Position numbers and translations under genes: made by a program. The notes beneath the pieces were generated by a model that saw nothing but the letters and a program-made list of their open reading frames with translations, was not told the origin of the DNA and did no database searches. Positions 1 through 64,000 of a stretch of 64,000 bases of DNA are shown here, one piece after another; position 1 is the stretch's first letter; the number at the start of each line of letters is the position of its first letter. This stretch comes from Pedobacter segetis (GTDB lineage Bacteria; Bacteroidota; Bacteroidia; Sphingobacteriales; Sphingobacteriaceae): NCBI RefSeq assembly GCF_016623585.1, contig NZ_JAEHFY010000011.1, forward strand, positions 1 through 64,000. The letters run 5' to 3'.

Positions 1-77
1 ATACTCTGGTCAGTTTCTAACGGAATGACTGGCCAGTTTAAATCGGAATAGGGTGGTCAACTTCATCGGAATCTCCA
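1..77. mobile_element. Right end of an IS21-family insertion sequence (partial)
   Basis: Three imperfect tandem copies of a 19-20 base unit of the form TGGYCARTTT...CGGAAT lie at 7-26, 30-49 and 54-72, so the period is 23-24 bases. Multiple terminal repeats of this sort, followed by a terminal CA, are typical of IS21-family ends. A CA occurs at 76-77, and from 78 onward an interrupted coding frame resumes. The transposase genes (istA/istB) would lie to the left, outside the window. The exact boundary is inferred; a target duplication cannot be tested without the other end. Confidence 0.65.
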
Positions 78-389
78 GATATTGGGCTGATAAGAAAAGG
101 ACAGGATGTACGCTTTAATATTGATGCCTTCAATTACAACCAGTGGGGCTTTGTTACGGGCAAAGTGATGGATATTTCTGATGATATTTTAATGGCGGAT
201 AAACAACCCGTTTTTAAAGTAAAATGCAGTTTAGACCAAGGATTTTTAAAACTAAAAAATGGCTATAAAGGGAAACTAAAAAAAGGGATGACATTCAATG
301 CAAGGTTTATGGTTACAGAAAGAAGTTTATACCAACTGCTTTATGATAAGGTAGATGATTGGGTAAACCCTAATTTGGCAAGTAATTGA
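78..389 (+). pseudogene. HlyD-family membrane fusion protein, 3' remnant cut by the insertion
   Basis: The frame reads in without a start from the presumed insertion-sequence boundary and continues to a stop at 389, about 103 codons. The peptide (DIGLIRKGQDVRFNIDAFNY, then NQWGFVTGKV and later GMTFNARFMVTERSLYQLL) has the layout of the C-terminal beta-barrel and tail of a HlyD-type adaptor, the periplasmic partner of type I and bacteriocin ABC exporters. A GTG at 165 could start only a 74-residue fragment with no membrane anchor. An in-frame stop at 39-41 inside the insertion-sequence end separates it from anything upstream. It sits just before a C39-peptidase ABC exporter, its expected partner. 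Function is probably lost unless the rest of the gene is intact elsewhere. Confidence 0.7.
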
Positions 390-439
390 ATTACAAGGAT
401 TTTATCATTTTGGTCCGCCGTCATGTCAAGGATACGAGA

Positions 440-461
440 CCTGTCCGATTGTACAGGCGGG
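440..461. repeat. Dispersed hairpin repeat, CCTGYCCG-loop-CAGGCGGG type
   Basis: The sequence reads CCTGTCCG, a short loop, then ACAGGCGGG. Two further copies of the same pattern lie at 7840-7862 and 7914-7934, all in intergenic DNA. Confidence 0.5.
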
Positions 462-520
462 CATCTCATATATAGGTTTCCGTTCAATATGGCTGCTTTG
501 CAAATTGGATATGCGAATGA

Positions 521-545
521 GATGCTGAAATAAATTCAGCATGAC
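521..545. repeat. Palindromic intergenic repeat, copy 1
   Basis: An 8-base inverted repeat ATGCTGAA/TTCAGCAT (522-529 and 535-542) lies inside a 25-base block. The whole block is exactly the reverse complement of 56507-56531, and CAAATTGGAT lies beside both copies. This is a dispersed REP-like element rather than a terminator, because no T-run follows. Confidence 0.65.
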
Positions 546-784
546 GATGGCCAAGAGCCGTATCGTGTTGGAGGATGATGAAACATTTCATTTAAACCAA
601 TATGAAATGACATTAAGTTTTAGGGCTTACCAACAGTATGATTAGGTGCCGCCCTGAGTGGAGACGAAAGGGGGTAAGATGGGCTGTATGCTTCCACTTC
701 GCTCAGCATGGCAAACGCGGCAAAGCATGAACAAACTCTAAACCTTAAACCATCAACCATTTGCCCCAAAACCTCCACAAAAAA

Positions 785-2947
785 ATGAGCATCAAGATAA
801 AACAAAGAGACATTACCGATTGTGGTGCGGCTTGTTTGGCATCCATCGCCTCGCATTATAAACTGAAATTACCCGTTGCCCGCATCCGCCAAATGGCAGG
901 TACGGATAAAAAAGGAACCAATGTTTTGGGTATGATTGAGGCTGCCCAAAAACTGGGTTTTGAGGCAAAAGGCGTAAAAGGTCCGTTCGAAAGTTTGTTT
1001 AAAATTCCTTTGCCAGCCATTGCCCATGTAGTTGTAAAAGAGGTTTTACAACATTATGTGGTAATTTATAAAGTTACCAAGCAATACGTAGAACTTATGG
1101 ATCCTGCGGATGGGCAGATCCACAAAAAAAGCCATGAAGAATTTAAAATGGAATGGACAGGCGTATTGATTCTTTTATTGCCAGATGATGGTTTTAAAAT
1201 GGGTAACGAGAAAGTCTCCATTAATGCCCGGTTTTGGAGTTTGATCAAACCGCACAGATCCATTTTGTTGCAAGCTATTTTTGGTGCGGTGGTTTACACC
1301 GTTTTAGGTTTGTCAACCTCTATTTTTGTTCAGAAAATTGTGGATTTTGTATTGGTAGATGGTAATAGAAACCTGTTGAACCTGATGGGTTGTGTGATGG
1401 TGGTTTTGTTGTTAGTACAATTATTTATTGGTACCGCAAAAACCATTCTTACCATCCGTACAGGGCAAATGATAGATGCAAACCTCATTTTGGGTTATTA
1501 TAAGCACCTTTTAAAACTTCCGCAACAGTTTTTTGATACCATGCGGGTGGGCGAAATTATATCTAGGATTAATGATGCCGTAAAGATAAGGGCTTTTTTA
1601 AACGATGTGAGCATCAACTTTTTGCTCAACATTTTTATCCTGTTTTTTTCCTTCGCCTTGATGTTTACCTATTATTGGAAACTTGCCCTGGTTTTAATCG
1701 TGGTGATTCCTTTATATGCTTTGGTTTATTGGATCATCAACAAGCTCAATAAAAAAGTACAAAGAAAATTGATGGAAGATAGTGCAGAGTTGGAATCGCA
1801 ATTGGTTGAGAGTTTGAACTCGATGAGTACTATTAAAAGATTTGGATTAGAGGAATTTGCTAACGATAAAACAGAGACGCGTTTTATCAAATTGTTAGGT
1901 ACCGTTTATACCTCTAGTATGAATGCTGTTTTCGCCGGTACTTCATCGGAGTTTATATCCCGTATCATTACCATTATTTTACTATGGGTTGGCGCAGGTT
2001 TCGTTTTGGATAATGAGATAACGCCCGGCGAATTATTATCTTTTTATGCTTTAGTGGGCTATTTTACCAGCCCCGTTGCAGGGTTGATCGGTATGAACAA
2101 AACAGTGCAAGATGCGGTAATCGCTGCGGATAGGTTGTTCGAGATTTTGGATCTGGAGCAAGAAAAATCAGAAAACCAAATTGATTTAATGGTTGAAGAT
2201 GTGGGGGACATACAGTTCAAGAATGTTTCTTTTAGGTATGGAACCAGGGTTCAGGTTTTCGATGATTTGAATTTGAATATCGCTAAGGGAAAATTCACAG
2301 CGATAGTTGGAGAAAGTGGATCTGGTAAAACAACTTTAATGTCTTTACTACAAAATATTTATCTGATTCAGAATGGTAAAATTACCATTGGCGAATATGA
2401 TATCAGATACCTCAAAAATAATTCATTAAGAAAGTTAGTGTCTGTAGTTCCTCAAAAAATTGACTTATTTGCTGGAAATGTGATTGAAAATATTGCCGTT
2501 GGAGATGAAGAACCCGACATGAAAAAAATTATAGAGATTTGTAGTCAATTAGGAATCATCGAATTTATTGAAAGTTTGCCTAAAAGTTTTGAGACATATT
2601 TAGGAGAAAATGGCGCAACATTATCTGGCGGACAAAGACAACGGATTGCTATTGCAAGGGCATTATATCGTAACCCAGAGATTTTGATTTTAGACGAAGC
2701 CACATCATCATCATTGGATTCTAAATCAGAACAATACGTTCAAGAGGCGATTAATTATTTAAAAGAATCCAACAAAACAATCATCGTAATTGCCCATAGA
2801 TTAAGTACGGTTTATCATGCCGATAAAATTATTGTTTTGGATAAGGGAAAAGTAATGGAACAAGGAAACCACCATGAGTTGATGATGAAGGAATCTTACT
2901 ATTACAATTTATGGAAAGATGCTTTCCCGTCTTTAGAAAGTTTATGA
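785..2947 (+). CDS. C39-peptidase-containing ABC exporter (bacteriocin/GG-leader peptide type)
   Basis: A 720-residue inner-membrane exporter that should cut double-glycine leader peptides and export the product. The N-terminal peptidase C39 domain (about 1-130) shows the triad C13 (in DCGAACL), H90 and D106; the 77- and 16-residue spacings match the family. The transmembrane domain covers about 145-420. The ATPase domain has Walker A GESGSGKTT (K515), signature LSGGQRQR, Walker B ILILDEA and the H-loop AHRLST. I chose ATG 785 rather than TTG 761 because family members begin only a few residues before the catalytic Cys motif. It is preceded by a broken HlyD remnant and followed by a GG-leader peptide gene, whose product is its likely substrate. 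Length is normal for the family and no defect is seen. Confidence 0.92.
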   Translation: MSIKIKQRDITDCGAACLASIASHYKLKLPVARIRQMAGTDKKGTNVLGMIEAAQKLGFEAKGVKGPFESLFKIPLPAIAHVVVKEVLQHYVVIYKVTKQYVELMDPADGQIHKKSHEEFKMEWTGVLILLLPDDGFKMGNEKVSINARFWSLIKPHRSILLQAIFGAVVYTVLGLSTSIFVQKIVDFVLVDGNRNLLNLMGCVMVVLLLVQLFIGTAKTILTIRTGQMIDANLILGYYKHLLKLPQQFFDTMRVGEIISRINDAVKIRAFLNDVSINFLLNIFILFFSFALMFTYYWKLALVLIVVIPLYALVYWIINKLNKKVQRKLMEDSAELESQLVESLNSMSTIKRFGLEEFANDKTETRFIKLLGTVYTSSMNAVFAGTSSEFISRIITIILLWVGAGFVLDNEITPGELLSFYALVGYFTSPVAGLIGMNKTVQDAVIAADRLFEILDLEQEKSENQIDLMVEDVGDIQFKNVSFRYGTRVQVFDDLNLNIAKGKFTAIVGESGSGKTTLMSLLQNIYLIQNGKITIGEYDIRYLKNNSLRKLVSVVPQKIDLFAGNVIENIAVGDEEPDMKKIIEICSQLGIIEFIESLPKSFETYLGENGATLSGGQRQRIAIARALYRNPEILILDEATSSSLDSKSEQYVQEAINYLKESNKTIIVIAHRLSTVYHADKIIVLDKGKVMEQGNHHELMMKESYYYNLWKDAFPSLESL

Positions 2948-2951
2948 AAAA

Positions 2952-2983
2952 CGGTAAGTTTAAGTTACCGCTTTAGTTTTTTT
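2952..2983 (+). terminator. Possible rho-independent terminator after the C39 exporter
   Basis: A 6-base-pair stem CGGTAA/TTACCG (2952-2957 and 2965-2970) is followed by a T-rich run at 2977-2983. The stem is short, so some read-through into the peptide gene is possible. Confidence 0.45.
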
Positions 2984-3006
2984 GTTAAACTATATTTATT
3001 ACTGTG

Positions 3007-3037
3007 TTTGGCCAACATAAAAAAGGGAACAACTTTG
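3007..3037 (+). promoter_or_regulatory. Candidate Bacteroidota-type promoter of the leader-peptide gene
   Basis: TTTG at 3007-3010 is followed after 19 bases by CAACTTTG at 3030-3037. This is one mismatch from the TAnnTTTG box, at the usual spacing of the Bacteroidota -33/-7 promoter. It lies about 50 bases before the chosen ATG at 3090, so the peptide can be transcribed on its own. Confidence 0.45.
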
Positions 3038-3089
3038 CCCTACCAAAGTGGTAATAGAAAGAAACTTAAAAAACTTAAATGTTAAAGAA

Positions 3090-3296
3090 ATGAAAAATTT
3101 AGAATTGGAAAGTTTTGGTTTAGTAGAGATGAACCATGATGAAAAATTATCTTTATTTGGAGGTCAAGATCCAGCATCAGACTATCTTGGAGGTAAAGTA
3201 ATCGATTGGCTTGTTGATGGATTATGGTGGGTGGCTAATAAAAATGCTGATTTAGAAGTTACAAGTAAACAAGGCTGGAAATATGAACATTTTTAA
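3090..3296 (+). CDS. Small double-glycine leader peptide, candidate bacteriocin-like product
   Basis: A 68-residue peptide. The first 25 residues form a classic leader (FGLVEMNHDEKLSLFGG): a hydrophobic/acidic pattern ending in Gly-Gly, where a C39 peptidase cuts. The predicted mature part of about 43 residues begins QDPASDYLGG, contains a WLVDGLWWVA hydrophobic patch with four Trp overall, and ends in a charged tail. There is no Cys, so a lanthipeptide or disulfide-bonded class is unlikely. ATG 3090 fits the leader; a longer GTG start at 3048 would add an untypical N-terminus. It sits directly behind its probable exporter and before a CPBP-type membrane protein that could give immunity. Antimicrobial activity is inference; it could equally be a signalling peptide. 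Confidence 0.75.
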   Translation: MKNLELESFGLVEMNHDEKLSLFGGQDPASDYLGGKVIDWLVDGLWWVANKNADLEVTSKQGWKYEHF

Positions 3297-3310
3297 ATAA
3301 AAAATTAATT

Positions 3311-3349
3311 AAGGATTAGGGCATCTAATCCTTTCTTATAAATTTTTTG
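3311..3349 (+). terminator. Hairpin between peptide gene and CPBP gene (attenuator-like)
   Basis: A perfect 8-base-pair stem AAGGATTA/TAATCCTT (3311-3318 and 3326-3333) with a 7-base loop. A T-run follows after about ten bases (3343-3348). It lies between two same-strand genes and could lower expression of the downstream gene relative to the peptide. Confidence 0.5.
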
Positions 3350-3856
3350 ATGGAGTTTCAAAAAAAACATAAATCTTTTTTAGCATCACTATATTTTATT
3401 TTGATGGCTTTATTAGTATCTAAAGCGATAGATTATTTGTTAAATGAAATATTTATTCATTTGGTAAGTAATTATAGTTTGGTGAAAGGAGGTTTTAAAC
3501 CTAATTTTAAAAATATAAATCAAATTGTTAAGGCTGTATTCAAAGTCATTATATTTATACCATTAATAGAAACGGCTCTTTTTCAATATTTTATTATCAA
3601 TCTTTTAAAAACTTCAGAAAGATTCGAAAAAAATGAAGTATTAATAATTATAATTTCTGCTTTTTTATTTGCACTTTCTCATTACTACAGTATTTATTAT
3701 ATCATTATCACATTTTTTGCAGGATGTATCCTCGCATATTCTTTTCTTGCATCTAAAAATTTTAAGATTAAACCTTTTTGGTTGGTATTTACGATTCATG
3801 CCTTGTTTAATCTCATTAGTTTTTTAGTAGAATTTTATCAGTATAGATATTCATGA
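3350..3856 (+). CDS. CPBP-family intramembrane protease-like protein (putative immunity protein)
   Basis: A 168-residue integral membrane protein with several hydrophobic helices. CPBP (Abi/CAAX-type) motifs are recognisable: motif 1 region PLIETALFQ, motif 2 FALSHY (F-x3-H) and motif 3 HALFNL (H-x3-N). Motif 1 is ET-x3-Q instead of the usual EE-x3-R, so one glutamate and the arginine are replaced; catalytic activity is uncertain. Members of this family act as self-immunity proteins beside many double-glycine bacteriocins, which fits this position. ATG 3350 is preferred to the overlapping TTG at 3347. It is more AT-rich than the housekeeping genes that follow. Confidence 0.65.
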   Translation: MEFQKKHKSFLASLYFILMALLVSKAIDYLLNEIFIHLVSNYSLVKGGFKPNFKNINQIVKAVFKVIIFIPLIETALFQYFIINLLKTSERFEKNEVLIIIISAFLFALSHYYSIYYIIITFFAGCILAYSFLASKNFKIKPFWLVFTIHALFNLISFLVEFYQYRYS

Positions 3857-4014
3857 AATAAAATTTCTAAAAAATATGTACCAAGTAATAATCTCAAATT
3901 ATACGATTTAAAGGTTCTATGTATTTTATTTTAAAGATTCAATTTCATTAAAACACCAACATGGTAAACAAACTCAGCTTGTTTATATAGAAGTTTTATC
4001 TTTTTGCTTCAACC

Positions 4015-5640
4015 CTATTTCCTCAACTCTACCAAGGCCTTCTCCACAAAATCATCATCCTTGTTAAGCACCCTATAAAAACCTTCCTCATCAAAATAAT
4101 ACCTCGCTAACAAAGCTTTCATTTGGCTATCAATTAAAGGTTTAGAAAGCTGTGTTTCATTAAGTTTATAATCCACTTTATTAAAAGTACAGAAATTTAA
4201 AAAACCTTGATATTCTTTATCGCTGATTTTATATTTGATAGTAAAATCTGCTGCGTTAACAAATTGTTTTGGATTTATATGATTGATTAAAACATCATAA
4301 ACATATTTGGTGATCAATCCTTTCTCATTTATTTTTTGATAGAAAGTACTGTACTTACTGGTGTCTAAAGGAATAAAAATATCTGGCATAATGCCACCTC
4401 CACCGTAAACTACCCTACCTTTTGCGGTTTTAAACTTTTGTTTTGGCAAAAAAGTACTATCGGTTAAGGCACTATCTAAAGAAGTATAATCGCCATGCTC
4501 AAACCTTTTATTTATTTCGTCTTTATAAACATCTTTTCCTTTGGTATATGATTTTTGGATAGATCTGCCAGATGTGGTATAATACCTGGCAATGGTCAAA
4601 TTCATGGCCGATCCATCGTCAAAGCCAAATTGTTCTTGCACCAAGCCTTTGCCAAAAGAGCGCCTCCCTATTATTGTTGCCCTATCTAGATCTTGCAAGG
4701 CACCGGTTAATATCTCACTTGCCGATGCCGTTCCTTCATCTATCAAAACCGCCAAATTTCCTTTCTCAAACAAGCCATCTTTTGTAGAGGTATAATCTGT
4801 TCGGGGTTCATGCAAGCCCTTGGTATAAACGATCAACTTGCCATCTGGTAAAAACTGATCGGCCAATGCAGTTGCTGCGTTCAAATAGCCGCCGCCGTTT
4901 CCCCTTAAATCTAAAATCAGGCTTTTCATGCCGTTTTTCATCAATCGATCCAGGGCATCAGAAAAATCTTCTTCGGTGTTTGCACCAAACCTGCTAATTT
5001 TAATAAAACCTGTTTCTTTATCGATCAAAAAAGCAACATCAATACTGCTTACTACAATTTTATCCCTTGTAATATCAAAAAATAAAGGCTTGGGGCTGCC
5101 CTTGCGCTTTACCGTTACCTTTACGTTACTGCCGCTTTTTCCGCGTAGGCTATTCACTATGTTCTCGCTCAGTAATTTTTTGTCGGCCAGATTTTTATCG
5201 TTAACGGCGGTAATCTTATCTCCTTTTAACAGGCCAGCTTTAAACGAAGGCCCGTTTTCCCTTACGTGTGTAACAAAAAGCGTGTCGTTTAAAATGTAAT
5301 ACTCGATCCCGATCCCATCAAAGTTGCCTTCTAAACTCTCGTTCTGGTTTTTTGCTTGTACTGGTGGTAAATAAACCGTGTGAGGATCTAAACTATTTAA
5401 AATGTCATTAATGGCCAATTCTTGTAGCGAATCGGTATTAACAGAATCTACATAATTGTTCTTGATTACCTTCAATATGCGATCTAGTTTTTCTTTGGGC
5501 TGTAAAGAAATAGAAGGGAAGATCTTTAGCTCTCCATCGTTCTTTTTTTGCTGATAGGTTGCGCCCAAGATCATCCCGATTAAAACGGTAATGACAATAA
5601 TTAAGGTGTTTCGAAGGGTGTTTTTGGGAAATCCGAACAT
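4015..5640 (-). CDS. C-terminal processing protease, S41 family
   Basis: A 541-residue periplasmic serine protease tethered by one N-terminal helix (TLIIVITVLIGMILGA). A PDZ domain lies at roughly 85-180 and the tail-specific protease domain follows. The Ser/Lys dyad is visible: S306 in GTASASEIL and K331 in RRSFGKGLVQ, with Q335 four residues on, matching the 25-residue and 4-residue spacings known for the family. Such proteases trim or degrade envelope proteins from the C-terminus. It is convergent with the CPBP gene and stands alone, with no clear promoter box. The annotation is secure at family level; substrates are unknown. Confidence 0.95.
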   Translation of the reverse strand: MFGFPKNTLRNTLIIVITVLIGMILGATYQQKKNDGELKIFPSISLQPKEKLDRILKVIKNNYVDSVNTDSLQELAINDILNSLDPHTVYLPPVQAKNQNESLEGNFDGIGIEYYILNDTLFVTHVRENGPSFKAGLLKGDKITAVNDKNLADKKLLSENIVNSLRGKSGSNVKVTVKRKGSPKPLFFDITRDKIVVSSIDVAFLIDKETGFIKISRFGANTEEDFSDALDRLMKNGMKSLILDLRGNGGGYLNAATALADQFLPDGKLIVYTKGLHEPRTDYTSTKDGLFEKGNLAVLIDEGTASASEILTGALQDLDRATIIGRRSFGKGLVQEQFGFDDGSAMNLTIARYYTTSGRSIQKSYTKGKDVYKDEINKRFEHGDYTSLDSALTDSTFLPKQKFKTAKGRVVYGGGGIMPDIFIPLDTSKYSTFYQKINEKGLITKYVYDVLINHINPKQFVNAADFTIKYKISDKEYQGFLNFCTFNKVDYKLNETQLSKPLIDSQMKALLARYYFDEEGFYRVLNKDDDFVEKALVELRK

Positions 5641-5927
5641 TCAGCGCAAAATAACTAATTAATTGGCTCTTTTTTAGATGTTTTTATAATGTAACACTTA
5701 AAATATCTTTTTATTATTAACTTGATACAGCTGAGTTTAACTAATTGCTATTTCAAAATTTTTTAAGAGCGTTAAAGGTAGGAGTGTTAAAACGCCCTAA
5801 TTCTTTTTAATAAAACTACTCATAAAACCATCTTATTAAAAACGCGATAGGTTTTAAATTTTTATATTGAACTAATTATTTCTTTTTGAAATAGTATTTT
5901 CTCAATTTTACTTCTCGATCTTAAGCC

Positions 5928-6320
5928 ATGAAAAAATATAAGCCAGATAATTACAATGCGCTATCGCCCTATTTAATTGTTGATGATGCCCAAAAATTGG
6001 TAAGTCAATTAAAAACAATTTTTGATTGTGTAGAGTTAAGAAGGATGGATAGGGAGAATGGGAAAATTGCCCATTTAGAGTTAAAGTTTGAAGATTCTGT
6101 TTTAATGGTTAGCGATAGTTTAGAGGGCTATCCTGCATATAAAACCATGTTGCACATTTACGTTGCCGATGTTTTTGAGACTTTTGATAAAGCTATAAGA
6201 AACGGATGTAAGGCTATAGAAAAACCTGTTAATAAAAAGGGCGATCCTGATACAAGGGGTGCTTTTTATGATCTAGCAGGTAATTATTGGGCAATCGGCA
6301 CCCAAACACATCCATCCTAA
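5928..6320 (+). CDS. VOC-superfamily (glyoxalase/PhnB-like) protein
   Basis: A 130-residue cytoplasmic protein with the paired beta-alpha-beta fold pattern of vicinal-oxygen-chelate proteins: LSPYLIVDDAQKL, then ENGKIAHLELKFEDSVLMVSD, then YVADVFETFDKAIRNGCKAI, ending FYDLAGNYWAIGTQ. The PhnB-like subgroup shows the same DPxGNxWxI-type ending. The substrate cannot be read from the sequence. It ends 11 bases before the murQ start, so the two are probably cotranscribed. Many such proteins are loosely named bleomycin resistance or glyoxalase; neither activity is supported here. Confidence 0.82.
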   Translation: MKKYKPDNYNALSPYLIVDDAQKLVSQLKTIFDCVELRRMDRENGKIAHLELKFEDSVLMVSDSLEGYPAYKTMLHIYVADVFETFDKAIRNGCKAIEKPVNKKGDPDTRGAFYDLAGNYWAIGTQTHPS

Positions 6321-6331
6321 AAATTAAAAAA

Positions 6332-7150
6332 ATGGTAAAACAAACCACAGAGCAAGATTCTAATTATGATGATTTAGAAAATAAATCGGTACATGAAATC
6401 TTAAACGATATTAACAAAGAAGACCAATCGGTTGCAAAATCGGTAGAGAAAGTGCTGCCAAAAATAGAAGCTTTGGTAAATGCAGCCATAGAGAAAATGG
6501 CAAGTGGGGGCAGGTTGTTTTATATTGGGGCGGGCACAAGTGGAAGGTTGGGCGTGGTTGATGCCTCTGAATGCCCACCAACTTTTGGTGTCCCGTTTGA
6601 TTGGGTAGTGGGGATCATTGCCGGTGGCGATAGTGCCATTAGAAAGGCCGTAGAATTTGCCGAAGATGATGATCAGCAAGCTTGGAAAGATCTACAGCAG
6701 TTTAACGTAAACCCAAACGATGTTTTGATCGGCATTGCAGCCTCTGGCAGAACGCCCTACGTAATTGGCGGCCTAAAAAAAGCGAATGAACTTGGGCTGA
6801 TAACAGGTTGCGTTGTTTGCAATGCAGATAGCCAGGTAGCGGCAACCGCAAAGTTCCCGATAGAGGTTATTGTTGGGCCAGAATATGTTACGGGATCTAC
6901 GAGGATGAAAGCCGGTACCGCCCAAAAATTGGTTTTGAACATGATCAGTACCTCCGTAATGATAAAATTGGGGAAAGTGAAGGGAAATAAAATGGTTGAT
7001 ATGCAATTAACCAACCACAAATTAGTTAATAGAGGAACTAATATGGTAATGGAAGAGACCGGTTTAGAGAAAGAAAAAGCCGCAGAGCTATTACAAAAAT
7101 ATGGAAGCGTTAGAAAAGCGGTGGAAGCTTTTTTGGCAACATTACAATAA
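6332..7150 (+). CDS. murQ: N-acetylmuramic acid 6-phosphate etherase
   Basis: A 272-residue cytoplasmic SIS-domain enzyme that cleaves the lactyl ether of MurNAc-6-phosphate to GlcNAc-6-phosphate in cell-wall recycling. Family marks are YIGAGTSGRLGVVDASECPP, with E80 matching the catalytic Glu of E. coli MurQ, then GIAASGRTPYV and the GPEYVTGSTRMKAGTA block. A small helical C-terminal region follows (KAAELLQKYGSVRKAV). ATG 6332 is preferred over an overlapping upstream start at 6287, which would run into the VOC gene. Length is slightly under the usual 300, with the shortening at the N-terminus. No kinase (AnmK/MurK) is seen nearby. Confidence 0.95.
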   Translation: MVKQTTEQDSNYDDLENKSVHEILNDINKEDQSVAKSVEKVLPKIEALVNAAIEKMASGGRLFYIGAGTSGRLGVVDASECPPTFGVPFDWVVGIIAGGDSAIRKAVEFAEDDDQQAWKDLQQFNVNPNDVLIGIAASGRTPYVIGGLKKANELGLITGCVVCNADSQVAATAKFPIEVIVGPEYVTGSTRMKAGTAQKLVLNMISTSVMIKLGKVKGNKMVDMQLTNHKLVNRGTNMVMEETGLEKEKAAELLQKYGSVRKAVEAFLATLQ

Positions 7151-7154
7151 ATTT

Positions 7155-7721
7155 ATGCATGAAATAGAGCCTTACTATAAATGGAGAGACGATTATATTG
7201 CCGCAGAAGACGACCGCTCTCCATTTTACAATACAGAATACAACGAGTTTGGTTACGATAAGCAAATCTATAACTATCTGATACACCCACAATGGGATTT
7301 TTTTGGCTCCAACACCCTATATGTCAAAATCTTGTTTGTTGATTATGAACTCTCTTATGCCATTATTGAGCTTATCGGCGAATGGAACGATGCCATTGAC
7401 AATGATATTATGTTGCTGAAAAGGGAGATTTTAGAATCCATCGTTCATGAAGGGATCGATAAATTTATTCTGATCGGTGAAAACGTTTTGAACTTTCATT
7501 CATCTGACGATTGTTACTATGAAGAATGGTTCCAAGAAATTGAAGACGGTTGGATCGCCGGGATCAACTTTAGGGAACACGTTATCGATGAGTTTAAATC
7601 TAACAATATCGATTATTATATCAATTTTGGTGGTGAGCTGGACGAAATGAACTGGCGACAATTAAAGCCTTTACAGCTCTATCAAAAGGTAGAAAGTTTA
7701 TTGGTTAAAAGATTGGGGTAA
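7155..7721 (+). CDS. Conserved-looking hypothetical protein downstream of murQ
   Basis: A 188-residue soluble, acidic protein with no signal peptide or membrane segment. It begins MHEIEPYYKWRDDYIAAEDD and is rich in Tyr, Trp, Asp and Glu; a central part (LYVKILFVDYELSYAIIELI) looks like a core beta-alpha unit. I do not recognise a family with confidence, although proteins of this look occur in many Bacteroidota genomes. ATG 7155 lies 4 bases after the murQ stop, so translational coupling is likely. A longer start at 7101 would overlap murQ by 50 bases. A role linked to cell-wall recycling is only positional inference. Confidence 0.65.
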   Translation: MHEIEPYYKWRDDYIAAEDDRSPFYNTEYNEFGYDKQIYNYLIHPQWDFFGSNTLYVKILFVDYELSYAIIELIGEWNDAIDNDIMLLKREILESIVHEGIDKFILIGENVLNFHSSDDCYYEEWFQEIEDGWIAGINFREHVIDEFKSNNIDYYINFGGELDEMNWRQLKPLQLYQKVESLLVKRLG

Positions 7722-8063
7722 TTAGTAAAAGCTTCTTTTCTAAAAAATAGAAATAGCATAAATAATTATCGAATATTTTATTCAAATTATTATAAAAGAG
7801 AAGTTTACATTTTTAGTTGGGCGTTCGGGCGGGCTATCCTTGCCCGTTCCATTCAGGCGGGCGTTATATCTTTTTTGTCTTATTCTTCGGTTCCGCTCAG
7901 AATGACAAGAAAGCCTGCCCGAAAAACAGGCGGGGATACCACTACTATCCCTAACGCACTTTACTGAATAAAAAACATCGACTAAATAATCAGTTAGGAT
8001 AGATGTCACCCGCTGGAGGGAATTTAGGTGGTTAATTATTAAAAAGATTTTTCGATTTATCAT
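7722..8063. repeat. Intergenic repeat element with hairpins
   Basis: No gene. The stretch holds two copies of the hairpin type CYTGCCCG...CAGGCGGG (7840-7862 and 7914-7934). Between them is a segment with GGTTCCGCTCAGAATGAC, typical in look of extragenic repeats in this group. A related hairpin lies at 440-461. Confidence 0.5.
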
Positions 8064-9131
8064 TCAAAACAACTTCAACTGTTCTTCCCTTTTATGAAAA
8101 TGAGCTAAAGACAATTGATGTAAATTAGGTTTTGGCATATATTTCTTAACCGCCAATTTAAAAAGCTGTCTAATCGCTTCCGCCTCATTTCCTTCTCCTT
8201 TCATCCTAGTTCCCCAGCGGCTGTCATTTAAACTGCCACCATGGCAAGCTGCAATTTGTCCCAATACTTTCTGTGCTCTATCAGGATAAGCTTTTAAGAT
8301 CCAATCTTCAAAAATATCTGCAATTGCTCCGTTTAACCTTACTATGGTAAACCCTGCATCGGTAGCGCCGGCATTTGCTACAGCTTTAATTATATTTGGT
8401 ATCTCATCGCTGTTTAAACCCGGTATAATGGGTGCAACCATTACCCTCACAGGAATATTTTTTTCAGCTAATTTTTCAATAACTTTTATTCTCACTTTTC
8501 CTGTTACCGTTCTTGGCTCTAGCTTTTGTCGCAATTCTTCATTTAACGAGGTCACACTTATGTTAATATGAATCAGGTCTAGCTTGTTCAATTCCTCCAG
8601 CAAATCTAAATCCCTCAAAATCAAACTGTTTTTGGTAATGATACTTACCGGATGTTTATATTTCAAAAAAACCTTTAATAGAGATTGTGTAATCTTAAAT
8701 TTTCTTTCGGCTGGCTGATAACAATCTGTATTGCCAGAAAGCATGATAGGTTGCGGTTGGTAATTTTTATGATTGATTTGCTTTTCCAAAATTTCGGCAG
8801 CATCTGGTTTATAGATTATTTTTCTTTCGAAATCTAATCCGGCACTAAAACCCCAATATTCATGAGCGTTGCGGGCATAGCAATAAATACATCCATGTTC
8901 GCAACCTTGGTAAGGATTTATAGAATATAAAAAAGGAATATCAGGACTATTACTAACGCTAATAATTTTCTTCGGACTCTCTTTTATAAATTCTGTTAAA
9001 GAGTTTTCTAAAAAAGGCTCGTCTAAACCTTCTATATTTTCTGTAGAAAATTGGTGGCAATGAAATTTGTTATTGGGGTTACTTTGTGAACCTCTTCCTT
9101 TAAAATAAGAACCATTTTCTAAATCTTCCAC
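8064..9131 (-). CDS. Radical SAM protein, PA0069/spore photoproduct lyase-like family
   Basis: A 355-residue cytoplasmic protein. The radical SAM cluster motif CxxxCxxC is at C77, C81 and C84 in GCEHGCIYCYAR, followed by NAHEYWGFSAG and MLSGNTDCYQPAE, both typical of the PA0069 subfamily. Downstream are HINISVTSLNEELRQKLEPR and VMVAPIIPGLN. It is related to spore photoproduct lyase, but this organism group does not sporulate and the substrate of the subfamily is unknown. It is a lone gene between two intergenic repeats. The start at 9131 gives a normal family N-terminus (GRGSQSNPNNKF). Confidence 0.88.
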   Translation of the reverse strand: MEDLENGSYFKGRGSQSNPNNKFHCHQFSTENIEGLDEPFLENSLTEFIKESPKKIISVSNSPDIPFLYSINPYQGCEHGCIYCYARNAHEYWGFSAGLDFERKIIYKPDAAEILEKQINHKNYQPQPIMLSGNTDCYQPAERKFKITQSLLKVFLKYKHPVSIITKNSLILRDLDLLEELNKLDLIHINISVTSLNEELRQKLEPRTVTGKVRIKVIEKLAEKNIPVRVMVAPIIPGLNSDEIPNIIKAVANAGATDAGFTIVRLNGAIADIFEDWILKAYPDRAQKVLGQIAACHGGSLNDSRWGTRMKGEGNEAEAIRQLFKLAVKKYMPKPNLHQLSLAHFHKREEQLKLF

Positions 9132-9663
9132 AAGCCAAAAATACTAATTTTTTTAGTAAAGTAATCATTTATTTAGAAGAGCATAATAAGCCTAAGACCG
9201 TAATGATGCAAAAAATTAAACATGAAGGAGTGAAAAAAATTAAACATTAAGATTCAAAGCATTTAATCTTAATTACCACCCAACTCTGCGTACACTGCGC
9301 CCTCTGCGGTTAATTTGGTTATGTTTTCTGTGGAAATGCTTCGTGTTTAAAAAATATCTTCTACAGATTTTCGCTGATAACGACAGAAAAACTTTGCTTC
9401 ATGCCTTCAAGGTCTTAAGATTAAAAATTAAGGAGTGAAGATAAAGTAATTAATATTTTATTTACACTCCACTTTTTTACTAATGGCTGGCTGCGATTAA
9501 AATTTTTTGTAAGATTTTGTGGTTTAGAAAAAATCAAATCTCAATTTCAGTCAGAATTTTCTATTTTTGTCAAAATCCTCAGAAATGAAATGCACCAGGG
9601 CAATAATTTATTCAAACCTCTCTGTAAACAGCATTTCTTTTCACTCCAAAAATATCCCAAAAA
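9132..9663. other. Intergenic region upstream of pyrH
   Basis: No gene seen. Around 9282-9318 is a segment CTGCGTACACTGCGCCCTCT followed by GCGGTTAATTTGG, with internal repetition of CTGCG. It resembles a dispersed extragenic repeat; no second copy was found in this window. No clear promoter was found. Confidence 0.4.
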
Positions 9664-10368
9664 ATGAAGTATAAAAGAATCCTTTTAAAATTGAGTGGCG
9701 AGTCTTTAATGGGCGAACAATCTTACGGTATAGATAATGCAAGGGTGTTACAATATGCAGAAGAGATAAAAGCCATACAAAAATTGGGGATAGAGGTTGC
9801 GGTGGTTGTTGGTGGTGGCAACATTTTTAGGGGATTAAGTGCAGAAAAATCTGGAATGGATAGGGCGCAGGCAGATTATATGGGAATGTTGGCAACCGTG
9901 ATCAACGCCATGGCCTTGCAAAATGCTTTAGAAACTTTAGGGGTTTACACCAGATTGCTATCTGCCATAAAAATGGAGCAAATTTGCGAGCCTTATGTAA
10001 GAAGAAGGGCCATGCGCCATTTAGAAAAGGGGAGGGTGGTTATCTTTGGAGCAGGAACCGGTAACCCTTACTTTACAACAGATTCGGCAGCGGCATTAAG
10101 GGCCATAGAAATTAAGGCAGATGTGGTTTTAAAAGGTACAAGGGTTGATGGTATTTATACCGCCGATCCAGAAAAAGACCCAACAGCCACAAAATTTGAT
10201 GCCCTTACCTTTGATGAAGTTTACGATAGGCAATTAAACGTGATGGATATGACCGCTTTTACTTTATGCGATGAAAACAATTTGCCTATTATTGTTTTTG
10301 ATATGAACAAAGAAAACAACTTGATGAAATTGATACAGGGGGAGGCGATAGGCACTTTAGTAAAATAA
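9664..10368 (+). CDS. pyrH: UMP kinase
   Basis: A 234-residue cytoplasmic amino-acid-kinase-fold enzyme that phosphorylates UMP to UDP. It shows [13 protein letters not shown] at the N-terminus, [11 protein letters not shown], the [20 protein letters not shown] block, and [12 protein letters not shown] near the end, all standard for bacterial PyrH. It lies 18 bases before frr, the conserved pyrH-frr gene pair. Length is normal and there is nothing unusual. Confidence 0.98.
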
Positions 10369-10386
10369 AACAAGCAATTTAAAACC

Positions 10387-10950
10387 ATGAACGAGTTTAT
10401 AAAAATGGAATTAGATGAAGCGTCATCCAGTATGGGAAAAGCTTTAGCACATACTGATTCGGAATTCACTAAAATTAGGGCCGGCAAAGCAAGCGTTAAT
10501 ATGCTAGATGGGATAGCGGCAGATTATTACGGCGCTTCTACTCCTTTGCCACAGATAGCCAACATCAACACGCCAGATGCCCGCACCATAGTGGTACAAC
10601 CTTGGGAAAAAAGCATGATCGGGCCAATAGAGAAAGCAATTATGGAAGCCAACATTGGGCTAAACCCACAAAACGATGGTCAGCTGATACGTTTAAACGT
10701 ACCACCATTAACCGAAGAGCGTAGAAGAGATCTGGTTAAGAAGGTTAAAGAAGAAGCAGAAAGGGGCAAAATCACTATCCGTAACATTAGAAAGGCAACT
10801 AATGAAAGCATTAAAAAGCTAAAAAACGATGGTGCCTCTGAAGACGAGATAAAAGTAGGCGAGGTAGAAGTCCAAAAACTCACTGATGCCTTTATTGCCA
10901 AAGTGGATCAGCTAACAGAAACAAAAGAAAAAGATGTTATGACGGTTTAA
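10387..10950 (+). CDS. frr: Ribosome recycling factor
   Basis: A 187-residue factor that splits post-termination ribosomes with EF-G. Typical blocks are TKIRAGKASVNMLDGI, NINTPDARTIVVQPWEKSM, GLNPQNDGQLIRLNVPPLTEERR and IRNIRKATNESIKKL. It is cotranscribed with pyrH, 18 bases upstream, and is followed by a terminator-like hairpin. Length and motifs are normal. Confidence 0.98.
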   Translation: MNEFIKMELDEASSSMGKALAHTDSEFTKIRAGKASVNMLDGIAADYYGASTPLPQIANINTPDARTIVVQPWEKSMIGPIEKAIMEANIGLNPQNDGQLIRLNVPPLTEERRRDLVKKVKEEAERGKITIRNIRKATNESIKKLKNDGASEDEIKVGEVEVQKLTDAFIAKVDQLTETKEKDVMTV

Positions 10951-10973
10951 AAGTCAAACAATGATCACAAATT

Positions 10974-11012
10974 AAGGGAATAGGTTAAATACTTGTTCCC
11001 TTTCTTATTTTT
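10974..11012 (+). terminator. Rho-independent terminator after frr
   Basis: Stem AAGGGAA/TTCCCTT (10974-10980 and 10996-11002) extends inward through wobble pairs to a small TAAAT loop. A T-rich run (TTTCTTATTTTT) ends at 11012. Confidence 0.6.
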
Positions 11013-11048
11013 GGAAAGTTTATTAAATGGGGTGTTACAACATTTTAA

Positions 11049-12815
11049 ATGAAAATACTAAAGAGATATTTACAAAATTATAAGGGGTTAATAGGCTTGG
11101 CATTGTTGTTTGCGGCCATCAATCAATGTTTTTCTTTGATAGACCCACATATTACCGGGCTTATTGTAGATGAGTTTATAGAGAAAAAAGATGCTTTATC
11201 TAACCATGAATTTACGCTAGGAGTTTTAAAACTGGTAGGCTTAGGCGTTGGGGCGGCCATGGTTTCTAGGATTGCCAAAAACTTTCAGGATTATTTTGCC
11301 AATATCATCACTCAAAAATTGGGTGCTAGCATGTATGCCGATGGTTTAGCGCATTCTTTAAAACTACCCTATCAAACTTTTGAAGATCAACGTAGCGGAG
11401 AAACTTTGGGTATTTTACAAAAAGTAAGGCTAGATTCTGAAAAATTTATTGTTGCATTTATCAACATACTTTTTACCAGTTTAGTAGGGATGATTTTTGT
11501 TACTATTTATTCATTAACAGTAAGTTATAAAGTTACTTTGGTTTACTTTGCTGCAATTCCTTTAATTTTTATCGTCAGCTGGACATTGTCTAAAAAGATA
11601 AAAGCCATCCAAAAGAAAATTGTTGGTGCAACTACATCTTTAGCGGGATCTACCACAGAATCTTTAAGAAACATAGAGTTGGTAAAAAGTTTAGGTTTGG
11701 CAAACCAAGAAATCAAGAGGCTTAACAATACCACCTACAAAATCTTAGACTTAGAGCTAAAGAAAGTAAAATACGTAAGGAGCATGAGTTTCTTGCAGGG
11801 CACTACGGTTAACCTGGTGAGAAGCTCTATGGTGGTTATTTTACTATTGTTGATCTTTCAAAATGATATTTCTGCGGGGCAATATTTCACTTTCTTGTTT
11901 TATTCTTTCTTTTTGTTTGGGCCGCTACAAGAATTTGGCAATATCATTTTAACCTATCGCGAAGCAGAGGCATCCTTAAATAATTTTGAATCTATTTTAA
12001 GCAGCCCTATTGAGGTTAAACCAAAAAAACCGGTAGCTACGGGTAATATTAAAGAACTGGTGTTTAACGAGGTAAGCTTTAAACACTTAACCGCAACAAG
12101 GAATGCGTTAAATGGCATCAGTTTTAAGGTTAAGCATGGCGAAACCATTGCTTTTGTAGGGCCCTCTGGTTCGGGAAAAACCACTTTGGTTAAATTGTTG
12201 GTTGGTCTTTACAATCCGGTTTTCGGGAAAATAAAATACAATGGTGTTGATAGTTTAGCCATTGATCTAGACGAATTAAGAGAACGGATCGGCTTTGTAA
12301 CCCAAGATACGCAGCTATTTTCTGGTACTATAAGAGAAAACTTATTGTTTGTTAGGCCTGCTGCCACAGATGAGGAATGTATGGAAGTGTTAAAAAGAGC
12401 CGCTTGTGATTCTTTATTGGCCAGGGCATCGCATGGTTTAGATACGGTAATAGGGGAAGGCGGGGTAAAGGTTTCTGGTGGTGAGAAACAACGTTTATCC
12501 ATTGCCAGATCCTTATTAAGAAAACCAAATATCTTGGTATTTGATGAGGCAACATCTGCCCTAGACTCCATCACGGAAGAAGAGATCACAGAAACCATTA
12601 GAAATGTTTCTGATCAATCTGATAGGATCACCATATTGATTGCCCACCGTTTATCAACCATCATGCATGCCGATAGGATTTTTGTTTTAGAAAAAGGGAA
12701 TATCGTAGAGCAAGGGAAGCATCTACAATTGATAGAAGAAAAAGGACTATATTATGCCATGTGGAGACAACAAATAGGCGAGCGATACAGCCAAGAGGTT
12801 TCTGAAACCATATAA
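11049..12815 (+). CDS. ABC transporter, fused permease/ATPase exporter
   Basis: A 588-residue type IV ABC exporter half-transporter, MsbA-like. Six membrane helices occupy about 1-320 and the ATPase domain follows: Walker A GPSGSGKTT (K377), Q-loop region FVTQDTQLFSGTIRENL, signature VSGGEKQRLS, Walker B ILVFDEATSALD and AHRLST. There is no peptidase domain and no accessory gene, so the cargo is unknown; lipid or drug export are both possible. It is followed after 16 bases by a tiny membrane protein, likely in the same transcript. Confidence 0.92.
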   Translation: MKILKRYLQNYKGLIGLALLFAAINQCFSLIDPHITGLIVDEFIEKKDALSNHEFTLGVLKLVGLGVGAAMVSRIAKNFQDYFANIITQKLGASMYADGLAHSLKLPYQTFEDQRSGETLGILQKVRLDSEKFIVAFINILFTSLVGMIFVTIYSLTVSYKVTLVYFAAIPLIFIVSWTLSKKIKAIQKKIVGATTSLAGSTTESLRNIELVKSLGLANQEIKRLNNTTYKILDLELKKVKYVRSMSFLQGTTVNLVRSSMVVILLLLIFQNDISAGQYFTFLFYSFFLFGPLQEFGNIILTYREAEASLNNFESILSSPIEVKPKKPVATGNIKELVFNEVSFKHLTATRNALNGISFKVKHGETIAFVGPSGSGKTTLVKLLVGLYNPVFGKIKYNGVDSLAIDLDELRERIGFVTQDTQLFSGTIRENLLFVRPAATDEECMEVLKRAACDSLLARASHGLDTVIGEGGVKVSGGEKQRLSIARSLLRKPNILVFDEATSALDSITEEEITETIRNVSDQSDRITILIAHRLSTIMHADRIFVLEKGNIVEQGKHLQLIEEKGLYYAMWRQQIGERYSQEVSETI

Positions 12816-12831
12816 ATCATTATTTTTGGGC

Positions 12832-13020
12832 ATGAGTAAAATAACTTTAATTGGCCTGTTCTTTTTGCCATTGATCGTAAGCGTAATGGCGGTAAAGGAT
12901 ATTTTTGAAAATAAAGAGCTTAGCAACAATACCAAATTGATTTGGATTGTTTTGGTAATATTGATCCCCCTGTTTGGTGCGATAGCGTATTTCTTTTTTG
13001 GCAAACCAAAGAATGTTTGA
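12832..13020 (+). CDS. Small membrane protein, PLDc_N-type
   Basis: A 62-residue protein with two hydrophobic helices (TLIGLFFLPLIVSVMAV and LIWIVLVILIPLFGAIAYFF) and a short basic tail ending GKPKNV. The second helix with IPLFGAIAYFFFG matches the pattern of the phospholipase D N-terminal (PLDc_N) membrane module, here standing alone without a nuclease. ATG 12832 is preferred to TTG 12826. It sits 16 bases behind the ABC exporter. Its function is unknown. Confidence 0.7.
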   Translation: MSKITLIGLFFLPLIVSVMAVKDIFENKELSNNTKLIWIVLVILIPLFGAIAYFFFGKPKNV

Positions 13021-13750
13021 TTGTTTAAAGCATGATAATAGATCTTTAAATTTATCTTCTTAATATTAAAGTAAAATATTTTTGCGAAATAGGCAGAGAT
13101 AAAACTCTTTGTAGCCCTGTTCTTAAAGCGGGGTTTAACGGCCAATCTAATCTTGTTGTTGTATTGCTTAATCTTGAAGAAAGTACTTTCTTAAAAGCGC
13201 AGATCAATGCTTTGATCCCAAATTCTGTTAAGAAGATATAAAAAAATTTGATCTGTTAGAAAAAGTAGCATAAGAGAGCGAGATTTTAAAACTTTCACTC
13301 GCCAAGCTTAGAAACCCATAATAGCTAAAAGATCTGTTTTATAATATTGGTATTTTGATCATCCATAAAATTTATTTGCATTCTAGAGATTGGCTTTTAT
13401 CGGTTTGCTTTATGAAATTAAAGAAAGTGAGTATTGCTGCTGGTTACGTTAATTTAATCATAACATCATCAAGATCGGATAACTTAATTGAAAAACATAA
13501 CCAAAATACGCTTTTGTTAAAACGATATAGTAACAGGCAATTAGAAAAGGTTTTATCCCCTTTAATAAATGGTTTTTTTATGTGGTCTAAATAGATTTAG
13601 TAATCTTAATTGAGCTATTTCTTGAGACATTTGACCCTAAAATTGAATTATTAATCCCCCTTAAATCATTTAAACCTTTGCATAAATTAGCCCCCTCTTA
13701 TTTATGAAGAGATACTAACCAAATTATTTATTCTTTAAACTTAAAGGAGC
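13021..13750. other. Long intergenic region upstream of the first susC
   Basis: No convincing gene. An open frame without a start (about 13050-13241, ending ALIPNSVKKI) and a 79-codon frame (13355-13594) lack family resemblance and may be decayed coding sequence. Near the right end, TTAATCCCCCT (13651-13661) and TTAGCCCCCT (13687-13696) form an imperfect direct repeat 60-100 bases before the susC start, a possible regulator site. Confidence 0.45.
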
Positions 13751-16700
13751 ATGAATTTTTATTCTAAAAAATTGTATTTATCGCTTTTGCTAAGCATGGG
13801 CTTTTGGCTTTATGGTTTTGCGCAAAAAGATAATATAATTAAAGGTAAGGTGTTGGATGCGTATGACAAATCTGCACTCCCCGGAGTGAGCGTAAATGAA
13901 GTAGGGTCAAACAACGGCATACAGACAGACCTAAACGGAGAATTTTCGATCAGCCTAAAAACAAGCGATCCATCTCTAAAATTCTCGTTTTTAGGTTATG
14001 AAACGCAAACCATAAAGGTGCAAGGAAAGGCAACAATAACCCTAGAGCTTAAGCCTTCTGCCAAAGAGCTTAATCAGGTAGTGGTGGTAGGTTATGGTTC
14101 GCAAAAAAAGGCTAACCTTACGGGTGCGGTAGCATCTGTTAATATGGATGATATACAGGGCGTACCCATATCCAATGCTGCAACGGCATTACAGGGTAGG
14201 TTGCCAGGTGTAACCATAAGTGCATTTAGCAATCAGCCTGGTAAAAACGATCCACAGATAAGGATACGTGGTGTTGGCACCTTGGGCAATAACGATCCTT
14301 TGGTTGTTATTGATGGTGTACCAAGTGATGTAGGCGCTTTAGGAAATCTCTCGCCAGATGACATTGAAAGTATTTCGGTACTAAAAGATGCTTCTTCAGC
14401 TTCTATTTATGGGGTTAGGGCAGGAAATGGCGTTATCTTGGTAAACACCAAAAGGGGGCAAGCCGGTAAACCAACAGTTCAGTTTAGAGAAACACAAGCC
14501 ATACAAACAGCCTTATTAAAACCTTCTTACATGGATGGTTTTACATGGGCAAGTACCTTTAATGATTATCAGGTAGAAACAGGTGCTGCCCCTGTTTATA
14601 CACCAGATATGTTGCAGAAATTAAAAGATGGGTCTGATCCCAATCACTTCGGAAATACCGACTGGTTTGATGAGGTTTATAGGCCTGCCTCCTTTCAAAA
14701 CCATTATTTTTCTGCCTCTGGCGGAAGTGAGCAGAGCAAGTACCTAGTTTCTGCTGAATACCAGAAACAGGACGGGTTAATGGTTAATACAGGATCAGAT
14801 CGGATGCAGCTTAGGACAAACCTAGATAATAAAATTTCTAATGCCATAAGCTTTGGCTTAAACCTAAGGGGATACAAAGAAAAAATTAAAGAACCAGTTT
14901 TTTCTGCAAGCGGCAACTCAGGGCCAGGCGATAACGGTATCAACAGGCAGATTAGTGGGTTTACGAGACCAACAGTACCAATTAGATATAGCTTTGGAGA
15001 ATATGGCTCAAGAGATGGCTCAACATTAGGCGGTATAAAAAACCCTTTGCAGGCCTTAAATGAACAATCTTATGGTACCGATAACTATCACCTTGATGGA
15101 AAATTATTTGCAGAGGTAAAATTCTTGAAAGATTTTAGCTTTACCACCAGTTTGGCCGCAGTATATGAAAACAGCAAAGAAGTGCAATTTATACCATCGC
15201 TCAATACTTACGGGCCAGATGATGAACTGCTTGCCTTAGGGGGGTTAAATACGCTCTACAATTCTTCCGCAACTTTTACTCGTTACATCAATGAAAATTT
15301 ACTGCGCTACAATAAAAAAATCGGTAAGCATGATATCAAGGTTTTGCTAGGTCATACTTTGCAGCATGATGCCAATGAAAATTTTAACGCCGGAGTTGTA
15401 AACTTGCCAAGTAATAACATACGTGTTATCGGCGCAAGTTCTGAGCAACCTACCAATGGAGGCGGTGCTAATGCGCTATCGCTACAATCATTTTTAGGAA
15501 GAATCAACTATGTGTACGCTGATAAATACCTTTTTGAGGTAAGTGGGCGTATTGATGGTTCATCGCGTTTGCCACAATCTCAGCAATATCCGTTGTTCCC
15601 GTCGGTTTCTGCGGGATGGGTACTGTCTGAAGAACCATTTTTGAAGAATAATAAAATAATTTCCTTTTTAAAGTTAAGAGGTAGTTACGGAGAACTGGGA
15701 AACCAAGATATTGGAAATTACGCTTATTCCCAAAACTATAACGTAGGCCAGGATTATGTTTTTAACGGAACGCTTGTGCAGGGTGCTGCTATTACAAATT
15801 TAGCCAATCCTAACATCAAATGGGAAACCACAAAAATGTCTAACGTAGGGTTGGATGCAGAACTTTTAAACGGCAAATTGAGTTTAGTTGCAGAATATTT
15901 TTACAGAAACACTTCGGATATCCTATTTAGCTTACCAATTCCAAATACGCTGGGAGGCTTGGGTGCGCCTCCTCAAAATACGGCAAAGGTAAATAACAAA
16001 GGTTTTGAAATAACCCTTAACCACCAAAACAAAATCGGGAAATTTACTTATAATGTAGGCGTTAACGGTTCGTTTATCAAAAACAAAGTGGTTAGCTTGG
16101 CAGATCAAGACCAAGTAATAAACGGAAGCACCATTTTAAAGCCAGGCTATGCGATAGACTCCTATTATGGCTATATATCTACGGGCATTATAAGAACTCC
16201 TGAACAATTGGCGGCAGCCCCGGCCGGCCTTGGCACAGTACCATTACGTTTAGGCGATATTGCCTACAAAGATATGGATGGTGATAATAAAATCACTACC
16301 GCAGATCGCGTAATTATAGGAAACCAATTTCCAAAATTAAGTTACGGTATTAATTTAGGCGGTGCGTACAAAGGTTTCGACTTAAATGTTTTTTTACAGG
16401 GAATAGCGGGTATTAACCGTTATTACAACGACCCTGTTTCTATGGGTTTTAGGCAGCAGAAACTAAACATGTGGACCCAAAGGTACACGCCAATCAATAC
16501 CGATGGTGTTTTACCAAGGTTTGGAAACCCCACAAATAATAATCCTATTTCTACTTTTGGAGCTTCAGAATCTTTTGGTTTCAAAGATGCTTCTTATTTA
16601 AGGTTAAAAAACCTAGAATTTGGTTATAGTTTTTCGGTAAAAAGTATTAGCAAAATAGGTCTTTCCAAAGCTCGCTTGTATTTCAGTGGGGTTAATCTAT

Positions 16701-16813
16701 TTACTTGGTCTGGTGTGAAAAACTACGACGTAGAAAAAGGTGGTACAGACAATAGTTCATACGGCTACGTAAATACCAAAAATTACGCATTAGGTTTAAG
16801 TTTAACGTTTTAA
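13751..16813 (+). CDS. SusC/RagA-type TonB-dependent outer-membrane receptor (pair 1)
   Basis: A 1020-residue outer-membrane importer that takes up glycans or other oligomers with its SusD partner, powered by TonB. A signal peptide covers about 1-25. A carboxypeptidase-regulatory-like domain lies at about 28-105 (IKGKVLDAYDKSALPGVSV), and the TonB-box-like LNQVVVVGYG at about 107-116. Then come the plug (VIDGVPSD, VLKDASSASIYGVRAGNGVI) and a beta-barrel ending in the aromatic LGLSLTF. The matching susD begins 9 bases downstream. It is convergent with a hybrid two-component regulator gene. Substrate is unknown and no glycoside hydrolase is adjacent. Confidence 0.95.
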   Translation: MNFYSKKLYLSLLLSMGFWLYGFAQKDNIIKGKVLDAYDKSALPGVSVNEVGSNNGIQTDLNGEFSISLKTSDPSLKFSFLGYETQTIKVQGKATITLELKPSAKELNQVVVVGYGSQKKANLTGAVASVNMDDIQGVPISNAATALQGRLPGVTISAFSNQPGKNDPQIRIRGVGTLGNNDPLVVIDGVPSDVGALGNLSPDDIESISVLKDASSASIYGVRAGNGVILVNTKRGQAGKPTVQFRETQAIQTALLKPSYMDGFTWASTFNDYQVETGAAPVYTPDMLQKLKDGSDPNHFGNTDWFDEVYRPASFQNHYFSASGGSEQSKYLVSAEYQKQDGLMVNTGSDRMQLRTNLDNKISNAISFGLNLRGYKEKIKEPVFSASGNSGPGDNGINRQISGFTRPTVPIRYSFGEYGSRDGSTLGGIKNPLQALNEQSYGTDNYHLDGKLFAEVKFLKDFSFTTSLAAVYENSKEVQFIPSLNTYGPDDELLALGGLNTLYNSSATFTRYINENLLRYNKKIGKHDIKVLLGHTLQHDANENFNAGVVNLPSNNIRVIGASSEQPTNGGGANALSLQSFLGRINYVYADKYLFEVSGRIDGSSRLPQSQQYPLFPSVSAGWVLSEEPFLKNNKIISFLKLRGSYGELGNQDIGNYAYSQNYNVGQDYVFNGTLVQGAAITNLANPNIKWETTKMSNVGLDAELLNGKLSLVAEYFYRNTSDILFSLPIPNTLGGLGAPPQNTAKVNNKGFEITLNHQNKIGKFTYNVGVNGSFIKNKVVSLADQDQVINGSTILKPGYAIDSYYGYISTGIIRTPEQLAAAPAGLGTVPLRLGDIAYKDMDGDNKITTADRVIIGNQFPKLSYGINLGGAYKGFDLNVFLQGIAGINRYYNDPVSMGFRQQKLNMWTQRYTPINTDGVLPRFGNPTNNNPISTFGASESFGFKDASYLRLKNLEFGYSFSVKSISKIGLSKARLYFSGVNLFTWSGVKNYDVEKGGTDNSSYGYVNTKNYALGLSLTF

Positions 16814-16822
16814 ATTAAAGTG

Positions 16823-18376
16823 ATGAAAAAGACAATCACATTTCTCCTATATTTTTCCGTTTTCATGATAAGCGGATGTTCAAAGGATTTCTTAAATGAA
16901 TCTAACCCCAATACCCTTTCAGAGGAAACATTTTGGCAAACACCTGCAGATGTTGATAGGGCTTTGGCAGGTTGTTATTCTGCTTTGCAAAACAACCAGA
17001 TGTATAATGGTTCGGCGAATTACACAACCGCTGGTCTTATCAGGCTAGATATCATAACCGATGATAGTTATGCGAACAACCAAGGTATAGATGGCGGGGC
17101 CGTAGCCCGTGGCGAGCATAGCCCTACTGATGGTTATGTAAATGGTCTTTGGACCGGCTGTTACCGTTTAATTGCCAGATGTAACGTATTCTTAGAAAAT
17201 GTAGATAGGGTAACATCTGTACCTGAAGCATCCAGAAACACCATGAAGGCCGAAGTGCGTTTTTTAAGGGCATTGGCTTACCAAAACTTGGCCATGATTT
17301 TTAGAGATGTACCCTTGATTACCAAGACACAAACCTTAGCAGAATCTAAGGTCCCAAAAAATCTAAATTCAGAGATAAATGCCTTCATAATTAGTGAGCT
17401 TAAAGACATAAGTTCTAGTGCTGATTTACCTATTACTGCAACCGCTGTTGGCCGGGTAGAAAAAGGTGCCGCATTGGCACTATTGGCCCGTCAATATCTA
17501 TATGTTAAAGATTATCCAAATGCTGCCGCAACCGCAAAAACGGTAATGGATATACCAAACAGGTACGATCTTAAAACACCAGACAGTACTTTATTTAAAC
17601 TCGCCGGTGAATCTAGCAAAGAAATTATTTTTAGGGTGGCTTACGCAGGGCCTTCTTTGGGTGTTGGTTCTGGTTATGCCGGTTATTTTTCTCCGGCCCC
17701 ACCGGTAGGGTATGTGGCATTGCCAAATTTGGCCAATGAATTTTATTTTAAAGATGGGAAACCTAAAAGCACTTCTGCTTTATACGTCCCATCTAATGAG
17801 CTAACCAATCGCGACCCACGTTTTGATGCTACATTTTTAACTTCCAAATCACTATTCAGAGGCAAACCCCTTACTGCCAACAATCTTGTACCTACTGGTT
17901 ACAGGGTAAGAAAATTTACTGAAGAAACTTCTATCGTAAACTTTGATTCGGGTCAGGATTTTTATGTTATCCGATACCCAGAGGTGCTTTTAACAAGGGC
18001 AGAAGCACTTGTAGAAAGTGGAAGTTATACAGAGTCTGAGGTAGATGGGCTTATTGATAAGGTTAGAGCAAGAGCTACAATGCCAACCGTAGAAGCGGTA
18101 GAAGGCACAAATTTAAGCCAGGCACAACTTAGGGCAATCATTAGGCATGAAAGAAGGGTAGAGTTGGCCTTTGAGGGTTTAAGATTCTATGATTTAAAAA
18201 GATGGGGAATTTATGAACAGGAAGCCGTTACCAAATATTTGGCGGTAGATAAAGCTGCTATACCTGGCCTACAAGGCAGGCTGCTCATCGGAGAGGTGAA
18301 GCACAGCGTTTTTCCAATCCCACAGCGTGAGCTTGATGCAAACAATGCACTTGTACAAGCCGACGAATGGAAGTAA
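16823..18376 (+). CDS. SusD/RagB-type outer-membrane lipoprotein (pair 1)
   Basis: A 517-residue surface lipoprotein that captures substrate above its SusC channel. The lipobox is MISGC, giving a mature N-terminal Cys at residue 19. The SusD pattern is clear: NESNPNTLSEETFW, AEVRFLRALAYQNLAMIF near the N-terminus, YPEVLLTRAEALVESG in the middle, and IRHERRVELAFEGLRFYDLKRWG near the end. ATG 16823 is preferred; a GTG at 16820 would add one residue. It is cotranscribed with the upstream susC, and a strong hairpin terminator follows at 18446. Confidence 0.95.
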   Translation: MKKTITFLLYFSVFMISGCSKDFLNESNPNTLSEETFWQTPADVDRALAGCYSALQNNQMYNGSANYTTAGLIRLDIITDDSYANNQGIDGGAVARGEHSPTDGYVNGLWTGCYRLIARCNVFLENVDRVTSVPEASRNTMKAEVRFLRALAYQNLAMIFRDVPLITKTQTLAESKVPKNLNSEINAFIISELKDISSSADLPITATAVGRVEKGAALALLARQYLYVKDYPNAAATAKTVMDIPNRYDLKTPDSTLFKLAGESSKEIIFRVAYAGPSLGVGSGYAGYFSPAPPVGYVALPNLANEFYFKDGKPKSTSALYVPSNELTNRDPRFDATFLTSKSLFRGKPLTANNLVPTGYRVRKFTEETSIVNFDSGQDFYVIRYPEVLLTRAEALVESGSYTESEVDGLIDKVRARATMPTVEAVEGTNLSQAQLRAIIRHERRVELAFEGLRFYDLKRWGIYEQEAVTKYLAVDKAAIPGLQGRLLIGEVKHSVFPIPQRELDANNALVQADEWK

Positions 18377-18445
18377 GTTAGGGCAAAACCCAACTGATTA
18401 GAAATAGGTTAGAATATAACCCTAACAATATTTAAAACAATTAGA

Positions 18446-18485
18446 AGATCAATTTTGCCTTTTAATGCAAAATTGGTCTTTTATT
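18446..18485 (+). terminator. Rho-independent terminator between susD1 and the sensor gene
   Basis: A 13-base stem AGATCAATTTTGC/GCAAAATTGGTCT with one G-T pair (18446-18458 and 18467-18479) is followed by TTTTATTC. It lies between convergent genes. A weaker T-rich run on the other strand may also help end the regulator transcript. Confidence 0.75.
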
Positions 18486-18568
18486 CATATAAAAATTTCA
18501 TCTTATCTTTAGTAAGGGCCAGTAAAAAAACAGACACATTTAACGCTAATGCAAAGGCAACAAGCTGT

Positions 18569-21500
18569 TTAAAAATCATCAATTTTGTTTTCGGTGGTTT
18601 TATTTTTTTTAAGGTAATCTGATGGATTTATACCATATTGTTTGTGAAAAGAAGTTCTAAAATATTTAAGATCATTAAAGCCAGATTTAAAAGCGGCCTC
18701 GCTTACGGTAAATTGTCCAGAGTTTAGTAGTTGAACGCTCCGCCTCAGCCTGATCAGGCGTTTAAATTCTAATCCAGACATACCCGTTAAGGCTTTTATT
18801 TTACGGTAAAATGTAGATTTGCTCATGTTAAGCTCTTTTGCAAAATCCTCGATAGAGAAATCATCTTTTTCGATATTATCTTCTACAAATTGAATAGCGT
18901 TTTTGATAAAATCGTTCTCGGTAGCTAAGTTTATTTCTTTTGGTTCTATACCAAAACGAGAAGAAAACAGTTCTTTTAATTTCTTTCTAGAGTCTAATAA
19001 ACCTTCAACATAAGATAGAAGCACTTGTGGATTAAAAGGTTTTGAAAGGTAATTATCTGCGCCATATTTTATGCCCGAGATATGCGTATGATCATCAGAT
19101 TTAGCCGTAAGCAATATGATCGGGATGTGTGATGTGCGCTTATCGGTTTTTAAGGTTTCACAAAGGTGTAGCCCATCAATCTCGGGCATCATAACGTCAC
19201 TCACTATCAAATCTGGCATCTCTTCAAATGCCATAGCAATACCTTCTCTTCCGTTTGCGGCAGAGATAATATCGCTGGTTTTGCCTAAAAGTTTGCATAA
19301 ATAAATATTTAACTCCTCATTATCCTCAACAACCAATACTAAGGGAAGGTCTTTTTTCTGTTTAAGTTTTGTGATGTTGGTATTCTCTGTTTCATCTATG
19401 TTTTTGTTATCCTTATCAGAAACAAGGGGTATAGCGTTGCTTGGCTCTAAAGGCAAGGTTATTTTGAAACTGCTGCCCTTGCCCTCATCGCTTTCTAAGG
19501 TTATGGTACCCTTGTGGAGTTCTACAAGCTCTTTAACAAATGCAAGACCGATACCCGTTCCCATGTATTTTCCGGGTTCTGTTTGGCTGGCCTGATAAAA
19601 CCTATCAAATACCAATTGCTGCTCTGATTTTTTTATGCCCTTGCCGGTATCAATAATTATAAGTTCGCAGGTTGGCGTTAAACCGTTTAAAAAATTAACC
19701 GAAACGTGGATGCTGCCGCCAATTGGTGTAAATTTAAAAGCATTAGAAAGCAAATTGTACACAATATTCTCGAACTTATCCTTATCAAGCATCAGAAAGA
19801 TCTGCCCAGTATTGGTATAAAATGCGTAGCTGATCTTCTTTCTCATGGCCTCATCTTGAAAAGATTCATAAATGACCTTTACCAATTGCACTATATCATA
19901 ATTAGAGGAGTGCAGCTTGAGCAAGTTCATTTCTGATTTTTGTAAGTCTAATAGTTGATTGACTAAGCTTAGTACCCTTTTTGCTTGGTTTTGTATTTTA
20001 TATATCGAGTTTTTCATTTCTGGGCTTATATTTTCACGAACCATATCTTCTAACGGCCCGATCATTAATGTTAGCGGGGTCCTAAATTCATGTGAAATAT
20101 TTGTAAATACCTTACTTTTAACCTCTGCTATTGCATGCTCTTTTTCGTAGTTTAAATTTGCGATCTGTAGTTTGTTTTTCAAATTTATACGAACCAAGAT
20201 AAACCAAATCAATAGATAAAAACCAGAAATGATAGCTACAATGTAAAGAGAATATGCCCACCAAGTTGCCCAGGGAGGAGACGAGATTTCTATCTGCAGT
20301 TGTGGCCCTTTGGTATTCCACTTTTGATCGCTGTTACTTCCCATCACACAGAAATTGTATTTACCGGGAGGCAAATTAGTGTAGGTTGCGGTTTTTCTGT
20401 TGCCACAATAAACCCAGTTTTTATCAAAACCTTCTAGCTTATAAGCATATTGGTTTTTGGTGGGTGCATGATAATCTAGCGCAGAAAAACCTAATGAGAT
20501 TGTATTTTCTTTGTAGGATAAGTTTATTTTACGAGTTGCAAATAGGGAAAAGTTTAATATTCGGTTTTTTTCTTCGGGATTTTTAACCCTTATTTTTTTG
20601 TTGTTGATCATAAGGCGTGTTAAATACACGCTTGGTTTTCTGGTATTTAGCTTAATACTATCCGGATAAAATGAAACTACGCCTTTTATACAACCAAAAA
20701 ACATTTCGCCGCTATTTGATAAAAACGCTGCGTTTTCAGAAAAATAATCTGTAACCAAACCATCATACATATCAAAGTTCCTGAAACTGCCTGCCTTTGT
20801 ATTATATTGGGTTATACCTTTATTGGTACTCATCCAAACATTGTTGCTTTTATCGGTTAAAACAGCATGAACATAATCGCTAGGGAAACCCGCTTGGGCA
20901 GAGTAATTATTAATGATAATTTGATTTTTACTATTAAAACTTAACTTGTTAAGCCCTTGCTGTGTCCCTATCCATAAATTTCCAATGCCATCTTCTACAA
21001 TTGCTAGTATGGTATTGTTACTTAGCCCGTATCTTTGGTTGATCAAGGTAAAACTATCGCTTTTTCTGTTGTACAAATGCAGCCCATTGTAGGTGCCCAC
21101 CCAAAGGTTGTTCTTATGGTCAACAAGCAAGCAGCTAACCCTGTCATTTTGTAAATATCCGTTTGTTGCTAAACTGTCTCCGTAATTCTTAAAAACAGGT
21201 TTCCCGTTTTTATAAGCAATAAGCTTATTTAAACCCCTATCTTGAGTACCCACCCAAATGATACCGCTTTTATCCTTCGCAACCGCTGTTATTTTATCCC
21301 CACTGATGCTCGCGTTATCATTTTTATCATATCTGAACACCTTTATATCGCTGTTCTTTTTATCGTTGTTACAAACTGCAAGGCCTTGCGAGGTACTTAC
21401 CCATAAAGATTGGTCTATCTTTGAAAAAGCCCGTACAGAGGAGCCGGCATTATCAAGGTTTTTCTTAAGAAAGTGCTGGCCGTCTTTGGCATAAAGTAGT

Positions 21501-22660
21501 CCTCCGCCTTTTGTGCCCAGCCAAAGGCCATGTTTATTGTCTTGCCATACCGCTAAAACGTGGGTATTGGTTAATCCGCTGAAAGCAAGAGAATGGTGAC
21601 TGATGTTTTTAAAAGCCTTTTCGTAAGGATCGATCTTGCAAATCCCTCCTCCATCTGTCCCTATCCAAAGTATGCCGGTTTTATCCTGCTCAAGAGATAG
21701 TATGATTTTATAGTCATCGTTATAATTATTCTCGGGATTAAGGTGATAGCGAGTAAAATTGCCCGTTTTGGCATTAAATTTATTTAAGCCGTTTCCCCAT
21801 GTGCCTGCCCAAATATTTTTTGCCCTATCTAAAAATAATACGTAAACATCGTTGCCGCTTATGCTTTTCTCATTACCGCTAACATTTACAAACTGCTGGC
21901 TTTGCTTAGTTTTGATGTTATAGGTTAACATCCCACTTCTCCAAGTGCCCAAATACAATATTTGTTTTTCTTCATCTAATGATATTGAAGCAATATCTAG
22001 GTTAGGCTGCTTAAGATGGATCGGGATAATTTTATTGCTTTCTATAACGTAGTGGTAAAGGCCCGTATTGCCGCCGATCCAAGCCCCGCCCTCACCATCG
22101 GCCTTAATGGCCGAAATTGTGCTTTTTAATTGCGTTTTTATAAATCGGTTTTTAGATAAAATAAAAAACCCCTTTCCGGTGCCAATAAACAGCTTACCCT
22201 GCTTGTTTTCTGTTAGCGCATTTATAGAGCTCCCTTTAAGCTCTTTTAATGCAGGATATTTTGTGATGGTTTCCCTTAAAAGATCGTAACTGTTTAAACC
22301 CCCGCTTTTGGTGCCAATCCATAGCTTATTAGCAGCCCCTTCTGCAATTACCTCTATAGATTGATCGCTAAAATTATTGTTAGAGCTAGATAAATTCCTT
22401 ATAACGCTAAATCCATTCCCATCAAACTTGTTAAGCCCACCCCTGGTACCCACCCATAAAAAACCGTATTTATCTTGATGGATAGATGTGATTTCATTAT
22501 TGGTGAGGCCGTTTTGATCAATATATCTTGTGCCGTTCTGAATTTGGGAGAAACCCATAATACCATAGCAAACAAACAGCATGGTAAGTAAATTTCTTTT
22601 GTTCAAAGATTGACGATTAAAAAAAAGAGCTTTTATTATTAAGCTATATTGGTGTGGCAT
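18569..22660 (-). CDS. Hybrid two-component system sensor/regulator (HTCS)
   Basis: A 1363-residue membrane protein joining a whole two-component pathway in one chain. It has an N-terminal signal/anchor, then two seven-bladed propeller regions built from repeats like GFLWVGTRGGLNKFDG (to about 710), a Y_Y_Y domain (about 715-785) and a transmembrane helix near 800-820. The histidine kinase follows with H857 in SHEFRTPLTL and an ATPase domain, then a receiver domain with D1155 in VSDVMMPEIDG, and a C-terminal AraC-type helix-turn-helix (about 1250-1355). Such proteins sense a periplasmic oligosaccharide and switch on nearby susCD genes. It lies between two SusCD pairs, so either or both may be its target. 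Confidence 0.95.
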   Translation of the reverse strand: MPHQYSLIIKALFFNRQSLNKRNLLTMLFVCYGIMGFSQIQNGTRYIDQNGLTNNEITSIHQDKYGFLWVGTRGGLNKFDGNGFSVIRNLSSSNNNFSDQSIEVIAEGAANKLWIGTKSGGLNSYDLLRETITKYPALKELKGSSINALTENKQGKLFIGTGKGFFILSKNRFIKTQLKSTISAIKADGEGGAWIGGNTGLYHYVIESNKIIPIHLKQPNLDIASISLDEEKQILYLGTWRSGMLTYNIKTKQSQQFVNVSGNEKSISGNDVYVLFLDRAKNIWAGTWGNGLNKFNAKTGNFTRYHLNPENNYNDDYKIILSLEQDKTGILWIGTDGGGICKIDPYEKAFKNISHHSLAFSGLTNTHVLAVWQDNKHGLWLGTKGGGLLYAKDGQHFLKKNLDNAGSSVRAFSKIDQSLWVSTSQGLAVCNNDKKNSDIKVFRYDKNDNASISGDKITAVAKDKSGIIWVGTQDRGLNKLIAYKNGKPVFKNYGDSLATNGYLQNDRVSCLLVDHKNNLWVGTYNGLHLYNRKSDSFTLINQRYGLSNNTILAIVEDGIGNLWIGTQQGLNKLSFNSKNQIIINNYSAQAGFPSDYVHAVLTDKSNNVWMSTNKGITQYNTKAGSFRNFDMYDGLVTDYFSENAAFLSNSGEMFFGCIKGVVSFYPDSIKLNTRKPSVYLTRLMINNKKIRVKNPEEKNRILNFSLFATRKINLSYKENTISLGFSALDYHAPTKNQYAYKLEGFDKNWVYCGNRKTATYTNLPPGKYNFCVMGSNSDQKWNTKGPQLQIEISSPPWATWWAYSLYIVAIISGFYLLIWFILVRINLKNKLQIANLNYEKEHAIAEVKSKVFTNISHEFRTPLTLMIGPLEDMVRENISPEMKNSIYKIQNQAKRVLSLVNQLLDLQKSEMNLLKLHSSNYDIVQLVKVIYESFQDEAMRKKISYAFYTNTGQIFLMLDKDKFENIVYNLLSNAFKFTPIGGSIHVSVNFLNGLTPTCELIIIDTGKGIKKSEQQLVFDRFYQASQTEPGKYMGTGIGLAFVKELVELHKGTITLESDEGKGSSFKITLPLEPSNAIPLVSDKDNKNIDETENTNITKLKQKKDLPLVLVVEDNEELNIYLCKLLGKTSDIISAANGREGIAMAFEEMPDLIVSDVMMPEIDGLHLCETLKTDKRTSHIPIILLTAKSDDHTHISGIKYGADNYLSKPFNPQVLLSYVEGLLDSRKKLKELFSSRFGIEPKEINLATENDFIKNAIQFVEDNIEKDDFSIEDFAKELNMSKSTFYRKIKALTGMSGLEFKRLIRLRRSVQLLNSGQFTVSEAAFKSGFNDLKYFRTSFHKQYGINPSDYLKKNKTTENKIDDF

Positions 22661-22980
22661 AGCTGGGTTATAATCAAAACTACCTGTTATATTCTAAATA
22701 TGGAATTACTTTTAGAAAGAGCGAAATAAAAGCTCCCGTTTTAAAAAAAACGATTATTATACCCCTGTTTATGAACCAAATTGCCCCCTTTGCTAAAGAG
22801 AAGAAATATAGATCATCTTTTTCTGAATTTTCTAAAAAACGTATGGATTTTCCATTTATTTTATAATTCTGTTGTTGGTTTTTCTGTATAAAGGGGTAGG
22901 GGTGTTTGGTTATAAACCAAGATCAGTTAAGAAGATTTTTGGAAATCAAATTTTAAAAGGGGCCTCTGCTTATGGTATTG
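22661..22980. other. Intergenic region upstream of the HTCS gene
   Basis: No gene. The + strand contains AAATTGCCCCCT (about 22778-22789), close to AAATTAGCCCCCT before susC1 (13685-13696). A shared regulator site is possible but unproven. Confidence 0.35.
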
Positions 22981-23023
22981 AAAAAAAAGACCTCCATCGT
23001 ATTATGGTAAAATACAATGGAGG
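22981..23023 (-). terminator. Rho-independent terminator of the susC2-susD2 transcript
   Basis: Read on the minus strand, the stem GCCTCCATTGTATT...AATACGATGGAGG has one mismatch (CCTCCAT 22991-22997 against ATGGAGG 23017-23023). It is followed by a TCTTTTTTTT run. It lies just beyond the susD2 stop and separates that operon from the regulator gene. Confidence 0.8.
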
Positions 23024-23051
23024 CAAAAAATATGAACAGAATAAATACTTT

Positions 23052-24533
23052 TTATTGGTATCCCGGGTTTTGGGTAATACTTCCTTTTGAAATATCGATC
23101 TCTCTTTGTGGAACCGGCATCAGTACATTAAAGTCTTTTATGCTTGCCCTAGGAATTGATAGAAACGTAGAAGTGCTGTTTTTAATGGTTGAAACAAAAA
23201 TGCCCCATCTTAACAGATCGAATTTTCTGATGCCTTCTAAGCTTAGTTCTGTTGCTCTTTCTTTTCTGATGGCCAATCGTAAACCATTTTTGTCTAATCC
23301 TGATAATGGTGGGATGCCCGCTCTTTCTCGAACCAAATTAATAAACTGATAAGCTCCGTCTGGGCCATTTAACTCATTTTCTGCCTCTGCTCTCATCAGT
23401 AAAACATCAGAATACCTAATGATTGGAACGTTTTGGCTGCTGTTGTTGTATTTGGTAACCCCCGGGCGGTTTAAAAATTTGCCGGTGATGGGGCCAGCAC
23501 CAGGTGTATTTGGCGATACAAGTTGGTTTCCGTCTAAGTTTTCTACATAGCTGATCCCCAATCTCAAATCACCGGGTTCAAACATAGATTTTAATCCTGG
23601 CAAAAGCAGCATATTTTCAAATCCTCCGCCAAAAGCACTGGCCCCCCCTTTTATTTCAACATCCCTAGAGCCTGTCCATGTTCCAATTTGACTGCCAACT
23701 AAGTCTTGTTGGTATTGTCTGGCGAAAATCACTTCGTTAACTAAAGCCCCATTTTTGTCGGGAAAAAGCTGGTTATCAGCATTCTGATCCCACAGGCTAT
23801 TATAGTTTTTTACCAAACCGTAATTGCTAGATCCTATAACCAGTTTGGCAGTTTCGTTCGCATTGTTCCAATCACCCATTGTCATATAAACCCTTACTAA
23901 TAAAGATCTTGCAGCACCTGCGGTTACCCTGCCTGCATCTACAGCCGGATAAACAATAGGTAAATCTTTAATAGCCTCGTTTAGGTCTTTTTTGATAAGA
24001 TCATAAACCTCTGTTACGGTATTTCTTTTGATCCCGACAATAGCATCGGGCCCAGATATAGATTTATCTAAAACCGGAACGCCACCGTAGATCCTTACCA
24101 AATCAAAATAATAATAAGCCCTTAAAAATTTTGCCTCTGCTACGATCCTGTTTCTAAGGGTAAGGTCCATATTGATTTTCGGGACATAATCTATCACCGT
24201 GTTGGCTCTGGCAATTCCTTCATAACTGTTTTGCCACATTACCGTGGCATCGCCATCTAATGCAGATAAATTTGCGAAATAAACCGAAGGCCTTTTATTA
24301 TGGTAACCCTGGAAAGCCTCGTCTGTAGTAACACAGCCATAATAGAAGGATATGGTAGAACTAAAAATACGGGAATAAGCGGCGTTAACTGCTGCTAGTG
24401 CGTCTTTTTGATTGCCCGGGAATGAACCTGGTGTTAAAAAGCTTGTTGGTTTTTCTGTTAAAATATCTTTACAAGATGATATGCAAACCGACATTAATGC
24501 CAATAAACAATAGACTTTAAATATTTTTTTCAT
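23052..24533 (-). CDS. SusD/RagB-type outer-membrane lipoprotein (pair 2)
   Basis: A 493-residue lipoprotein; the lipobox CISSC gives a mature Cys at residue 21. SusD hallmarks are AEAKFLRAYYYFDLVRIYGGVPVLD, IIRYSDVLLMRAEAENE and AIRKERATELSLEGIRKFDLLRWG. It follows its susC by 29 bases and ends at a strong terminator. It is shorter than the SusD of pair 1 and only generally similar, so it probably binds a different ligand. The ligand is unknown. Confidence 0.95.
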   Translation of the reverse strand: MKKIFKVYCLLALMSVCISSCKDILTEKPTSFLTPGSFPGNQKDALAAVNAAYSRIFSSTISFYYGCVTTDEAFQGYHNKRPSVYFANLSALDGDATVMWQNSYEGIARANTVIDYVPKINMDLTLRNRIVAEAKFLRAYYYFDLVRIYGGVPVLDKSISGPDAIVGIKRNTVTEVYDLIKKDLNEAIKDLPIVYPAVDAGRVTAGAARSLLVRVYMTMGDWNNANETAKLVIGSSNYGLVKNYNSLWDQNADNQLFPDKNGALVNEVIFARQYQQDLVGSQIGTWTGSRDVEIKGGASAFGGGFENMLLLPGLKSMFEPGDLRLGISYVENLDGNQLVSPNTPGAGPITGKFLNRPGVTKYNNSSQNVPIIRYSDVLLMRAEAENELNGPDGAYQFINLVRERAGIPPLSGLDKNGLRLAIRKERATELSLEGIRKFDLLRWGIFVSTIKNSTSTFLSIPRASIKDFNVLMPVPQREIDISKGSITQNPGYQ

Positions 24534-24562
24534 TGTTATCTTTTTTAAGATGATTGTATTTT

Positions 24563-27500
24563 TTAAAAATTAAACCTAGCACCAAGGGTAAATGATTTTG
24601 TTGAAGGGTCCTGGGCCAGATCATAACCACGGCGAGTATTGTTAAAGCCCCTATTCACCTCTGGGTCATAGCCACTATAGTTATCAAATAATAATACATT
24701 GGTGCCAGAAACATAAACTTGTGCGCCATTTAACCATTTGATATTCTTTACCGGTAGATCATAAGATAAGCTCACGTTTCTAAGTCTTAAGAACGAGCCA
24801 TCTTCTACATAACTAGAGTTAGAAACTGTCAATGATCTTTGTACAGCTTGTACAGAAGGAACATTGGTATTGGTATTTGTTGGGGTCCATCTGTTTACAA
24901 ACTCGGCAAATGTATTATTATCAAATGCTACACCAATACGAGACCCTGTTTCGTTAAATATTTGGTTTCCCTGAACAAAAGAGAAATAGAAGTTTAATTC
25001 TAACCTTTTATAGGATAATGTATTCCCTATACCGCCAAAAATCTTAGGGTTTGCATTTCCTATTATTTGCCTATCTAAAGTTTGGTTAATAACCTTGTCC
25101 CCGTCTATATCCACATATCTTCTACCACCCGGGAAAACCGAAAACCCCGAAAGGCCCGAGGCATCAATCTCTGCTTGTGAATGCCAGATACCATTTGCAA
25201 CCAATCCATAGAACGAGCCTAAAGGCTGGCCTTCTTGTAAGATACCCGAAATAGAGGTTGAGCCTCTCCCGATATTATTTATCAAGACCTTACCCGTTGG
25301 ATCTGATAGATCAAGTATTTTGTTTTTATTGGTGGCGATATTAAAATTGGTTGTCCATTTAAAGTTGCCTTTATCAAGGTTAACGCTATTAATTGTAACT
25401 TCAAATCCTTTGTTAGAAACCGAGCCGAAATTGCTTAAAGAGGTTTGAAAACCCGTTAACCATAATACAGGTACATTAACTAATAAATTGGTGGTTTTCT
25501 TAGTATAATAATCTAAAGAGGCCGATAATCTGTTTTTAAAAAAGCCCACATCAATACCATAGTTATATTGCTTGGTTGTTTCCCATTTCAAGTTGTCGTT
25601 TCCTAAAGTGTTTGCGGCAATACCTGCAACTAAAGATTGGCTTGCACCTAAAATGTAATTATTGCCATTCTGCGCCAGTTTTGTTAATGATGCGCCAGGA
25701 TCTACTCCCGGGTTTCCTAATTCCCCATAACTTGCCCTTAGTTTCAAATTATCGAATGTCCCTAAATCTCTTATAAAGTTTTCATTACCTATATTCCATG
25801 CTAAGGCAACTGAAGGGAAAGTACCCCATTTATTATTTTTCGCAAAAACAGATGAGCCATCCAAACGGGCAGAAGTAGTTATCAGATATTTACTTTTATA
25901 AGAATAATTGGCCCTGAACAGATAAGACTCCAGTCCTTCTAGTGTGTTGTTAGATGTTGCATCACTACGTACTACCCCAGCTGCCAGATTGTTGTAAGCA
26001 TACGCATCGGTTACAAACCCGGTTGTTTGCACAGAATTGTTAAAATTCTTAATGGTTTGCCTAGTGTACCCAAACAAGCCGCTGAAACTATGATCGCCTA
26101 TCGTTTTGTTATAATTTAACGTATTCTCAATCAATAAGTTGGTGTACTCGGTATTATTAATTGTGGCAGTACCCTGATTTGCGGTTTGCGAAAAAAGCGT
26201 GGTTGGTAAATATTGGTCGGTTCTGCCTGTATTATAGTTTAAACCAAAATTCAATTTGTACTTTAAACCTTTAAGGATCTCTAATTCTCCGTAAGCATTT
26301 CCTATCGTTCTAAAAGCATATGTGGTATTTAAGCTTTGGACCGAAACACTCACAGGGTTATCAGAAGCTAATTCTGTTGTTTGAGTTTGATAGGTAAAAT
26401 TACCATTGGCATCTTTTACCGGAATTGTTGGGAACCACCCTATCAAATCTTCGGCAGAAGTGTTTTTATCCTTGTTAATGGTGCGGCTTAAAGAAAGGTT
26501 GGTCCCAAATTTAAACTTCTCGCCTATCTTATTCTCGGTATTTACCCTAAATTGATAGCGTTTAAAATTACTTTCTATGTGAATACCGTCTTGATCTAGG
26601 TAATTACCAGATACATAAAATATACTTTTATCATTTCCACCAGAAACCGAAAGGTTATGGTTCATCATCAACGCATTATTTTTATATATTTCCTTCTGGT
26701 AATTTGTACCTGCACCCAATGATTCTGGATTTGGATAGGCAAGAAAGCCCTTTACCTCATTTTGCCAGCTCGCAAATTGGGCTGCGTTCATTACGTTTAA
26801 AAATCTTGTAGGAGAGGCAAAATTCGCATAAGTGTCGTAACTAATTTTGGTAACTCCTGCCTTGCCTTTTTTTGTAGTGATTATTATTACCCCGTTTGAT
26901 CCTCTTGAACCATATATGGCTGTTGCCGAGGCATCTTTTAATATCTCAACCGACTCTATATCTGCGGTATTGATATCGTTTAAATTTCCGGCACCAACAA
27001 AACCATCAATTACGTAAAGTGGTTCATTATTGCCTTGAAGAGAATTGCTGCCCCTTATCCTGATGGTAGAAGCAGCCCCAGGTGCCGAGGAAGTGGGCGT
27101 TATTTGTAAGCCCGCAACCTTGCCACGCATGGCATCATCCAAGCGTATGGTTGGTGTTTGCTTTATTTCATCTGCTTTGATCGTACCTACCGATCCGGTT
27201 AAATCTGATTTTTTGACGGTTCCGTAACCTATAACCACCACTTGATCAAGGCTATGTACGTCAGATTGAAGCACTATATTGATTTCAGTCCTCGCATTTA
27301 CAGTAACTTCTTTTGTTTGATAGCCTATAAAACTAAATACCAGTGTTTGATTAGGCTCTGCCTGAATAGTGTAGGCACCATCTGAAGTTGTAGTTGTACC
27401 AAAAGAAGTGCCCTTTACAGATACGCCCACACCCGGTAATGTTAGCCCTGTTTCGTCTTTTACAAATCCTTTTACGGTAATTTTTTTTACTTGAGCATCC

Positions 27501-27583
27501 AGACTTGAAAAGTTGATGAATGCGAATAAAAGAAGCATTAATAAGCTCCTTTTTTTAAGGATAATTAGTTTAGTTTCATTCAT
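24563..27583 (-). CDS. SusC/RagA-type TonB-dependent outer-membrane receptor (pair 2)
   Basis: A 1006-residue outer-membrane importer. A signal peptide covers about 1-31 (LLLFAFINFSSLDAQ), a carboxypeptidase-regulatory-like domain about 35-110 (VKGFVKDETGLTLPGVGVSV), and the TonB-box-like LDQVVVIGYG about 113-122. The plug has YVIDGF and ILKDASATAIYGSRGSNGVIII, and the barrel ends FTLGARFNF. It is the first gene of a two-gene operon with susD2. About 1 kb of non-coding DNA precedes it. The neighbouring HTCS gene lies just downstream on the same strand and is a plausible regulator. Confidence 0.95.
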   Translation of the reverse strand: MNETKLIILKKRSLLMLLLFAFINFSSLDAQVKKITVKGFVKDETGLTLPGVGVSVKGTSFGTTTTSDGAYTIQAEPNQTLVFSFIGYQTKEVTVNARTEINIVLQSDVHSLDQVVVIGYGTVKKSDLTGSVGTIKADEIKQTPTIRLDDAMRGKVAGLQITPTSSAPGAASTIRIRGSNSLQGNNEPLYVIDGFVGAGNLNDINTADIESVEILKDASATAIYGSRGSNGVIIITTKKGKAGVTKISYDTYANFASPTRFLNVMNAAQFASWQNEVKGFLAYPNPESLGAGTNYQKEIYKNNALMMNHNLSVSGGNDKSIFYVSGNYLDQDGIHIESNFKRYQFRVNTENKIGEKFKFGTNLSLSRTINKDKNTSAEDLIGWFPTIPVKDANGNFTYQTQTTELASDNPVSVSVQSLNTTYAFRTIGNAYGELEILKGLKYKLNFGLNYNTGRTDQYLPTTLFSQTANQGTATINNTEYTNLLIENTLNYNKTIGDHSFSGLFGYTRQTIKNFNNSVQTTGFVTDAYAYNNLAAGVVRSDATSNNTLEGLESYLFRANYSYKSKYLITTSARLDGSSVFAKNNKWGTFPSVALAWNIGNENFIRDLGTFDNLKLRASYGELGNPGVDPGASLTKLAQNGNNYILGASQSLVAGIAANTLGNDNLKWETTKQYNYGIDVGFFKNRLSASLDYYTKKTTNLLVNVPVLWLTGFQTSLSNFGSVSNKGFEVTINSVNLDKGNFKWTTNFNIATNKNKILDLSDPTGKVLINNIGRGSTSISGILQEGQPLGSFYGLVANGIWHSQAEIDASGLSGFSVFPGGRRYVDIDGDKVINQTLDRQIIGNANPKIFGGIGNTLSYKRLELNFYFSFVQGNQIFNETGSRIGVAFDNNTFAEFVNRWTPTNTNTNVPSVQAVQRSLTVSNSSYVEDGSFLRLRNVSLSYDLPVKNIKWLNGAQVYVSGTNVLLFDNYSGYDPEVNRGFNNTRRGYDLAQDPSTKSFTLGARFNF

Positions 27584-28598
27584 AAAGTGTGGTTTAAAAT
27601 TGGTTTAAATTAGGACATAGAAAGTTGTTTGGCTCAAATTCCTATCCTTGGTTTATAAAATCAAATGTAAAAGATTAGGCCGCTCGGTAATAGGGTAATC
27701 AATTCAAATAACAGGTACAAATGGTTCAATAGGAGGGCCATATTATACTGGAAAAATGCTTAAATTAACCTTATTAAGATAATTGCCAGAAATGGCTTAA
27801 TGCCCCATTTGGGGGTACACTTTGAGATTTATCCTAATACGATCAAAAATCTTTTCTTAAACTTTCCATTTGTAATTTATAGCCAGAAAATGATGTCAAG
27901 AGTATGGTATTTGGGTATTTTACCCTTGTTTTCTTATAGAAGCCGTGTTTTAGCTTATGGATATTCTTTTTGAATTTTTTAATGATCTGCTTTAAAAGTC
28001 AGCCATTAAAATTTATAGGTGCAACACTATTTATGTCGGTTGGTTTAACTGTTAACTTTAACAAGTATTTACTTAGCTAAATTTATCTTTTACGCTTAAA
28101 TACTCCTTTTACCCTAGATAAAGAAGCCTGTTTTTTTACAACCTGAGTTATATAATTGAACAAGCAAAACTATGATGGGTTGGGCGTTTTAACTTTCTAC
28201 CAACTCTTAAAGGAATTTTTTTTTGTCTTTTAACTCCGATCAGGACGACTTTAAAACGATACCGCTTCAATTGTAACGCTCTTATAAGATTCACAAAATC
28301 AGGCGTAAATTATCTAAAACAAATATGAATAATCGAATTTAGGCTTAAAGGCTGCCAAATTGTTTTATCGCCAATCTAAAGAGAACCATTCTTAATTATT
28401 TTATAGATTAGCGATATAGCTATTGGTTTTAGTTATTAAATATCTGTTATCAAAGGGTTTTATTTGCTTACTTTTGCTTTAGAGGTTTAACAGGCTTCAG
28501 GTTTGTTTTACAAATGGATTTTAACCCAGCTTTCTTTATTTTGTGTAATTTAATTACAATTGAAAAAAAAATAAAAACAAACCTTTAAGGTAATCTTT
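27584..28598. other. 1-kb intergenic region upstream of susC2
   Basis: No gene recognised on either strand. On the minus strand, TACATTTG (27669-27662) fits the TAnnTTTG promoter box and lies about 80 bases before the susC2 start; a matching TTTG at the right distance is not seen. An inverted repeat GCCCC-ATTT-GGGGG lies near 27801-27814. The segment GTTAAAACGCCC (minus, about 28180-28195) also occurs near 5786 on the plus strand. Confidence 0.4.
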
Positions 28599-29126
28599 TT
28601 AAAACTTAATGGCCAAGCCTAGCCTTGCGTTAGTAGAACCTACATCGCCAAGTTCTAAAAACACACCTATTTTATCATTAAAATAATATTTGCCCCCAAT
28701 ATGTATCCCAATAAAAAGCCCACTACCGTATTTATTGCCCAAAGAACCTCCAAAATCGTCTTTCCAAGAGAATATACGATACCCCAAAGAAGGACCAGCA
28801 TATAAATCGATATGCTTGTTATTTACTTTTAACAAATTGTTGAAATGATAAGAACCCCTGGCTGCAAGATAGATTGCAGTAAATTTTGAATTTACACCAC
28901 TGGCTCCAAAATCTGTGGCAAGGTAATCGAAATTTCCACCAACACTAATATTATCGTTGATTCCTTTCTCAAACGATGCCCCAAACGGAATGCCGTTATC
29001 ATAAAAAGAATTAACACCAATCCCAATGTTTAGTAGTTTATCTGTTTTGCTAAATGCGCCATTTTGGGCAAAAACTTTAGATAAGCAGAAGAGGTAAATT
29101 AGTATCCCGTGAAATAATTTTTTCAT
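28599..29126 (-). CDS. Small outer-membrane beta-barrel protein
   Basis: A 175-residue exported protein with a signal peptide (about 1-20, ending KVFAQ). Alternating strands rich in Gly and aromatic residues follow (GIGVNSFYDNGIPFGASFEK, AARGSYHFNNLL, FIGIHIGGKYYF), and it ends in Phe after LGLAIKF, as barrel proteins do. The pattern fits an eight-strand barrel; no enzyme motif is present. It follows the MmpS-like lipoprotein gene by 68 bases on the same strand and probably shares its Crp-box promoter. Function unknown. Confidence 0.7.
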   Translation of the reverse strand: MKKLFHGILIYLFCLSKVFAQNGAFSKTDKLLNIGIGVNSFYDNGIPFGASFEKGINDNISVGGNFDYLATDFGASGVNSKFTAIYLAARGSYHFNNLLKVNNKHIDLYAGPSLGYRIFSWKDDFGGSLGNKYGSGLFIGIHIGGKYYFNDKIGVFLELGDVGSTNARLGLAIKF

Positions 29127-29194
29127 TTAAATAAATTTAAAAGCAACTTGTTAACCATTGCTACTATGTACAAAAACCAATGTTTAAAAGCCTG

Positions 29195-29575
29195 TTAATA
29201 AGTAAAACTAAGTCCGCCAAAAATGATAGTTCCATTATTATTTGCAGTTTGCGTTGCTGTTTGTTTTATTTGGCCACCAATATATAAATTAGCCACTGCA
29301 ACCTTGCCAGGCGTGGTAGTACCGTTAGATGTAAACACTACCGCCTGAACAGAATTTTGCACCGTTAACTCTTTTGACCAAGGCAAAGACTGTACGGTAA
29401 CATTTTCTGCTACCCCGCTACTGTTGGTGTAAACCATTGTGAAACTGCCGGTTGCGTTTCCTGTAATTTCATATTTTACCTTTCGGGAAGTAGCGTTATT
29501 GCTCTTTTTGTCTTTAGAGCAAGAACCAATAATTAGTATTGCACCAAGTGCGCTTAAAAGAAATAAATTTTTCAT
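29195..29575 (-). CDS. MmpS-like lipoprotein
   Basis: A 126-residue lipoprotein; the lipobox IIGSC gives the mature Cys at residue 19, followed by SKDKK. The body (VKYEITGNATGSFTMVYTNS, then VTVQSLPWSKELTV) resembles the beta-sandwich of MmpS-type proteins: a VxYEVTG start, a Y-T-N-S-S-G turn and an LPW-S/K motif. The similarity is by eye and the mycobacterial role in lipid transport should not be assumed. It is the first gene of a two-gene unit with a small barrel protein, behind a palindromic operator at 29676-29689. Confidence 0.6.
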   Translation of the reverse strand: MKNLFLLSALGAILIIGSCSKDKKSNNATSRKVKYEITGNATGSFTMVYTNSSGVAENVTVQSLPWSKELTVQNSVQAVVFTSNGTTTPGKVAVANLYIGGQIKQTATQTANNNGTIIFGGLSFTY

Positions 29576-29645
29576 AACTGAAGTATTTTTTGTGAGTTTT
29601 AAAATTATATTACTGAGAAGTTAACCCTCCCTTTATTTATCATAA

Positions 29646-29689
29646 CAAAAATATTTGATGTTAATTTAATACACGTTAACTTAAGTTAA
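29646..29689 (-). promoter_or_regulatory. Crp/Fnr-type operator and promoter A
   Basis: A perfect 14-base palindrome TTAACTTAAGTTAA lies at 29676-29689. On the minus strand a TATTTTTG box (TAnnTTTG) at 29653-29646 starts 36 bases after the operator start. This is almost the same layout as the two promoters at 29762 and 32871. TTAAC-N4-GTTAA has the half-site and spacer pattern of Crp/Fnr-family sites. Confidence 0.65.
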
Positions 29690-29761
29690 GAAATGCGTTA
29701 GTGGTGTTTTTTTTAACGTGAGCTTCGGTATAGTTTTTTAAAATATGCTGAAGCCACTTTC

Positions 29762-29806
29762 TTAACTTAAGTGAATAAATTTTGGCTGTTGGCCGATATA
29801 CTTTTG
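29762..29806 (+). promoter_or_regulatory. Crp/Fnr-type operator and promoter B
   Basis: The sequence TTAACTTAAGTGAATA (29762-29777) is followed by TACTTTTG (29799-29806), starting 37 bases after the operator start. The operator centre would be roughly 42-44 bases before transcription start, the position where Crp-type proteins activate. The same 16 bases, the same promoter box and the same 37-base spacing occur at 32871. Confidence 0.7.
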
Positions 29807-29832
29807 CAGCGTTATTTAACATTCTAAAAACT

Positions 29833-30459
29833 ATGCAAAAGAAAATTTTATGGATTGGGTTGGTTTTAATGCCGATAACTGTACTTCAATTAAAAGCGCA
29901 ATACGCAAAAGAGGATAGTACTTACAAGCGGTACTTTATGGGCAGCACAATGTTTTTGCTGGGTAATTTAGCAAGCACAAACCCTCCAAATTTTTTTCAG
30001 CTTAATTTAGGTTATCGAATTACTGGGAAAGATATAATTACGATAGAACCAAAAACCTGGAAATATGCCTGGCCAAACGGGATAAACCCGATTTTCAATA
30101 AATCGTACGGGAAGGCGGAAGAAAAATTCCCGGGATACGTTCGCGAATTTGGTTTGTCAATTGCCTACCAAAGGTTTATTTGGAATGGTTTGTATGCCGA
30201 ATTTAACGTAATGCCTTCTTCTCAAAAGTTTGTAAATGAAGGAGGAAATAAAATTGACAATGGCTTTCAGGTTTTTAACACTTACCGAATTGGTTATCAT
30301 GTAAAACTTTTTAGCGATAGGTTTTTTATTCAGCCCTCGCTTGCCATTACACACCGGGCTTACCATACAGCATTGCCAAATGGTTTTAAACAGTTAGACG
30401 ATAAATGGTCGAAATTTGTATTTGGCGAACCGGGATTTCACTTCGGTTTTGATTTTTAG
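29833..30459 (+). CDS. Putative outer-membrane beta-barrel protein, paralogue 1
   Basis: A 208-residue exported protein. The signal peptide is MQKKILWIGLVLMPITVLQL plus KAQ. The mature part starts with STYKRYFMGS and shows alternating barrel strands (LGYRITGKDIITIEPKTW, AYQRFIWNGLYAEFNV, YRIGYHVKLF), ending GFHFGFDF. It is clearly homologous to the product at 32943-33563, sharing STYKR, NLGYRI, YQRFxW and a common ending. ATG 29833 is chosen because the signal peptide begins there; the upstream extension covers the promoter. It is probably cotranscribed with 30521-30892. Function unknown. Confidence 0.7.
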   Translation: MQKKILWIGLVLMPITVLQLKAQYAKEDSTYKRYFMGSTMFLLGNLASTNPPNFFQLNLGYRITGKDIITIEPKTWKYAWPNGINPIFNKSYGKAEEKFPGYVREFGLSIAYQRFIWNGLYAEFNVMPSSQKFVNEGGNKIDNGFQVFNTYRIGYHVKLFSDRFFIQPSLAITHRAYHTALPNGFKQLDDKWSKFVFGEPGFHFGFDF

Positions 30460-30520
30460 CGGATAAATAGCAATTCTGACAACAAGTTTTTACGCATTCA
30501 ACAAATCATAACATAATAAA

Positions 30521-30892
30521 ATGAAAAAAATCAGCCTTTATTCTTTATTACTGATGCTTACGGCATCTTTTAGTTCATGTGGCATTGGTGCCGCACTTGT
30601 AACTAACCATAATCAAAATGCCACAGAAGTACAGCTTAACCAAAACAATTTTAAAGTAGTTGACCAAGTAAGTGGAAGTTCTGAAGTTTCTTATGTATTA
30701 GCGATTGGAGGTATGAAAGAGAAGCAACTGTACCAGAATGCATATTCGGCTATGATAAAAAAAGCCAACTTGCTAAATGGTTCAAAAGCGATAACCAACG
30801 TTGTTACCGAGGAACACGTTAGTGGTTTTGCCCCTTTCTTTGTTAAAAGAACGATAACCGTGAGCGCCCAAGTAGTTGAATTTACAAGGTAA
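30521..30892 (+). CDS. Small lipoprotein (DUF6567-like)
   Basis: A 123-residue lipoprotein; the lipobox FSSC gives mature Cys at residue 20. The remainder (NFKVVDQVSGSSEVSYVLAI, AYSAMIKKANLLNGSKAITN, VKRTITVSAQVVEF) fits a small alpha-beta domain of the kind found in short Bacteroidota lipoproteins of the DUF6567 type; that label is tentative. It lies 61 bases behind the barrel gene on the same strand, so promoter B may serve both. Function unknown. Confidence 0.65.
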   Translation: MKKISLYSLLLMLTASFSSCGIGAALVTNHNQNATEVQLNQNNFKVVDQVSGSSEVSYVLAIGGMKEKQLYQNAYSAMIKKANLLNGSKAITNVVTEEHVSGFAPFFVKRTITVSAQVVEFTR

Positions 30893-30925
30893 GATCAATT
30901 AAAAATGTTTACCAATCGCTTTCAT

Positions 30926-30948
30926 GGTTGCCCCTAACAAGGGCAACC
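30926..30948. terminator. Hairpin between convergent genes
   Basis: A perfect 8-base stem GGTTGCCC/GGGCAACC (30926-30933 and 30941-30948) with a 7-base loop lies between the lipoprotein and the oppositely oriented regulator. No T-run follows on either strand, so termination efficiency is doubtful. Confidence 0.4.
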
Positions 30949-31056
30949 TGTAATTAAAAAATTAAAGGTAAGCAGGCGGAACAATCTAGTAAATCAGGAA
31001 CGCTAATTTATGGTTTACTGGGTTTTGCATCAGCTTTTAGCACCTATTAGCAATTA

Positions 31057-31680
31057 CTACACGGCAACTTTACGTTGCGCAATCTCATCGTTCAACAACC
31101 TTTTACGCATGCGGCTTAGCGATTGCGGCGTTAGGCCCAGATAGCTGGCAATTTGATACTGTGGCACACGTTGTAACAAATCTGGGCGTTTGGCAGCAAA
31201 ATTAATGTAACGCTGCTCTGGCGAGGCCATTTTAAAATCGTTAAACTCGGCCTGCTGTTTTACTACCAAAGCCTCTGAATATGCCCTACATAATTTTTCA
31301 AAACGAGGAAACTTCTCTAATATAATTGCTTCAGATTCTGCAGTGCTAACGTTTACTAAACAGTCTTCTAAACAGTCTAAATAATGATCTACAGGTTTAT
31401 TAGTTACCAAACAGCTTGGGGTAAAATAATCGCCTTCCGTATAAAATTCATTTGTTTTCTCCTCACCATCTACCAAATAGTAGCTGCGTAAACAGCCTTT
31501 TATTACATAAAAACTTGTTTTAGAAAACTGCCCTTTCTTAAGTAGCACATTTCCTTTTTTATATTGCCTAAAACTGTGCAGAGAGGTGATTACTTCTTTT
31601 TCTTCTTCCGTAAAATTCATCAATTTAAACATATCGTTTAGGTATTGATTCTTTAGCAGTTCTACTTCTTTTAAATTCAT
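31057..31680 (-). CDS. Crp/Fnr-family transcription regulator
   Basis: A 207-residue cytoplasmic regulator. The N-terminal cyclic-nucleotide-binding-type beta-roll covers about 25-130 (FRQYKKGNVLLKKGQFSKTS, FYVIKGCLRSYYLVDGEEKT), and the C-terminal helix-turn-helix about 165-200 (QYQIASYLGLTPQSLSRMRK). The phosphate-binding Arg-Ser pair of true cAMP receptors is not evident, so the ligand is unclear. Three palindromic TTAACTTAAG sites lie within 2.5 kb on both sides, in front of envelope genes; this protein is the obvious candidate to bind them. Its own promoter shows no such site. The oxidoreductase gene lies just upstream on the same strand, with a gap of 60 bases. Confidence 0.88.
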   Translation of the reverse strand: MNLKEVELLKNQYLNDMFKLMNFTEEEKEVITSLHSFRQYKKGNVLLKKGQFSKTSFYVIKGCLRSYYLVDGEEKTNEFYTEGDYFTPSCLVTNKPVDHYLDCLEDCLVNVSTAESEAIILEKFPRFEKLCRAYSEALVVKQQAEFNDFKMASPEQRYINFAAKRPDLLQRVPQYQIASYLGLTPQSLSRMRKRLLNDEIAQRKVAV

Positions 31681-31740
31681 CGGTTTTTTTATTTAACGCT
31701 TAGCTTTCCGTTTGTAAATCAAATAGTTATATAAATATAT

Positions 31741-32715
31741 TTACTCTGCCACAATTTTCAAAACTACATTACCTGTTTTTTGTCCGCTATCAACATAAGT
31801 GTAGGCCTCAACAATATCGGCCATGTTACGGTAGCTATCAATTACTGGCTTAAACATTTCTTTTTCAACTAATTCTTTTAAAAAGATGATATCGTGTTGT
31901 GAAAGTTCTGGGGGAATTGGAAATAAAACCCTTTTACTGCGCTTCAAAATCCAATGTTTTAGGGCCAAAAAAATATTCGCTCCGTTTTTGCCTGGCTCGG
32001 TAGAAATATAAATACCGTTTTTACTTAGCAAAGGCTTACATATTTTGAACGACGATTTGCCAACCGCATCAAAAACAAAATCGAATTTTTGATTAAGTTT
32101 TGTGATAGCCGATTGTTGGTAGTCGATTACGTTTTTCGCACCTAAACCTTTAACTAGCCCAACATTTTTTGTATTGCAAACAGCGGTAACGTTAGCGCCA
32201 AAATAATTTAAGAGTTGCACCGCCGAAGAACCGATAGCACCGGTAGCTCCGTAAACCAAAACATTTTGATCGGATTTTACTTTGGCCGCTCTGATTATAT
32301 TTAGTGCATAATGAGCACCTTCTGAGATAGCTGCTGCGTGGTATAAGCTAATATTTGTGGGTGCAATGGCTACTGCAGCATCATAGGTGATAGCAACATA
32401 CTCTGCATGGCCACCAAATGTTTTATCATTATAACCAAAAACCTTATCGCCAACTTTAAAACCGCTTACGTTTTTACCGGCATACACTACAATTCCAGAA
32501 AATTCGCTCCCGAGAACCTGATTTTTAGGTTTTAACAAACCACTAAACAAGCGTGAAACAACATATTCGGCACTTCTAAATCCAGCATCCGTACGGTTAA
32601 CGGTAGATGCGTAAACTTTTACCAACAATTCATTATCATTTGGCTGTGGCTGGGCAACTTCTGCCAGATAGGCTACATTTGGATCTCCGTACTTTTTATG
32701 GATGATAGCTCTCAT
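31741..32715 (-). CDS. Medium-chain NAD(P)-dependent oxidoreductase, quinone reductase type
   Basis: A 324-residue cytoplasmic enzyme of the zinc-free MDR group. A GroES-like N-terminal domain (EVAQPQPNDNELLVKVYAST, VLGSEFSGIVVYAGKNV) leads into a Rossmann domain with VLVYGATGAIGSSAVQLLNY and the sequence FDFVFDAVGKSSF. The catalytic zinc ligands of alcohol dehydrogenases are absent. The preferred cofactor and substrate cannot be read. It lies upstream of the Crp/Fnr gene on the same strand, possibly cotranscribed, which suggests a stress or electrophile response; that is inference. Confidence 0.88.
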   Translation of the reverse strand: MRAIIHKKYGDPNVAYLAEVAQPQPNDNELLVKVYASTVNRTDAGFRSAEYVVSRLFSGLLKPKNQVLGSEFSGIVVYAGKNVSGFKVGDKVFGYNDKTFGGHAEYVAITYDAAVAIAPTNISLYHAAAISEGAHYALNIIRAAKVKSDQNVLVYGATGAIGSSAVQLLNYFGANVTAVCNTKNVGLVKGLGAKNVIDYQQSAITKLNQKFDFVFDAVGKSSFKICKPLLSKNGIYISTEPGKNGANIFLALKHWILKRSKRVLFPIPPELSQHDIIFLKELVEKEMFKPVIDSYRNMADIVEAYTYVDSGQKTGNVVLKIVAE

Positions 32716-32870
32716 TAAAATGGCTTTCTATAAACACGACAAAGGAAATCAAAAAGGTTGACCATGGATTTCAGTTTGCATTATAATATTGCCAATACAT
32801 CAAAACTAATAAGTCCTTGTTGCAGTTAATTTTCAAACTGCAAATTTAAGCCATCAAAATCTCTCATCTA

Positions 32871-32915
32871 TTAACTTAAGTGAATACGTTATGGCATCTC
32901 ACCAATCTACTTTTG
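32871..32915 (+). promoter_or_regulatory. Crp/Fnr-type operator and promoter C
   Basis: TTAACTTAAGTGAATA (32871-32886) is identical over 16 bases to promoter B. It is followed by TACTTTTG (32908-32915), again starting 37 bases after the operator start. The coding start lies at 32943, about the same distance as for paralogue 1. Confidence 0.7.
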
Positions 32916-32942
32916 GCATACCATTTAGCAGTAAAAAAAGAT

Positions 32943-33563
32943 ATGCAAAAGAAAATTTTAAGGCTTGGACTAGCATTAATGTTGGCAAGCAGTTTACAGG
33001 TAAAAGCACAAACAGACCAACAAGACAGTACCTACAAACGATGTTTTGTTGGGAGTTCTTTACTCATGTTGGGAAATTTTTCTAAAACAAACAACCCTGA
33101 GTATGTACAATTAAATTTTGGTTACAGAATAACCTTTAAGGATGTTCTTTCGTTAGATTTTAAAAGATCTATTTATTCTTGGCCGATAGGTATCCCTTTT
33201 GGGTCTCCGTCATTTGATAAACCTGGGGAAGGATATTCTGGTCATGCTCGCATACTTGCACCAACAGTAGGATACCAACGGTTTTTGTGGAAAGGAGCTT
33301 TTGCATCTATCCATGCGTTAAATGCCTTTGAAAAATACATAGATGAGGACGGTAAAAAAATTGGAAACGGCTATACGCTATATCTTAACTTCCACTTAGG
33401 TTACCAGCTTAAATTCTTTAAAAACAGGTTCTTTTTTGAACCAGCTGTTGGGTGTAGTTATTGGCCATTAAGAACCAAAGTTCCAGAATCCTTTAAATCA
33501 GTAGAAAATAAATGGCCTAACTATTTTATCCAACCTGGGCTTAATTTTGGGTTTAACTTTTAG
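32943..33563 (+). CDS. Putative outer-membrane beta-barrel protein, paralogue 2
   Basis: A 206-residue exported protein with a signal peptide (MQKKILRLGLALMLASSLQV plus KAQ). It shares with paralogue 1 the start MQKKIL, STYKR, FGYRIT, GYQRFLWKG and an ending GLNFGFNF, but differs strongly in the middle. The extracellular-type loops, such as the segment after WPIGIPFGSPSF, show most divergence. ATG 32943 is chosen on the signal peptide; the frame upstream runs through the promoter. It is transcribed from a promoter nearly identical to that of paralogue 1. Function unknown. Confidence 0.7.
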   Translation: MQKKILRLGLALMLASSLQVKAQTDQQDSTYKRCFVGSSLLMLGNFSKTNNPEYVQLNFGYRITFKDVLSLDFKRSIYSWPIGIPFGSPSFDKPGEGYSGHARILAPTVGYQRFLWKGAFASIHALNAFEKYIDEDGKKIGNGYTLYLNFHLGYQLKFFKNRFFFEPAVGCSYWPLRTKVPESFKSVENKWPNYFIQPGLNFGFNF

Positions 33564-33771
33564 CTTAAAATGTATAATAAAAGGGCTAATTTAGTAAATC
33601 AAATGTTCAAATATTCACAACGCTTAATGATGGGAGCGACACCCTCTAAATAACTTGGTTAACTTTCTTTATCGTTTTAACAATGGTAAAAAGATAAAAC
33701 AAAGAAAAATATATTTACCAATTGGCTGTGCTTTAAAATGCCCAAAGCCTAGATTTATGGAACAAAATTAT

Positions 33772-33807
33772 AAAGAACCAGAACGGATTTATCCGTTCTG
33801 GTTCTTT
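33772..33807 (-). terminator. Strong hairpin terminator after the tandem susCD operon
   Basis: A perfect 17-base inverted repeat AAAGAACCAGAACGGAT/ATCCGTTCTGGTTCTTT (33772-33788 and 33791-33807) lies 15 bases past the susD4 stop. On the minus strand the stem ends in TTCTTT and runs into an AT-rich stretch. It may also act on the opposite strand, for the barrel gene. Confidence 0.75.
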
Positions 33808-33821
33808 AAGGTCTTGATACT

Positions 33822-35540
33822 TTAATATCCAGGATTTTGTTGATTTCTTAATGCAGGGTTTGAGGTAATCTCATTAAGTGGGATGGCGTATAAATAATTT
33901 TTAGTAGGATCAAAGTTTAACTTATCTACATTTACTGTTTGATAAGTAAATGTAGTTGTACCTGTTTTAGTGATTTTTATACCATGAAGTGTGCTGTTGC
34001 CCACCACATCCGCAATTTTCCACCTACGTATATCCCAAAAACGTTGTTCTTCAAAAGCCATCTCTATACGTCTTTCATTTCTAATTGCAGTACGCATTTC
34101 TGCTTGGGTCATGGTGGTTTTTAAACCATATTGGTACCCAGCGGTTGTCCCTTTGGTAATACCTGCCCTAGCCCTTATAGCAGCAAGTTGATTGAAAGCT
34201 TCGGTTTGGTTTGTTCCTGTTCCGGCTTCATTTATGGCCTCTGCATAATTTAGTAAAACTTCGGCATATCTAAATATTGGGAAAGAACGCTGTTGGTTTG
34301 AATAAGAGCTTGCGTTTGCGAAATCTCCCAAAAACTTACGCTCATAATAACCAGTTCTGGTAGCTCCTTTTATATTGGTTGGGTTATCTAAACCGCCCTC
34401 AAAAGCTTCTACGGGCCTGCCCAACCAATTATCCCCATTTAAGAAAACGGTATAAGCTAACCTAGGATCGCGGTTGGCGTATGGGTTTGCAGGGTCATAG
34501 CCCGAAGCAGGGTCAGTAATTGGTCTGCCGTTTAACGCTGGGAAAGCATCTACCAAATCTTGGGTCGGGCTAACAACACCTCTACTGTTATTGGTAAAAA
34601 CATAGCCAATTGGTGCATTGGCTTTTTCTAAATTAACGTTTGGTGCTGTTTGATACCCTAAAATAGATTCATAATTGTTGCCCCTAACCACAAATTGATT
34701 TGCAAACGCAGGTAAGTTACCTGCTGCTACGGTATATAGTTTTAAGTTTGTTAAACCCGTTATAATTGCTTTGGCAGCAGATGCTGCATTTGCCCATCTT
34801 GTAAGATCATTATTTGGGTTGTTTAATGGGCTAGCAGCATATAACAAAACTCTTGCCTTTAATGCCATTGCTGCGCCAACACTTATCCTCCCGATGTTAG
34901 AGCCTGTTAGTTCGCCATTAGAAGAATAATCATTAGGCCTTAAAAAACCAGCAATGGCATCGCACTCACTAACGATATATTGTACGCACTCATCATAAGT
35001 GTTTCTCGGGATGTTGATAACTTCTGTGCCATCGTAAATTTTATCCCCGATTAGAGGAACACCACCGTATCGTTTAATCAATTCAAAATAGCTAATAGCC
35101 CTAATAAACCTAACTTCAGCTTTATAAAAAGTTTTTGTTAAAGGGTCAATCGGCACTACCAGTTCATTGGCGAGATAGTTATTTGCATTTCTGATTGTAT
35201 TGTAGGCATCGTTCCAATTATTATCGGGATTAGAGTTTGCGGTAATACGCGATTTTGCAAGGTCTTCAATGGTTGCGTTGTAGCTGCTAGCAACTGCATC
35301 GTCTGTGGCGGCATCTAAGGGCAAACCATCAATTCTGTTAAAACCATTGGGCAAGCCTAGATACAGACTGACTACCCGCTGTTGTAGATAAGTTCCGTTT
35401 TTATCTTTACTATCATAAACTATGCTATCAGTTAAGATGTCTAGAGGTTGGGTCTCATATTTTTTACAGGCATCTAAACTTACTAATCCTGTAAGTAACC
35501 CTGCCGTAAAAATCGTTTTCAAATATATTTTCATCTTCAT
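33822..35540 (-). CDS. SusD/RagB-type outer-membrane lipoprotein (last gene of tandem operon)
   Basis: A 572-residue lipoprotein; LVSLDAC gives the mature Cys at about residue 25. SusD marks are AEVRFIRAISYFELIKRYGG, ALKARVLLYAASPLNNPN, IFRYAEVLLNYAEAINEAG and AIRNERRIEMAFEEQRFWDI. It begins 7 bases after the stop of the shortened susC, so the two form a coupled pair. It is longer than the other SusDs here. Ligand unknown; the setting beside GH43 and uronate genes hints at a pectin-derived glycan. Confidence 0.95.
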   Translation of the reverse strand: MKMKIYLKTIFTAGLLTGLVSLDACKKYETQPLDILTDSIVYDSKDKNGTYLQQRVVSLYLGLPNGFNRIDGLPLDAATDDAVASSYNATIEDLAKSRITANSNPDNNWNDAYNTIRNANNYLANELVVPIDPLTKTFYKAEVRFIRAISYFELIKRYGGVPLIGDKIYDGTEVINIPRNTYDECVQYIVSECDAIAGFLRPNDYSSNGELTGSNIGRISVGAAMALKARVLLYAASPLNNPNNDLTRWANAASAAKAIITGLTNLKLYTVAAGNLPAFANQFVVRGNNYESILGYQTAPNVNLEKANAPIGYVFTNNSRGVVSPTQDLVDAFPALNGRPITDPASGYDPANPYANRDPRLAYTVFLNGDNWLGRPVEAFEGGLDNPTNIKGATRTGYYERKFLGDFANASSYSNQQRSFPIFRYAEVLLNYAEAINEAGTGTNQTEAFNQLAAIRARAGITKGTTAGYQYGLKTTMTQAEMRTAIRNERRIEMAFEEQRFWDIRRWKIADVVGNSTLHGIKITKTGTTTFTYQTVNVDKLNFDPTKNYLYAIPLNEITSNPALRNQQNPGY

Positions 35541-35547
35541 GTTTCAA

Positions 35548-38385
35548 TTAAAATGTAACAGATAAACCACCATTTACTACTTTCAGGATTGAATAATCAG
35601 AAAAAGGCATCTCTGGGTCAAAAATCTTAAAGTCAGAATGGGTAAATAAATTTTCGCCATTAACAAACAGGCGGATATTTTTAACCTTTATTTTATCTAA
35701 TAATTTTGGAGAAAAGTTATACCCCAACTCTATGTTTTTTAACCGCACATAACTGGTACTCCTTAACCAAAAAGATGATGCCGCATAATTATTGGGGTTG
35801 CCTCCAATGGTCAACCGAGGAAAAGTAGCCGTATTGGCGGTTTGTGGTGTCCATCTGTTTAAACTTTCTGGGAAAGCTTGTGAAATACCACCATTAGGAG
35901 CATTTAAGAAAGGGAATACGGTATTGCCCGATAACATTTCATTGGTATTGGCTAATCCTTGTACCAAGAACGACAAGCAAAACTTGTTGTAGCTAAATTG
36001 AGAGCTTAAACCATAGTTTATAATTGGTTTTGCTTTTCCGATTGCTGTTACATCTCGGTAGTCAATAGTATTATCGCCATTCAAATCCTTATACTTTATA
36101 TCACCGGGTTTTGAAGCGTATCCGGTAATTACCGGCCCTTGGCCTGCCGTGGTTACAAAACCATCTGCGATATAACCATAATTTTGATTTGTATATTGCC
36201 CCGTTCTGATCAGGTTTTGGTAGCCCGCTGTTTGTTCTCCATTAAAGATTGTTTTCACTTGGTAGGTAGAAAAATTAGCTGCTACAGAATAAACAAGCTT
36301 TCTTGTTTTGTTTGTTGTAAAACCAATTTCAGACTCTATTCCTTTAATATCGTTTTTACCGATAAAAGAGGTAGGATAAGTAGAACCAAGGATGCCAGAA
36401 TCATACCCGGTTGTTATTGGTAATTTTGATTGTTTATTTAAAAAGTAATCAAATGAAACCCAAAGCTGATTTTTCAATAAAGAAGCATCTAACCCTACAT
36501 CCGTTTTTAAAGATTGAGACCAGGTATTATTAAAAGGAATTGCGCCTTCAACCAAGCTATTTAAGTTTGAACCGCTTGGGCCAAAAGGATAATTTCCGCC
36601 ACCAACGTAGCCTTTTTGGTTGTCGAAGTTTCCGGCATTGATACTACCCGTTAAGCCATAACTTCCACGCAGCTTTAAGGCATCAATAAATTTTACCGAT
36701 TTCATAAAACCTTCGTTATTGATATTCCAGCCAAGCCCAACCGCAGGGAAAAACCCATACTGCTGCCCATCAACATAATAATTTAACCCGCTGTAAGCTG
36801 CGGCACCTTCTATAATATACTTTTTATCGAAATCGTATTTTAAACTAGCGGCATAATTAGTAAGTACTCTGGGAAGAAAATCGCCCACAAAATTCTTGTA
36901 ATTTTCTGAATTGGCAGTTAAAAATGCCGTTATACCGTTTTTATTAAATCTTCTGTTATAATTAGCGGTAAATTTTGCATATGATGTTTGTTGTGAAGCC
37001 GATACGTTTGAGGTGTTTGATTGGTTATTGGCAGAACTTAGGGTGGTGTAAACTGGATTTCCGTTTGCATCTACGCTGTAATTAACAACTCCAAAAGCTT
37101 TGCTTCTATTGGTATTCAAATTTGTAAAAGAACTAAAAGATAATTTCCCCCCGATAGACAAACCTTTTGTAAGGTTATCTAGAGATTGTTTTAGGCCAAA
37201 ATCAAAGAAGCCTTCTCTTGTCAAACTCTGGAAATAACCATTGTAAGTTGATCTTCCCCATAAATTGTTGCTATAATTAATGTTACCGCCCAGTGTGCCG
37301 TTAGGGTTATAAACTGGGTATGCGTTGTTAGGGGTAATGTTTAATTCACTGGTAACCGCAGTCAAATTACCCCCTGCAGGTGCATTGGTATCGTTAACAC
37401 GGCCATATAGGTTTAAATAACCTTCTAAGGTTTTTGTTAATTGCAGATTAATATTAGAGCGTAATATGTAACGTTTATAACTTGCGTTGGTTTCATAGCT
37501 ATTACTATCCAACTCGTTTAACAAACCTCCTTGGTCTAAATAATCCATGGATAACATATACCTTAACGACTTGCTTTTACCATCGGCATATAAGTTGGTT
37601 CTACTGTAGCCTGCGTTATTTTTGTAGATCTGTTTTTGCCAATCTACATTTGGGTGCAAATAAGGGTCGCTGCCATCTTTATAGGCTTGTAGATCAGCAG
37701 GAGTATAAAGTGGTGCTTTTCCATCGTTTGCCAAAGCCTCATTATATAGAGTAGAATAATCGAAAGCGTTTAAATATCTACGAGAAACCACCGGTGATTG
37801 AATGCCCGCTTGCGTTTTTACGTTAAAATTGAAATAATCTGGCCCATTGCTTTCTCCTTTACGCGTTGTTATCAAAATAGCACCGTTCATGCTGCGTTGG
37901 CCTAGGGTTACGGTAGATATAGCATCTTTCAAAACAGTAACTGAGGATATTTGTTCTGGGTTAAGCTCAGAAATATCCCTTGGCACCCCATCAACTAAAA
38001 TGGCGGGGCTTCTACCCCTCAAGGTTAAAGAAACGTTATCAGAGCCAGGGATACCAGAATCTTGTGTGGTTCTTAAACCTGCGATCCTACCGGTTAATCC
38101 TTGAAATATAAAGCTATTTGGGGTGCTTTCTAAAGCTCTCCCGTTTAAATAGCCCAATGCTGCAACATTTAATTTATTCTCTGATTTTTGGCCATACAGA
38201 ATAGCAATACTATCGGCCTTAATTTTTATTATTTGAGGATGCTGATTTATCAACGAATCCGTCTCTTTGATTTTGCTCTGAGCTTGAGTGTTATAAGATA
38301 TGGTTGACAAACCTAATAACATGCACACCATTTTGCCCGGCATTTTTATATGGCTATATAAGCCCATAAATATATTTTTTAACAT
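35548..38385 (-). CDS. SusC-like TonB-dependent receptor lacking the usual N-terminal domain
   Basis: A 945-residue outer-membrane receptor. After a signal peptide (about 1-36, ending NTQAQ) there is only a short linker, with no carboxypeptidase-regulatory-like domain. In place of the usual VVVxGYG box it reads LNVAALGYLNGRAL. The plug is intact (GRIAGLRTTQDSG, AILVDGVPRD, VTVLKDAISTVTLGQRSMNG) and the barrel ends GGLSVTF. Receptors without this domain do occur as second members of tandem SusC pairs. Whether it still engages TonB is uncertain. ATG 38385 has a purine-rich stretch (AAAGAAA) before it. It is the third gene of a C-D-C-D operon. Confidence 0.9.
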   Translation of the reverse strand: MLKNIFMGLYSHIKMPGKMVCMLLGLSTISYNTQAQSKIKETDSLINQHPQIIKIKADSIAILYGQKSENKLNVAALGYLNGRALESTPNSFIFQGLTGRIAGLRTTQDSGIPGSDNVSLTLRGRSPAILVDGVPRDISELNPEQISSVTVLKDAISTVTLGQRSMNGAILITTRKGESNGPDYFNFNVKTQAGIQSPVVSRRYLNAFDYSTLYNEALANDGKAPLYTPADLQAYKDGSDPYLHPNVDWQKQIYKNNAGYSRTNLYADGKSKSLRYMLSMDYLDQGGLLNELDSNSYETNASYKRYILRSNINLQLTKTLEGYLNLYGRVNDTNAPAGGNLTAVTSELNITPNNAYPVYNPNGTLGGNINYSNNLWGRSTYNGYFQSLTREGFFDFGLKQSLDNLTKGLSIGGKLSFSSFTNLNTNRSKAFGVVNYSVDANGNPVYTTLSSANNQSNTSNVSASQQTSYAKFTANYNRRFNKNGITAFLTANSENYKNFVGDFLPRVLTNYAASLKYDFDKKYIIEGAAAYSGLNYYVDGQQYGFFPAVGLGWNINNEGFMKSVKFIDALKLRGSYGLTGSINAGNFDNQKGYVGGGNYPFGPSGSNLNSLVEGAIPFNNTWSQSLKTDVGLDASLLKNQLWVSFDYFLNKQSKLPITTGYDSGILGSTYPTSFIGKNDIKGIESEIGFTTNKTRKLVYSVAANFSTYQVKTIFNGEQTAGYQNLIRTGQYTNQNYGYIADGFVTTAGQGPVITGYASKPGDIKYKDLNGDNTIDYRDVTAIGKAKPIINYGLSSQFSYNKFCLSFLVQGLANTNEMLSGNTVFPFLNAPNGGISQAFPESLNRWTPQTANTATFPRLTIGGNPNNYAASSFWLRSTSYVRLKNIELGYNFSPKLLDKIKVKNIRLFVNGENLFTHSDFKIFDPEMPFSDYSILKVVNGGLSVTF

Positions 38386-38409
38386 AATTTCTTTTTTAAG
38401 ATAATCAAA

Positions 38410-40230
38410 TTACCAGCCTGGGTTTTTAACAAAGTCTAGGTTGTTTCCCAATTCTTTAACAGGTATTGGCCATAGATAACTTTTGAAAGTGAATATTCTG
38501 GTTTGTGTTAAAGGAACCCTGGTAAATGTATAGTTACTTCCGGTATTCCCTATTCTTTGGATTTTCATTCCGGTTAAAGGGCCATTTAATTTGGCCTCTC
38601 CCAATTTCCAGCGTTTAAGATCAAATGACCTTTTATTCTCAAAAGCAAGTTCTACAAAACGCTCATCCATGATCATTTTTCGCATTTGATCTTGTGAAGG
38701 ATTTACCATAAGGCCATAATTTCCATCGGTACCGGGTAAAATCCCTGCTCTGTTCCTGATGGTTTTTAACTGGGTCATGGCTATACCTGTTTGGCCCACT
38801 TCATTTGCAGCCTCAGCATACATCAGTAAAACATCTGCATATCTAATTAAAGGATAACAGGTGTTTGTATTTGCACCTAGGGTAATTGTTACGGTCGAGT
38901 CGCACATTTTTCTTCCAAAGTATCCGGTCTTTGTAGCTGTTCCGGTGGTATTAAAAGCATCAGCAGTTTGCCCTGTACCTAAAAAAGTATAAATAGGTGC
39001 TTGCGCCCGTGTGGTATTATTCATATAATTTGCGCCGTTGTAAATTACGGTGTAATAAAAACGTGGATCACGGTTTACATAAGGGTTATTAGGGTTATAA
39101 CCAGAACCCGCGGCAAAAATATTTTTCCCATCCTTCATAGAGAAAGCATCTACCAGTTCTTGCGAAGGAACATCCAGAAAACGCTCAAACGTACTTACTG
39201 CAGCTGTTCCAAAACCTGTGCTTGTCCCTTGGCCAGATCCCGTACCCCCGCAGCTGGGCGGTAATAAATAGCGCTCCATATTTTTATTGGCCGGTTGCAT
39301 ATTAGCCAAAACATATTCTGTGTTTGACCTTTTTAAAAAAAGATTATAAAAACCATCGCCAGGCTTAGTGGTATATTGCTCTAAGCTGTATGGATTGCCG
39401 GGCATATTTATTACATCGGTAAAAGCATTATAGGCCTTTTGCCAACGAGAGGCATCTGCAGTTGGATAGCCAATGATACCTATTTGTCTATCATCATCTG
39501 TTGTTCCGCCACCATTAAAGAATGGGCTTGCTGCGTAAAGTAATATCTCTCCTTTTAAAGATAAGGCAGCCCCACGTGTTACACGTCCGTAATCAATCCC
39601 GTTATAGGTTACGGGTAATAATGGAGCCACTTCTGTTAGTTCTTTAGATAAGTAATCTACACAATCTCCATAAGGAGAACGCAAAATATCAAAAGGGGCG
39701 CTTTCATCTTTTACATCATCTCCCAATAATGGTACACCACCAAAATATTTCATCAAAATAAAATAGTAATATGCCCTTAGCACCCTAGCTTCTGCCTTTG
39801 TGCGTTGTTTTTTAGCGGTACTTAAAGGCCCGGCATCTACGTTTTTTAAATAGATGTTTACCGCCCTTATCTTTTGGAAATATTTAGTCCATACGCCATC
39901 AGCAACATTGGTAAAACGACCGCTTAGGTTTTCTGTATTAATGGCATTTTGGGTAGCCCCGGCAGGTGCAAACCTTCCCTCTGCTTCGTCTGATAGGGAG
40001 GCCGTAGGAAAACCGCCTGCAAAATCTATGTTTTTAGGGGGTGCTTCAATACCTAAACCATCGTAAATGCTGTTTAAAAACTGTAAGGTTCTGGTGCTGT
40101 CGCTAAACGTGACGGTCTCGTTTAAGTCGTTAGATATTACCGGATCTAAAAACCCTTGTTTTTTACAGGATGAAATTGCTACTGCTACCACCATGGTGGC
40201 AAAAGTTATTTTTATATAATTTAATTTCAT
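38410..40230 (-). CDS. SusD/RagB-type outer-membrane lipoprotein (second gene of tandem operon)
   Basis: A 606-residue lipoprotein; lipobox AISSC with the mature Cys at residue 22. SusD features are AEARVLRAYYYFILMKYFGG, LIRYADVLLMYAEAANEVG and MIMDERFVELAFENKRSFDL. A start at 40266 would overlap the susC stop; ATG 40230 gives a normal signal peptide (MKLNYIKITFATMVVAVAIS) and a 13-base gap after susC. It contains a Gly/Ser/Thr-rich stretch (CGGTGSGQGTSTGFGTA) that is probably a surface loop. It pairs with the 1105-residue SusC upstream. Confidence 0.93.
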   Translation of the reverse strand: MKLNYIKITFATMVVAVAISSCKKQGFLDPVISNDLNETVTFSDSTRTLQFLNSIYDGLGIEAPPKNIDFAGGFPTASLSDEAEGRFAPAGATQNAINTENLSGRFTNVADGVWTKYFQKIRAVNIYLKNVDAGPLSTAKKQRTKAEARVLRAYYYFILMKYFGGVPLLGDDVKDESAPFDILRSPYGDCVDYLSKELTEVAPLLPVTYNGIDYGRVTRGAALSLKGEILLYAASPFFNGGGTTDDDRQIGIIGYPTADASRWQKAYNAFTDVINMPGNPYSLEQYTTKPGDGFYNLFLKRSNTEYVLANMQPANKNMERYLLPPSCGGTGSGQGTSTGFGTAAVSTFERFLDVPSQELVDAFSMKDGKNIFAAGSGYNPNNPYVNRDPRFYYTVIYNGANYMNNTTRAQAPIYTFLGTGQTADAFNTTGTATKTGYFGRKMCDSTVTITLGANTNTCYPLIRYADVLLMYAEAANEVGQTGIAMTQLKTIRNRAGILPGTDGNYGLMVNPSQDQMRKMIMDERFVELAFENKRSFDLKRWKLGEAKLNGPLTGMKIQRIGNTGSNYTFTRVPLTQTRIFTFKSYLWPIPVKELGNNLDFVKNPGW

Positions 40231-40243
40231 TGCTATATCTCTT

Positions 40244-43200
40244 TTAAAATGATAAATTAATTCCAAAATTGTATATCTTTTGGATTGGATAGACCCCTGT
40301 TCTAGTGCCTGTTGCTACTTCTGGATCAAAATCATAACGTTTAAAAACATTACTTACCGTAAACAAATTAGCACCGTTGATATATAAAGTTGCCCCGCTT
40401 AACCCAAGTTTTTTGGCAAATTTATCTCCTAGGTTATAGGATAGGCTTACATTTCTTAACCTCACATAATAAGCATCGATATTATAAAATGTAGAAGTTA
40501 AGCTTCCGTTATTACCGGCAGACTGGCTACTTTGCGTATATTCTACCAAGGGGATGATACGGGTAGCGGAATTGCCTCTTTCGGGTGTCCAATAGTTTAG
40601 ATCATAAGTGGTTAAATTTGCATAAAGTGGATCTGCACTATCTCTGTACAAAGTTAGATTATAATCAAAGGCACTTTGTACAATAGCTGATAGGGAGAAG
40701 TTTTTATAGTTTAACCCTAAGTTAAAGCTTAAGTTGCTTTCTGGAAGGTTTGGCTTCCCTGTATAAGGAGCATCATTATCATTGATGTTTCCATCGCCGT
40801 TTAGGTCTTTAAATTTAATCATACCTGCAATTGGATCTGCACCGTTGGGGATAGGTATAGTACGCAATGGAACGGGCTGTTTGTTTGCAATGGCAGCATT
40901 AATTGCAGCTGTTTCTGCATGTATGGTTGCCTCGTCTGCTTGGTTATAAAACCCATCCCACAATAAAAACCTGCCAACGCCTAAAGACTGACCTGTTCTT
41001 TGCAACCAAGGATAAAGTGGTGGAGCCTCGTCAAATGCCAACAGTTTATTTTTGATGAAACTATACTTAGTACCAAATGTATAACCTAATTTCCCAACTT
41101 TCCCGGCATAGTTCAATTCCACCTCGATACCCCTGTTTTGAACACGTCCAATATTTTGGGGAGGAGGAGAAGCAATTCCGTAAAATATTGGGATAGTATT
41201 TCTAATGTATAGAATATCAGTCCTTAGGTTATCAAACACACCAACGGTACCAAATAATTTACTTTTAAATACCCCAAAATCTATACTTAGATCTCTCTTT
41301 AATTCTTTTTGCCAGGTAATATTATCTTTACCCAATGCCCCTTCATAAATACCCGGCGAAGCGTTTGGTGCATTATCTCCAAAATAAGTGTTGCCACCTT
41401 GCGTATAAACAGATTGATAGGTGTATGTATAAGGTTGATTGGTAATTGGGTTATTTCCCAAATCATCAGACCCTACAAGACCAATAGAGCCTCTTATCTT
41501 AAAGTCATTAATTGCAGGCAAAGCTTTTTTCCAAAAATCCTCGTCAGAAATGTTATAGCCTAAACCAACGGATGGGAAAAACCCATATTTTTGAGTGAAT
41601 TTTGGTGTTCCGTTATAGGCTCCGGTGGTTTCAAATAAATATTTATGCTTAAAATTATAAGATAAACGATAGGTATATCCGCGTAATTTATCTTGGAACC
41701 TGTTGGTTAAACGATCGTTGGTTACCACGGTTTGGGATGATGAAGAATACAATAACAATGCAGACACGTTATGATCGCCGAAAGACCTATCATAACTTAG
41801 GTTGCCCTGCAAATTAAGGCGGTTTAATGGTGAGATATAGCCATTACCATTAACCGTTACGTCTGTAGAGGTGGTTAGCGGCGATGTGGTGTAAATCTGC
41901 GGATCGCGAGGTGTATAGGTGTTTGTTGCAGGGTCGTATTGGAAAGAAGGAAAATCTCCGCTACGGCTTAGTATTCTGTTTGCCCTATCAATGTTTGTAT
42001 AACCAAGCAGGCCCCTAACTTTTAAACCAGGAGTAATGAAACCTAAATCGTGGGTAGCATTTATATTGCCGTTTAATTGTGTGCTAAACTGGCGATTGTA
42101 GCCCCCTAAAGCTATCTGGCCTATAAGGTTGTTTGGGATAGAATTGTAGTTTGGTGCCCTTGGCGACGAAGCATTGGTAAACCCATAAGAACCATTGGGG
42201 TTATAGATGTTATAGACCCATGGTGGCAAGGTTTTAAAACTGTTTACTTGGTTAAAAACATTGGCCGATGCTGGTTGGTTTCTTGCATCGGTATTACCGC
42301 TTAGATCAACCTTTATTAGCAGTTTCTTGGTGGCTTGTATGTCTAAATTAGATCTAAAATTATATCTATTGTAGTAATAATTATTGTTAGCATCAATTGG
42401 GCCTCCGTAATAATCGGTTGCGTTAAAGTCTTTTAAAATACCGTTTTGATACAAATAGCCTACGGATGTAAAGTATTTAACCTTATCGTTACCTCCAGAT
42501 ACAGAAAGATTATTGGTATTCATTAAAGATGATTTCTTAAAAAGCACATCGTACCAATCTACGTTAGGGTGATTGTAAGGATCAGAGCCATCCTTAAATT
42601 TCTGAAGGTCGTCATCGGTAAATGTAAAAGGAAGAAAGCTTGAATTACCTAATTTTGCTTCGTTTTTAACAGCCTCGTTCCAAAATAAAGCCGTTTGATA
42701 AGAGTCTAACCTATTAGCGGGTTTAATTTGAGCCTGCAAACCAACTTGCGAAGAAAAAGCAAATTTTGGGGCACCGGCTTTCCCTCTTTTTGTGGTAACA
42801 AGCATTACACCGTTAGCGCCCTTTATGCCATAAATTGAGGTTGATACCGCATCTTTTAAAAACGAGATGGATTCTATTTCGCTTGGATCTATTTTAGAAA
42901 CCTGTCCGTAATCAGATTCAACATCATCGATAAGAACCAATGGTTTGTTATTACCTACTTCTGTAGATACCCCGCGTAAGTAAAAACTAGCCCCATCAAC
43001 TCCGGGTTGGCCGCTTTGCTGTTGTGTAGTTAAACCCACTACTTTACCCACCAACATATTTTGAACATTGGCCGCTGGTGTAGATCTTATGGCATCTCCA
43101 CTGATCTGGGTTACATTAGACGTTGCATCTTTTCTTGATTGTGTGCCATAACCTATAACCACAACTTCGTTAAGTTTAGAAACATCAGAGATCAGCTTTA

Positions 43201-43561
43201 TTGAAAGCGTTTTGGATGCTCTAACTTCTTGCGTGGTATAACCTATTGAGGATATAACGATTATCGCATTTTCATCAACGCCTTTGAGCGTAAATTCTCC
43301 GTCTATATTTGTGCTGGTAGCGTTTTTTCCGCCTTTTACCGTAATGGATGCACCTGGCAATGGTAATCCCTGCTCGTCAACAACCTTTCCGGTTACATTA
43401 ATATCAACAAACTTATAAGAGTAAATAACACGATTGATGATAGTTGCCTTTGCCTCAAAACTGTTTACAATTATCATGTAAAAAGCAACTGTTATTATAA
43501 AAAAGATTTTTAATATCGAATTACCTAAAAACCGATATGGGTTAAAATCGTAAAATTTCAT
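40244..43561 (-). CDS. SusC/RagA-type TonB-dependent outer-membrane receptor (first gene of tandem operon)
   Basis: A 1105-residue receptor, the largest in the window. A signal peptide or anchor covers about 1-38, a carboxypeptidase-regulatory-like domain about 54-130 (VTGKVVDEQGLPLPGASITV), and the TonB-box-like LNEVVVIGYG about 133-142. The plug has LVLIDDVESDYGQ and FLKDAVSTSIYGIKGANGVM, and the barrel ends KIYNFGINLSF. Its plug reads LIDDVES where VIDGVPx is usual. It leads the four-gene SusC-SusD-SusC-SusD operon. No sigma/anti-sigma pair or HTCS gene is beside it, so its regulator is elsewhere; an 18-base dyad lies about 95 bases upstream. Confidence 0.95.
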   Translation of the reverse strand: MKFYDFNPYRFLGNSILKIFFIITVAFYMIIVNSFEAKATIINRVIYSYKFVDINVTGKVVDEQGLPLPGASITVKGGKNATSTNIDGEFTLKGVDENAIIVISSIGYTTQEVRASKTLSIKLISDVSKLNEVVVIGYGTQSRKDATSNVTQISGDAIRSTPAANVQNMLVGKVVGLTTQQQSGQPGVDGASFYLRGVSTEVGNNKPLVLIDDVESDYGQVSKIDPSEIESISFLKDAVSTSIYGIKGANGVMLVTTKRGKAGAPKFAFSSQVGLQAQIKPANRLDSYQTALFWNEAVKNEAKLGNSSFLPFTFTDDDLQKFKDGSDPYNHPNVDWYDVLFKKSSLMNTNNLSVSGGNDKVKYFTSVGYLYQNGILKDFNATDYYGGPIDANNNYYYNRYNFRSNLDIQATKKLLIKVDLSGNTDARNQPASANVFNQVNSFKTLPPWVYNIYNPNGSYGFTNASSPRAPNYNSIPNNLIGQIALGGYNRQFSTQLNGNINATHDLGFITPGLKVRGLLGYTNIDRANRILSRSGDFPSFQYDPATNTYTPRDPQIYTTSPLTTSTDVTVNGNGYISPLNRLNLQGNLSYDRSFGDHNVSALLLYSSSSQTVVTNDRLTNRFQDKLRGYTYRLSYNFKHKYLFETTGAYNGTPKFTQKYGFFPSVGLGYNISDEDFWKKALPAINDFKIRGSIGLVGSDDLGNNPITNQPYTYTYQSVYTQGGNTYFGDNAPNASPGIYEGALGKDNITWQKELKRDLSIDFGVFKSKLFGTVGVFDNLRTDILYIRNTIPIFYGIASPPPQNIGRVQNRGIEVELNYAGKVGKLGYTFGTKYSFIKNKLLAFDEAPPLYPWLQRTGQSLGVGRFLLWDGFYNQADEATIHAETAAINAAIANKQPVPLRTIPIPNGADPIAGMIKFKDLNGDGNINDNDAPYTGKPNLPESNLSFNLGLNYKNFSLSAIVQSAFDYNLTLYRDSADPLYANLTTYDLNYWTPERGNSATRIIPLVEYTQSSQSAGNNGSLTSTFYNIDAYYVRLRNVSLSYNLGDKFAKKLGLSGATLYINGANLFTVSNVFKRYDFDPEVATGTRTGVYPIQKIYNFGINLSF

Positions 43562-44242
43562 TTGCGTAATTGGTTTAATTGATTCCCTGTAAAGGGAAAT
43601 TTTGGTTATTTTAAGTACTGGGAGAATTGGAGATTGAAATCTATGTTTTTGCTACCTACAATTATGTAGGTTTTGATTCTCCCTTAATGTAAAGATTTAA
43701 AGCATTTTGATTTTCCTCCTTTCAATTAATTCAAAAAAATGAAACTTATTTCTGATATTTTAATTAAGCTGATGTGGTTAGCGTATCAATACAATAACAC
43801 TACTAATTTAAAGCTAAATCACATTTATATTAATGGATAAAAAAGTAAAAATGATAGACAATATTACGTTTCATCCTACTCTTAACCTATAAATGGTTAT
43901 ATCAAAACCTTAATCCAAAAGCGTGTTTCTTAAAGGCAAACCAGAAAATTTAAAATACTTCATAAAAAGAGTATTTGCCTTATTGGGTTAAACAATAGCC
44001 CTGCCTTTGAGCATTGATTTTAATTAAAGCGATTTTTTGTTCCTTAAAGCCTATAAAGTTGTTTTATGCTTAATTACCTTTTAATATTTATACAGAAAAT
44101 GGTTATTCTAAAGATGTATTTACCGCCCATAATTAGGTGTGCTTACTTCCTTTTACAGAAAAAACCGCTCTTTGAACATTTAATTAAACTGTTTAAAAGT
44201 TGCTAACCAATTCGGTTTTTCTTAAAGCTAAACTTGTTTGTT
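43562..44242. other. Intergenic region upstream of the tandem susCD operon
   Basis: No gene seen. It holds an 18-base dyad (43654-43671, listed separately) and a short hairpin TTCCCT-GTAA-AGGGAA (43583-43598) in what would be the leader of the operon. Confidence 0.45.
43654..43671. promoter_or_regulatory. 18-base dyad, candidate operator of the tandem susCD operon
   Basis: ACCTACA-ATTA-TGTAGGT is a perfect 7-base inverted repeat with a 4-base centre, located 93-110 bases before the susC start. Dyads of this size are typical of LacI- or GntR-type operators. No second copy was found in the window. Confidence 0.4.
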
Positions 44243-45388
44243 TTAGTAAACATTAAATTTAATTACCTCAGAGCCGGCATTTCCTGATACTTTTAATATT
44301 TTAATTCCTGGGGTAATGGGTTTTTCTAAATTCAAAGTTAAACCGTTGTTGCCTTTTTCTATTCGGTGATCTTTAGCATAACATCTTTTCCCGGTCAAAT
44401 CAAAAATAGATACGTTTACGGTTTCATTGGATCCCCAATTTAGTTTCAAATTGATATTATTGTTTTTGGCGTAAACAGAGATTGAATTGCTTAAAGAAGT
44501 CAAATTAAAATTGACAGATATGGGATTAAACGCTTCTGATTTTCCATCAAAATCAGTTTGTTTGATCTGATAATAATTTACCCCACTAAAAGGGTTTAAA
44601 TCTTTGAAATTATAAATATTGGTTGTAGATGAATTTCCTTTCCCTTTTATTGTTGCTATTTCCTCAAATGTTTTACCATCTGAACTACGTAAAATGGTAA
44701 ACTTATCATTATTGATTTCGCTTTTTGTAACCCAAGTTAAATTAACCCCGTCAAAACTAGGTTTACCGGTAAAAGAGCTTAAAGTAATGGGTAATAAAGA
44801 AGCGTCCTGAAACTTTACATCATCTAACCATGCCACACCATAAGCAGTAGCTGGATTGCTGCCAAATTTAGTGAACTTGATATAAACCTGCGTATAAGAA
44901 GCATCGGCGGGTATGGTAAATTCAAAATATACGGTAGTATTAACTTCTGAGTTGCCAGAATTAGAACTTATAGCGGTAGCACTGTTTGATGGGAACACTT
45001 CTGCTTGAAACATACTGGTTGTAATATTAGTCCCAGCGGCACTTTGGCTATTGGATGTTCTAATTCTATAGGTATATGTTAATCTATATGTTTTCCCAGG
45101 CTCTATCGTAAAGGCGTCTGATTGAATTTCTCTATTAGCGTTTGCGCCAGGAAACCTACAAGTAATATTATTATTGATCGGAAACTGGTTTGCGGTGGCG
45201 GGTGCATCAGGGGTCATATCAAAAGGGCTTGCCTCTGTCCAGTTGGTAAAACTTTGATTAGATCCAATACCCGTACCTAATTCAAAATCACCATTTAGAA
45301 CTAAATTTGGGGCTTGTGCGCTAACCATAAAAGGTGTAAACAAAAAAGTAATACACCAGAAAAAAATAAAAAGTAATTGTTTTTTCAT
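44243..45388 (-). CDS. Secreted T9SS cargo protein with CBM-like N-terminal domain
   Basis: A 381-residue secreted protein. A signal peptide (about 1-25, ending VSAQA) is followed by a beta-sandwich of carbohydrate-binding type (about 27-195): it starts NLVLNGDFELG, contains FTIEPGKTYRLTYTYRI, and ends VAWLDDVKF, the CBM4/9-like layout. Next is a linker domain with LPITLSSFTGKPSFDGVNLT and FTILRSSDGKTFEEIAT, common before type IX sorting signals. The C-terminal sorting domain (about 305-381) has KNNNINLKLNWG, VSIFDLTGKRCY and a last strand VIKFNVY. No catalytic domain is present, so it is probably a surface binding protein. It lies between the tandem susCD operon and a GH43 gene on the same strand. 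Confidence 0.75.
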   Translation of the reverse strand: MKKQLLFIFFWCITFLFTPFMVSAQAPNLVLNGDFELGTGIGSNQSFTNWTEASPFDMTPDAPATANQFPINNNITCRFPGANANREIQSDAFTIEPGKTYRLTYTYRIRTSNSQSAAGTNITTSMFQAEVFPSNSATAISSNSGNSEVNTTVYFEFTIPADASYTQVYIKFTKFGSNPATAYGVAWLDDVKFQDASLLPITLSSFTGKPSFDGVNLTWVTKSEINNDKFTILRSSDGKTFEEIATIKGKGNSSTTNIYNFKDLNPFSGVNYYQIKQTDFDGKSEAFNPISVNFNLTSLSNSISVYAKNNNINLKLNWGSNETVNVSIFDLTGKRCYAKDHRIEKGNNGLTLNLEKPITPGIKILKVSGNAGSEVIKFNVY

Positions 45389-45784
45389 TTGAACAAGATT
45401 TAAAATTGATTAATAATTAGTTTATTTCTTTAATACAGAAAGTGGTTAATTGGCAACTTTCAATTATTATTTGTTTAGATACTAAGCGTTTAAGAAATTA
45501 TCCAATGCAAATTACGCTATACATGAAACCAAATAAATAGACATTTATACTTAAATAATAGACAAAACCCCGATTTGATTTTATCCAAAATCAATTGACC
45601 CACATTCTTGTCATAGCCGTTTTTTACTCATAAACCCAGGTTATAAACGCAGCGTTATTTAAAAAAAGAAGAGAGAATGGCATATTGCTACCCCCTAAAA
45701 CAGATGGTTCTATTTCGGTTGAATTATTGGTGCCGAAATATAAACTTACAGCAATAGGGGTAGGGGAGCTATTACCAAAAACCG
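45389..45784. other. Intergenic region between GH43 and T9SS cargo genes
   Basis: No gene, repeat or clear promoter seen; AT-rich throughout. Confidence 0.4.
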
Positions 45785-46867
45785 TTAGTTATTATTAAAC
45801 CAAGTAAGGTTCCATTTATCTAGCCAAGTAAGGATAAACTTATTGTTTTTTACTCTAAAAGGCAGCCAAATATATGTTGATTTGGTTGGTGTAGTTGGTC
45901 TCCATACATCACAAAGGGCAATATATTGGTTATCCGCCCCTTCAACTTTTAAAATAAAAGTAGGTTGGCCTCCAAAGGTTTTTTCTGGCCCAAAGCCAGA
46001 GAGCGGGTTTGTGCCTACACAAGGATTTCCACCATTTGTCCACGGGCCGTCTATGCTGTTACTGGTATAATATCTGGCAGGGTTGGGATCCCAGCCAGAT
46101 GAGCCAGAGGCCAACAAGTGGTAAATACCATCTTTATAAAAAATAGCAGGCCCTTCTGTATTTGAGGCAATACCCGGGCATGGCACATAAGCCGTAGCCG
46201 GGCTAAGGTAATCATCAGACATTTTGGCTTTTACAAATACCCTATCAGATTTACGTACTGTAAAATGATACAAGTCTCCGTTTGGTGCCTGATATAGCGC
46301 AAAATCTCCAGAACCATTAACCGGCGAAGCAGCAATAAATTTAGATACATAAGTAAATGGCCCTGTTATTTTATCTGCGGTTGCCACTCCGTTATAACCA
46401 AGCTCCACACCGCCGCCCTTGAGAAACAGTTTAAAAATCATCACATATTTTTTTGTTGATGCGTTATAAACCACTTTTGGTCTTTGGATCCTGCAGCCAT
46501 AAGAAATGTCGCTTTGAGAATTGTTGTAATCTACTGATAAAACTAAGCCCATGTTCTGCCAATTGATCAAATCTTTCGATTTATAGACCGCAACACCGCC
46601 ATCAGCAAAAGAGGTGTTCTCATTAAAGTTTAGTTTACTTTCGCCTAACCAATAATAAAACCCATTTTCAAAGTACACACCTGCACTATGTGCATTAATA
46701 GGTTTCCCATCAGTATCTTCCCATTCTTTATAAGGATAAATATCTGTTTGTGAGCTGCCAGTTACCGGGGGCAAAGTTGGTATCTCAATCTTCTTTTTAG
46801 AACACCTTGTAAAAGTTAATACGATTATAAATAGGGCAAAAAATCTAAAAAACGATTTGAAATTCAT
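45785..46867 (-). CDS. GH43-family glycoside hydrolase, lipoprotein
   Basis: A 360-residue lipoprotein; FTRC gives the mature Cys at residue 22. The body is a five-bladed propeller of GH43 type. EDTDGKPINAHSAGVYFENG followed by YYWLGE resembles the opening of exo-beta-1,3-galactanases and the related subfamilies 24 and 34. VAVYKSKDLINWQNMG, YGCRIQRPKVVYN, GDFALYQAPNGDLYHF and TEGPAIFYKDGIYHLLASG are further blades. It probably trims galactose or arabinose side chains of arabinogalactan or pectin at the cell surface. Subfamily and linkage are inference. It stands alone but shares the strand with the susCD operon and the transporter. Confidence 0.8.
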   Translation of the reverse strand: MNFKSFFRFFALFIIVLTFTRCSKKKIEIPTLPPVTGSSQTDIYPYKEWEDTDGKPINAHSAGVYFENGFYYWLGESKLNFNENTSFADGGVAVYKSKDLINWQNMGLVLSVDYNNSQSDISYGCRIQRPKVVYNASTKKYVMIFKLFLKGGGVELGYNGVATADKITGPFTYVSKFIAASPVNGSGDFALYQAPNGDLYHFTVRKSDRVFVKAKMSDDYLSPATAYVPCPGIASNTEGPAIFYKDGIYHLLASGSSGWDPNPARYYTSNSIDGPWTNGGNPCVGTNPLSGFGPEKTFGGQPTFILKVEGADNQYIALCDVWRPTTPTKSTYIWLPFRVKNNKFILTWLDKWNLTWFNNN

Positions 46868-47175
46868 TTGTTATAAATTTTAGTTTATAATTTGGTCATA
46901 AGATCAATTGGTTTATCTTAAAACAACCCATCTTTAATTACAAACTTACACCAAGCCATCTCTGTAAAAAATGGACATTACGTAAAAAAGGATAGACTAT
47001 TCTATGAAATTAAGAAAGGAGTTTGTGTTGAACAGAGGTCTCTAGAATTGCGTCAAAATAAATCATCTGGGATTATATAGATATTTAAAACAGATTTGCC
47101 GCCTGTTTAAGTTAAATAGCGATAGAAAAAGGACTCTTTCTTACCGTAAACTTCTATTTTACTCAACCTTGCGAT
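46868..47175. other. Intergenic region between transporter and GH43 genes
   Basis: No gene, repeat or clear regulatory element seen. Confidence 0.4.
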
Positions 47176-48777
47176 TTAATGCCCTCCTTCGGCTTCAATC
47201 CTGTTCACATCAAAACCTTGTTTTTTTAACTCTTTGCTTACCTTCCATGCAAAAAACAGTAAATAGCCGAAGCAGATTACCGGTACAACATAAGAAAAGT
47301 GGATGCCACTGCCATCGGCAAGGATACCCTGAACCGGTGGAATGATCGCCCCGCCCAAGATCATCATGATCAAAAATGAGGAGCCCTGGCTGGTATATTT
47401 ACCCAGCCCTGTGATGGAAAGCGAAAAGATAGAAGGCCACATGATGGAACAACATAAACCTCCGCTGATGAAGGCATAGGTGGCTATTTTTCCTTCGGTA
47501 AGCAAACCGATGATCATTGCGATAACACCCAAAGTTGCGAAAACGGCCAATGTTTTCGCCGGTTTTTCTTGACTGTAAAAGAAGCCTACGATCAGTACGG
47601 CAATACAGATGACGTAGATGTACATGTGCGAAATATCTGTCCCGCTGATGTGGTTGAAGAACAGGATCACCCCGAACGCAAAAAAAGGAACCACAACGGT
47701 CAATATTCGCTTCATGCTTTTTGATAGATTAAAAGCGCTTACCGCCCCTGTCCACCTACCGATCATCAAGCTGCCCCAATAAAGGGATATGAAAGGCGAT
47801 ATTTCGGATTCACTGTAACCCCCAAAATTAGGAAGTTGCAAAAGTGCGCCCATATTGCTCTGGATGCTTACCTCTACGCCCACGTAGGTAAATATCGCCA
47901 GCATCCCCAAAACCAGTTGCGGATATTTCATTGCGCCCCAACCGTTTGGAGATTTACCCGCAGATCTGGATGCAAACAAGAGGGTAACTACAATAATTAC
48001 GAGTGCCAAATAAACATATATTGCTTTCGCAAAGCCTGTTGCATTCGCCAAAATATCCGAGGCAAGAATTATTAAAAAGGCTACAAACATCACCATTAAT
48101 GGGATATTGGTTTTGCTACTGGCTTCGATCTGCTCATCGCTGGTAACTTTTGGTAGTTTTGATACCGCAAAAAATACGGCCACTACCAAAAACAGACCTG
48201 CCAAAATGTAATAAAGATTATTGATGGAGGATATTTCTACCGATTTTGGCGATGCACCTGCCGCACTTCCAAAAAGCACAACGCTAACGATGATAGGGCC
48301 TAAAATAGACCCGAAATTGTTGACCCCACCGGCCAGGTTTAACCTGTCAGCACCGGTTTCTGGTGTGCCCAGTGCAACCGCAAAGGGGTTGGCGGCGGTC
48401 TGCTGAAGTGAAAACCCGATGGCTATCAGAAAAAAGGAAGCCAGTATAAAACTGAACGAACCCGAGTTTACCGCCGGTATCATGGTTAGGGCCCCAACCG
48501 CAGAAATAATTAAACCATAGATGATCCCGTTCTTGAAGCCTATCTTGTTGAGGATATCTAGTTTGAAAATCTGCGAAGCGTAATAAAGCACCAGAGAACC
48601 TATGAAATAGCCCCCGTAGAAGGTAAAATCTATCAGCTGTGACTCAAACTGGGTAAGGTGGAAGTGTGCCTTACAGAAAGGGATAAAAATACCGTTGCTG
48701 GCCGCTACAAAGCCCCAGAAAAAGAAAACTGTGATCAAGGTGTACAGTGCGGAACTATAGCTTTTTTGTTGGTCCAT
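47176..48777 (-). CDS. MFS sugar transporter, FHS (FucP/GluP-like) family
   Basis: A 533-residue inner-membrane proton symporter with about 12-14 helices. The N-terminal half has [20 protein letters not shown] and the marker [15 protein letters not shown], then [17 protein letters not shown], all characteristic of the fucose/glucose/galactose FHS group. It is longer than the usual 410-440 residues because of an extended central part (about 215-290). A galactose- or uronate-type monosaccharide is a reasonable cargo given the GH43 and pectin context; the sequence does not settle this. It follows a 450-base non-coding leader region. Confidence 0.88.
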
Positions 48778-49229
48778 ATTTTGGCTTGTCGTTTAAATAT
48801 TAAGGTTTTTGGTAGGTTACATTGTCCCAATTATCTGTTCTAAATGGTTGGGCGGGTAATCCGATTTTTTTCTTTTTTGTTAAAAGCTGCATTTAAAAGT
48901 GTAAATCTAAGTTTTGCTGCAAAATTATGATCATTTATTTTAATGATTATTCATTTCTGCCTGTTTATTTATGCTTCTATTTACAGCCCGATTCAATGTT
49001 AATCAATCGCCAATTTATAAAATTTTTTCTTCGTAATCTTAAAGTTGGGTAGTTACTCGCAATAGTGTTTATGTAAATAAAATCTCAAATTTTAGAATTT
49101 GTAAAACACAGTGAATAAAAATTTAACCATGCTGATACCAAAAATGGCATGAGCAAGTTTTTGACTTAATTTAAGCGGTTTTGATCGAGGAGTAATTTTA
49201 TACTTAAATAGGTTAATTTAAGCAAATCT
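48778..49229. other. Intergenic region upstream of the MFS transporter
   Basis: No gene. On the minus strand TAATTTTG (48927-48920) matches TAnnTTTG about 145 bases before the transporter start; a partner TTTG at the usual distance is not seen, so the promoter call is weak. Confidence 0.35.
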
Positions 49230-49952
49230 TTATTTTTGCCTATCGGCGTAGCCAAAAACCTTTTGTAACAAAGAAGTACTTCTGGCCGCTAAGTTCTGGC
49301 GTATTTTTAATTCTTCTTGGGCAATTTCTATAAACATACCATCAATTGCTTTATCAGTTACGTAACCGGCCAAATCTGTATTGATAGGTTTTACCAAAGG
49401 GATTTTATTATAGCGGGAAGTTAAATCTCCCCAATAACGGGTTGCGCCCACTTTGTTTAAACTGTTATTGATTATTGGCCTAAATTTATCTGCTAAGGCA
49501 ATGCTTGTTGTACGTTTAAAATACAATGTTGCCGCATCTTGCTGGCCTAATAAAATATTGCTCACATCCTGAAAACTCATTTGCTTTATGGCGTTCACAA
49601 ATATCGGCTTTGCCTCAATGGCTGCATTTTCTGCCGCTCTATTTAAACTGGTAATTACATTATCGCATAATGAGTTTAGGCCAATAGACCTTAGGGTGTT
49701 TTCTACTTTTTGCGCTTCGGGCGGCATCAAGATCTTAACTGCTAAATTTCCTAAATAACCGTCTTTAGCTGATAATCTTTCGGCACTGTAGTTGGTACCA
49801 AATTCTAAGGCTTGCTTTAAACCCAAGCTCATTTCTGTACTGGAAGGAGTACCAACGGTTTGATTGATCGCTCCCGCATATTGGTTTAAAGTATCGCAAC
49901 CAGAGAAAATAAATAGGGTGGAGAATAGGGTTATAAGGATCAATTTTTTCAT
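49230..49952 (-). CDS. DUF4197 family lipoprotein
   Basis: A 240-residue lipoprotein; FSGC gives the mature Cys at residue 19. The domain of unknown function DUF4197 fills the rest: LGLKQALEFGTNYSAERLSA, KILMPPEAQKVENTLRSIGL, NRAAENAAIEAKPIFVNAIK and GYVTDKAIDGMFIEIAQEEL. It is a tandem paralogue of the next gene upstream, about half identical by eye. The gap between the two is 105 bases. Function unknown; the family is found in envelope fractions of many Proteobacteria and Bacteroidota. Confidence 0.85.
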   Translation of the reverse strand: MKKLILITLFSTLFIFSGCDTLNQYAGAINQTVGTPSSTEMSLGLKQALEFGTNYSAERLSAKDGYLGNLAVKILMPPEAQKVENTLRSIGLNSLCDNVITSLNRAAENAAIEAKPIFVNAIKQMSFQDVSNILLGQQDAATLYFKRTTSIALADKFRPIINNSLNKVGATRYWGDLTSRYNKIPLVKPINTDLAGYVTDKAIDGMFIEIAQEELKIRQNLAARSTSLLQKVFGYADRQK

Positions 49953-50057
49953 CTCGTTTTTTTGTTTAAGCGCAATAATGTTGCCATTAGGGATTTATTT
50001 TTTTTCGTAAATAAAAAATCAGACCAATATAACCATAAAAGATATTTGAAAACTTCC

Positions 50058-50804
50058 CTATTTCTTTTCTGCTTGCGCAAAAACCTTTTTCATTAAATCT
50101 GTGGTTCTAAACGCACTGTTTTCCCTGATTTTTAATTCTTCGGTTGCTATCTGTTTAAATAGCCCATCAATGGCTTTTTGGGTAACATAAGCCTTTAAAT
50201 CGGGGTTAATTTTTGTTGCGAAGGGTACTTTATTATACCTATCCGCTACTTCGCCATAATATTTTGTGGCACCAACTTTTTCTATACTTTTTGATACGAT
50301 GGGTTCAAAAACCTTTGTTAGGGAATCTGTTGTGGTATTTTTAAAATAAGTGGTTGCAGCATCATTTGCGCCCATTAATATATTGGTGGCATCTTTAATG
50401 GTCATTTGTTTTACTGCGTTTACGAATATGGGTTTGGCGGTTTTTGCGGCATCTTCGGCGGCCCTGTTAAAGCTTAGGATGGCATCGTCGCACATTTTAT
50501 TTAAACCTAGTTTTCTTAAGGTTGCTTCTGCTTTTAATGCTTCTGGCGGAAACAATATCTTAACCGATGGATTGCCAAAAAAACCGTTTTGTGCAGAAAG
50601 CAAATCGGCACTTTTTGTTGCGCCAAGCTCTAAAGCTTGTTTTAAGGCCGTTGCTATTTCTGTTGGGCTTGCAGAAACGCCGTTTGCACCCACGGCACTT
50701 TTTGCTTTATCTAGCAATTTGCCAAATTGTGCAAAGGCCCCGCTGCTTGCCGTTAAAAGCATCAGCGAAAGCGCTATTTTATTTACTGTCTTATTCGTCT
50801 TCAT
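50058..50804 (-). CDS. DUF4197 family periplasmic protein
   Basis: A 248-residue exported protein with an ordinary signal peptide (ASSGAFAQFG) rather than a lipobox. DUF4197 blocks match the neighbour: IATALKQALELGATKSADLL, KILFPPEALKAEATLRKLGL and AYVTQKAIDGLFKQIATEEL. Its start overlaps the last 14 bases of the VWA-domain gene, so translation is probably coupled and the two proteins are likely made together. One copy being lipid-anchored and the other soluble suggests divergent placement of a shared function. Confidence 0.85.
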   Translation of the reverse strand: MKTNKTVNKIALSLMLLTASSGAFAQFGKLLDKAKSAVGANGVSASPTEIATALKQALELGATKSADLLSAQNGFFGNPSVKILFPPEALKAEATLRKLGLNKMCDDAILSFNRAAEDAAKTAKPIFVNAVKQMTIKDATNILMGANDAATTYFKNTTTDSLTKVFEPIVSKSIEKVGATKYYGEVADRYNKVPFATKINPDLKAYVTQKAIDGLFKQIATEELKIRENSAFRTTDLMKKVFAQAEKK

Positions 50805-52653
50805 TTTTTGAAATTACATCTTTTTTGGCTAATAGTTTAGCGTTTTCTATCAATTGTATAAATTCAGAGCGGTAGCCGTTATCGTCTTTGCCTTTGCCGC
50901 TTTTTGCCAGGGCGATAGCTTGATCATAATTGGCGTTTTGTTTAAACCCCGATTCCCCGATCAATAATCCATACTCGGCAACAGCCGCAACAAATTTAAA
51001 ATCTAAAGTTGCGTTCGCTAATTTTTGCTGATGATCCACCAATGAAACGCTTAACACTTGGCTCTTATTTTCATCTGGGTTTTTATACCTCATCTTAACG
51101 GTCAATAATTCGTTAGAGTTTTTAATCTCTTTTGGTGTTTGGTACTTCATTTCATCTACGTTTCTTATAAATTCATCTTTATATCCTTCCGGGATGATTT
51201 CATAAAGTGCGGTTACGGTATGCCCTGCGCCCATCTCACCGGCATCTTTTTTATCATCTTTAAAATCCTCGTTATTTAACAACCTATTTTCATAGCCCAC
51301 TAAACGGTAAGCCGCCACTTTTGCAGGGTTAAACTCAACCTGTAGTTTAACGTCTTTTGCAACCGTAAAAAGTGTCCCTCCAAATTCATTGATCAACACT
51401 TTCTTGGCCTCATTAATCCCATCTATGTAGTAATAGTTTCCATTGCCCTTATCGGCGATAGCTTCCATTTTACTATCTTTTAAATTACCGCTGCCAAAGC
51501 CTAAAACGCTCAAGAAAATCCCATCATTTTTATAGCTTTCAATCAATCTTTGCATTTCTGCATCGCTGCTTGCGCCAACGTTAAAATCGCCATCGGTAGC
51601 TAAAATAACACGGTTATTGCCTCCTTTAATAAAATTGTTTTTTGCGGTTTGGTAAGCCAGTTTAATGCCGGCACCGCCCGCTGTAGAACCTCCGGCAGAA
51701 AGATTGGTTAACGCATCTTTGATCTTATTTTTTTGGTTTCCGTTGGTACCGGGCAAAACCAAGCCGGCAGCACCTGCATAAACTAGGATCGCTACTTTAT
51801 CGTTGGGCCTTAACTGATCCGTTAACAATTTCATGGATGTTTTTAACAACCCCAATCTATCGGGGCCTTGCATAGAACCAGAAACATCTATCAAAAAAAC
51901 CAGATTAGAAGCGGGCAGGTTTTCGCTTTTTATGCTCTTGGCTTTTAAGCCGATGCGAACCAAACGGTGGTTTTTGTTCCAAGGTGCATCGGCCACATCG
52001 GTAATAATGCTTACCGGATCGCCATCTTTTGGCTCTGGATAATCGTAGCCAAAATAATTGATCATTTCTTCTACCCTAATGGCATCTTTTGGCGGCATTT
52101 GCCCGCTTTGTATAAAACGCCTCATATTACTGTAAGATACTGCATCAACATCTATAGAAAAAGTAGATAGCGGATCGTTTTTGGTGTTTTTAAATCCGTT
52201 TTCATCAATGGCATTATAAGATTCTGTATTGTAACCCACATTAGAAAGCATCGGCGAAGCCATATAACTACTGGCTGCCATACTTTTTGTATTTGAAACC
52301 AACATTTCCCTTTTATTTTGGGAGCCATAACCTGCAACAACTAGCTCATCCAAATTAGCGTTTACCGCCTTCAGGATTATTTTTAAAGTTTTGGGCGTAA
52401 GAACAATCTCCCTAGTTTCAAACCCTATAAAAGATACCAATATTTTCTTCTCTGTTTGCGAAACTTTTAGTTTAAAAAATCCATTACTACCTGTATTTGT
52501 TTTAATTTTTGGGTTCAATTTAGAACTTACAGTAGCACCAACTAATACTTGTTGGTTAACATCATAAACATAACCGCTTACCAGTTTGGTGTCATCGGTT
52601 TTAAAGGCCATTAAAAGTGTGGCGGCAATAATTAAGGAGCATATTGTTTTCAT
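50791..52653 (-). CDS. VWA-domain protein with carboxypeptidase-like N-terminus and DUF3520 tail
   Basis: A 620-residue exported protein of the YfbK type. Signal peptide about 1-17. A carboxypeptidase-regulatory-like domain (about 24-98: VSGYVYDVNQQVLVGATVSS) leads to LDELVVAGYGSQNKREM at 101-117, which is the TonB-box-like end seen in SusC proteins. Then comes a conserved N-terminal VWA-associated domain (STFSIDVDAVSYSNMRRFIQ), the VWA domain with the metal site DVSGS at 256-260, and a DUF3520-like C-terminus. The SusC-like module outside a receptor is notable. It is divergent from an ECF sigma gene, with only 87 bases between, and heads a transcript with two DUF4197 genes. Confidence 0.85.
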   Translation of the reverse strand: MKTICSLIIAATLLMAFKTDDTKLVSGYVYDVNQQVLVGATVSSKLNPKIKTNTGSNGFFKLKVSQTEKKILVSFIGFETREIVLTPKTLKIILKAVNANLDELVVAGYGSQNKREMLVSNTKSMAASSYMASPMLSNVGYNTESYNAIDENGFKNTKNDPLSTFSIDVDAVSYSNMRRFIQSGQMPPKDAIRVEEMINYFGYDYPEPKDGDPVSIITDVADAPWNKNHRLVRIGLKAKSIKSENLPASNLVFLIDVSGSMQGPDRLGLLKTSMKLLTDQLRPNDKVAILVYAGAAGLVLPGTNGNQKNKIKDALTNLSAGGSTAGGAGIKLAYQTAKNNFIKGGNNRVILATDGDFNVGASSDAEMQRLIESYKNDGIFLSVLGFGSGNLKDSKMEAIADKGNGNYYYIDGINEAKKVLINEFGGTLFTVAKDVKLQVEFNPAKVAAYRLVGYENRLLNNEDFKDDKKDAGEMGAGHTVTALYEIIPEGYKDEFIRNVDEMKYQTPKEIKNSNELLTVKMRYKNPDENKSQVLSVSLVDHQQKLANATLDFKFVAAVAEYGLLIGESGFKQNANYDQAIALAKSGKGKDDNGYRSEFIQLIENAKLLAKKDVISKNEDE

Positions 52654-52740
52654 AATCTTGTTTTTAAATTCACATTAATGATGTAGGTTAAAACGTTTTT
52701 CCATAAACAGCCCAAAAATTTTTTTTATTATTGATGTTAG

Positions 52741-53313
52741 ATGGCATTGATTGTTGAACCCGCAGAGCGCTCTTTAAACGAAGAGAATTTGATTGCCCGA
52801 TACAAAAAATCGGGCGATTTAAAGCTTTTGGGCGGCTTATACCAAAATTATATGCCTTTGGTTTACGGTGTTTGTTTAAAATATTTTAAAGATGAAGAAC
52901 GCAGTAAAGATGCCGTAATGCAGATATTTGAAGAATTGATCGCAAAGTTGAAAAACCATGAGGTAAAAAATTTTAAGAGCTGGTTATATGTGCTAAGCCG
53001 TAATTTTTGTTTGATGGATTTGAGAAAAACATCGAAAATAAATAAGGTTGAAATTGACGAGGAATTTATGGATTCTGAGGTGCTATTGCATCATGAGGAT
53101 GAAAACGATAAAGAAAAGCGATTGATTTTGATGGAAGATTGCATGGAAACGTTAAACGAAGAGCAAAAATTGAGCGTGAAGTTATTTTATCTTCAACAAA
53201 AATGCTACACAGAGGTAGCCCATGAAACAGGATACGATTTAAAGAAAGTGAAAAGCTACATCCAAAACGGCAAAAGAAATTTAAGACTTTGTATAGAAAA
53301 GAGAAGTGATTAA
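52741..53313 (+). CDS. ECF-type RNA polymerase sigma factor
   Basis: A 190-residue sigma-70 factor. Region 2 is visible at about 20-95 (LYQNYMPLVYGVCLKYFKDE, MQIFEELIAKLKNHEVKNFK, SWLYVLSRNFCLMDLRK), and region 4 at about 130-185 (CMETLNEEQKLSVKLFYLQQ, CYTEVAHETGYDLKKVKSYI). Its stop overlaps the GTG start of the next gene, which encodes a membrane protein with an anti-sigma look. This pairing implies the sigma factor is held by that protein. Its likely targets include the local operon and the divergent VWA gene, but no shared promoter motif was identified. Confidence 0.9.
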   Translation: MALIVEPAERSLNEENLIARYKKSGDLKLLGGLYQNYMPLVYGVCLKYFKDEERSKDAVMQIFEELIAKLKNHEVKNFKSWLYVLSRNFCLMDLRKTSKINKVEIDEEFMDSEVLLHHEDENDKEKRLILMEDCMETLNEEQKLSVKLFYLQQKCYTEVAHETGYDLKKVKSYIQNGKRNLRLCIEKRSD

Positions 53314-54529
53314 GAAAGTATCTGACATAGAACTGATCCGTAAATACTTAAACGGACAACTAAGCCCTGCTGAAATGAACAGTTTGGAAGCTAGGGCTTT
53401 GGATGATCCTTTTTTACAGGATGCCCTAGACGGTTTCTCTGAATTTGGTTTAAAAGATCCTGATATGAACGATCTAAACTATCGCTTGAATGAGAAGCTA
53501 AGCAAAAAAGAGAAAATTATTGGTTTAAATTGGGGAGTAAAACAATGGGGAATTGCGGCATCTATTATTCTGGCACTTACCTTATCTGCGATTTATTTTA
53601 ACCAAACCCCCAACAATAAAAATATTGCCTTGGCAGATTTGCAAAAAGCAAAGCAAATACCCGATGATGAAAAGATAAAAACAGATACCCCGACAAATAA
53701 CGATAAGGGGCAAAACAATTATCCTGAAATAGAAAACGATAAAAAAGAGCAACAAATAGCCATTTTAAACGATACCGAATACCCAGAAACAAAAAAAGCC
53801 TTTTCGCCAGGAACCGGTATTACCTTAGAGCAAAAAGAAACTATGGCTGATGCCAATATGGATAGCGATGAAGCAGCGGCCGCACCAACTTTAGAAAAAG
53901 AAAAAATTGCGGCAATATCTGCCAAGCAAGAAAATTTGATGGCAGCAAGATCAATGAAATCTGCCATTGCTGCCCCTCAAACCATTAACATAAAAGGAAG
54001 GGTAATAGACGAAAAAGATAGTGCAGCAATACCCGGCGTTTCGATAAGAAATTTAGCTACCGGTAATGTTACCCAAACAGATGCCCATGGAGAATTTGAT
54101 ATAGAAGCCCCAAAGAACAGCAAATTGGCAATCAGTTACATAGGTTATGAAACCATAACCAAAAGCATTGAGAACGATTCTCTGAATATAGCCTTAAAAC
54201 AAGATAAATCTCAACTTTCTGAAGTAGTAGTTGTGGGCTATGGAACCCCAAAAAGCAATGAAAATTTAATTGCAGGCCCTAAAAAAGGATGGGCTACTTT
54301 TAGGAAATATTTAGATGATGAAGCAAAAAAAGCAGATCTGAACGGGGGCGAAGTACAGATAGAGTTTGTGATACAAGCAGATGGGAAACTCACTGATTTT
54401 AAAGTTTTAAAAAGTTTTAATGCCATTGCAGATGAAAAAGCCGTAAATTTAGTGAAAGACTTTTCTGGAGGTTGGAACGGCTCTGCCGATAAAACCCCTC
54501 AAAAAGCAAGTGTTACCGTTAAATTTTAG
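53306..54529 (+). CDS. Chimeric anti-sigma-like membrane protein with SusC-type module and TonB-like C-terminus
   Basis: A 407-residue single-pass membrane protein. The cytoplasmic part (1-79: DIELIRKYLNGQLSPAEMNS, LEARALDDPFLQDAL) has the zinc-less anti-sigma look. The membrane helix is about 80-98, followed by a charged periplasmic linker to about 225. Residues 226-305 form a carboxypeptidase-regulatory-like domain, and LSEVVVVGYG at 304-313 is the same motif as the SusC TonB box. The last 85 residues (VQIEFVIQADGKLTDFKVLK and later NLVKDFSGGWNGSADKTP) match the TonB C-terminal fold. The GTG start overlaps the sigma stop by 8 bases; no ATG is available before residue 24. Such an arrangement could link envelope state to sigma release. 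Confidence 0.75.
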   Translation: MIKKVSDIELIRKYLNGQLSPAEMNSLEARALDDPFLQDALDGFSEFGLKDPDMNDLNYRLNEKLSKKEKIIGLNWGVKQWGIAASIILALTLSAIYFNQTPNNKNIALADLQKAKQIPDDEKIKTDTPTNNDKGQNNYPEIENDKKEQQIAILNDTEYPETKKAFSPGTGITLEQKETMADANMDSDEAAAAPTLEKEKIAAISAKQENLMAARSMKSAIAAPQTINIKGRVIDEKDSAAIPGVSIRNLATGNVTQTDAHGEFDIEAPKNSKLAISYIGYETITKSIENDSLNIALKQDKSQLSEVVVVGYGTPKSNENLIAGPKKGWATFRKYLDDEAKKADLNGGEVQIEFVIQADGKLTDFKVLKSFNAIADEKAVNLVKDFSGGWNGSADKTPQKASVTVKF

Positions 54530-54538
54530 TGATCAATT

Positions 54539-56410
54539 ATGAATAAACTGCTGTTATTTATCCCAGTATTAATGCTTTCTTGCACTCAAAACAAAAAGAA
54601 AACAACTAATGAAAAAGAGGTAAGGCCCATAGAAAGAAAAGATCCCCATTCATATTCTGAACCCGATAATTGCGTGGTTAAGCATTTAGACCTAAAACTT
54701 AACGTAAATTTTGACACACAGATCTTAAATGGCGAGGCCACCTGGACAATTAGTAAAACAGGGAAGATCGATGAGATGATTTTTGATACTAAAGGGTTAA
54801 ACATAGAAAAAGTAACCTTAGATGATGATACCAAAAACGCTTTTTATGCTTTAGGCGATGAAGAGGAATTTATAGGGCAACCGTTAAGCGTGGAGATTAC
54901 CCCGAAAACAAAAAAAATACATATTTTTTATTCTACCAGTAAAGATGCAGCCGCTTTACAATGGTTAAACCCGCAACAAACAGCAGGCAAAAAATTCCCT
55001 TATCTGTTTACACAGTCAGAAGCTATTTTGGCCCGTACTTGGCTCCCTTGTCAGGATAGCCCATCAATCAGGTTTACTTATAATGCCGATGTAACTGTCC
55101 CTAAAGAGCTTTTAGCTTTAATGAGCGCAGAAAATCCTCAACAAAAAAATGATTCTGGCGTTTATCATTTCGAGCAAAAACATGCTATCCCTTCTTATTT
55201 AATGGCCTTGGCCGTAGGCGATATCGCTTTTAAAGCGATTGATAGAAGAACCGGAGTTTATGCAGAACCTTCAGTATTACCTAAGGCGGCTTATGAATTT
55301 GCCGATATGGGTAAAATGGTTTCTGCTGCCGAAAAAATCTATGGCGATTACCGTTGGGGACGCTATGATGTATTGGTGTTGCCGCCAAGTTTCCCTTTTG
55401 GAGGGATGGAAAACCCGATGCTGACTTTTGCCACACCAACGGTTATTGCCGGCGACCGCTCTTTGGTAAGCTTAATTGCCCATGAACTCGCTCATAGCTG
55501 GAGCGGCAATTTGGTTACCAACGCCACCTGGAACGATTTCTGGCTAAACGAAGGTTTTACGGTTTACTTTGAGCGTAGGATCGTAGAACAACTATACGGT
55601 AAAGAAGAAGCTAAAATGCAAGAGGTTTTAGGTTATAACGATTTAAAAGAAAGCATTGAAGAAATGGGCGCAACCAACCCAGATACTCGGTTAAAAGTTG
55701 ATTTTACGGGACGAGATCCAGATTTAGGGGTAACCGACATTGCTTATGAAAAAGGTTACTTCTTTTTAAAGAATATTGAAAAAGCAGCAGGTAGAGAAAA
55801 ATTTGATGCCTTTTTGAAATCTTATTTTAACGAACATGCTTTCACAAGTATGGGCAACGATGCTTTTTTAGCAGAATTAAACCAAAAACTCATTAAAAAT
55901 GATGAAAGTTTAAAGAAAAAAATAAACTCTTACGCTTGGGTCTATCAGCCGGGTTTGCCAAAAGATTTTGTTGCGCCCGTTAGCCAAACTTTTAACAAAA
56001 TTGATAGCTTACAAAAAAAACTGGCCTCAACCCAAGATCCAAAAGGATTAAGTAAAACAATAGGTTCTACCAACGAGAAGTTATATTTTATACGCACCAT
56101 TCCTGCTAATACAAGTTTAAAATTAATGGCGGCAATTGATCAGGAGTTTGGTTTTACCAATTCTGGTAATGCAGAAATACAATGCGCTTGGTACACTTTG
56201 GCAATTAACCAAAATTATAAAACTGCTTTCCCGGCCATGAAAGATTTCTTGATAAATGTAGGGAGAAGAAAGTTTTTAACACCAATTTATAAAGCATTGA
56301 TCAAAACGCCAGAAGGGAAAAAGATGGCTTTAGAGATCTACAAACAAGCAAGGCCAAATTATCATTCTGTGGCTTACAATACTTTAGATGAGCTATTAAA
56401 ACCTCAGTAA
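54539..56410 (+). CDS. M1-family aminopeptidase, lipoprotein
   Basis: A 623-residue zinc metallopeptidase. Lipobox VLMLSC puts the mature Cys at residue 15, so the enzyme is membrane-anchored in the envelope. Motifs are the GGMENP substrate motif at 288-293 and HELAH at 315-319 with the third zinc ligand E338 in WLNEGFTVYF. The C-terminal helical region resembles the leukotriene-A4-hydrolase-like M1 group. It lies 9 bases behind the anti-sigma-like gene, so it belongs to the sigma operon and may be part of the response it controls. Confidence 0.92.
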   Translation: MNKLLLFIPVLMLSCTQNKKKTTNEKEVRPIERKDPHSYSEPDNCVVKHLDLKLNVNFDTQILNGEATWTISKTGKIDEMIFDTKGLNIEKVTLDDDTKNAFYALGDEEEFIGQPLSVEITPKTKKIHIFYSTSKDAAALQWLNPQQTAGKKFPYLFTQSEAILARTWLPCQDSPSIRFTYNADVTVPKELLALMSAENPQQKNDSGVYHFEQKHAIPSYLMALAVGDIAFKAIDRRTGVYAEPSVLPKAAYEFADMGKMVSAAEKIYGDYRWGRYDVLVLPPSFPFGGMENPMLTFATPTVIAGDRSLVSLIAHELAHSWSGNLVTNATWNDFWLNEGFTVYFERRIVEQLYGKEEAKMQEVLGYNDLKESIEEMGATNPDTRLKVDFTGRDPDLGVTDIAYEKGYFFLKNIEKAAGREKFDAFLKSYFNEHAFTSMGNDAFLAELNQKLIKNDESLKKKINSYAWVYQPGLPKDFVAPVSQTFNKIDSLQKKLASTQDPKGLSKTIGSTNEKLYFIRTIPANTSLKLMAAIDQEFGFTNSGNAEIQCAWYTLAINQNYKTAFPAMKDFLINVGRRKFLTPIYKALIKTPEGKKMALEIYKQARPNYHSVAYNTLDELLKPQ

Positions 56411-56435
56411 TAATGAAATTCTAATTTCTCAGCTA

Positions 56436-56472
56436 TAAATCTTCGTTCTGTATAATGCAGAACGAAGATTTA
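56436..56472. terminator. Hairpin after the M1 peptidase gene
   Basis: A perfect 15-base stem TAAATCTTCGTTCTG/CAGAACGAAGATTTA (56436-56450 and 56458-56472) with a 7-base loop lies 26 bases past the stop, between convergent genes. The sequence right after it is A/T-rich but has no clean T-run. Confidence 0.6.
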
Positions 56473-56506
56473 TAATAAAATATGCTGTCTCAAAAATGAA
56501 AACTTT

Positions 56507-56531
56507 GTCATGCTGAATTTATTTCAGCATC
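56507..56531. repeat. Palindromic intergenic repeat, copy 2
   Basis: A 25-base block built on ATGCTGAA/TTCAGCAT, exactly the reverse complement of 521-545. The pairing CAAATTGGAT (reverse strand) also flanks both copies. Nearby CGAAACAAGTTCGGGATGAC (about 56580) looks like another extragenic repeat fragment. Confidence 0.65.
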
Positions 56532-56641
56532 CAATTTGAATGTTTATAATCTAGATGGCAACTTATTCTGATAAGATTCCGAAACAAGTTCGGGATGACA
56601 AATATTATGTTTAAGACAATATTTTTTTAAAACTAATTAGC

Positions 56642-58048
56642 TTACAAACCAAAGTATTCTTTGGCATTGTTGTAAGAAATATCCTGTACAATCTTACCGA
56701 TCCATTTTTCATCATCCGGCACTTGCCCATTTTCCATTTCGTTACCTAAAAGGTTGCATAAAATTCTACGGAAATACTCATGTCGAGGATATGAAAGGAA
56801 ACTTCTAGAATCTGTTAACATCCCTACAAAAGTGCTTAAAACACCCATGTTTGATAATGAGTTCAATTGTTTTTCCATCCCGTCTTTTTGATCCAAAAAC
56901 CACCAGCCAGAGCCAAACTGTACCTTACCTTTTATCTTTCCATCGGCAAAGTTTCCAATCATGGTTGCAAAAACATCGTTATCAGCAGGGTTTAAATTGT
57001 AGATTATTGTCTTGGCCAATTGATCGTCTAAACTCAAATTTCCTAAGAAATTAGATAAGCTTGTTGCCTGGCTAAAATCGCCAATAGAATCGTAACCTGT
57101 ATCGGGGCCTAATTTACGCATCATACCATGGTTATTATTTCTTATTGCACCCAAATGGAACTGTTGCACCCAACCTTTTTCGTGATAAATTTTACAGATC
57201 TCCGTCAGTACGTAACCTGCAAAAGCATCAGGATCAGAGAAAGAATCCGCATCGCCGCTCAAGACCTTTTCGAACTCAGATTTTTGCGCATCAGTCAAAG
57301 TAACTTTTGAAGGAATGGTGTTTAAACCATGATCAGAAATGGAAGCTCCATGGGCCTCAAAAAACTCAATCCTGTTTCTTAAAGCACCTAATAACGATTC
57401 TAGGTCAATAATCTCAACTCCAGAAGCTACAGACAATTTTTGGATGTAAGCTCTGTAAGTTTTCACATCGCCGATCATCAATGATTTATCCGGGCGGAAA
57501 GAAGGCTTTACCTTAATTTCAAAACCTTGGTCTATAATTGCTTTGTGGTATTCTAAACTATCAGTAGGATCATCAGTTGTGCCTACCATAGCTACATTAA
57601 ATTTCTTTAGTAAACCTTGGGTAGAGAAATCTTTTTGCGCTAAAAGCTGATTGGTATGTACATAGATTTCTTTGGCCGAGTTCTCATTTAAGTAAGAATT
57701 GATCCCAAAAGGATTTTTCAATTCCATGTGAGACCAATGGAACAATGGATTACGCACCGTTGCCGGTACACATTTTGCCCAAGCCATAAACTTTTCTTCG
57801 TCGCTAGCATCGCCCGTAATGAAACGTTCGTTTACGCCCAAAGTACGCATGGCTCTCCACTTATAATGATCGCCCTTTAACCAAATTTCGGTAATACTTC
57901 TGAAGTTTTTGGCTTCAGCAATTTCTTGAGGTGGCAGGTGGTTATGGTAATCTATTATGGGTAAATCTTTTGCGTATTGATGATAAAGTATTCTAGCTTT
58001 TTCAGAATACAATAAAAAATCATCAGGGATTACTGCTCCATTTTTCAT
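56642..58048 (-). CDS. uxaC: Uronate isomerase
   Basis: A 468-residue cytoplasmic enzyme that converts D-galacturonate to D-tagaturonate (and glucuronate to fructuronate). The amidohydrolase-fold features are IIDYHNHLPPQEIAEAKNFR near the N-terminus, VAMVGTTDDPTDSLEYH, IKVKPSFRPD, QFHLGAIRNNNHGM, and the FVGMLTDSRSFLSYPRHEYF block near the end. It lies 130 bases behind uxaA on the same strand, the last gene of the galacturonate unit within the window. Length matches the family. Confidence 0.97.
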   Translation of the reverse strand: MKNGAVIPDDFLLYSEKARILYHQYAKDLPIIDYHNHLPPQEIAEAKNFRSITEIWLKGDHYKWRAMRTLGVNERFITGDASDEEKFMAWAKCVPATVRNPLFHWSHMELKNPFGINSYLNENSAKEIYVHTNQLLAQKDFSTQGLLKKFNVAMVGTTDDPTDSLEYHKAIIDQGFEIKVKPSFRPDKSLMIGDVKTYRAYIQKLSVASGVEIIDLESLLGALRNRIEFFEAHGASISDHGLNTIPSKVTLTDAQKSEFEKVLSGDADSFSDPDAFAGYVLTEICKIYHEKGWVQQFHLGAIRNNNHGMMRKLGPDTGYDSIGDFSQATSLSNFLGNLSLDDQLAKTIIYNLNPADNDVFATMIGNFADGKIKGKVQFGSGWWFLDQKDGMEKQLNSLSNMGVLSTFVGMLTDSRSFLSYPRHEYFRRILCNLLGNEMENGQVPDDEKWIGKIVQDISYNNAKEYFGL

Positions 58049-58178
58049 GTCTTTTTTTGTTCTGTATTTTGTTTAAATTTTAACTTTAAGATGGAAGCTT
58101 TCATAAATAAGTAAATCGGTATTTTGGTTTATTGATAAGTGTGATGTTTCCTTATCGTTAACATAGCGATTGATTAAA

Positions 58179-59828
58179 TTACAATGAAATTCCTCTTTTC
58201 CAAGGTATAAAATCATCCTGACCGTGTTTTACGGCACAAACTTCAACCTCACCGCTAGCTACCTGTATTACATAATTTAATATGCGTTCGCCGGCCTCAT
58301 AAATGGTTTCACCTTCATCAATAATTGTCCCCGTGTTTACATCAATAATATCGTTCATTTTTTTAAACAAGGTTGTGTTGCTTGCAATCTTAACCACCGG
58401 TACTATCGGGTTGCCCGTTGGCGTTCCCAAACCGGTTGTAAAAAGCACAACGTTTGCACCAGACCCAACTTCTGCCGTGGTAGATTCTACATCATTACCC
58501 GGGGTGCAAAGCAAATTTAAACCCGGTTTTGTTGCCTTTTCTGGATAATCTAAAATGGCCGCTACTGGCGAGGTACCACCTTTTTTTGCGGCCCCGGCAG
58601 ATTTTATCGCATCTGTAATTAATCCATCTTTTATATTTCCTGGAGATGGGTTCATATCAAACCCAGAACCTGCGTCTTCTGCTCTTGCAGCGTAAGTTTT
58701 CATCAATGATGAAAAACGTCTTGCGTCTTCGGTAGAAACGCATCTATCACTGATATTCTGCTCCACTCCGCAAAGTTCGGGAAATTCTGCTAAGATAACC
58801 TTACCTCCAAGGGCAACCAATAGATCTGAAGTGTAACCAATTGCGGGGTTTGCAGATATGCCAGAAAAACCATCGGAACCGCCGCATTCTAAACCAATGG
58901 TAATCTGGCTCAAGGGGGCTGGTTTTCTTTCTTGTAAATTTGCTTCCATTAAACCTGCAAAGGTTTGCTTTATTGCCAATGAAAGTAAATCTGCTTCGGT
59001 ACCTACCTTTTGTTGTTCTAAAATGTACATTGGTTTGCTAAAATCAGCATCCCTTTTTTTTATTTCTTCTTCTAAAATATTGATCTGTGCATTTTGGCAA
59101 CCTAAACTCAATACCGTTGCACCTGCTACGTTGGGGTGCGTTATATAACCCGCTAGTAAACCACAAAGTGTTTGTGAATCTTGCCTTATACCACCGCAAC
59201 CACCATCATGGTTTAAAAACTTGATCCCATCAACATTGGGGAAAAGCCTTTTAGATTTCTCTGTTTCGTTTTCAACAAAGATCTCTGTGTTTAATATGGC
59301 TTCCTTATCGGCACCAGCCTGATAAAGATCTATTAATTTATTAGCTTGGTTTTGATAGGTTTTTTTTCTGCCATAGCCTAATGGATGTATCAAAGCTTCT
59401 TGTAAAACCTCTAGATTTCTATTTTCGCAAAAAACCATGGGTATTACCAACCAATAATTTGCGGTGCCAACGCTGCCGTCTGCTCGGTAAAAACCATTAA
59501 AAGTGACGTTTTCCCACTTTTTTATATTCGGTTTTTGCCAATCTGTTTTCCGATCTCCGATCTCGAAAGAATTTGCGGCATGTTTAACGTTTTTGGTATG
59601 GATAAGATTCCCGGCTTTTAGATCGCTTTGCGCTTTCCCAACCAAAACACTGTACATGATTATCTCTTGCCCAGTAGATAAATCTTGCGTTAAAAATTTG
59701 TGCTTCGCTTTTACATCATCTAAAAGCGTTATTTTTTCATCTTGATAAATGATGATCTCGCCTTTAAACAAATCTGTTAAGGCTACCAGCAAATTATCTT
59801 TTGGATGTACTTTTAAAACCCTATCCAT
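58179..59828 (-). CDS. uxaA: Altronate dehydratase
   Basis: A 549-residue cytoplasmic enzyme that dehydrates D-altronate to 2-keto-3-deoxygluconate. The N-terminal SAF domain (about 1-90) begins VLKVHPKDNLLVALTDLFKG. The main domain has GYGRKKTYQNQANKLIDLYQ, the HDGGCGGIRQDSQTLCGLLA block, ATVLSLGCQNAQINILEEE, IGLECGGSDGFSGISANPAI and STTAEVGSGANVVLFTTGLG. It lies 3 bases after uxaB, tightly coupled. Length is normal for the fused form. Confidence 0.96.
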   Translation of the reverse strand: MDRVLKVHPKDNLLVALTDLFKGEIIIYQDEKITLLDDVKAKHKFLTQDLSTGQEIIMYSVLVGKAQSDLKAGNLIHTKNVKHAANSFEIGDRKTDWQKPNIKKWENVTFNGFYRADGSVGTANYWLVIPMVFCENRNLEVLQEALIHPLGYGRKKTYQNQANKLIDLYQAGADKEAILNTEIFVENETEKSKRLFPNVDGIKFLNHDGGCGGIRQDSQTLCGLLAGYITHPNVAGATVLSLGCQNAQINILEEEIKKRDADFSKPMYILEQQKVGTEADLLSLAIKQTFAGLMEANLQERKPAPLSQITIGLECGGSDGFSGISANPAIGYTSDLLVALGGKVILAEFPELCGVEQNISDRCVSTEDARRFSSLMKTYAARAEDAGSGFDMNPSPGNIKDGLITDAIKSAGAAKKGGTSPVAAILDYPEKATKPGLNLLCTPGNDVESTTAEVGSGANVVLFTTGLGTPTGNPIVPVVKIASNTTLFKKMNDIIDVNTGTIIDEGETIYEAGERILNYVIQVASGEVEVCAVKHGQDDFIPWKRGISL

Positions 59829-59831
59829 CTT

Positions 59832-61340
59832 TTATATATTAACGCTTTCTTTGATCATGAGTTGTTTGATGGATATTTTATCATCCATAAATTTTAGATA
59901 ATTGTTTACTGAGCTTTCAAAATGAGGGAATGATGTTAAATCTGTGCCCCAAAGCGAAACATCCGCTAATATCACATTAACAATTTTATCGGGGTTTTGA
60001 TGCCAAAAAGCAGTTACATATTCTGCTTCGCTATCATTTATCAAGTAATCTTGATCGCTAATTCTCCCATAAAATTTATTGTTTTTTTTGTCAGAAGGTT
60101 TCATAAACCTAATATATGCGGCAAAACCCAAAGCGATCAAAACTGGTGCCGAGCGATGGTTTTTGTAATGGCTTTTAAGAACAGGAACAACCCTCATGTT
60201 TAGTTTTGAGGTATAATTAGAGGTTATGCTTAGCCATTGGTGTTTGATATATGGGTTTCTAAACCTATCCAAAACGTTTGCTGCAAAAACATCTGTTTGT
60301 TCTTTTGAAACTTCATAAGGAATGGAAGGAGCTATTTCATTTATCATCAAATCACGGATATAGCTTTCCATATCTTCATCATCCATGGCAGATTTTACCG
60401 TATCGAAGCCTGCTAAAAATGCCAGACCACAACTCAAAGTATGTGTTCCGTTTAGCAGCCTTAATTTTAATTCCCTATGTAAATTTATATCCGGAGTAAT
60501 GATTACTCCGCTATCCGCTTTTGCAAAAGAAAGCTTCTCTTTAACTTTCTCGTTTCCTTCTATAGCCCAAAGACGGTAAGCTTCAGACATGATCAAAAGA
60601 TTGTCTTCATAACCAAGCCCATCTTTTATTTCATTCAATTGTTCATTATCTGGCTTACCCGGAACGATACGATCTACCAAAGAATTGCAAAAATGATTGC
60701 TCTCTTGCAGCCAGTTAATAAAATCTGGAGAAAGATTATTGCGCTCACAAAGCTTTAATAAAATGGTTTTTAATTTAGTAGCGTTATCTACGATCAATTC
60801 TGTAGGCACAATTACCAAACCTTTATCTATTGCGCCATTAAAAGTTTTGTACCTATGGTGTAAAATAGCCAATAACTTACCAGGAAAAGATGAAGGTGGG
60901 CTTGAATTTACATCATCATCTATTAAAGTAATCCCAACTTCTGTGGTATTGCTGATCACTATTTCTAGAGAATCACTTGCTGCAAAATCTAAGATTTGAT
61001 CCCATTGTTTACTTGCGGTAAGTACTCTGCTAATTGCAGATGAAACAATATTTTGTTCTATCGTTTTTCCTTTTTCTATGCCTTTAACACAAACGGTATA
61101 TAAATTATCCTGATGGTCAAATTCATCGGTATTGCCATGATCGGTAGATTTTACCACAACAATTCTCCCATTAAAAAAACCTTCCCTATTTGCTTTATCA
61201 ATAAAATAATCTGGTAAGCCACGCAGTAAAACACCTGTACCAAATTGTAAAACTTTCTCTGGCAAATCAAACAAGTTTGTTTGTGGCTTGGTTATGTTTT
61301 TTGATAAAACCAAACTTATGTTTTTCTTATTTAAAATCAT
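59832..61340 (-). CDS. uxaB: Tagaturonate reductase (mannitol dehydrogenase family)
   Basis: A 502-residue cytoplasmic NAD-dependent enzyme that reduces D-tagaturonate to D-altronate. Family features are QFGTGVLLRGLPDYFIDKAN at the start, VVVKSTDHGNTDEFDHQDNL and VISNTTEVGITLID, then VDRIVPGKP, and LRLLNGTHTLSCGLAFLAGF in the C-terminal domain. Its place between the GH105 gene and uxaA favours tagaturonate over fructuronate or mannitol as substrate. It lies 4 bases after the GH105 gene. Confidence 0.94.
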   Translation of the reverse strand: MILNKKNISLVLSKNITKPQTNLFDLPEKVLQFGTGVLLRGLPDYFIDKANREGFFNGRIVVVKSTDHGNTDEFDHQDNLYTVCVKGIEKGKTIEQNIVSSAISRVLTASKQWDQILDFAASDSLEIVISNTTEVGITLIDDDVNSSPPSSFPGKLLAILHHRYKTFNGAIDKGLVIVPTELIVDNATKLKTILLKLCERNNLSPDFINWLQESNHFCNSLVDRIVPGKPDNEQLNEIKDGLGYEDNLLIMSEAYRLWAIEGNEKVKEKLSFAKADSGVIITPDINLHRELKLRLLNGTHTLSCGLAFLAGFDTVKSAMDDEDMESYIRDLMINEIAPSIPYEVSKEQTDVFAANVLDRFRNPYIKHQWLSITSNYTSKLNMRVVPVLKSHYKNHRSAPVLIALGFAAYIRFMKPSDKKNNKFYGRISDQDYLINDSEAEYVTAFWHQNPDKIVNVILADVSLWGTDLTSFPHFESSVNNYLKFMDDKISIKQLMIKESVNI

Positions 61341-61344
61341 GATA

Positions 61345-63294
61345 TTATTTATTTGGCGCTTGCTTTAAGAGCCAATACATTAATTCTTTTCCTGCTTTTA
61401 AATTTTGGAAAGTACTTGGCAATTTTCTACCATCTGTATATTCGTTGTATAACCATGGATCGCCAACTGCAAAGACTGTCCCTTTACCTATTTTAGCTGA
61501 TGCCATTATAACGTCTCCCTTATTTTCTACTATCGCTTTAGCTGGCGTTTTAATAGCAAGGGTGCTAATTTCTTTTAGATAGGTTTGCGGCCCAGATGGG
61601 AATACATTATTTCCCTCGGGAATTTTTATCATACCCATATCAAACTGAGAACCTATAACCGCATTTTTTAATTCATCCTTAAACCGAATGCCAAACTGCC
61701 TTGCTAAATCATTAAAATGAGGCAGTTCACAATTACTAGAATCATTTGCCATCAATAACAAAACACCACCTTGCTTTACCCATTCTACTATATTATGGAT
61801 GTATGGAGCCATCATATAATTTGGGTTTGCAGTTTCTTTTTTAGTATCAGGATCAACTATGATATAAACTGAGGCATTGGATAAATTTGATGCTGTTGGA
61901 CCTTCTTTTAAAGTCTCTGTTTTTGCACCCATATTACGGATACTCTCGCCTAAAATCCCAAAGCCATTGTTGTCCCATTCATTCCATAAATAATGGAAAC
62001 TTTCTGGTTTGCCTGTAATATCTTTTCTGGTTTCGTTATTAAAATAGTTGTCTAATAAAACAGTTTTGTTTTGCCCTACTTGTGGGATATTTCTCAATTC
62101 CATTTCATTACTTGCCAACAAGAAAGCACCAACCCCTTTAGGATCATCTTGCACTACTTTTTCGCTCAAATAATATTCATAACTACCATCGCGATAAGGT
62201 TTACCCCCCAAACCTGCAACGCTTACCGTTCCGTTTAGGTGAAGTAATCCTTGGGCATCTCTAACTAAAAACTGTTTTTGAATGCCTACATAACCTTTTT
62301 TTGCTACCGCTTCATATTTAGCGGGTAAATAGCCTAACCTTACTCCTTTTGCTAAAGCGTAAACAAACATATTTGAAGCTGAGGCTTCCAAATAATTCCC
62401 CTTACCATTTGGTTGATCTAAAACTTCATACCATAAGCCAGATTTTTTATCTTGAACTTTAGTTGCTGCATCAGCAAAACGATTTAAAATGGCTAGCAAT
62501 TCTTGTCGTTTGGGATTATCTGATGGGAAGTTTTCCAAAACATCAACCAACGCCATGCCATACCAGCCCATAGCTCGTCCCCAAAAATTTGGAGAATTAC
62601 CGGTTTCTTTATTTGCCCATGTTTGTTCTTTAGATTCGTCCCAGCCATGATAAAGCAAACCAGTTTTAGGGTCTCTAGCATGCTTCTCCATGTAAATAAA
62701 CTGATTAGCTATATCATCGAAAGCTGCATTCTGATGAAAATCTTTAGCATATTGAGCGTAAAAAGGTTCTCCCATATACAAGCCATCTAACCACATTTGA
62801 TAGGGATAGGCTTTTTTATGCCAAAACCCGCCCTCTTTTGTTCTTGGTTGCTCTTGTAGTTGTTTTCTTAATAATGAAGCAGCTTTGTAGTATTTATCTT
62901 TTCCGGTTACGTTATATAAAAACAATAATGATCTTCCGTTTTTAATATTATCGATATTATAATCAGATAATTTATAACGATTGATTGAACCGTCGTTTTT
63001 AACAAAAAAGTCCATACTCTTTTGTATATAAGTAAAGTATTTATCTTGGCCGGTACGTTTCCAAATATTGGCGATGCCTTCTAAAACCACACCTTGATCG
63101 TACGCCCATTTTACCGGTTTGCCCTCTTCCATTAAAAGTGAATCAGCCCATTTTGTCATAACGGTTTTTGCCATATCTTCGGAAAGGCTTAAATGAGAAT
63201 TTTGATTTATTATACTTTTTTTTGATGCACATGATGAAACCACCATCAAAAGAAAAACAAAAAGGAAACCGTATTTTTTAAATGTTTGGATCAT
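61345..63294 (-). CDS. GH105 unsaturated glucuronyl/rhamnogalacturonyl hydrolase fused to DUF4350
   Basis: A 649-residue lipoprotein (VVSSC, mature Cys 22). The (alpha/alpha)6 GH105 domain covers about 40-390: KWAYDQGVVLEGIANIWKR, YQMWLDGLYMGEPFYAQYAK with the catalytic Asp at 170, GHGWDES-type region (YHGWDESKEQTWANKETG), and WGRAMGWYGMALVDVLE. It hydrates the 4,5-double bond left by pectin lyases. A second domain (about 425-645) with VLLDNYFNNE and VEWVKQGGVLLLMANDSSNC looks like DUF4350, a GATase1-like fold; its role is unknown. It sits 1 base after the GH28 gene and 4 bases before uxaB. Confidence 0.9.
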   Translation of the reverse strand: MIQTFKKYGFLFVFLLMVVSSCASKKSIINQNSHLSLSEDMAKTVMTKWADSLLMEEGKPVKWAYDQGVVLEGIANIWKRTGQDKYFTYIQKSMDFFVKNDGSINRYKLSDYNIDNIKNGRSLLFLYNVTGKDKYYKAASLLRKQLQEQPRTKEGGFWHKKAYPYQMWLDGLYMGEPFYAQYAKDFHQNAAFDDIANQFIYMEKHARDPKTGLLYHGWDESKEQTWANKETGNSPNFWGRAMGWYGMALVDVLENFPSDNPKRQELLAILNRFADAATKVQDKKSGLWYEVLDQPNGKGNYLEASASNMFVYALAKGVRLGYLPAKYEAVAKKGYVGIQKQFLVRDAQGLLHLNGTVSVAGLGGKPYRDGSYEYYLSEKVVQDDPKGVGAFLLASNEMELRNIPQVGQNKTVLLDNYFNNETRKDITGKPESFHYLWNEWDNNGFGILGESIRNMGAKTETLKEGPTASNLSNASVYIIVDPDTKKETANPNYMMAPYIHNIVEWVKQGGVLLLMANDSSNCELPHFNDLARQFGIRFKDELKNAVIGSQFDMGMIKIPEGNNVFPSGPQTYLKEISTLAIKTPAKAIVENKGDVIMASAKIGKGTVFAVGDPWLYNEYTDGRKLPSTFQNLKAGKELMYWLLKQAPNK

Positions 63295-63295
63295 T

Positions 63296-64000
63296 TTATT
63301 TTATGGTTAATGCTTTTGAAGATGCTCCAAGAGTATATGTGATTTTATCTTTTGATGTAGAAATTGAGGAATTGGAAATTTTTACTCCCGTTGTTTTTAC
63401 TCCTGAAATATTCATTAAAAAACCTACGTCTGTAAATGATTTTAACCCTTCAAAACTGATGTTTTTGCTGTTATCTACGTTTATTAAAGGATTGCTGTTG
63501 CCAACCATTAAGTTTAAATTTTTAATGCTGATATTACTTGCTTCTGTTAATTCTACACCTTCTTTAGCTTGGATGGTTAGGTTTTCTAAATAAATATCAT
63601 GGATGTTCATTTCTGGCAAACCCCTCATAAAAATTGCTTTAGCAGCTCCATCACAGTTGATATTCCTAATATGGAAATCTTTAAATTGTGGCGTTTCATC
63701 TGTTACCGGAAATAACTCAACCTTTGGGGCTTCCCTAACCTCATCTGCTAATGGAACTGGGTCTTTTGCTGCATAATACATATCAAAACGAATAGCTTCG
63801 CCAGCGATGTCTTTCATATTGATATCAGAAATATAAATCTTTTCAACTACTCCACCACGACCTCTTGTGGTCTTAAAACGCAAGCCAATATCGGTTCCGA
63901 TGAATGAATTATTATAAACGAATAGGTTTTTAGCCCCGCCAGACATTTCACTACCAATTACAAAACCGCCGTGTGCATGATAAACCACATTATTACGAGC
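63296..64000 (-). CDS. GH28 polygalacturonase-type hydrolase (N-terminus outside window)
   Basis: The C-terminal 234 residues of a right-handed beta-helix enzyme; the frame stays open to the right edge, so the start is missing. VVYHAHGGFVIGSEMSGG carries the conserved HG pair of the GH28 site, and DIGLRFKTTRGRGG provides the R-x-K substrate-binding motif. Later coils include FKDFHIRNINCDGAAKAIFM and ISIKNLNLMVGNSN. The catalytic Asp residues would lie just upstream. It should hydrolyse alpha-1,4-galacturonan or related pectin chains. It heads the visible part of the operon with GH105 and the uxa genes. Confidence 0.92.
   Translation of the reverse strand, partial: ARNNVVYHAHGGFVIGSEMSGGAKNLFVYNNSFIGTDIGLRFKTTRGRGGVVEKIYISDINMKDIAGEAIRFDMYYAAKDPVPLADEVREAPKVELFPVTDETPQFKDFHIRNINCDGAAKAIFMRGLPEMNIHDIYLENLTIQAKEGVELTEASNISIKNLNLMVGNSNPLINVDNSKNISFEGLKSFTDVGFLMNISGVKTTGVKISNSSISTSKDKITYTLGASSKALTIK

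Follow-up and report, generated by a model that had tools for sequence, protein, structure and literature searches.

The 207-residue protein encoded at 31057..31680 on the minus strand of the Pedobacter segetis sequence analysed here (64,000 nucleotides, hereafter the window) is, judging from sequence comparison, probably a local Crp/Fnr-family activator of outer-membrane protein genes. It would very likely bind the three operators that lie around its own gene, and would likely activate transcription from them. Comparative evidence lends strong support to the original prediction of a local regulon of Crp/Fnr type, as operator and promoter box travel with relatives of the regulator both within the family and across the class.

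Operators, promoters and predicted target genes

Three operators of the form TTAACTTAAGT(T/G)AA had been predicted at 29676, 29762 and 32871, each with a TAnnTTTG box 36 or 37 bases on, and all were re-found. Operator A (29676..29689) is a perfect 14-base palindrome, and it, operator B (29762..29775, plus strand) and operator C (32871..32884) all match the pattern with 0 mismatches. The three operator/box pairs are thus right, except that site A belongs to a minus-strand promoter, its box TATTTTTG lying at 29646..29653 (spacing 36; predicted start ~29641). Promoters B and C, on the plus strand, have the same 16 operator bases, TTAACTTAAGTGAATA, and the same box, TACTTTTG, as claimed earlier; the boxes stand at 29799..29806 and 32908..32915, both at spacing 37, with predicted starts at ~29811 and ~32920. 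A fourth promoter had been missed: operator C faces both ways, with a correctly spaced box on each side, and the divergent, left-facing promoter D (box TAAATTTG, 32841..32848, minus strand, spacing 36, predicted start ~32836) points to a quinone-oxidoreductase-like gene and then to the Crp/Fnr gene. By calculation, a box would fall at 36 or 37 by chance in ~0.16% of cases per free strand.

The exact operators occur at three places in the 3.84 Mb genome, all in the window around the Crp/Fnr gene. The symmetric pattern TTMACTTAAGTKAA, matched exactly, was likewise found at 3 places, against 0 for the reversed control and an expectation of 0.12 from a Markov model of order three fitted to the window. 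With up to one mismatch, the whole genome gave 12 strand-hits at 7 places and the control pattern 10 strand-hits, so that at one mismatch the operator word is not enriched; at the four one-mismatch places elsewhere in the genome, neither strand shows a TAnnTTTG up to 60 bases away. A chance origin of the sites was rejected on the genome-wide counts and controls. Recurrence of the operator/box spacing at many unrelated genes, which would have spoken against the prediction, was seen nowhere else in the P. segetis genome. Related genera show the spacing before further targets as well, mostly next to different Crp/Fnr paralogs, which makes the picture wider.

Behind promoter A lie, on the minus strand, the genes for an MmpS-like small lipoprotein (29195..29575; PF05423, E 6.9e-05) and then for a 175-residue small barrel-like protein (28599..29126; DUF3575 weak, below cut-off), whose relatives have operator and box directly upstream in 6 other loci. 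Promoter B precedes barrel B (29833..30459, plus strand, 208 residues, C-terminal Phe), with its ATG 71 bases after the operator start and a model of eight strands of at least 6 residues (pLDDT 74.8), and a DUF6567 protein (30521..30892, plus strand; PF20205, E 7.7e-51) is the probable second gene. Barrel C (32943..33563, plus strand, 206 residues), a paralog of barrel B at 42% identity, begins 72 bases after the start of operator C. The expectation that all targets are envelope proteins holds for most of them, but site C also faces the pair formed by the NAD(P)H:quinone oxidoreductase-like gene (31741..32715, minus strand) and the Crp/Fnr gene, the former lying 60 bases upstream of the latter on the same strand. 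The regulator would thereby turn on three transcripts, namely lipoprotein with small barrel, barrel B with the DUF6567 protein, and barrel C; a fourth, less certain, would carry the oxidoreductase and the regulator's own gene, implying autoregulation.

Promoters B and C are not fully independent, because both precede paralogous genes. That these paralogs both carry a site would fit simple inheritance, the sites being leftovers of an upstream duplication that play no part in regulation. We consider this reading hardly credible, given that genes unrelated to the barrels (those for the lipoprotein, the small barrel, a protein of 793 residues and others) are preceded by this operator at this spacing, and that operators are kept while flanks diverge. 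The upstream regions of B and C align poorly beyond operator, box and coding start. Mere duplication was also rejected for this pair because the geometry is common to promoter A, to the small-barrel promoters and to the unrelated targets.

PMC9723704 places the TAnnTTTG box at -12 to -5; computed from this position, the operator centre lies at -41.5 in two promoters and at -42.5 in the other two, and the operator spans ~-49 to -35. TTG is absent at -36 to -30 from all 4 promoters, which is what dependence on an activator would predict, although a TTTG lies somewhat lower in promoter B, at -30 to -27. On the predicted starts, the operators are centred near -41.5, the classic position of class II Crp/Fnr activators. 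When gaps of 8 to 38 bases between operator and box were allowed, all 32 matches in 399 genomes of the family fell at 22 (17 matches) or 23 (15 matches), with 2 matches for the reversed control.

A regulator dimer would sit on TTAAC-TTAA-GT(T/G)AA with one subunit per half-site, centred at -41.5 or -42.5, where class II Crp/Fnr activators contact RNA polymerase; a good -7 box without an upstream TTG would leave these promoters dependent on activation. The same protein, bound at -48 to -35, might instead repress by keeping sigma from the -33 region until released by a signal. The operator covers ~-49 to -35, all four boxes match TAnnTTTG exactly and repression from -41.5 is conceivable in principle, yet the missing TTG fits activator dependence, -41.5 is the known class II activator position, and the invariant gap of 22-23 is stricter than occlusion requires; repression is accordingly judged unlikely.

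Fold and candidate signal of the regulator

The presence of a Crp/Fnr-type gene among the sites was borne out by a PF00027 match in the 31057-31680 product (E 7.5e-10), HTH_Crp_2 being found at E 8.2e-04, below its cut-off. The structural model (pLDDT 86) has the fold of the superfamily, with a cNMP-binding-type beta roll, a long dimer helix and a C-terminal helix-turn-helix, and its top Foldseek matches are CRP/FNR proteins (CRP, FNR, GlxR, NtcA). The operator has the FNR-type shape that had been proposed, with 5-base half-sites 4 apart (TTAAC-N4-GT(T/G)AA), and is a predicted binding site. Within the recognition helix TPQSLSRMRK, Q186 is the equivalent of CRP E181, with Gln instead of Glu, and Gln186 together with Arg190 (CRP 185) would read the half-site.

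The cAMP phosphate-binding signature of CRP is G-E ... R-S/T. Residues 83 to 105 of the regulator contain no Arg, and cAMP sensing was rejected because this phosphate-binding residue is missing. The G-D start of the signature is lost in 8/8 regulator relatives outside the family, one of which (L246), as well as L082, has an Arg inside the phosphate-binding stretch. FNR, a 4Fe-4S oxygen sensor, is marked by an N-terminal cysteine cluster, which the regulator lacks, its cysteines being residues 63, 90, 103, 107 and 131. Conservation of Cys 63, 103 and 131 in the clade suggests thiol or electrophile sensing, and the purpose of the regulon may be outer-membrane remodelling under chemical or redox stress sensed through these three residues.

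Distribution in the family and class

Operator (up to one mismatch) and box at 36/37 were found within 1.5 kb in 11/19 loci encoding regulators 48-100% identical, the window's own locus included, and in none of the lower paralog loci (0/7 at 38-43%, 0/22 at 29-37%); with two mismatches allowed, the pair appeared in 1/22 of the lower paralog loci. Around regulator relatives, with L061 and L085 left out of the count as their genomes are already represented by L084 and L060, 14 of the 18 barrel matches had an operator (up to two mismatches) and a box (up to one). Of the other four, two are downstream genes, one is a fragment of 26 residues, and one is a gene with an exact operator but a box that fails to match. 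Roughly ten kinds of target gene, judged by eye, have the common operator-box spacing. Family promoters that are related are not independent counts. The central four bases are nearly always TTAA, in sites chosen with TTAA in the search pattern. The oxidoreductase promoter is exact only in the window, with degenerate versions at 4/17 oxidoreductase genes and none at 12/17.

Of the family loci that carry the motif, 30 were fetched, and ten of these had no Crp/Fnr ORF within 1.5 kb; for six of the ten a relative lies elsewhere in the genome (G000, G003, G146 twice, G274, G420), and for four there is none. Conversely, the regulator relatives in G003, G009 and G011 have no operator (up to one mismatch) within 1.5 kb. 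G003 has an exact operator 6.6 kb from the relative and G011 a one-mismatch operator with box ~3.6 kb past it; in G009, where the contig ends 1.5 kb past the relative, just a one-mismatch site without box was found. The regulator tree was built by a quick method, leaving 19/61 inner branches open and L108 as a long branch; three rows were omitted, of which one was partial and two were neighbours of rows already included.

A class-wide pattern search of 295 genomes returned, beyond the family itself, 12 sites spread over 8 genomes from 6 families. Each of the 12 precedes a gene of the same barrel family by 67-76 bases, and a regulator relative (203-224 bits) adjoins 11/12 loci and is represented in 8/8 genomes. 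Regulator, operator and barrel gene thus recur jointly in other Bacteroidota. With spacing fixed and targets beside relatives mostly of the same barrel and lipoprotein families, the comparisons strongly favour the local regulon proposed earlier.

These data also bear on whether another protein, either a different Crp/Fnr paralog or a member of another regulator family, binds the sites, with the local Crp/Fnr gene a bystander. Crp/Fnr matches at E <= 1e-5 number 3 in the window's genome, leaving two further homologues (G274 has 13), and some motif genomes are without a relative of the regulator at E <= 1e-35 (7 candidates scored per genome). Such a reading seems improbable, as motif and regulator gene travel jointly across the family and in the 8 genomes from the 6 families outside it. 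Where a close relative is missing, a different Crp/Fnr gene usually stands next to the motif. The two further homologues in the window's genome also fit poorly, the key position being Thr in one, while the open frame of the second shows no such helix.

Candidate recognition residue and known systems

The data also allow a broader, tentative proposal, rated as a whole at somewhat less than even odds: an undescribed class-wide envelope switch of Bacteroidia, combining a Cys-bearing Crp/Fnr sensor, an operator of 14 bases centred at -41.5/-42.5 and, beside it, an outer-membrane barrel of eight strands, together with a usable, non-strict rule by which Gln or Pro at CRP position 181 would read TTAAC, and Glu or Ser TTGAC. 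A strict code equating Gln181 with TTAAC was not upheld. In G274 and G420, exact sites occur together with a box although the nearest relative has Glu, and Glu also occurs in L108 (site and box) and L187 (operator without box). Since it was the motif that led to the second-clade regulators (L105-L130), and protein similarity to the lower paralogs, just one unselected sample tests the rule. There, operator and box lay within 1.6 kb in 3/14 Gln/Pro regulators, these three being the one in the window and two of its close relatives, vs 0/79 others, one of which is gapped at the residue column; Gln/Pro paralogs beyond the close relatives had site and box within 1.6 kb in 0/7. Taken overall, the TTGAC pattern barely exceeds the reversed control (27 vs 23 matches). 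Because a Crp/Fnr gene adjoins TTGAC palindromes in 6/9 loci at gap 22/23, vs 0/18 at other gaps, the rule may extend to the many local regulators of this type in the phylum.

NssR of Campylobacter jejuni also has Gln at position 181, with the reported motif TTAACnnnnGTTAA, and is reported to regulate its target positively (PMC1274295). It differs in phylum, in position 180 (Ala, vs Pro in the Pedobacter regulator) and in its target, a globin gene rather than envelope proteins; the operators compared in this work, chosen with TTAA in the search pattern, nearly always have that central TTAA, and their promoters are of TAnnTTTG type. HcpR and HcpR2 resemble the present regulator as Crp/Fnr proteins with few targets, and a changed residue 181 goes with a changed half-site, GTAACnnnnGTTAC for Pro181 (PMC1274295). 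Their targets are hcp and related genes, whereas no hcp, globin or other NO-defence gene was recognised among the targets seen in this work, which are barrels, lipoproteins, an oxidoreductase and others. The operator centre at -41.5 is that of E. coli CRP-dependent class II promoters, although the regulator, unlike CRP, has no Arg in the cAMP-phosphate stretch and its sites have TTAAC, not TGTGA, and a TAnnTTTG box. The best sequence match with a solved structure is 3dn7, a putative cyclic-nucleotide-binding regulator of Cytophaga hutchinsonii (E 3.2e-28), to which the regulator is just 22-24% identical in the structural match. CrpPg of Porphyromonas gingivalis, a Bacteroidota Crp homologue reported to be without cAMP binding, is described as a global regulator (PMC12040651), unlike the local Pedobacter protein. 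No published operator for this Crp/Fnr group was found in the open-licence PMC literature.

The sharp operator, fixed geometry and recurring target provide a directly testable regulon for outer-membrane proteins without an assigned function. In a family where numerous Crp/Fnr genes are possible per genome, one helix residue may serve as a starting point for predicting the operators of other Crp/Fnr paralogs.

Promoters and their geometry in the window

The region 28599-33563 of the window holds seven genes and three 14-base near-palindromes, TTAACTTAAGT(T/G)AA, at 29676 (site A), 29762 (site B) and 32871 (site C), each followed 36 or 37 bases on, counted from operator start to box start, by TAnnTTTG. 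Site A belongs to a minus-strand promoter directed at a lipoprotein gene and then a small barrel gene, site B to a plus-strand promoter serving a barrel gene (29833-30459) followed by a DUF6567 gene, and site C to a plus-strand promoter of a second barrel gene (32943-33563). The three operator-box pairs of the original prediction were confirmed and are extended here by a fourth, divergent promoter at site C, which that prediction did not include: its box (32841-32848, minus strand) lies at a spacing of 36 towards an oxidoreductase-like gene (31741-32715, minus strand), the computed chance of such a box being about 0.16% per free strand. The Crp/Fnr gene (31057-31680, minus strand) stands 60 bases behind the oxidoreductase-like gene, downstream of this box, making the promoter a candidate for its autoregulation. 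The two gene pairs flanking the region (23052-27583 and 33822-38385, minus strand) have the look, judged from their sequences, of SusD/SusC-type pairs for nutrient uptake.

A Flavobacterium study (PMC9723704) identifies TAnnTTTG as the main sigma factor's -7 box, occupying positions -12 to -5. Computed from this position, a spacing of 36 would place the operator at -48 to -35, centred at -41.5, and a spacing of 37 would centre it at -42.5. The binding position of class II Crp/Fnr-family activators is -41.5. TTG was absent at -36 to -30 in all four promoters (A, B, C and the divergent one), which fits promoters requiring an activator; promoter B has TTTG slightly lower.

The exact operator pattern occurs only at these three places in the 3,842,102 bases of the genome, for which a third-order Markov model predicts 0.12 exact sites, and the reversed pattern, searched as a control, gave no match. 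Allowing one mismatch makes the word roughly as frequent as the control (12 versus 10 strand-hits), and at the four one-mismatch places elsewhere in the genome neither strand has a box up to 60 bases away. In this genome-wide scan, covering up to one mismatch, the operator with its box is confined to this region.

Spacing and regulator across genomes

A search for operator-N(8 to 38)-TAnnTTTG in 399 Sphingobacteriaceae genomes yielded 32 matches in 29 genomes, many of them related promoters and not independent, with a gap between operator and box of 22 bases in 17 and 23 in 15. No match had any other gap, though 8 to 38 bases were allowed; the reversed control gave two matches, and about ten kinds of target gene, judged by eye, have the 22/23 gap in common. 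An identical search for TTGAC-N4-GTCAA, run on 151 genomes, produced 27 matches whose gaps were mixed, so the 22/23 result was not forced by the search tool. These sequence comparisons indicate that the operator-box spacing is under selection.

Searching 295 genomes of Bacteroidia by DNA pattern rather than by genes returned 15 matches (control, two): three in the window and 12 in eight genomes of six other families. All 12 have gap 23 and a barrel-family ATG 67-76 bases after the site, and a regulator relative is present at 11 of these loci, with each of the eight genomes represented. Every match returned was a member of the regulator-operator-barrel module.

Among 100 genomes, the own one included, the exact operator was found in five of the seven that encode a regulator at least 50% identical versus nine of the 93 others. 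An operator with at most one mismatch, together with the box, lay no more than 1.5 kb from the regulator gene at 11/19 loci of 48-100% identity, 0/7 of 38-43% and 0/22 of 29-37%; the corresponding counts were 11/19, 0/7 and 1/22 with two mismatches allowed, and 16/19, 2/7 and 1/22 with at most one mismatch and no box requirement. Three MAG records (Bacteroidota, Chitinophagaceae and Balneolaceae) carry regulators of 49-53% identity and, close to them, an operator that is exact or has one mismatch; a box accompanies it only in Balneolaceae. The counts indicate that the regulator goes with the operator, and the local Crp/Fnr regulon of the original prediction is supported by the co-occurrence of regulator relatives and operator plus box in family and class. 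Such a regulon is an already known kind of system; searches of the open-licence PMC literature found no description of this regulator, its operator or its recurring barrel partner.

Recognition helix and half-site

The modelled regulator (pLDDT 86) has a Crp/Fnr fold, and its recognition helix, TPQSLSRMRK, has Pro at CRP position 180, Gln at 181 and Arg at 185. Residue 181 is linked to the half-site by Rodionov and others (2005; PMC1274295), where NssR of C. jejuni, with A180 and Q181, is reported to have the motif TTAACnnnnGTTAA. Among 93 unselected paralogs, operator and box lay near 3/14 with Gln or Pro and 0/79 with other residues, a sample that is weak alone since the three are the window regulator and two close relatives. 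Gln or Pro was present in eight of nine distinct motif-selected paralogs (near-copies counted once), the ninth, L108, having Glu, and regulator relatives outside the family have Gln (seven) or Pro (one) at the key position. A Crp/Fnr gene adjoined TTGAC palindromes in 6/9 loci at gap 22/23 and 0/18 at other gaps; the five distinct regulators concerned carry Glu (three) or Ser (two). Loci L200, L201, L204, L209, L215 and L216 show TTGAC-N4-GTCAA at gap 22/23 by such Glu or Ser paralogs.

Genomes G274 and G420 have exact sites and a nearest regulator relative with Glu, and L108 and L187 are further exceptions, so the rule relating residue 181 to the half-site is best described as a tendency. Genome G146, initially another exception, has a second, split regulator relative with Gln near its sites. 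This relative (L220/L232, contig 27) is split over two frames and lies between two exact operators.

Target genes and candidate signal

Around regulator relatives, with up to three operator mismatches and one box mismatch allowed (the operators found have at most two), operator and box preceded 14/18 barrel matches; the other four comprised two downstream genes, a 26-residue fragment and one gene whose operator is exact but whose box is defective. Small-barrel genes had both at 6/7, the seventh, the window's own, standing second behind the lipoprotein gene, and lipoprotein genes at 3/11, with six behind another target gene and two with neither. For oxidoreductase genes, an exact site with box was found at 1/17 (the window's own), degenerate versions at 4/17 and none at 12/17; the gene shared a stretch with the regulator at 16 of 28 regulator-bearing loci. 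The barrel ends in a C-terminal Phe, and its model (pLDDT 74.8) shows eight strands, each at least six residues long; the best structural matches, OmpA-type barrels and CarO, are weak (E about 2e-3); a Pfam search returned no family for the barrel at 29833-30459.

Most sites near regulator relatives have ATTTC as an additional element upstream, and CGAG often stands 3' of the operator; in the same list, ATTTC is absent upstream of sites away from such relatives. At one locus (L019, genome G007), the 14-base palindrome forms part of a longer inverted repeat that is itself perfect and has T residues after it; this is probably a terminator that contains the word by chance.

In other genera the motif precedes FAD-monooxygenase-like, hydrolase-like, membrane-protein or Crp/Fnr genes, judged from first residues, and a second clade of Crp/Fnr genes adjoins motif sites. 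At L105, L116, L123-L126, L129 and L130, second-clade genes with the same operator and spacing stand, by eye, beside FAD-monooxygenase-like or hydrolase-like genes; these loci look like small detoxification modules.

A sequence check found neither the phosphate-binding Arg of cAMP receptors nor an FNR-type N-terminal cysteine cluster in the regulator. Among 22 regulator relatives, own included, Cys63 is present in 22, Cys103 in 21 and Cys131 in 22, and all three are kept in 7/8 relatives outside the family; the 86 lower paralogs have Cys63 in 41 and Cys103 in three, with Cys outside the six commonest residues at position 131. Together with the oxidoreductase neighbour, these conserved cysteines suggest that the regulator may respond to a thiol, electrophile or metal signal.
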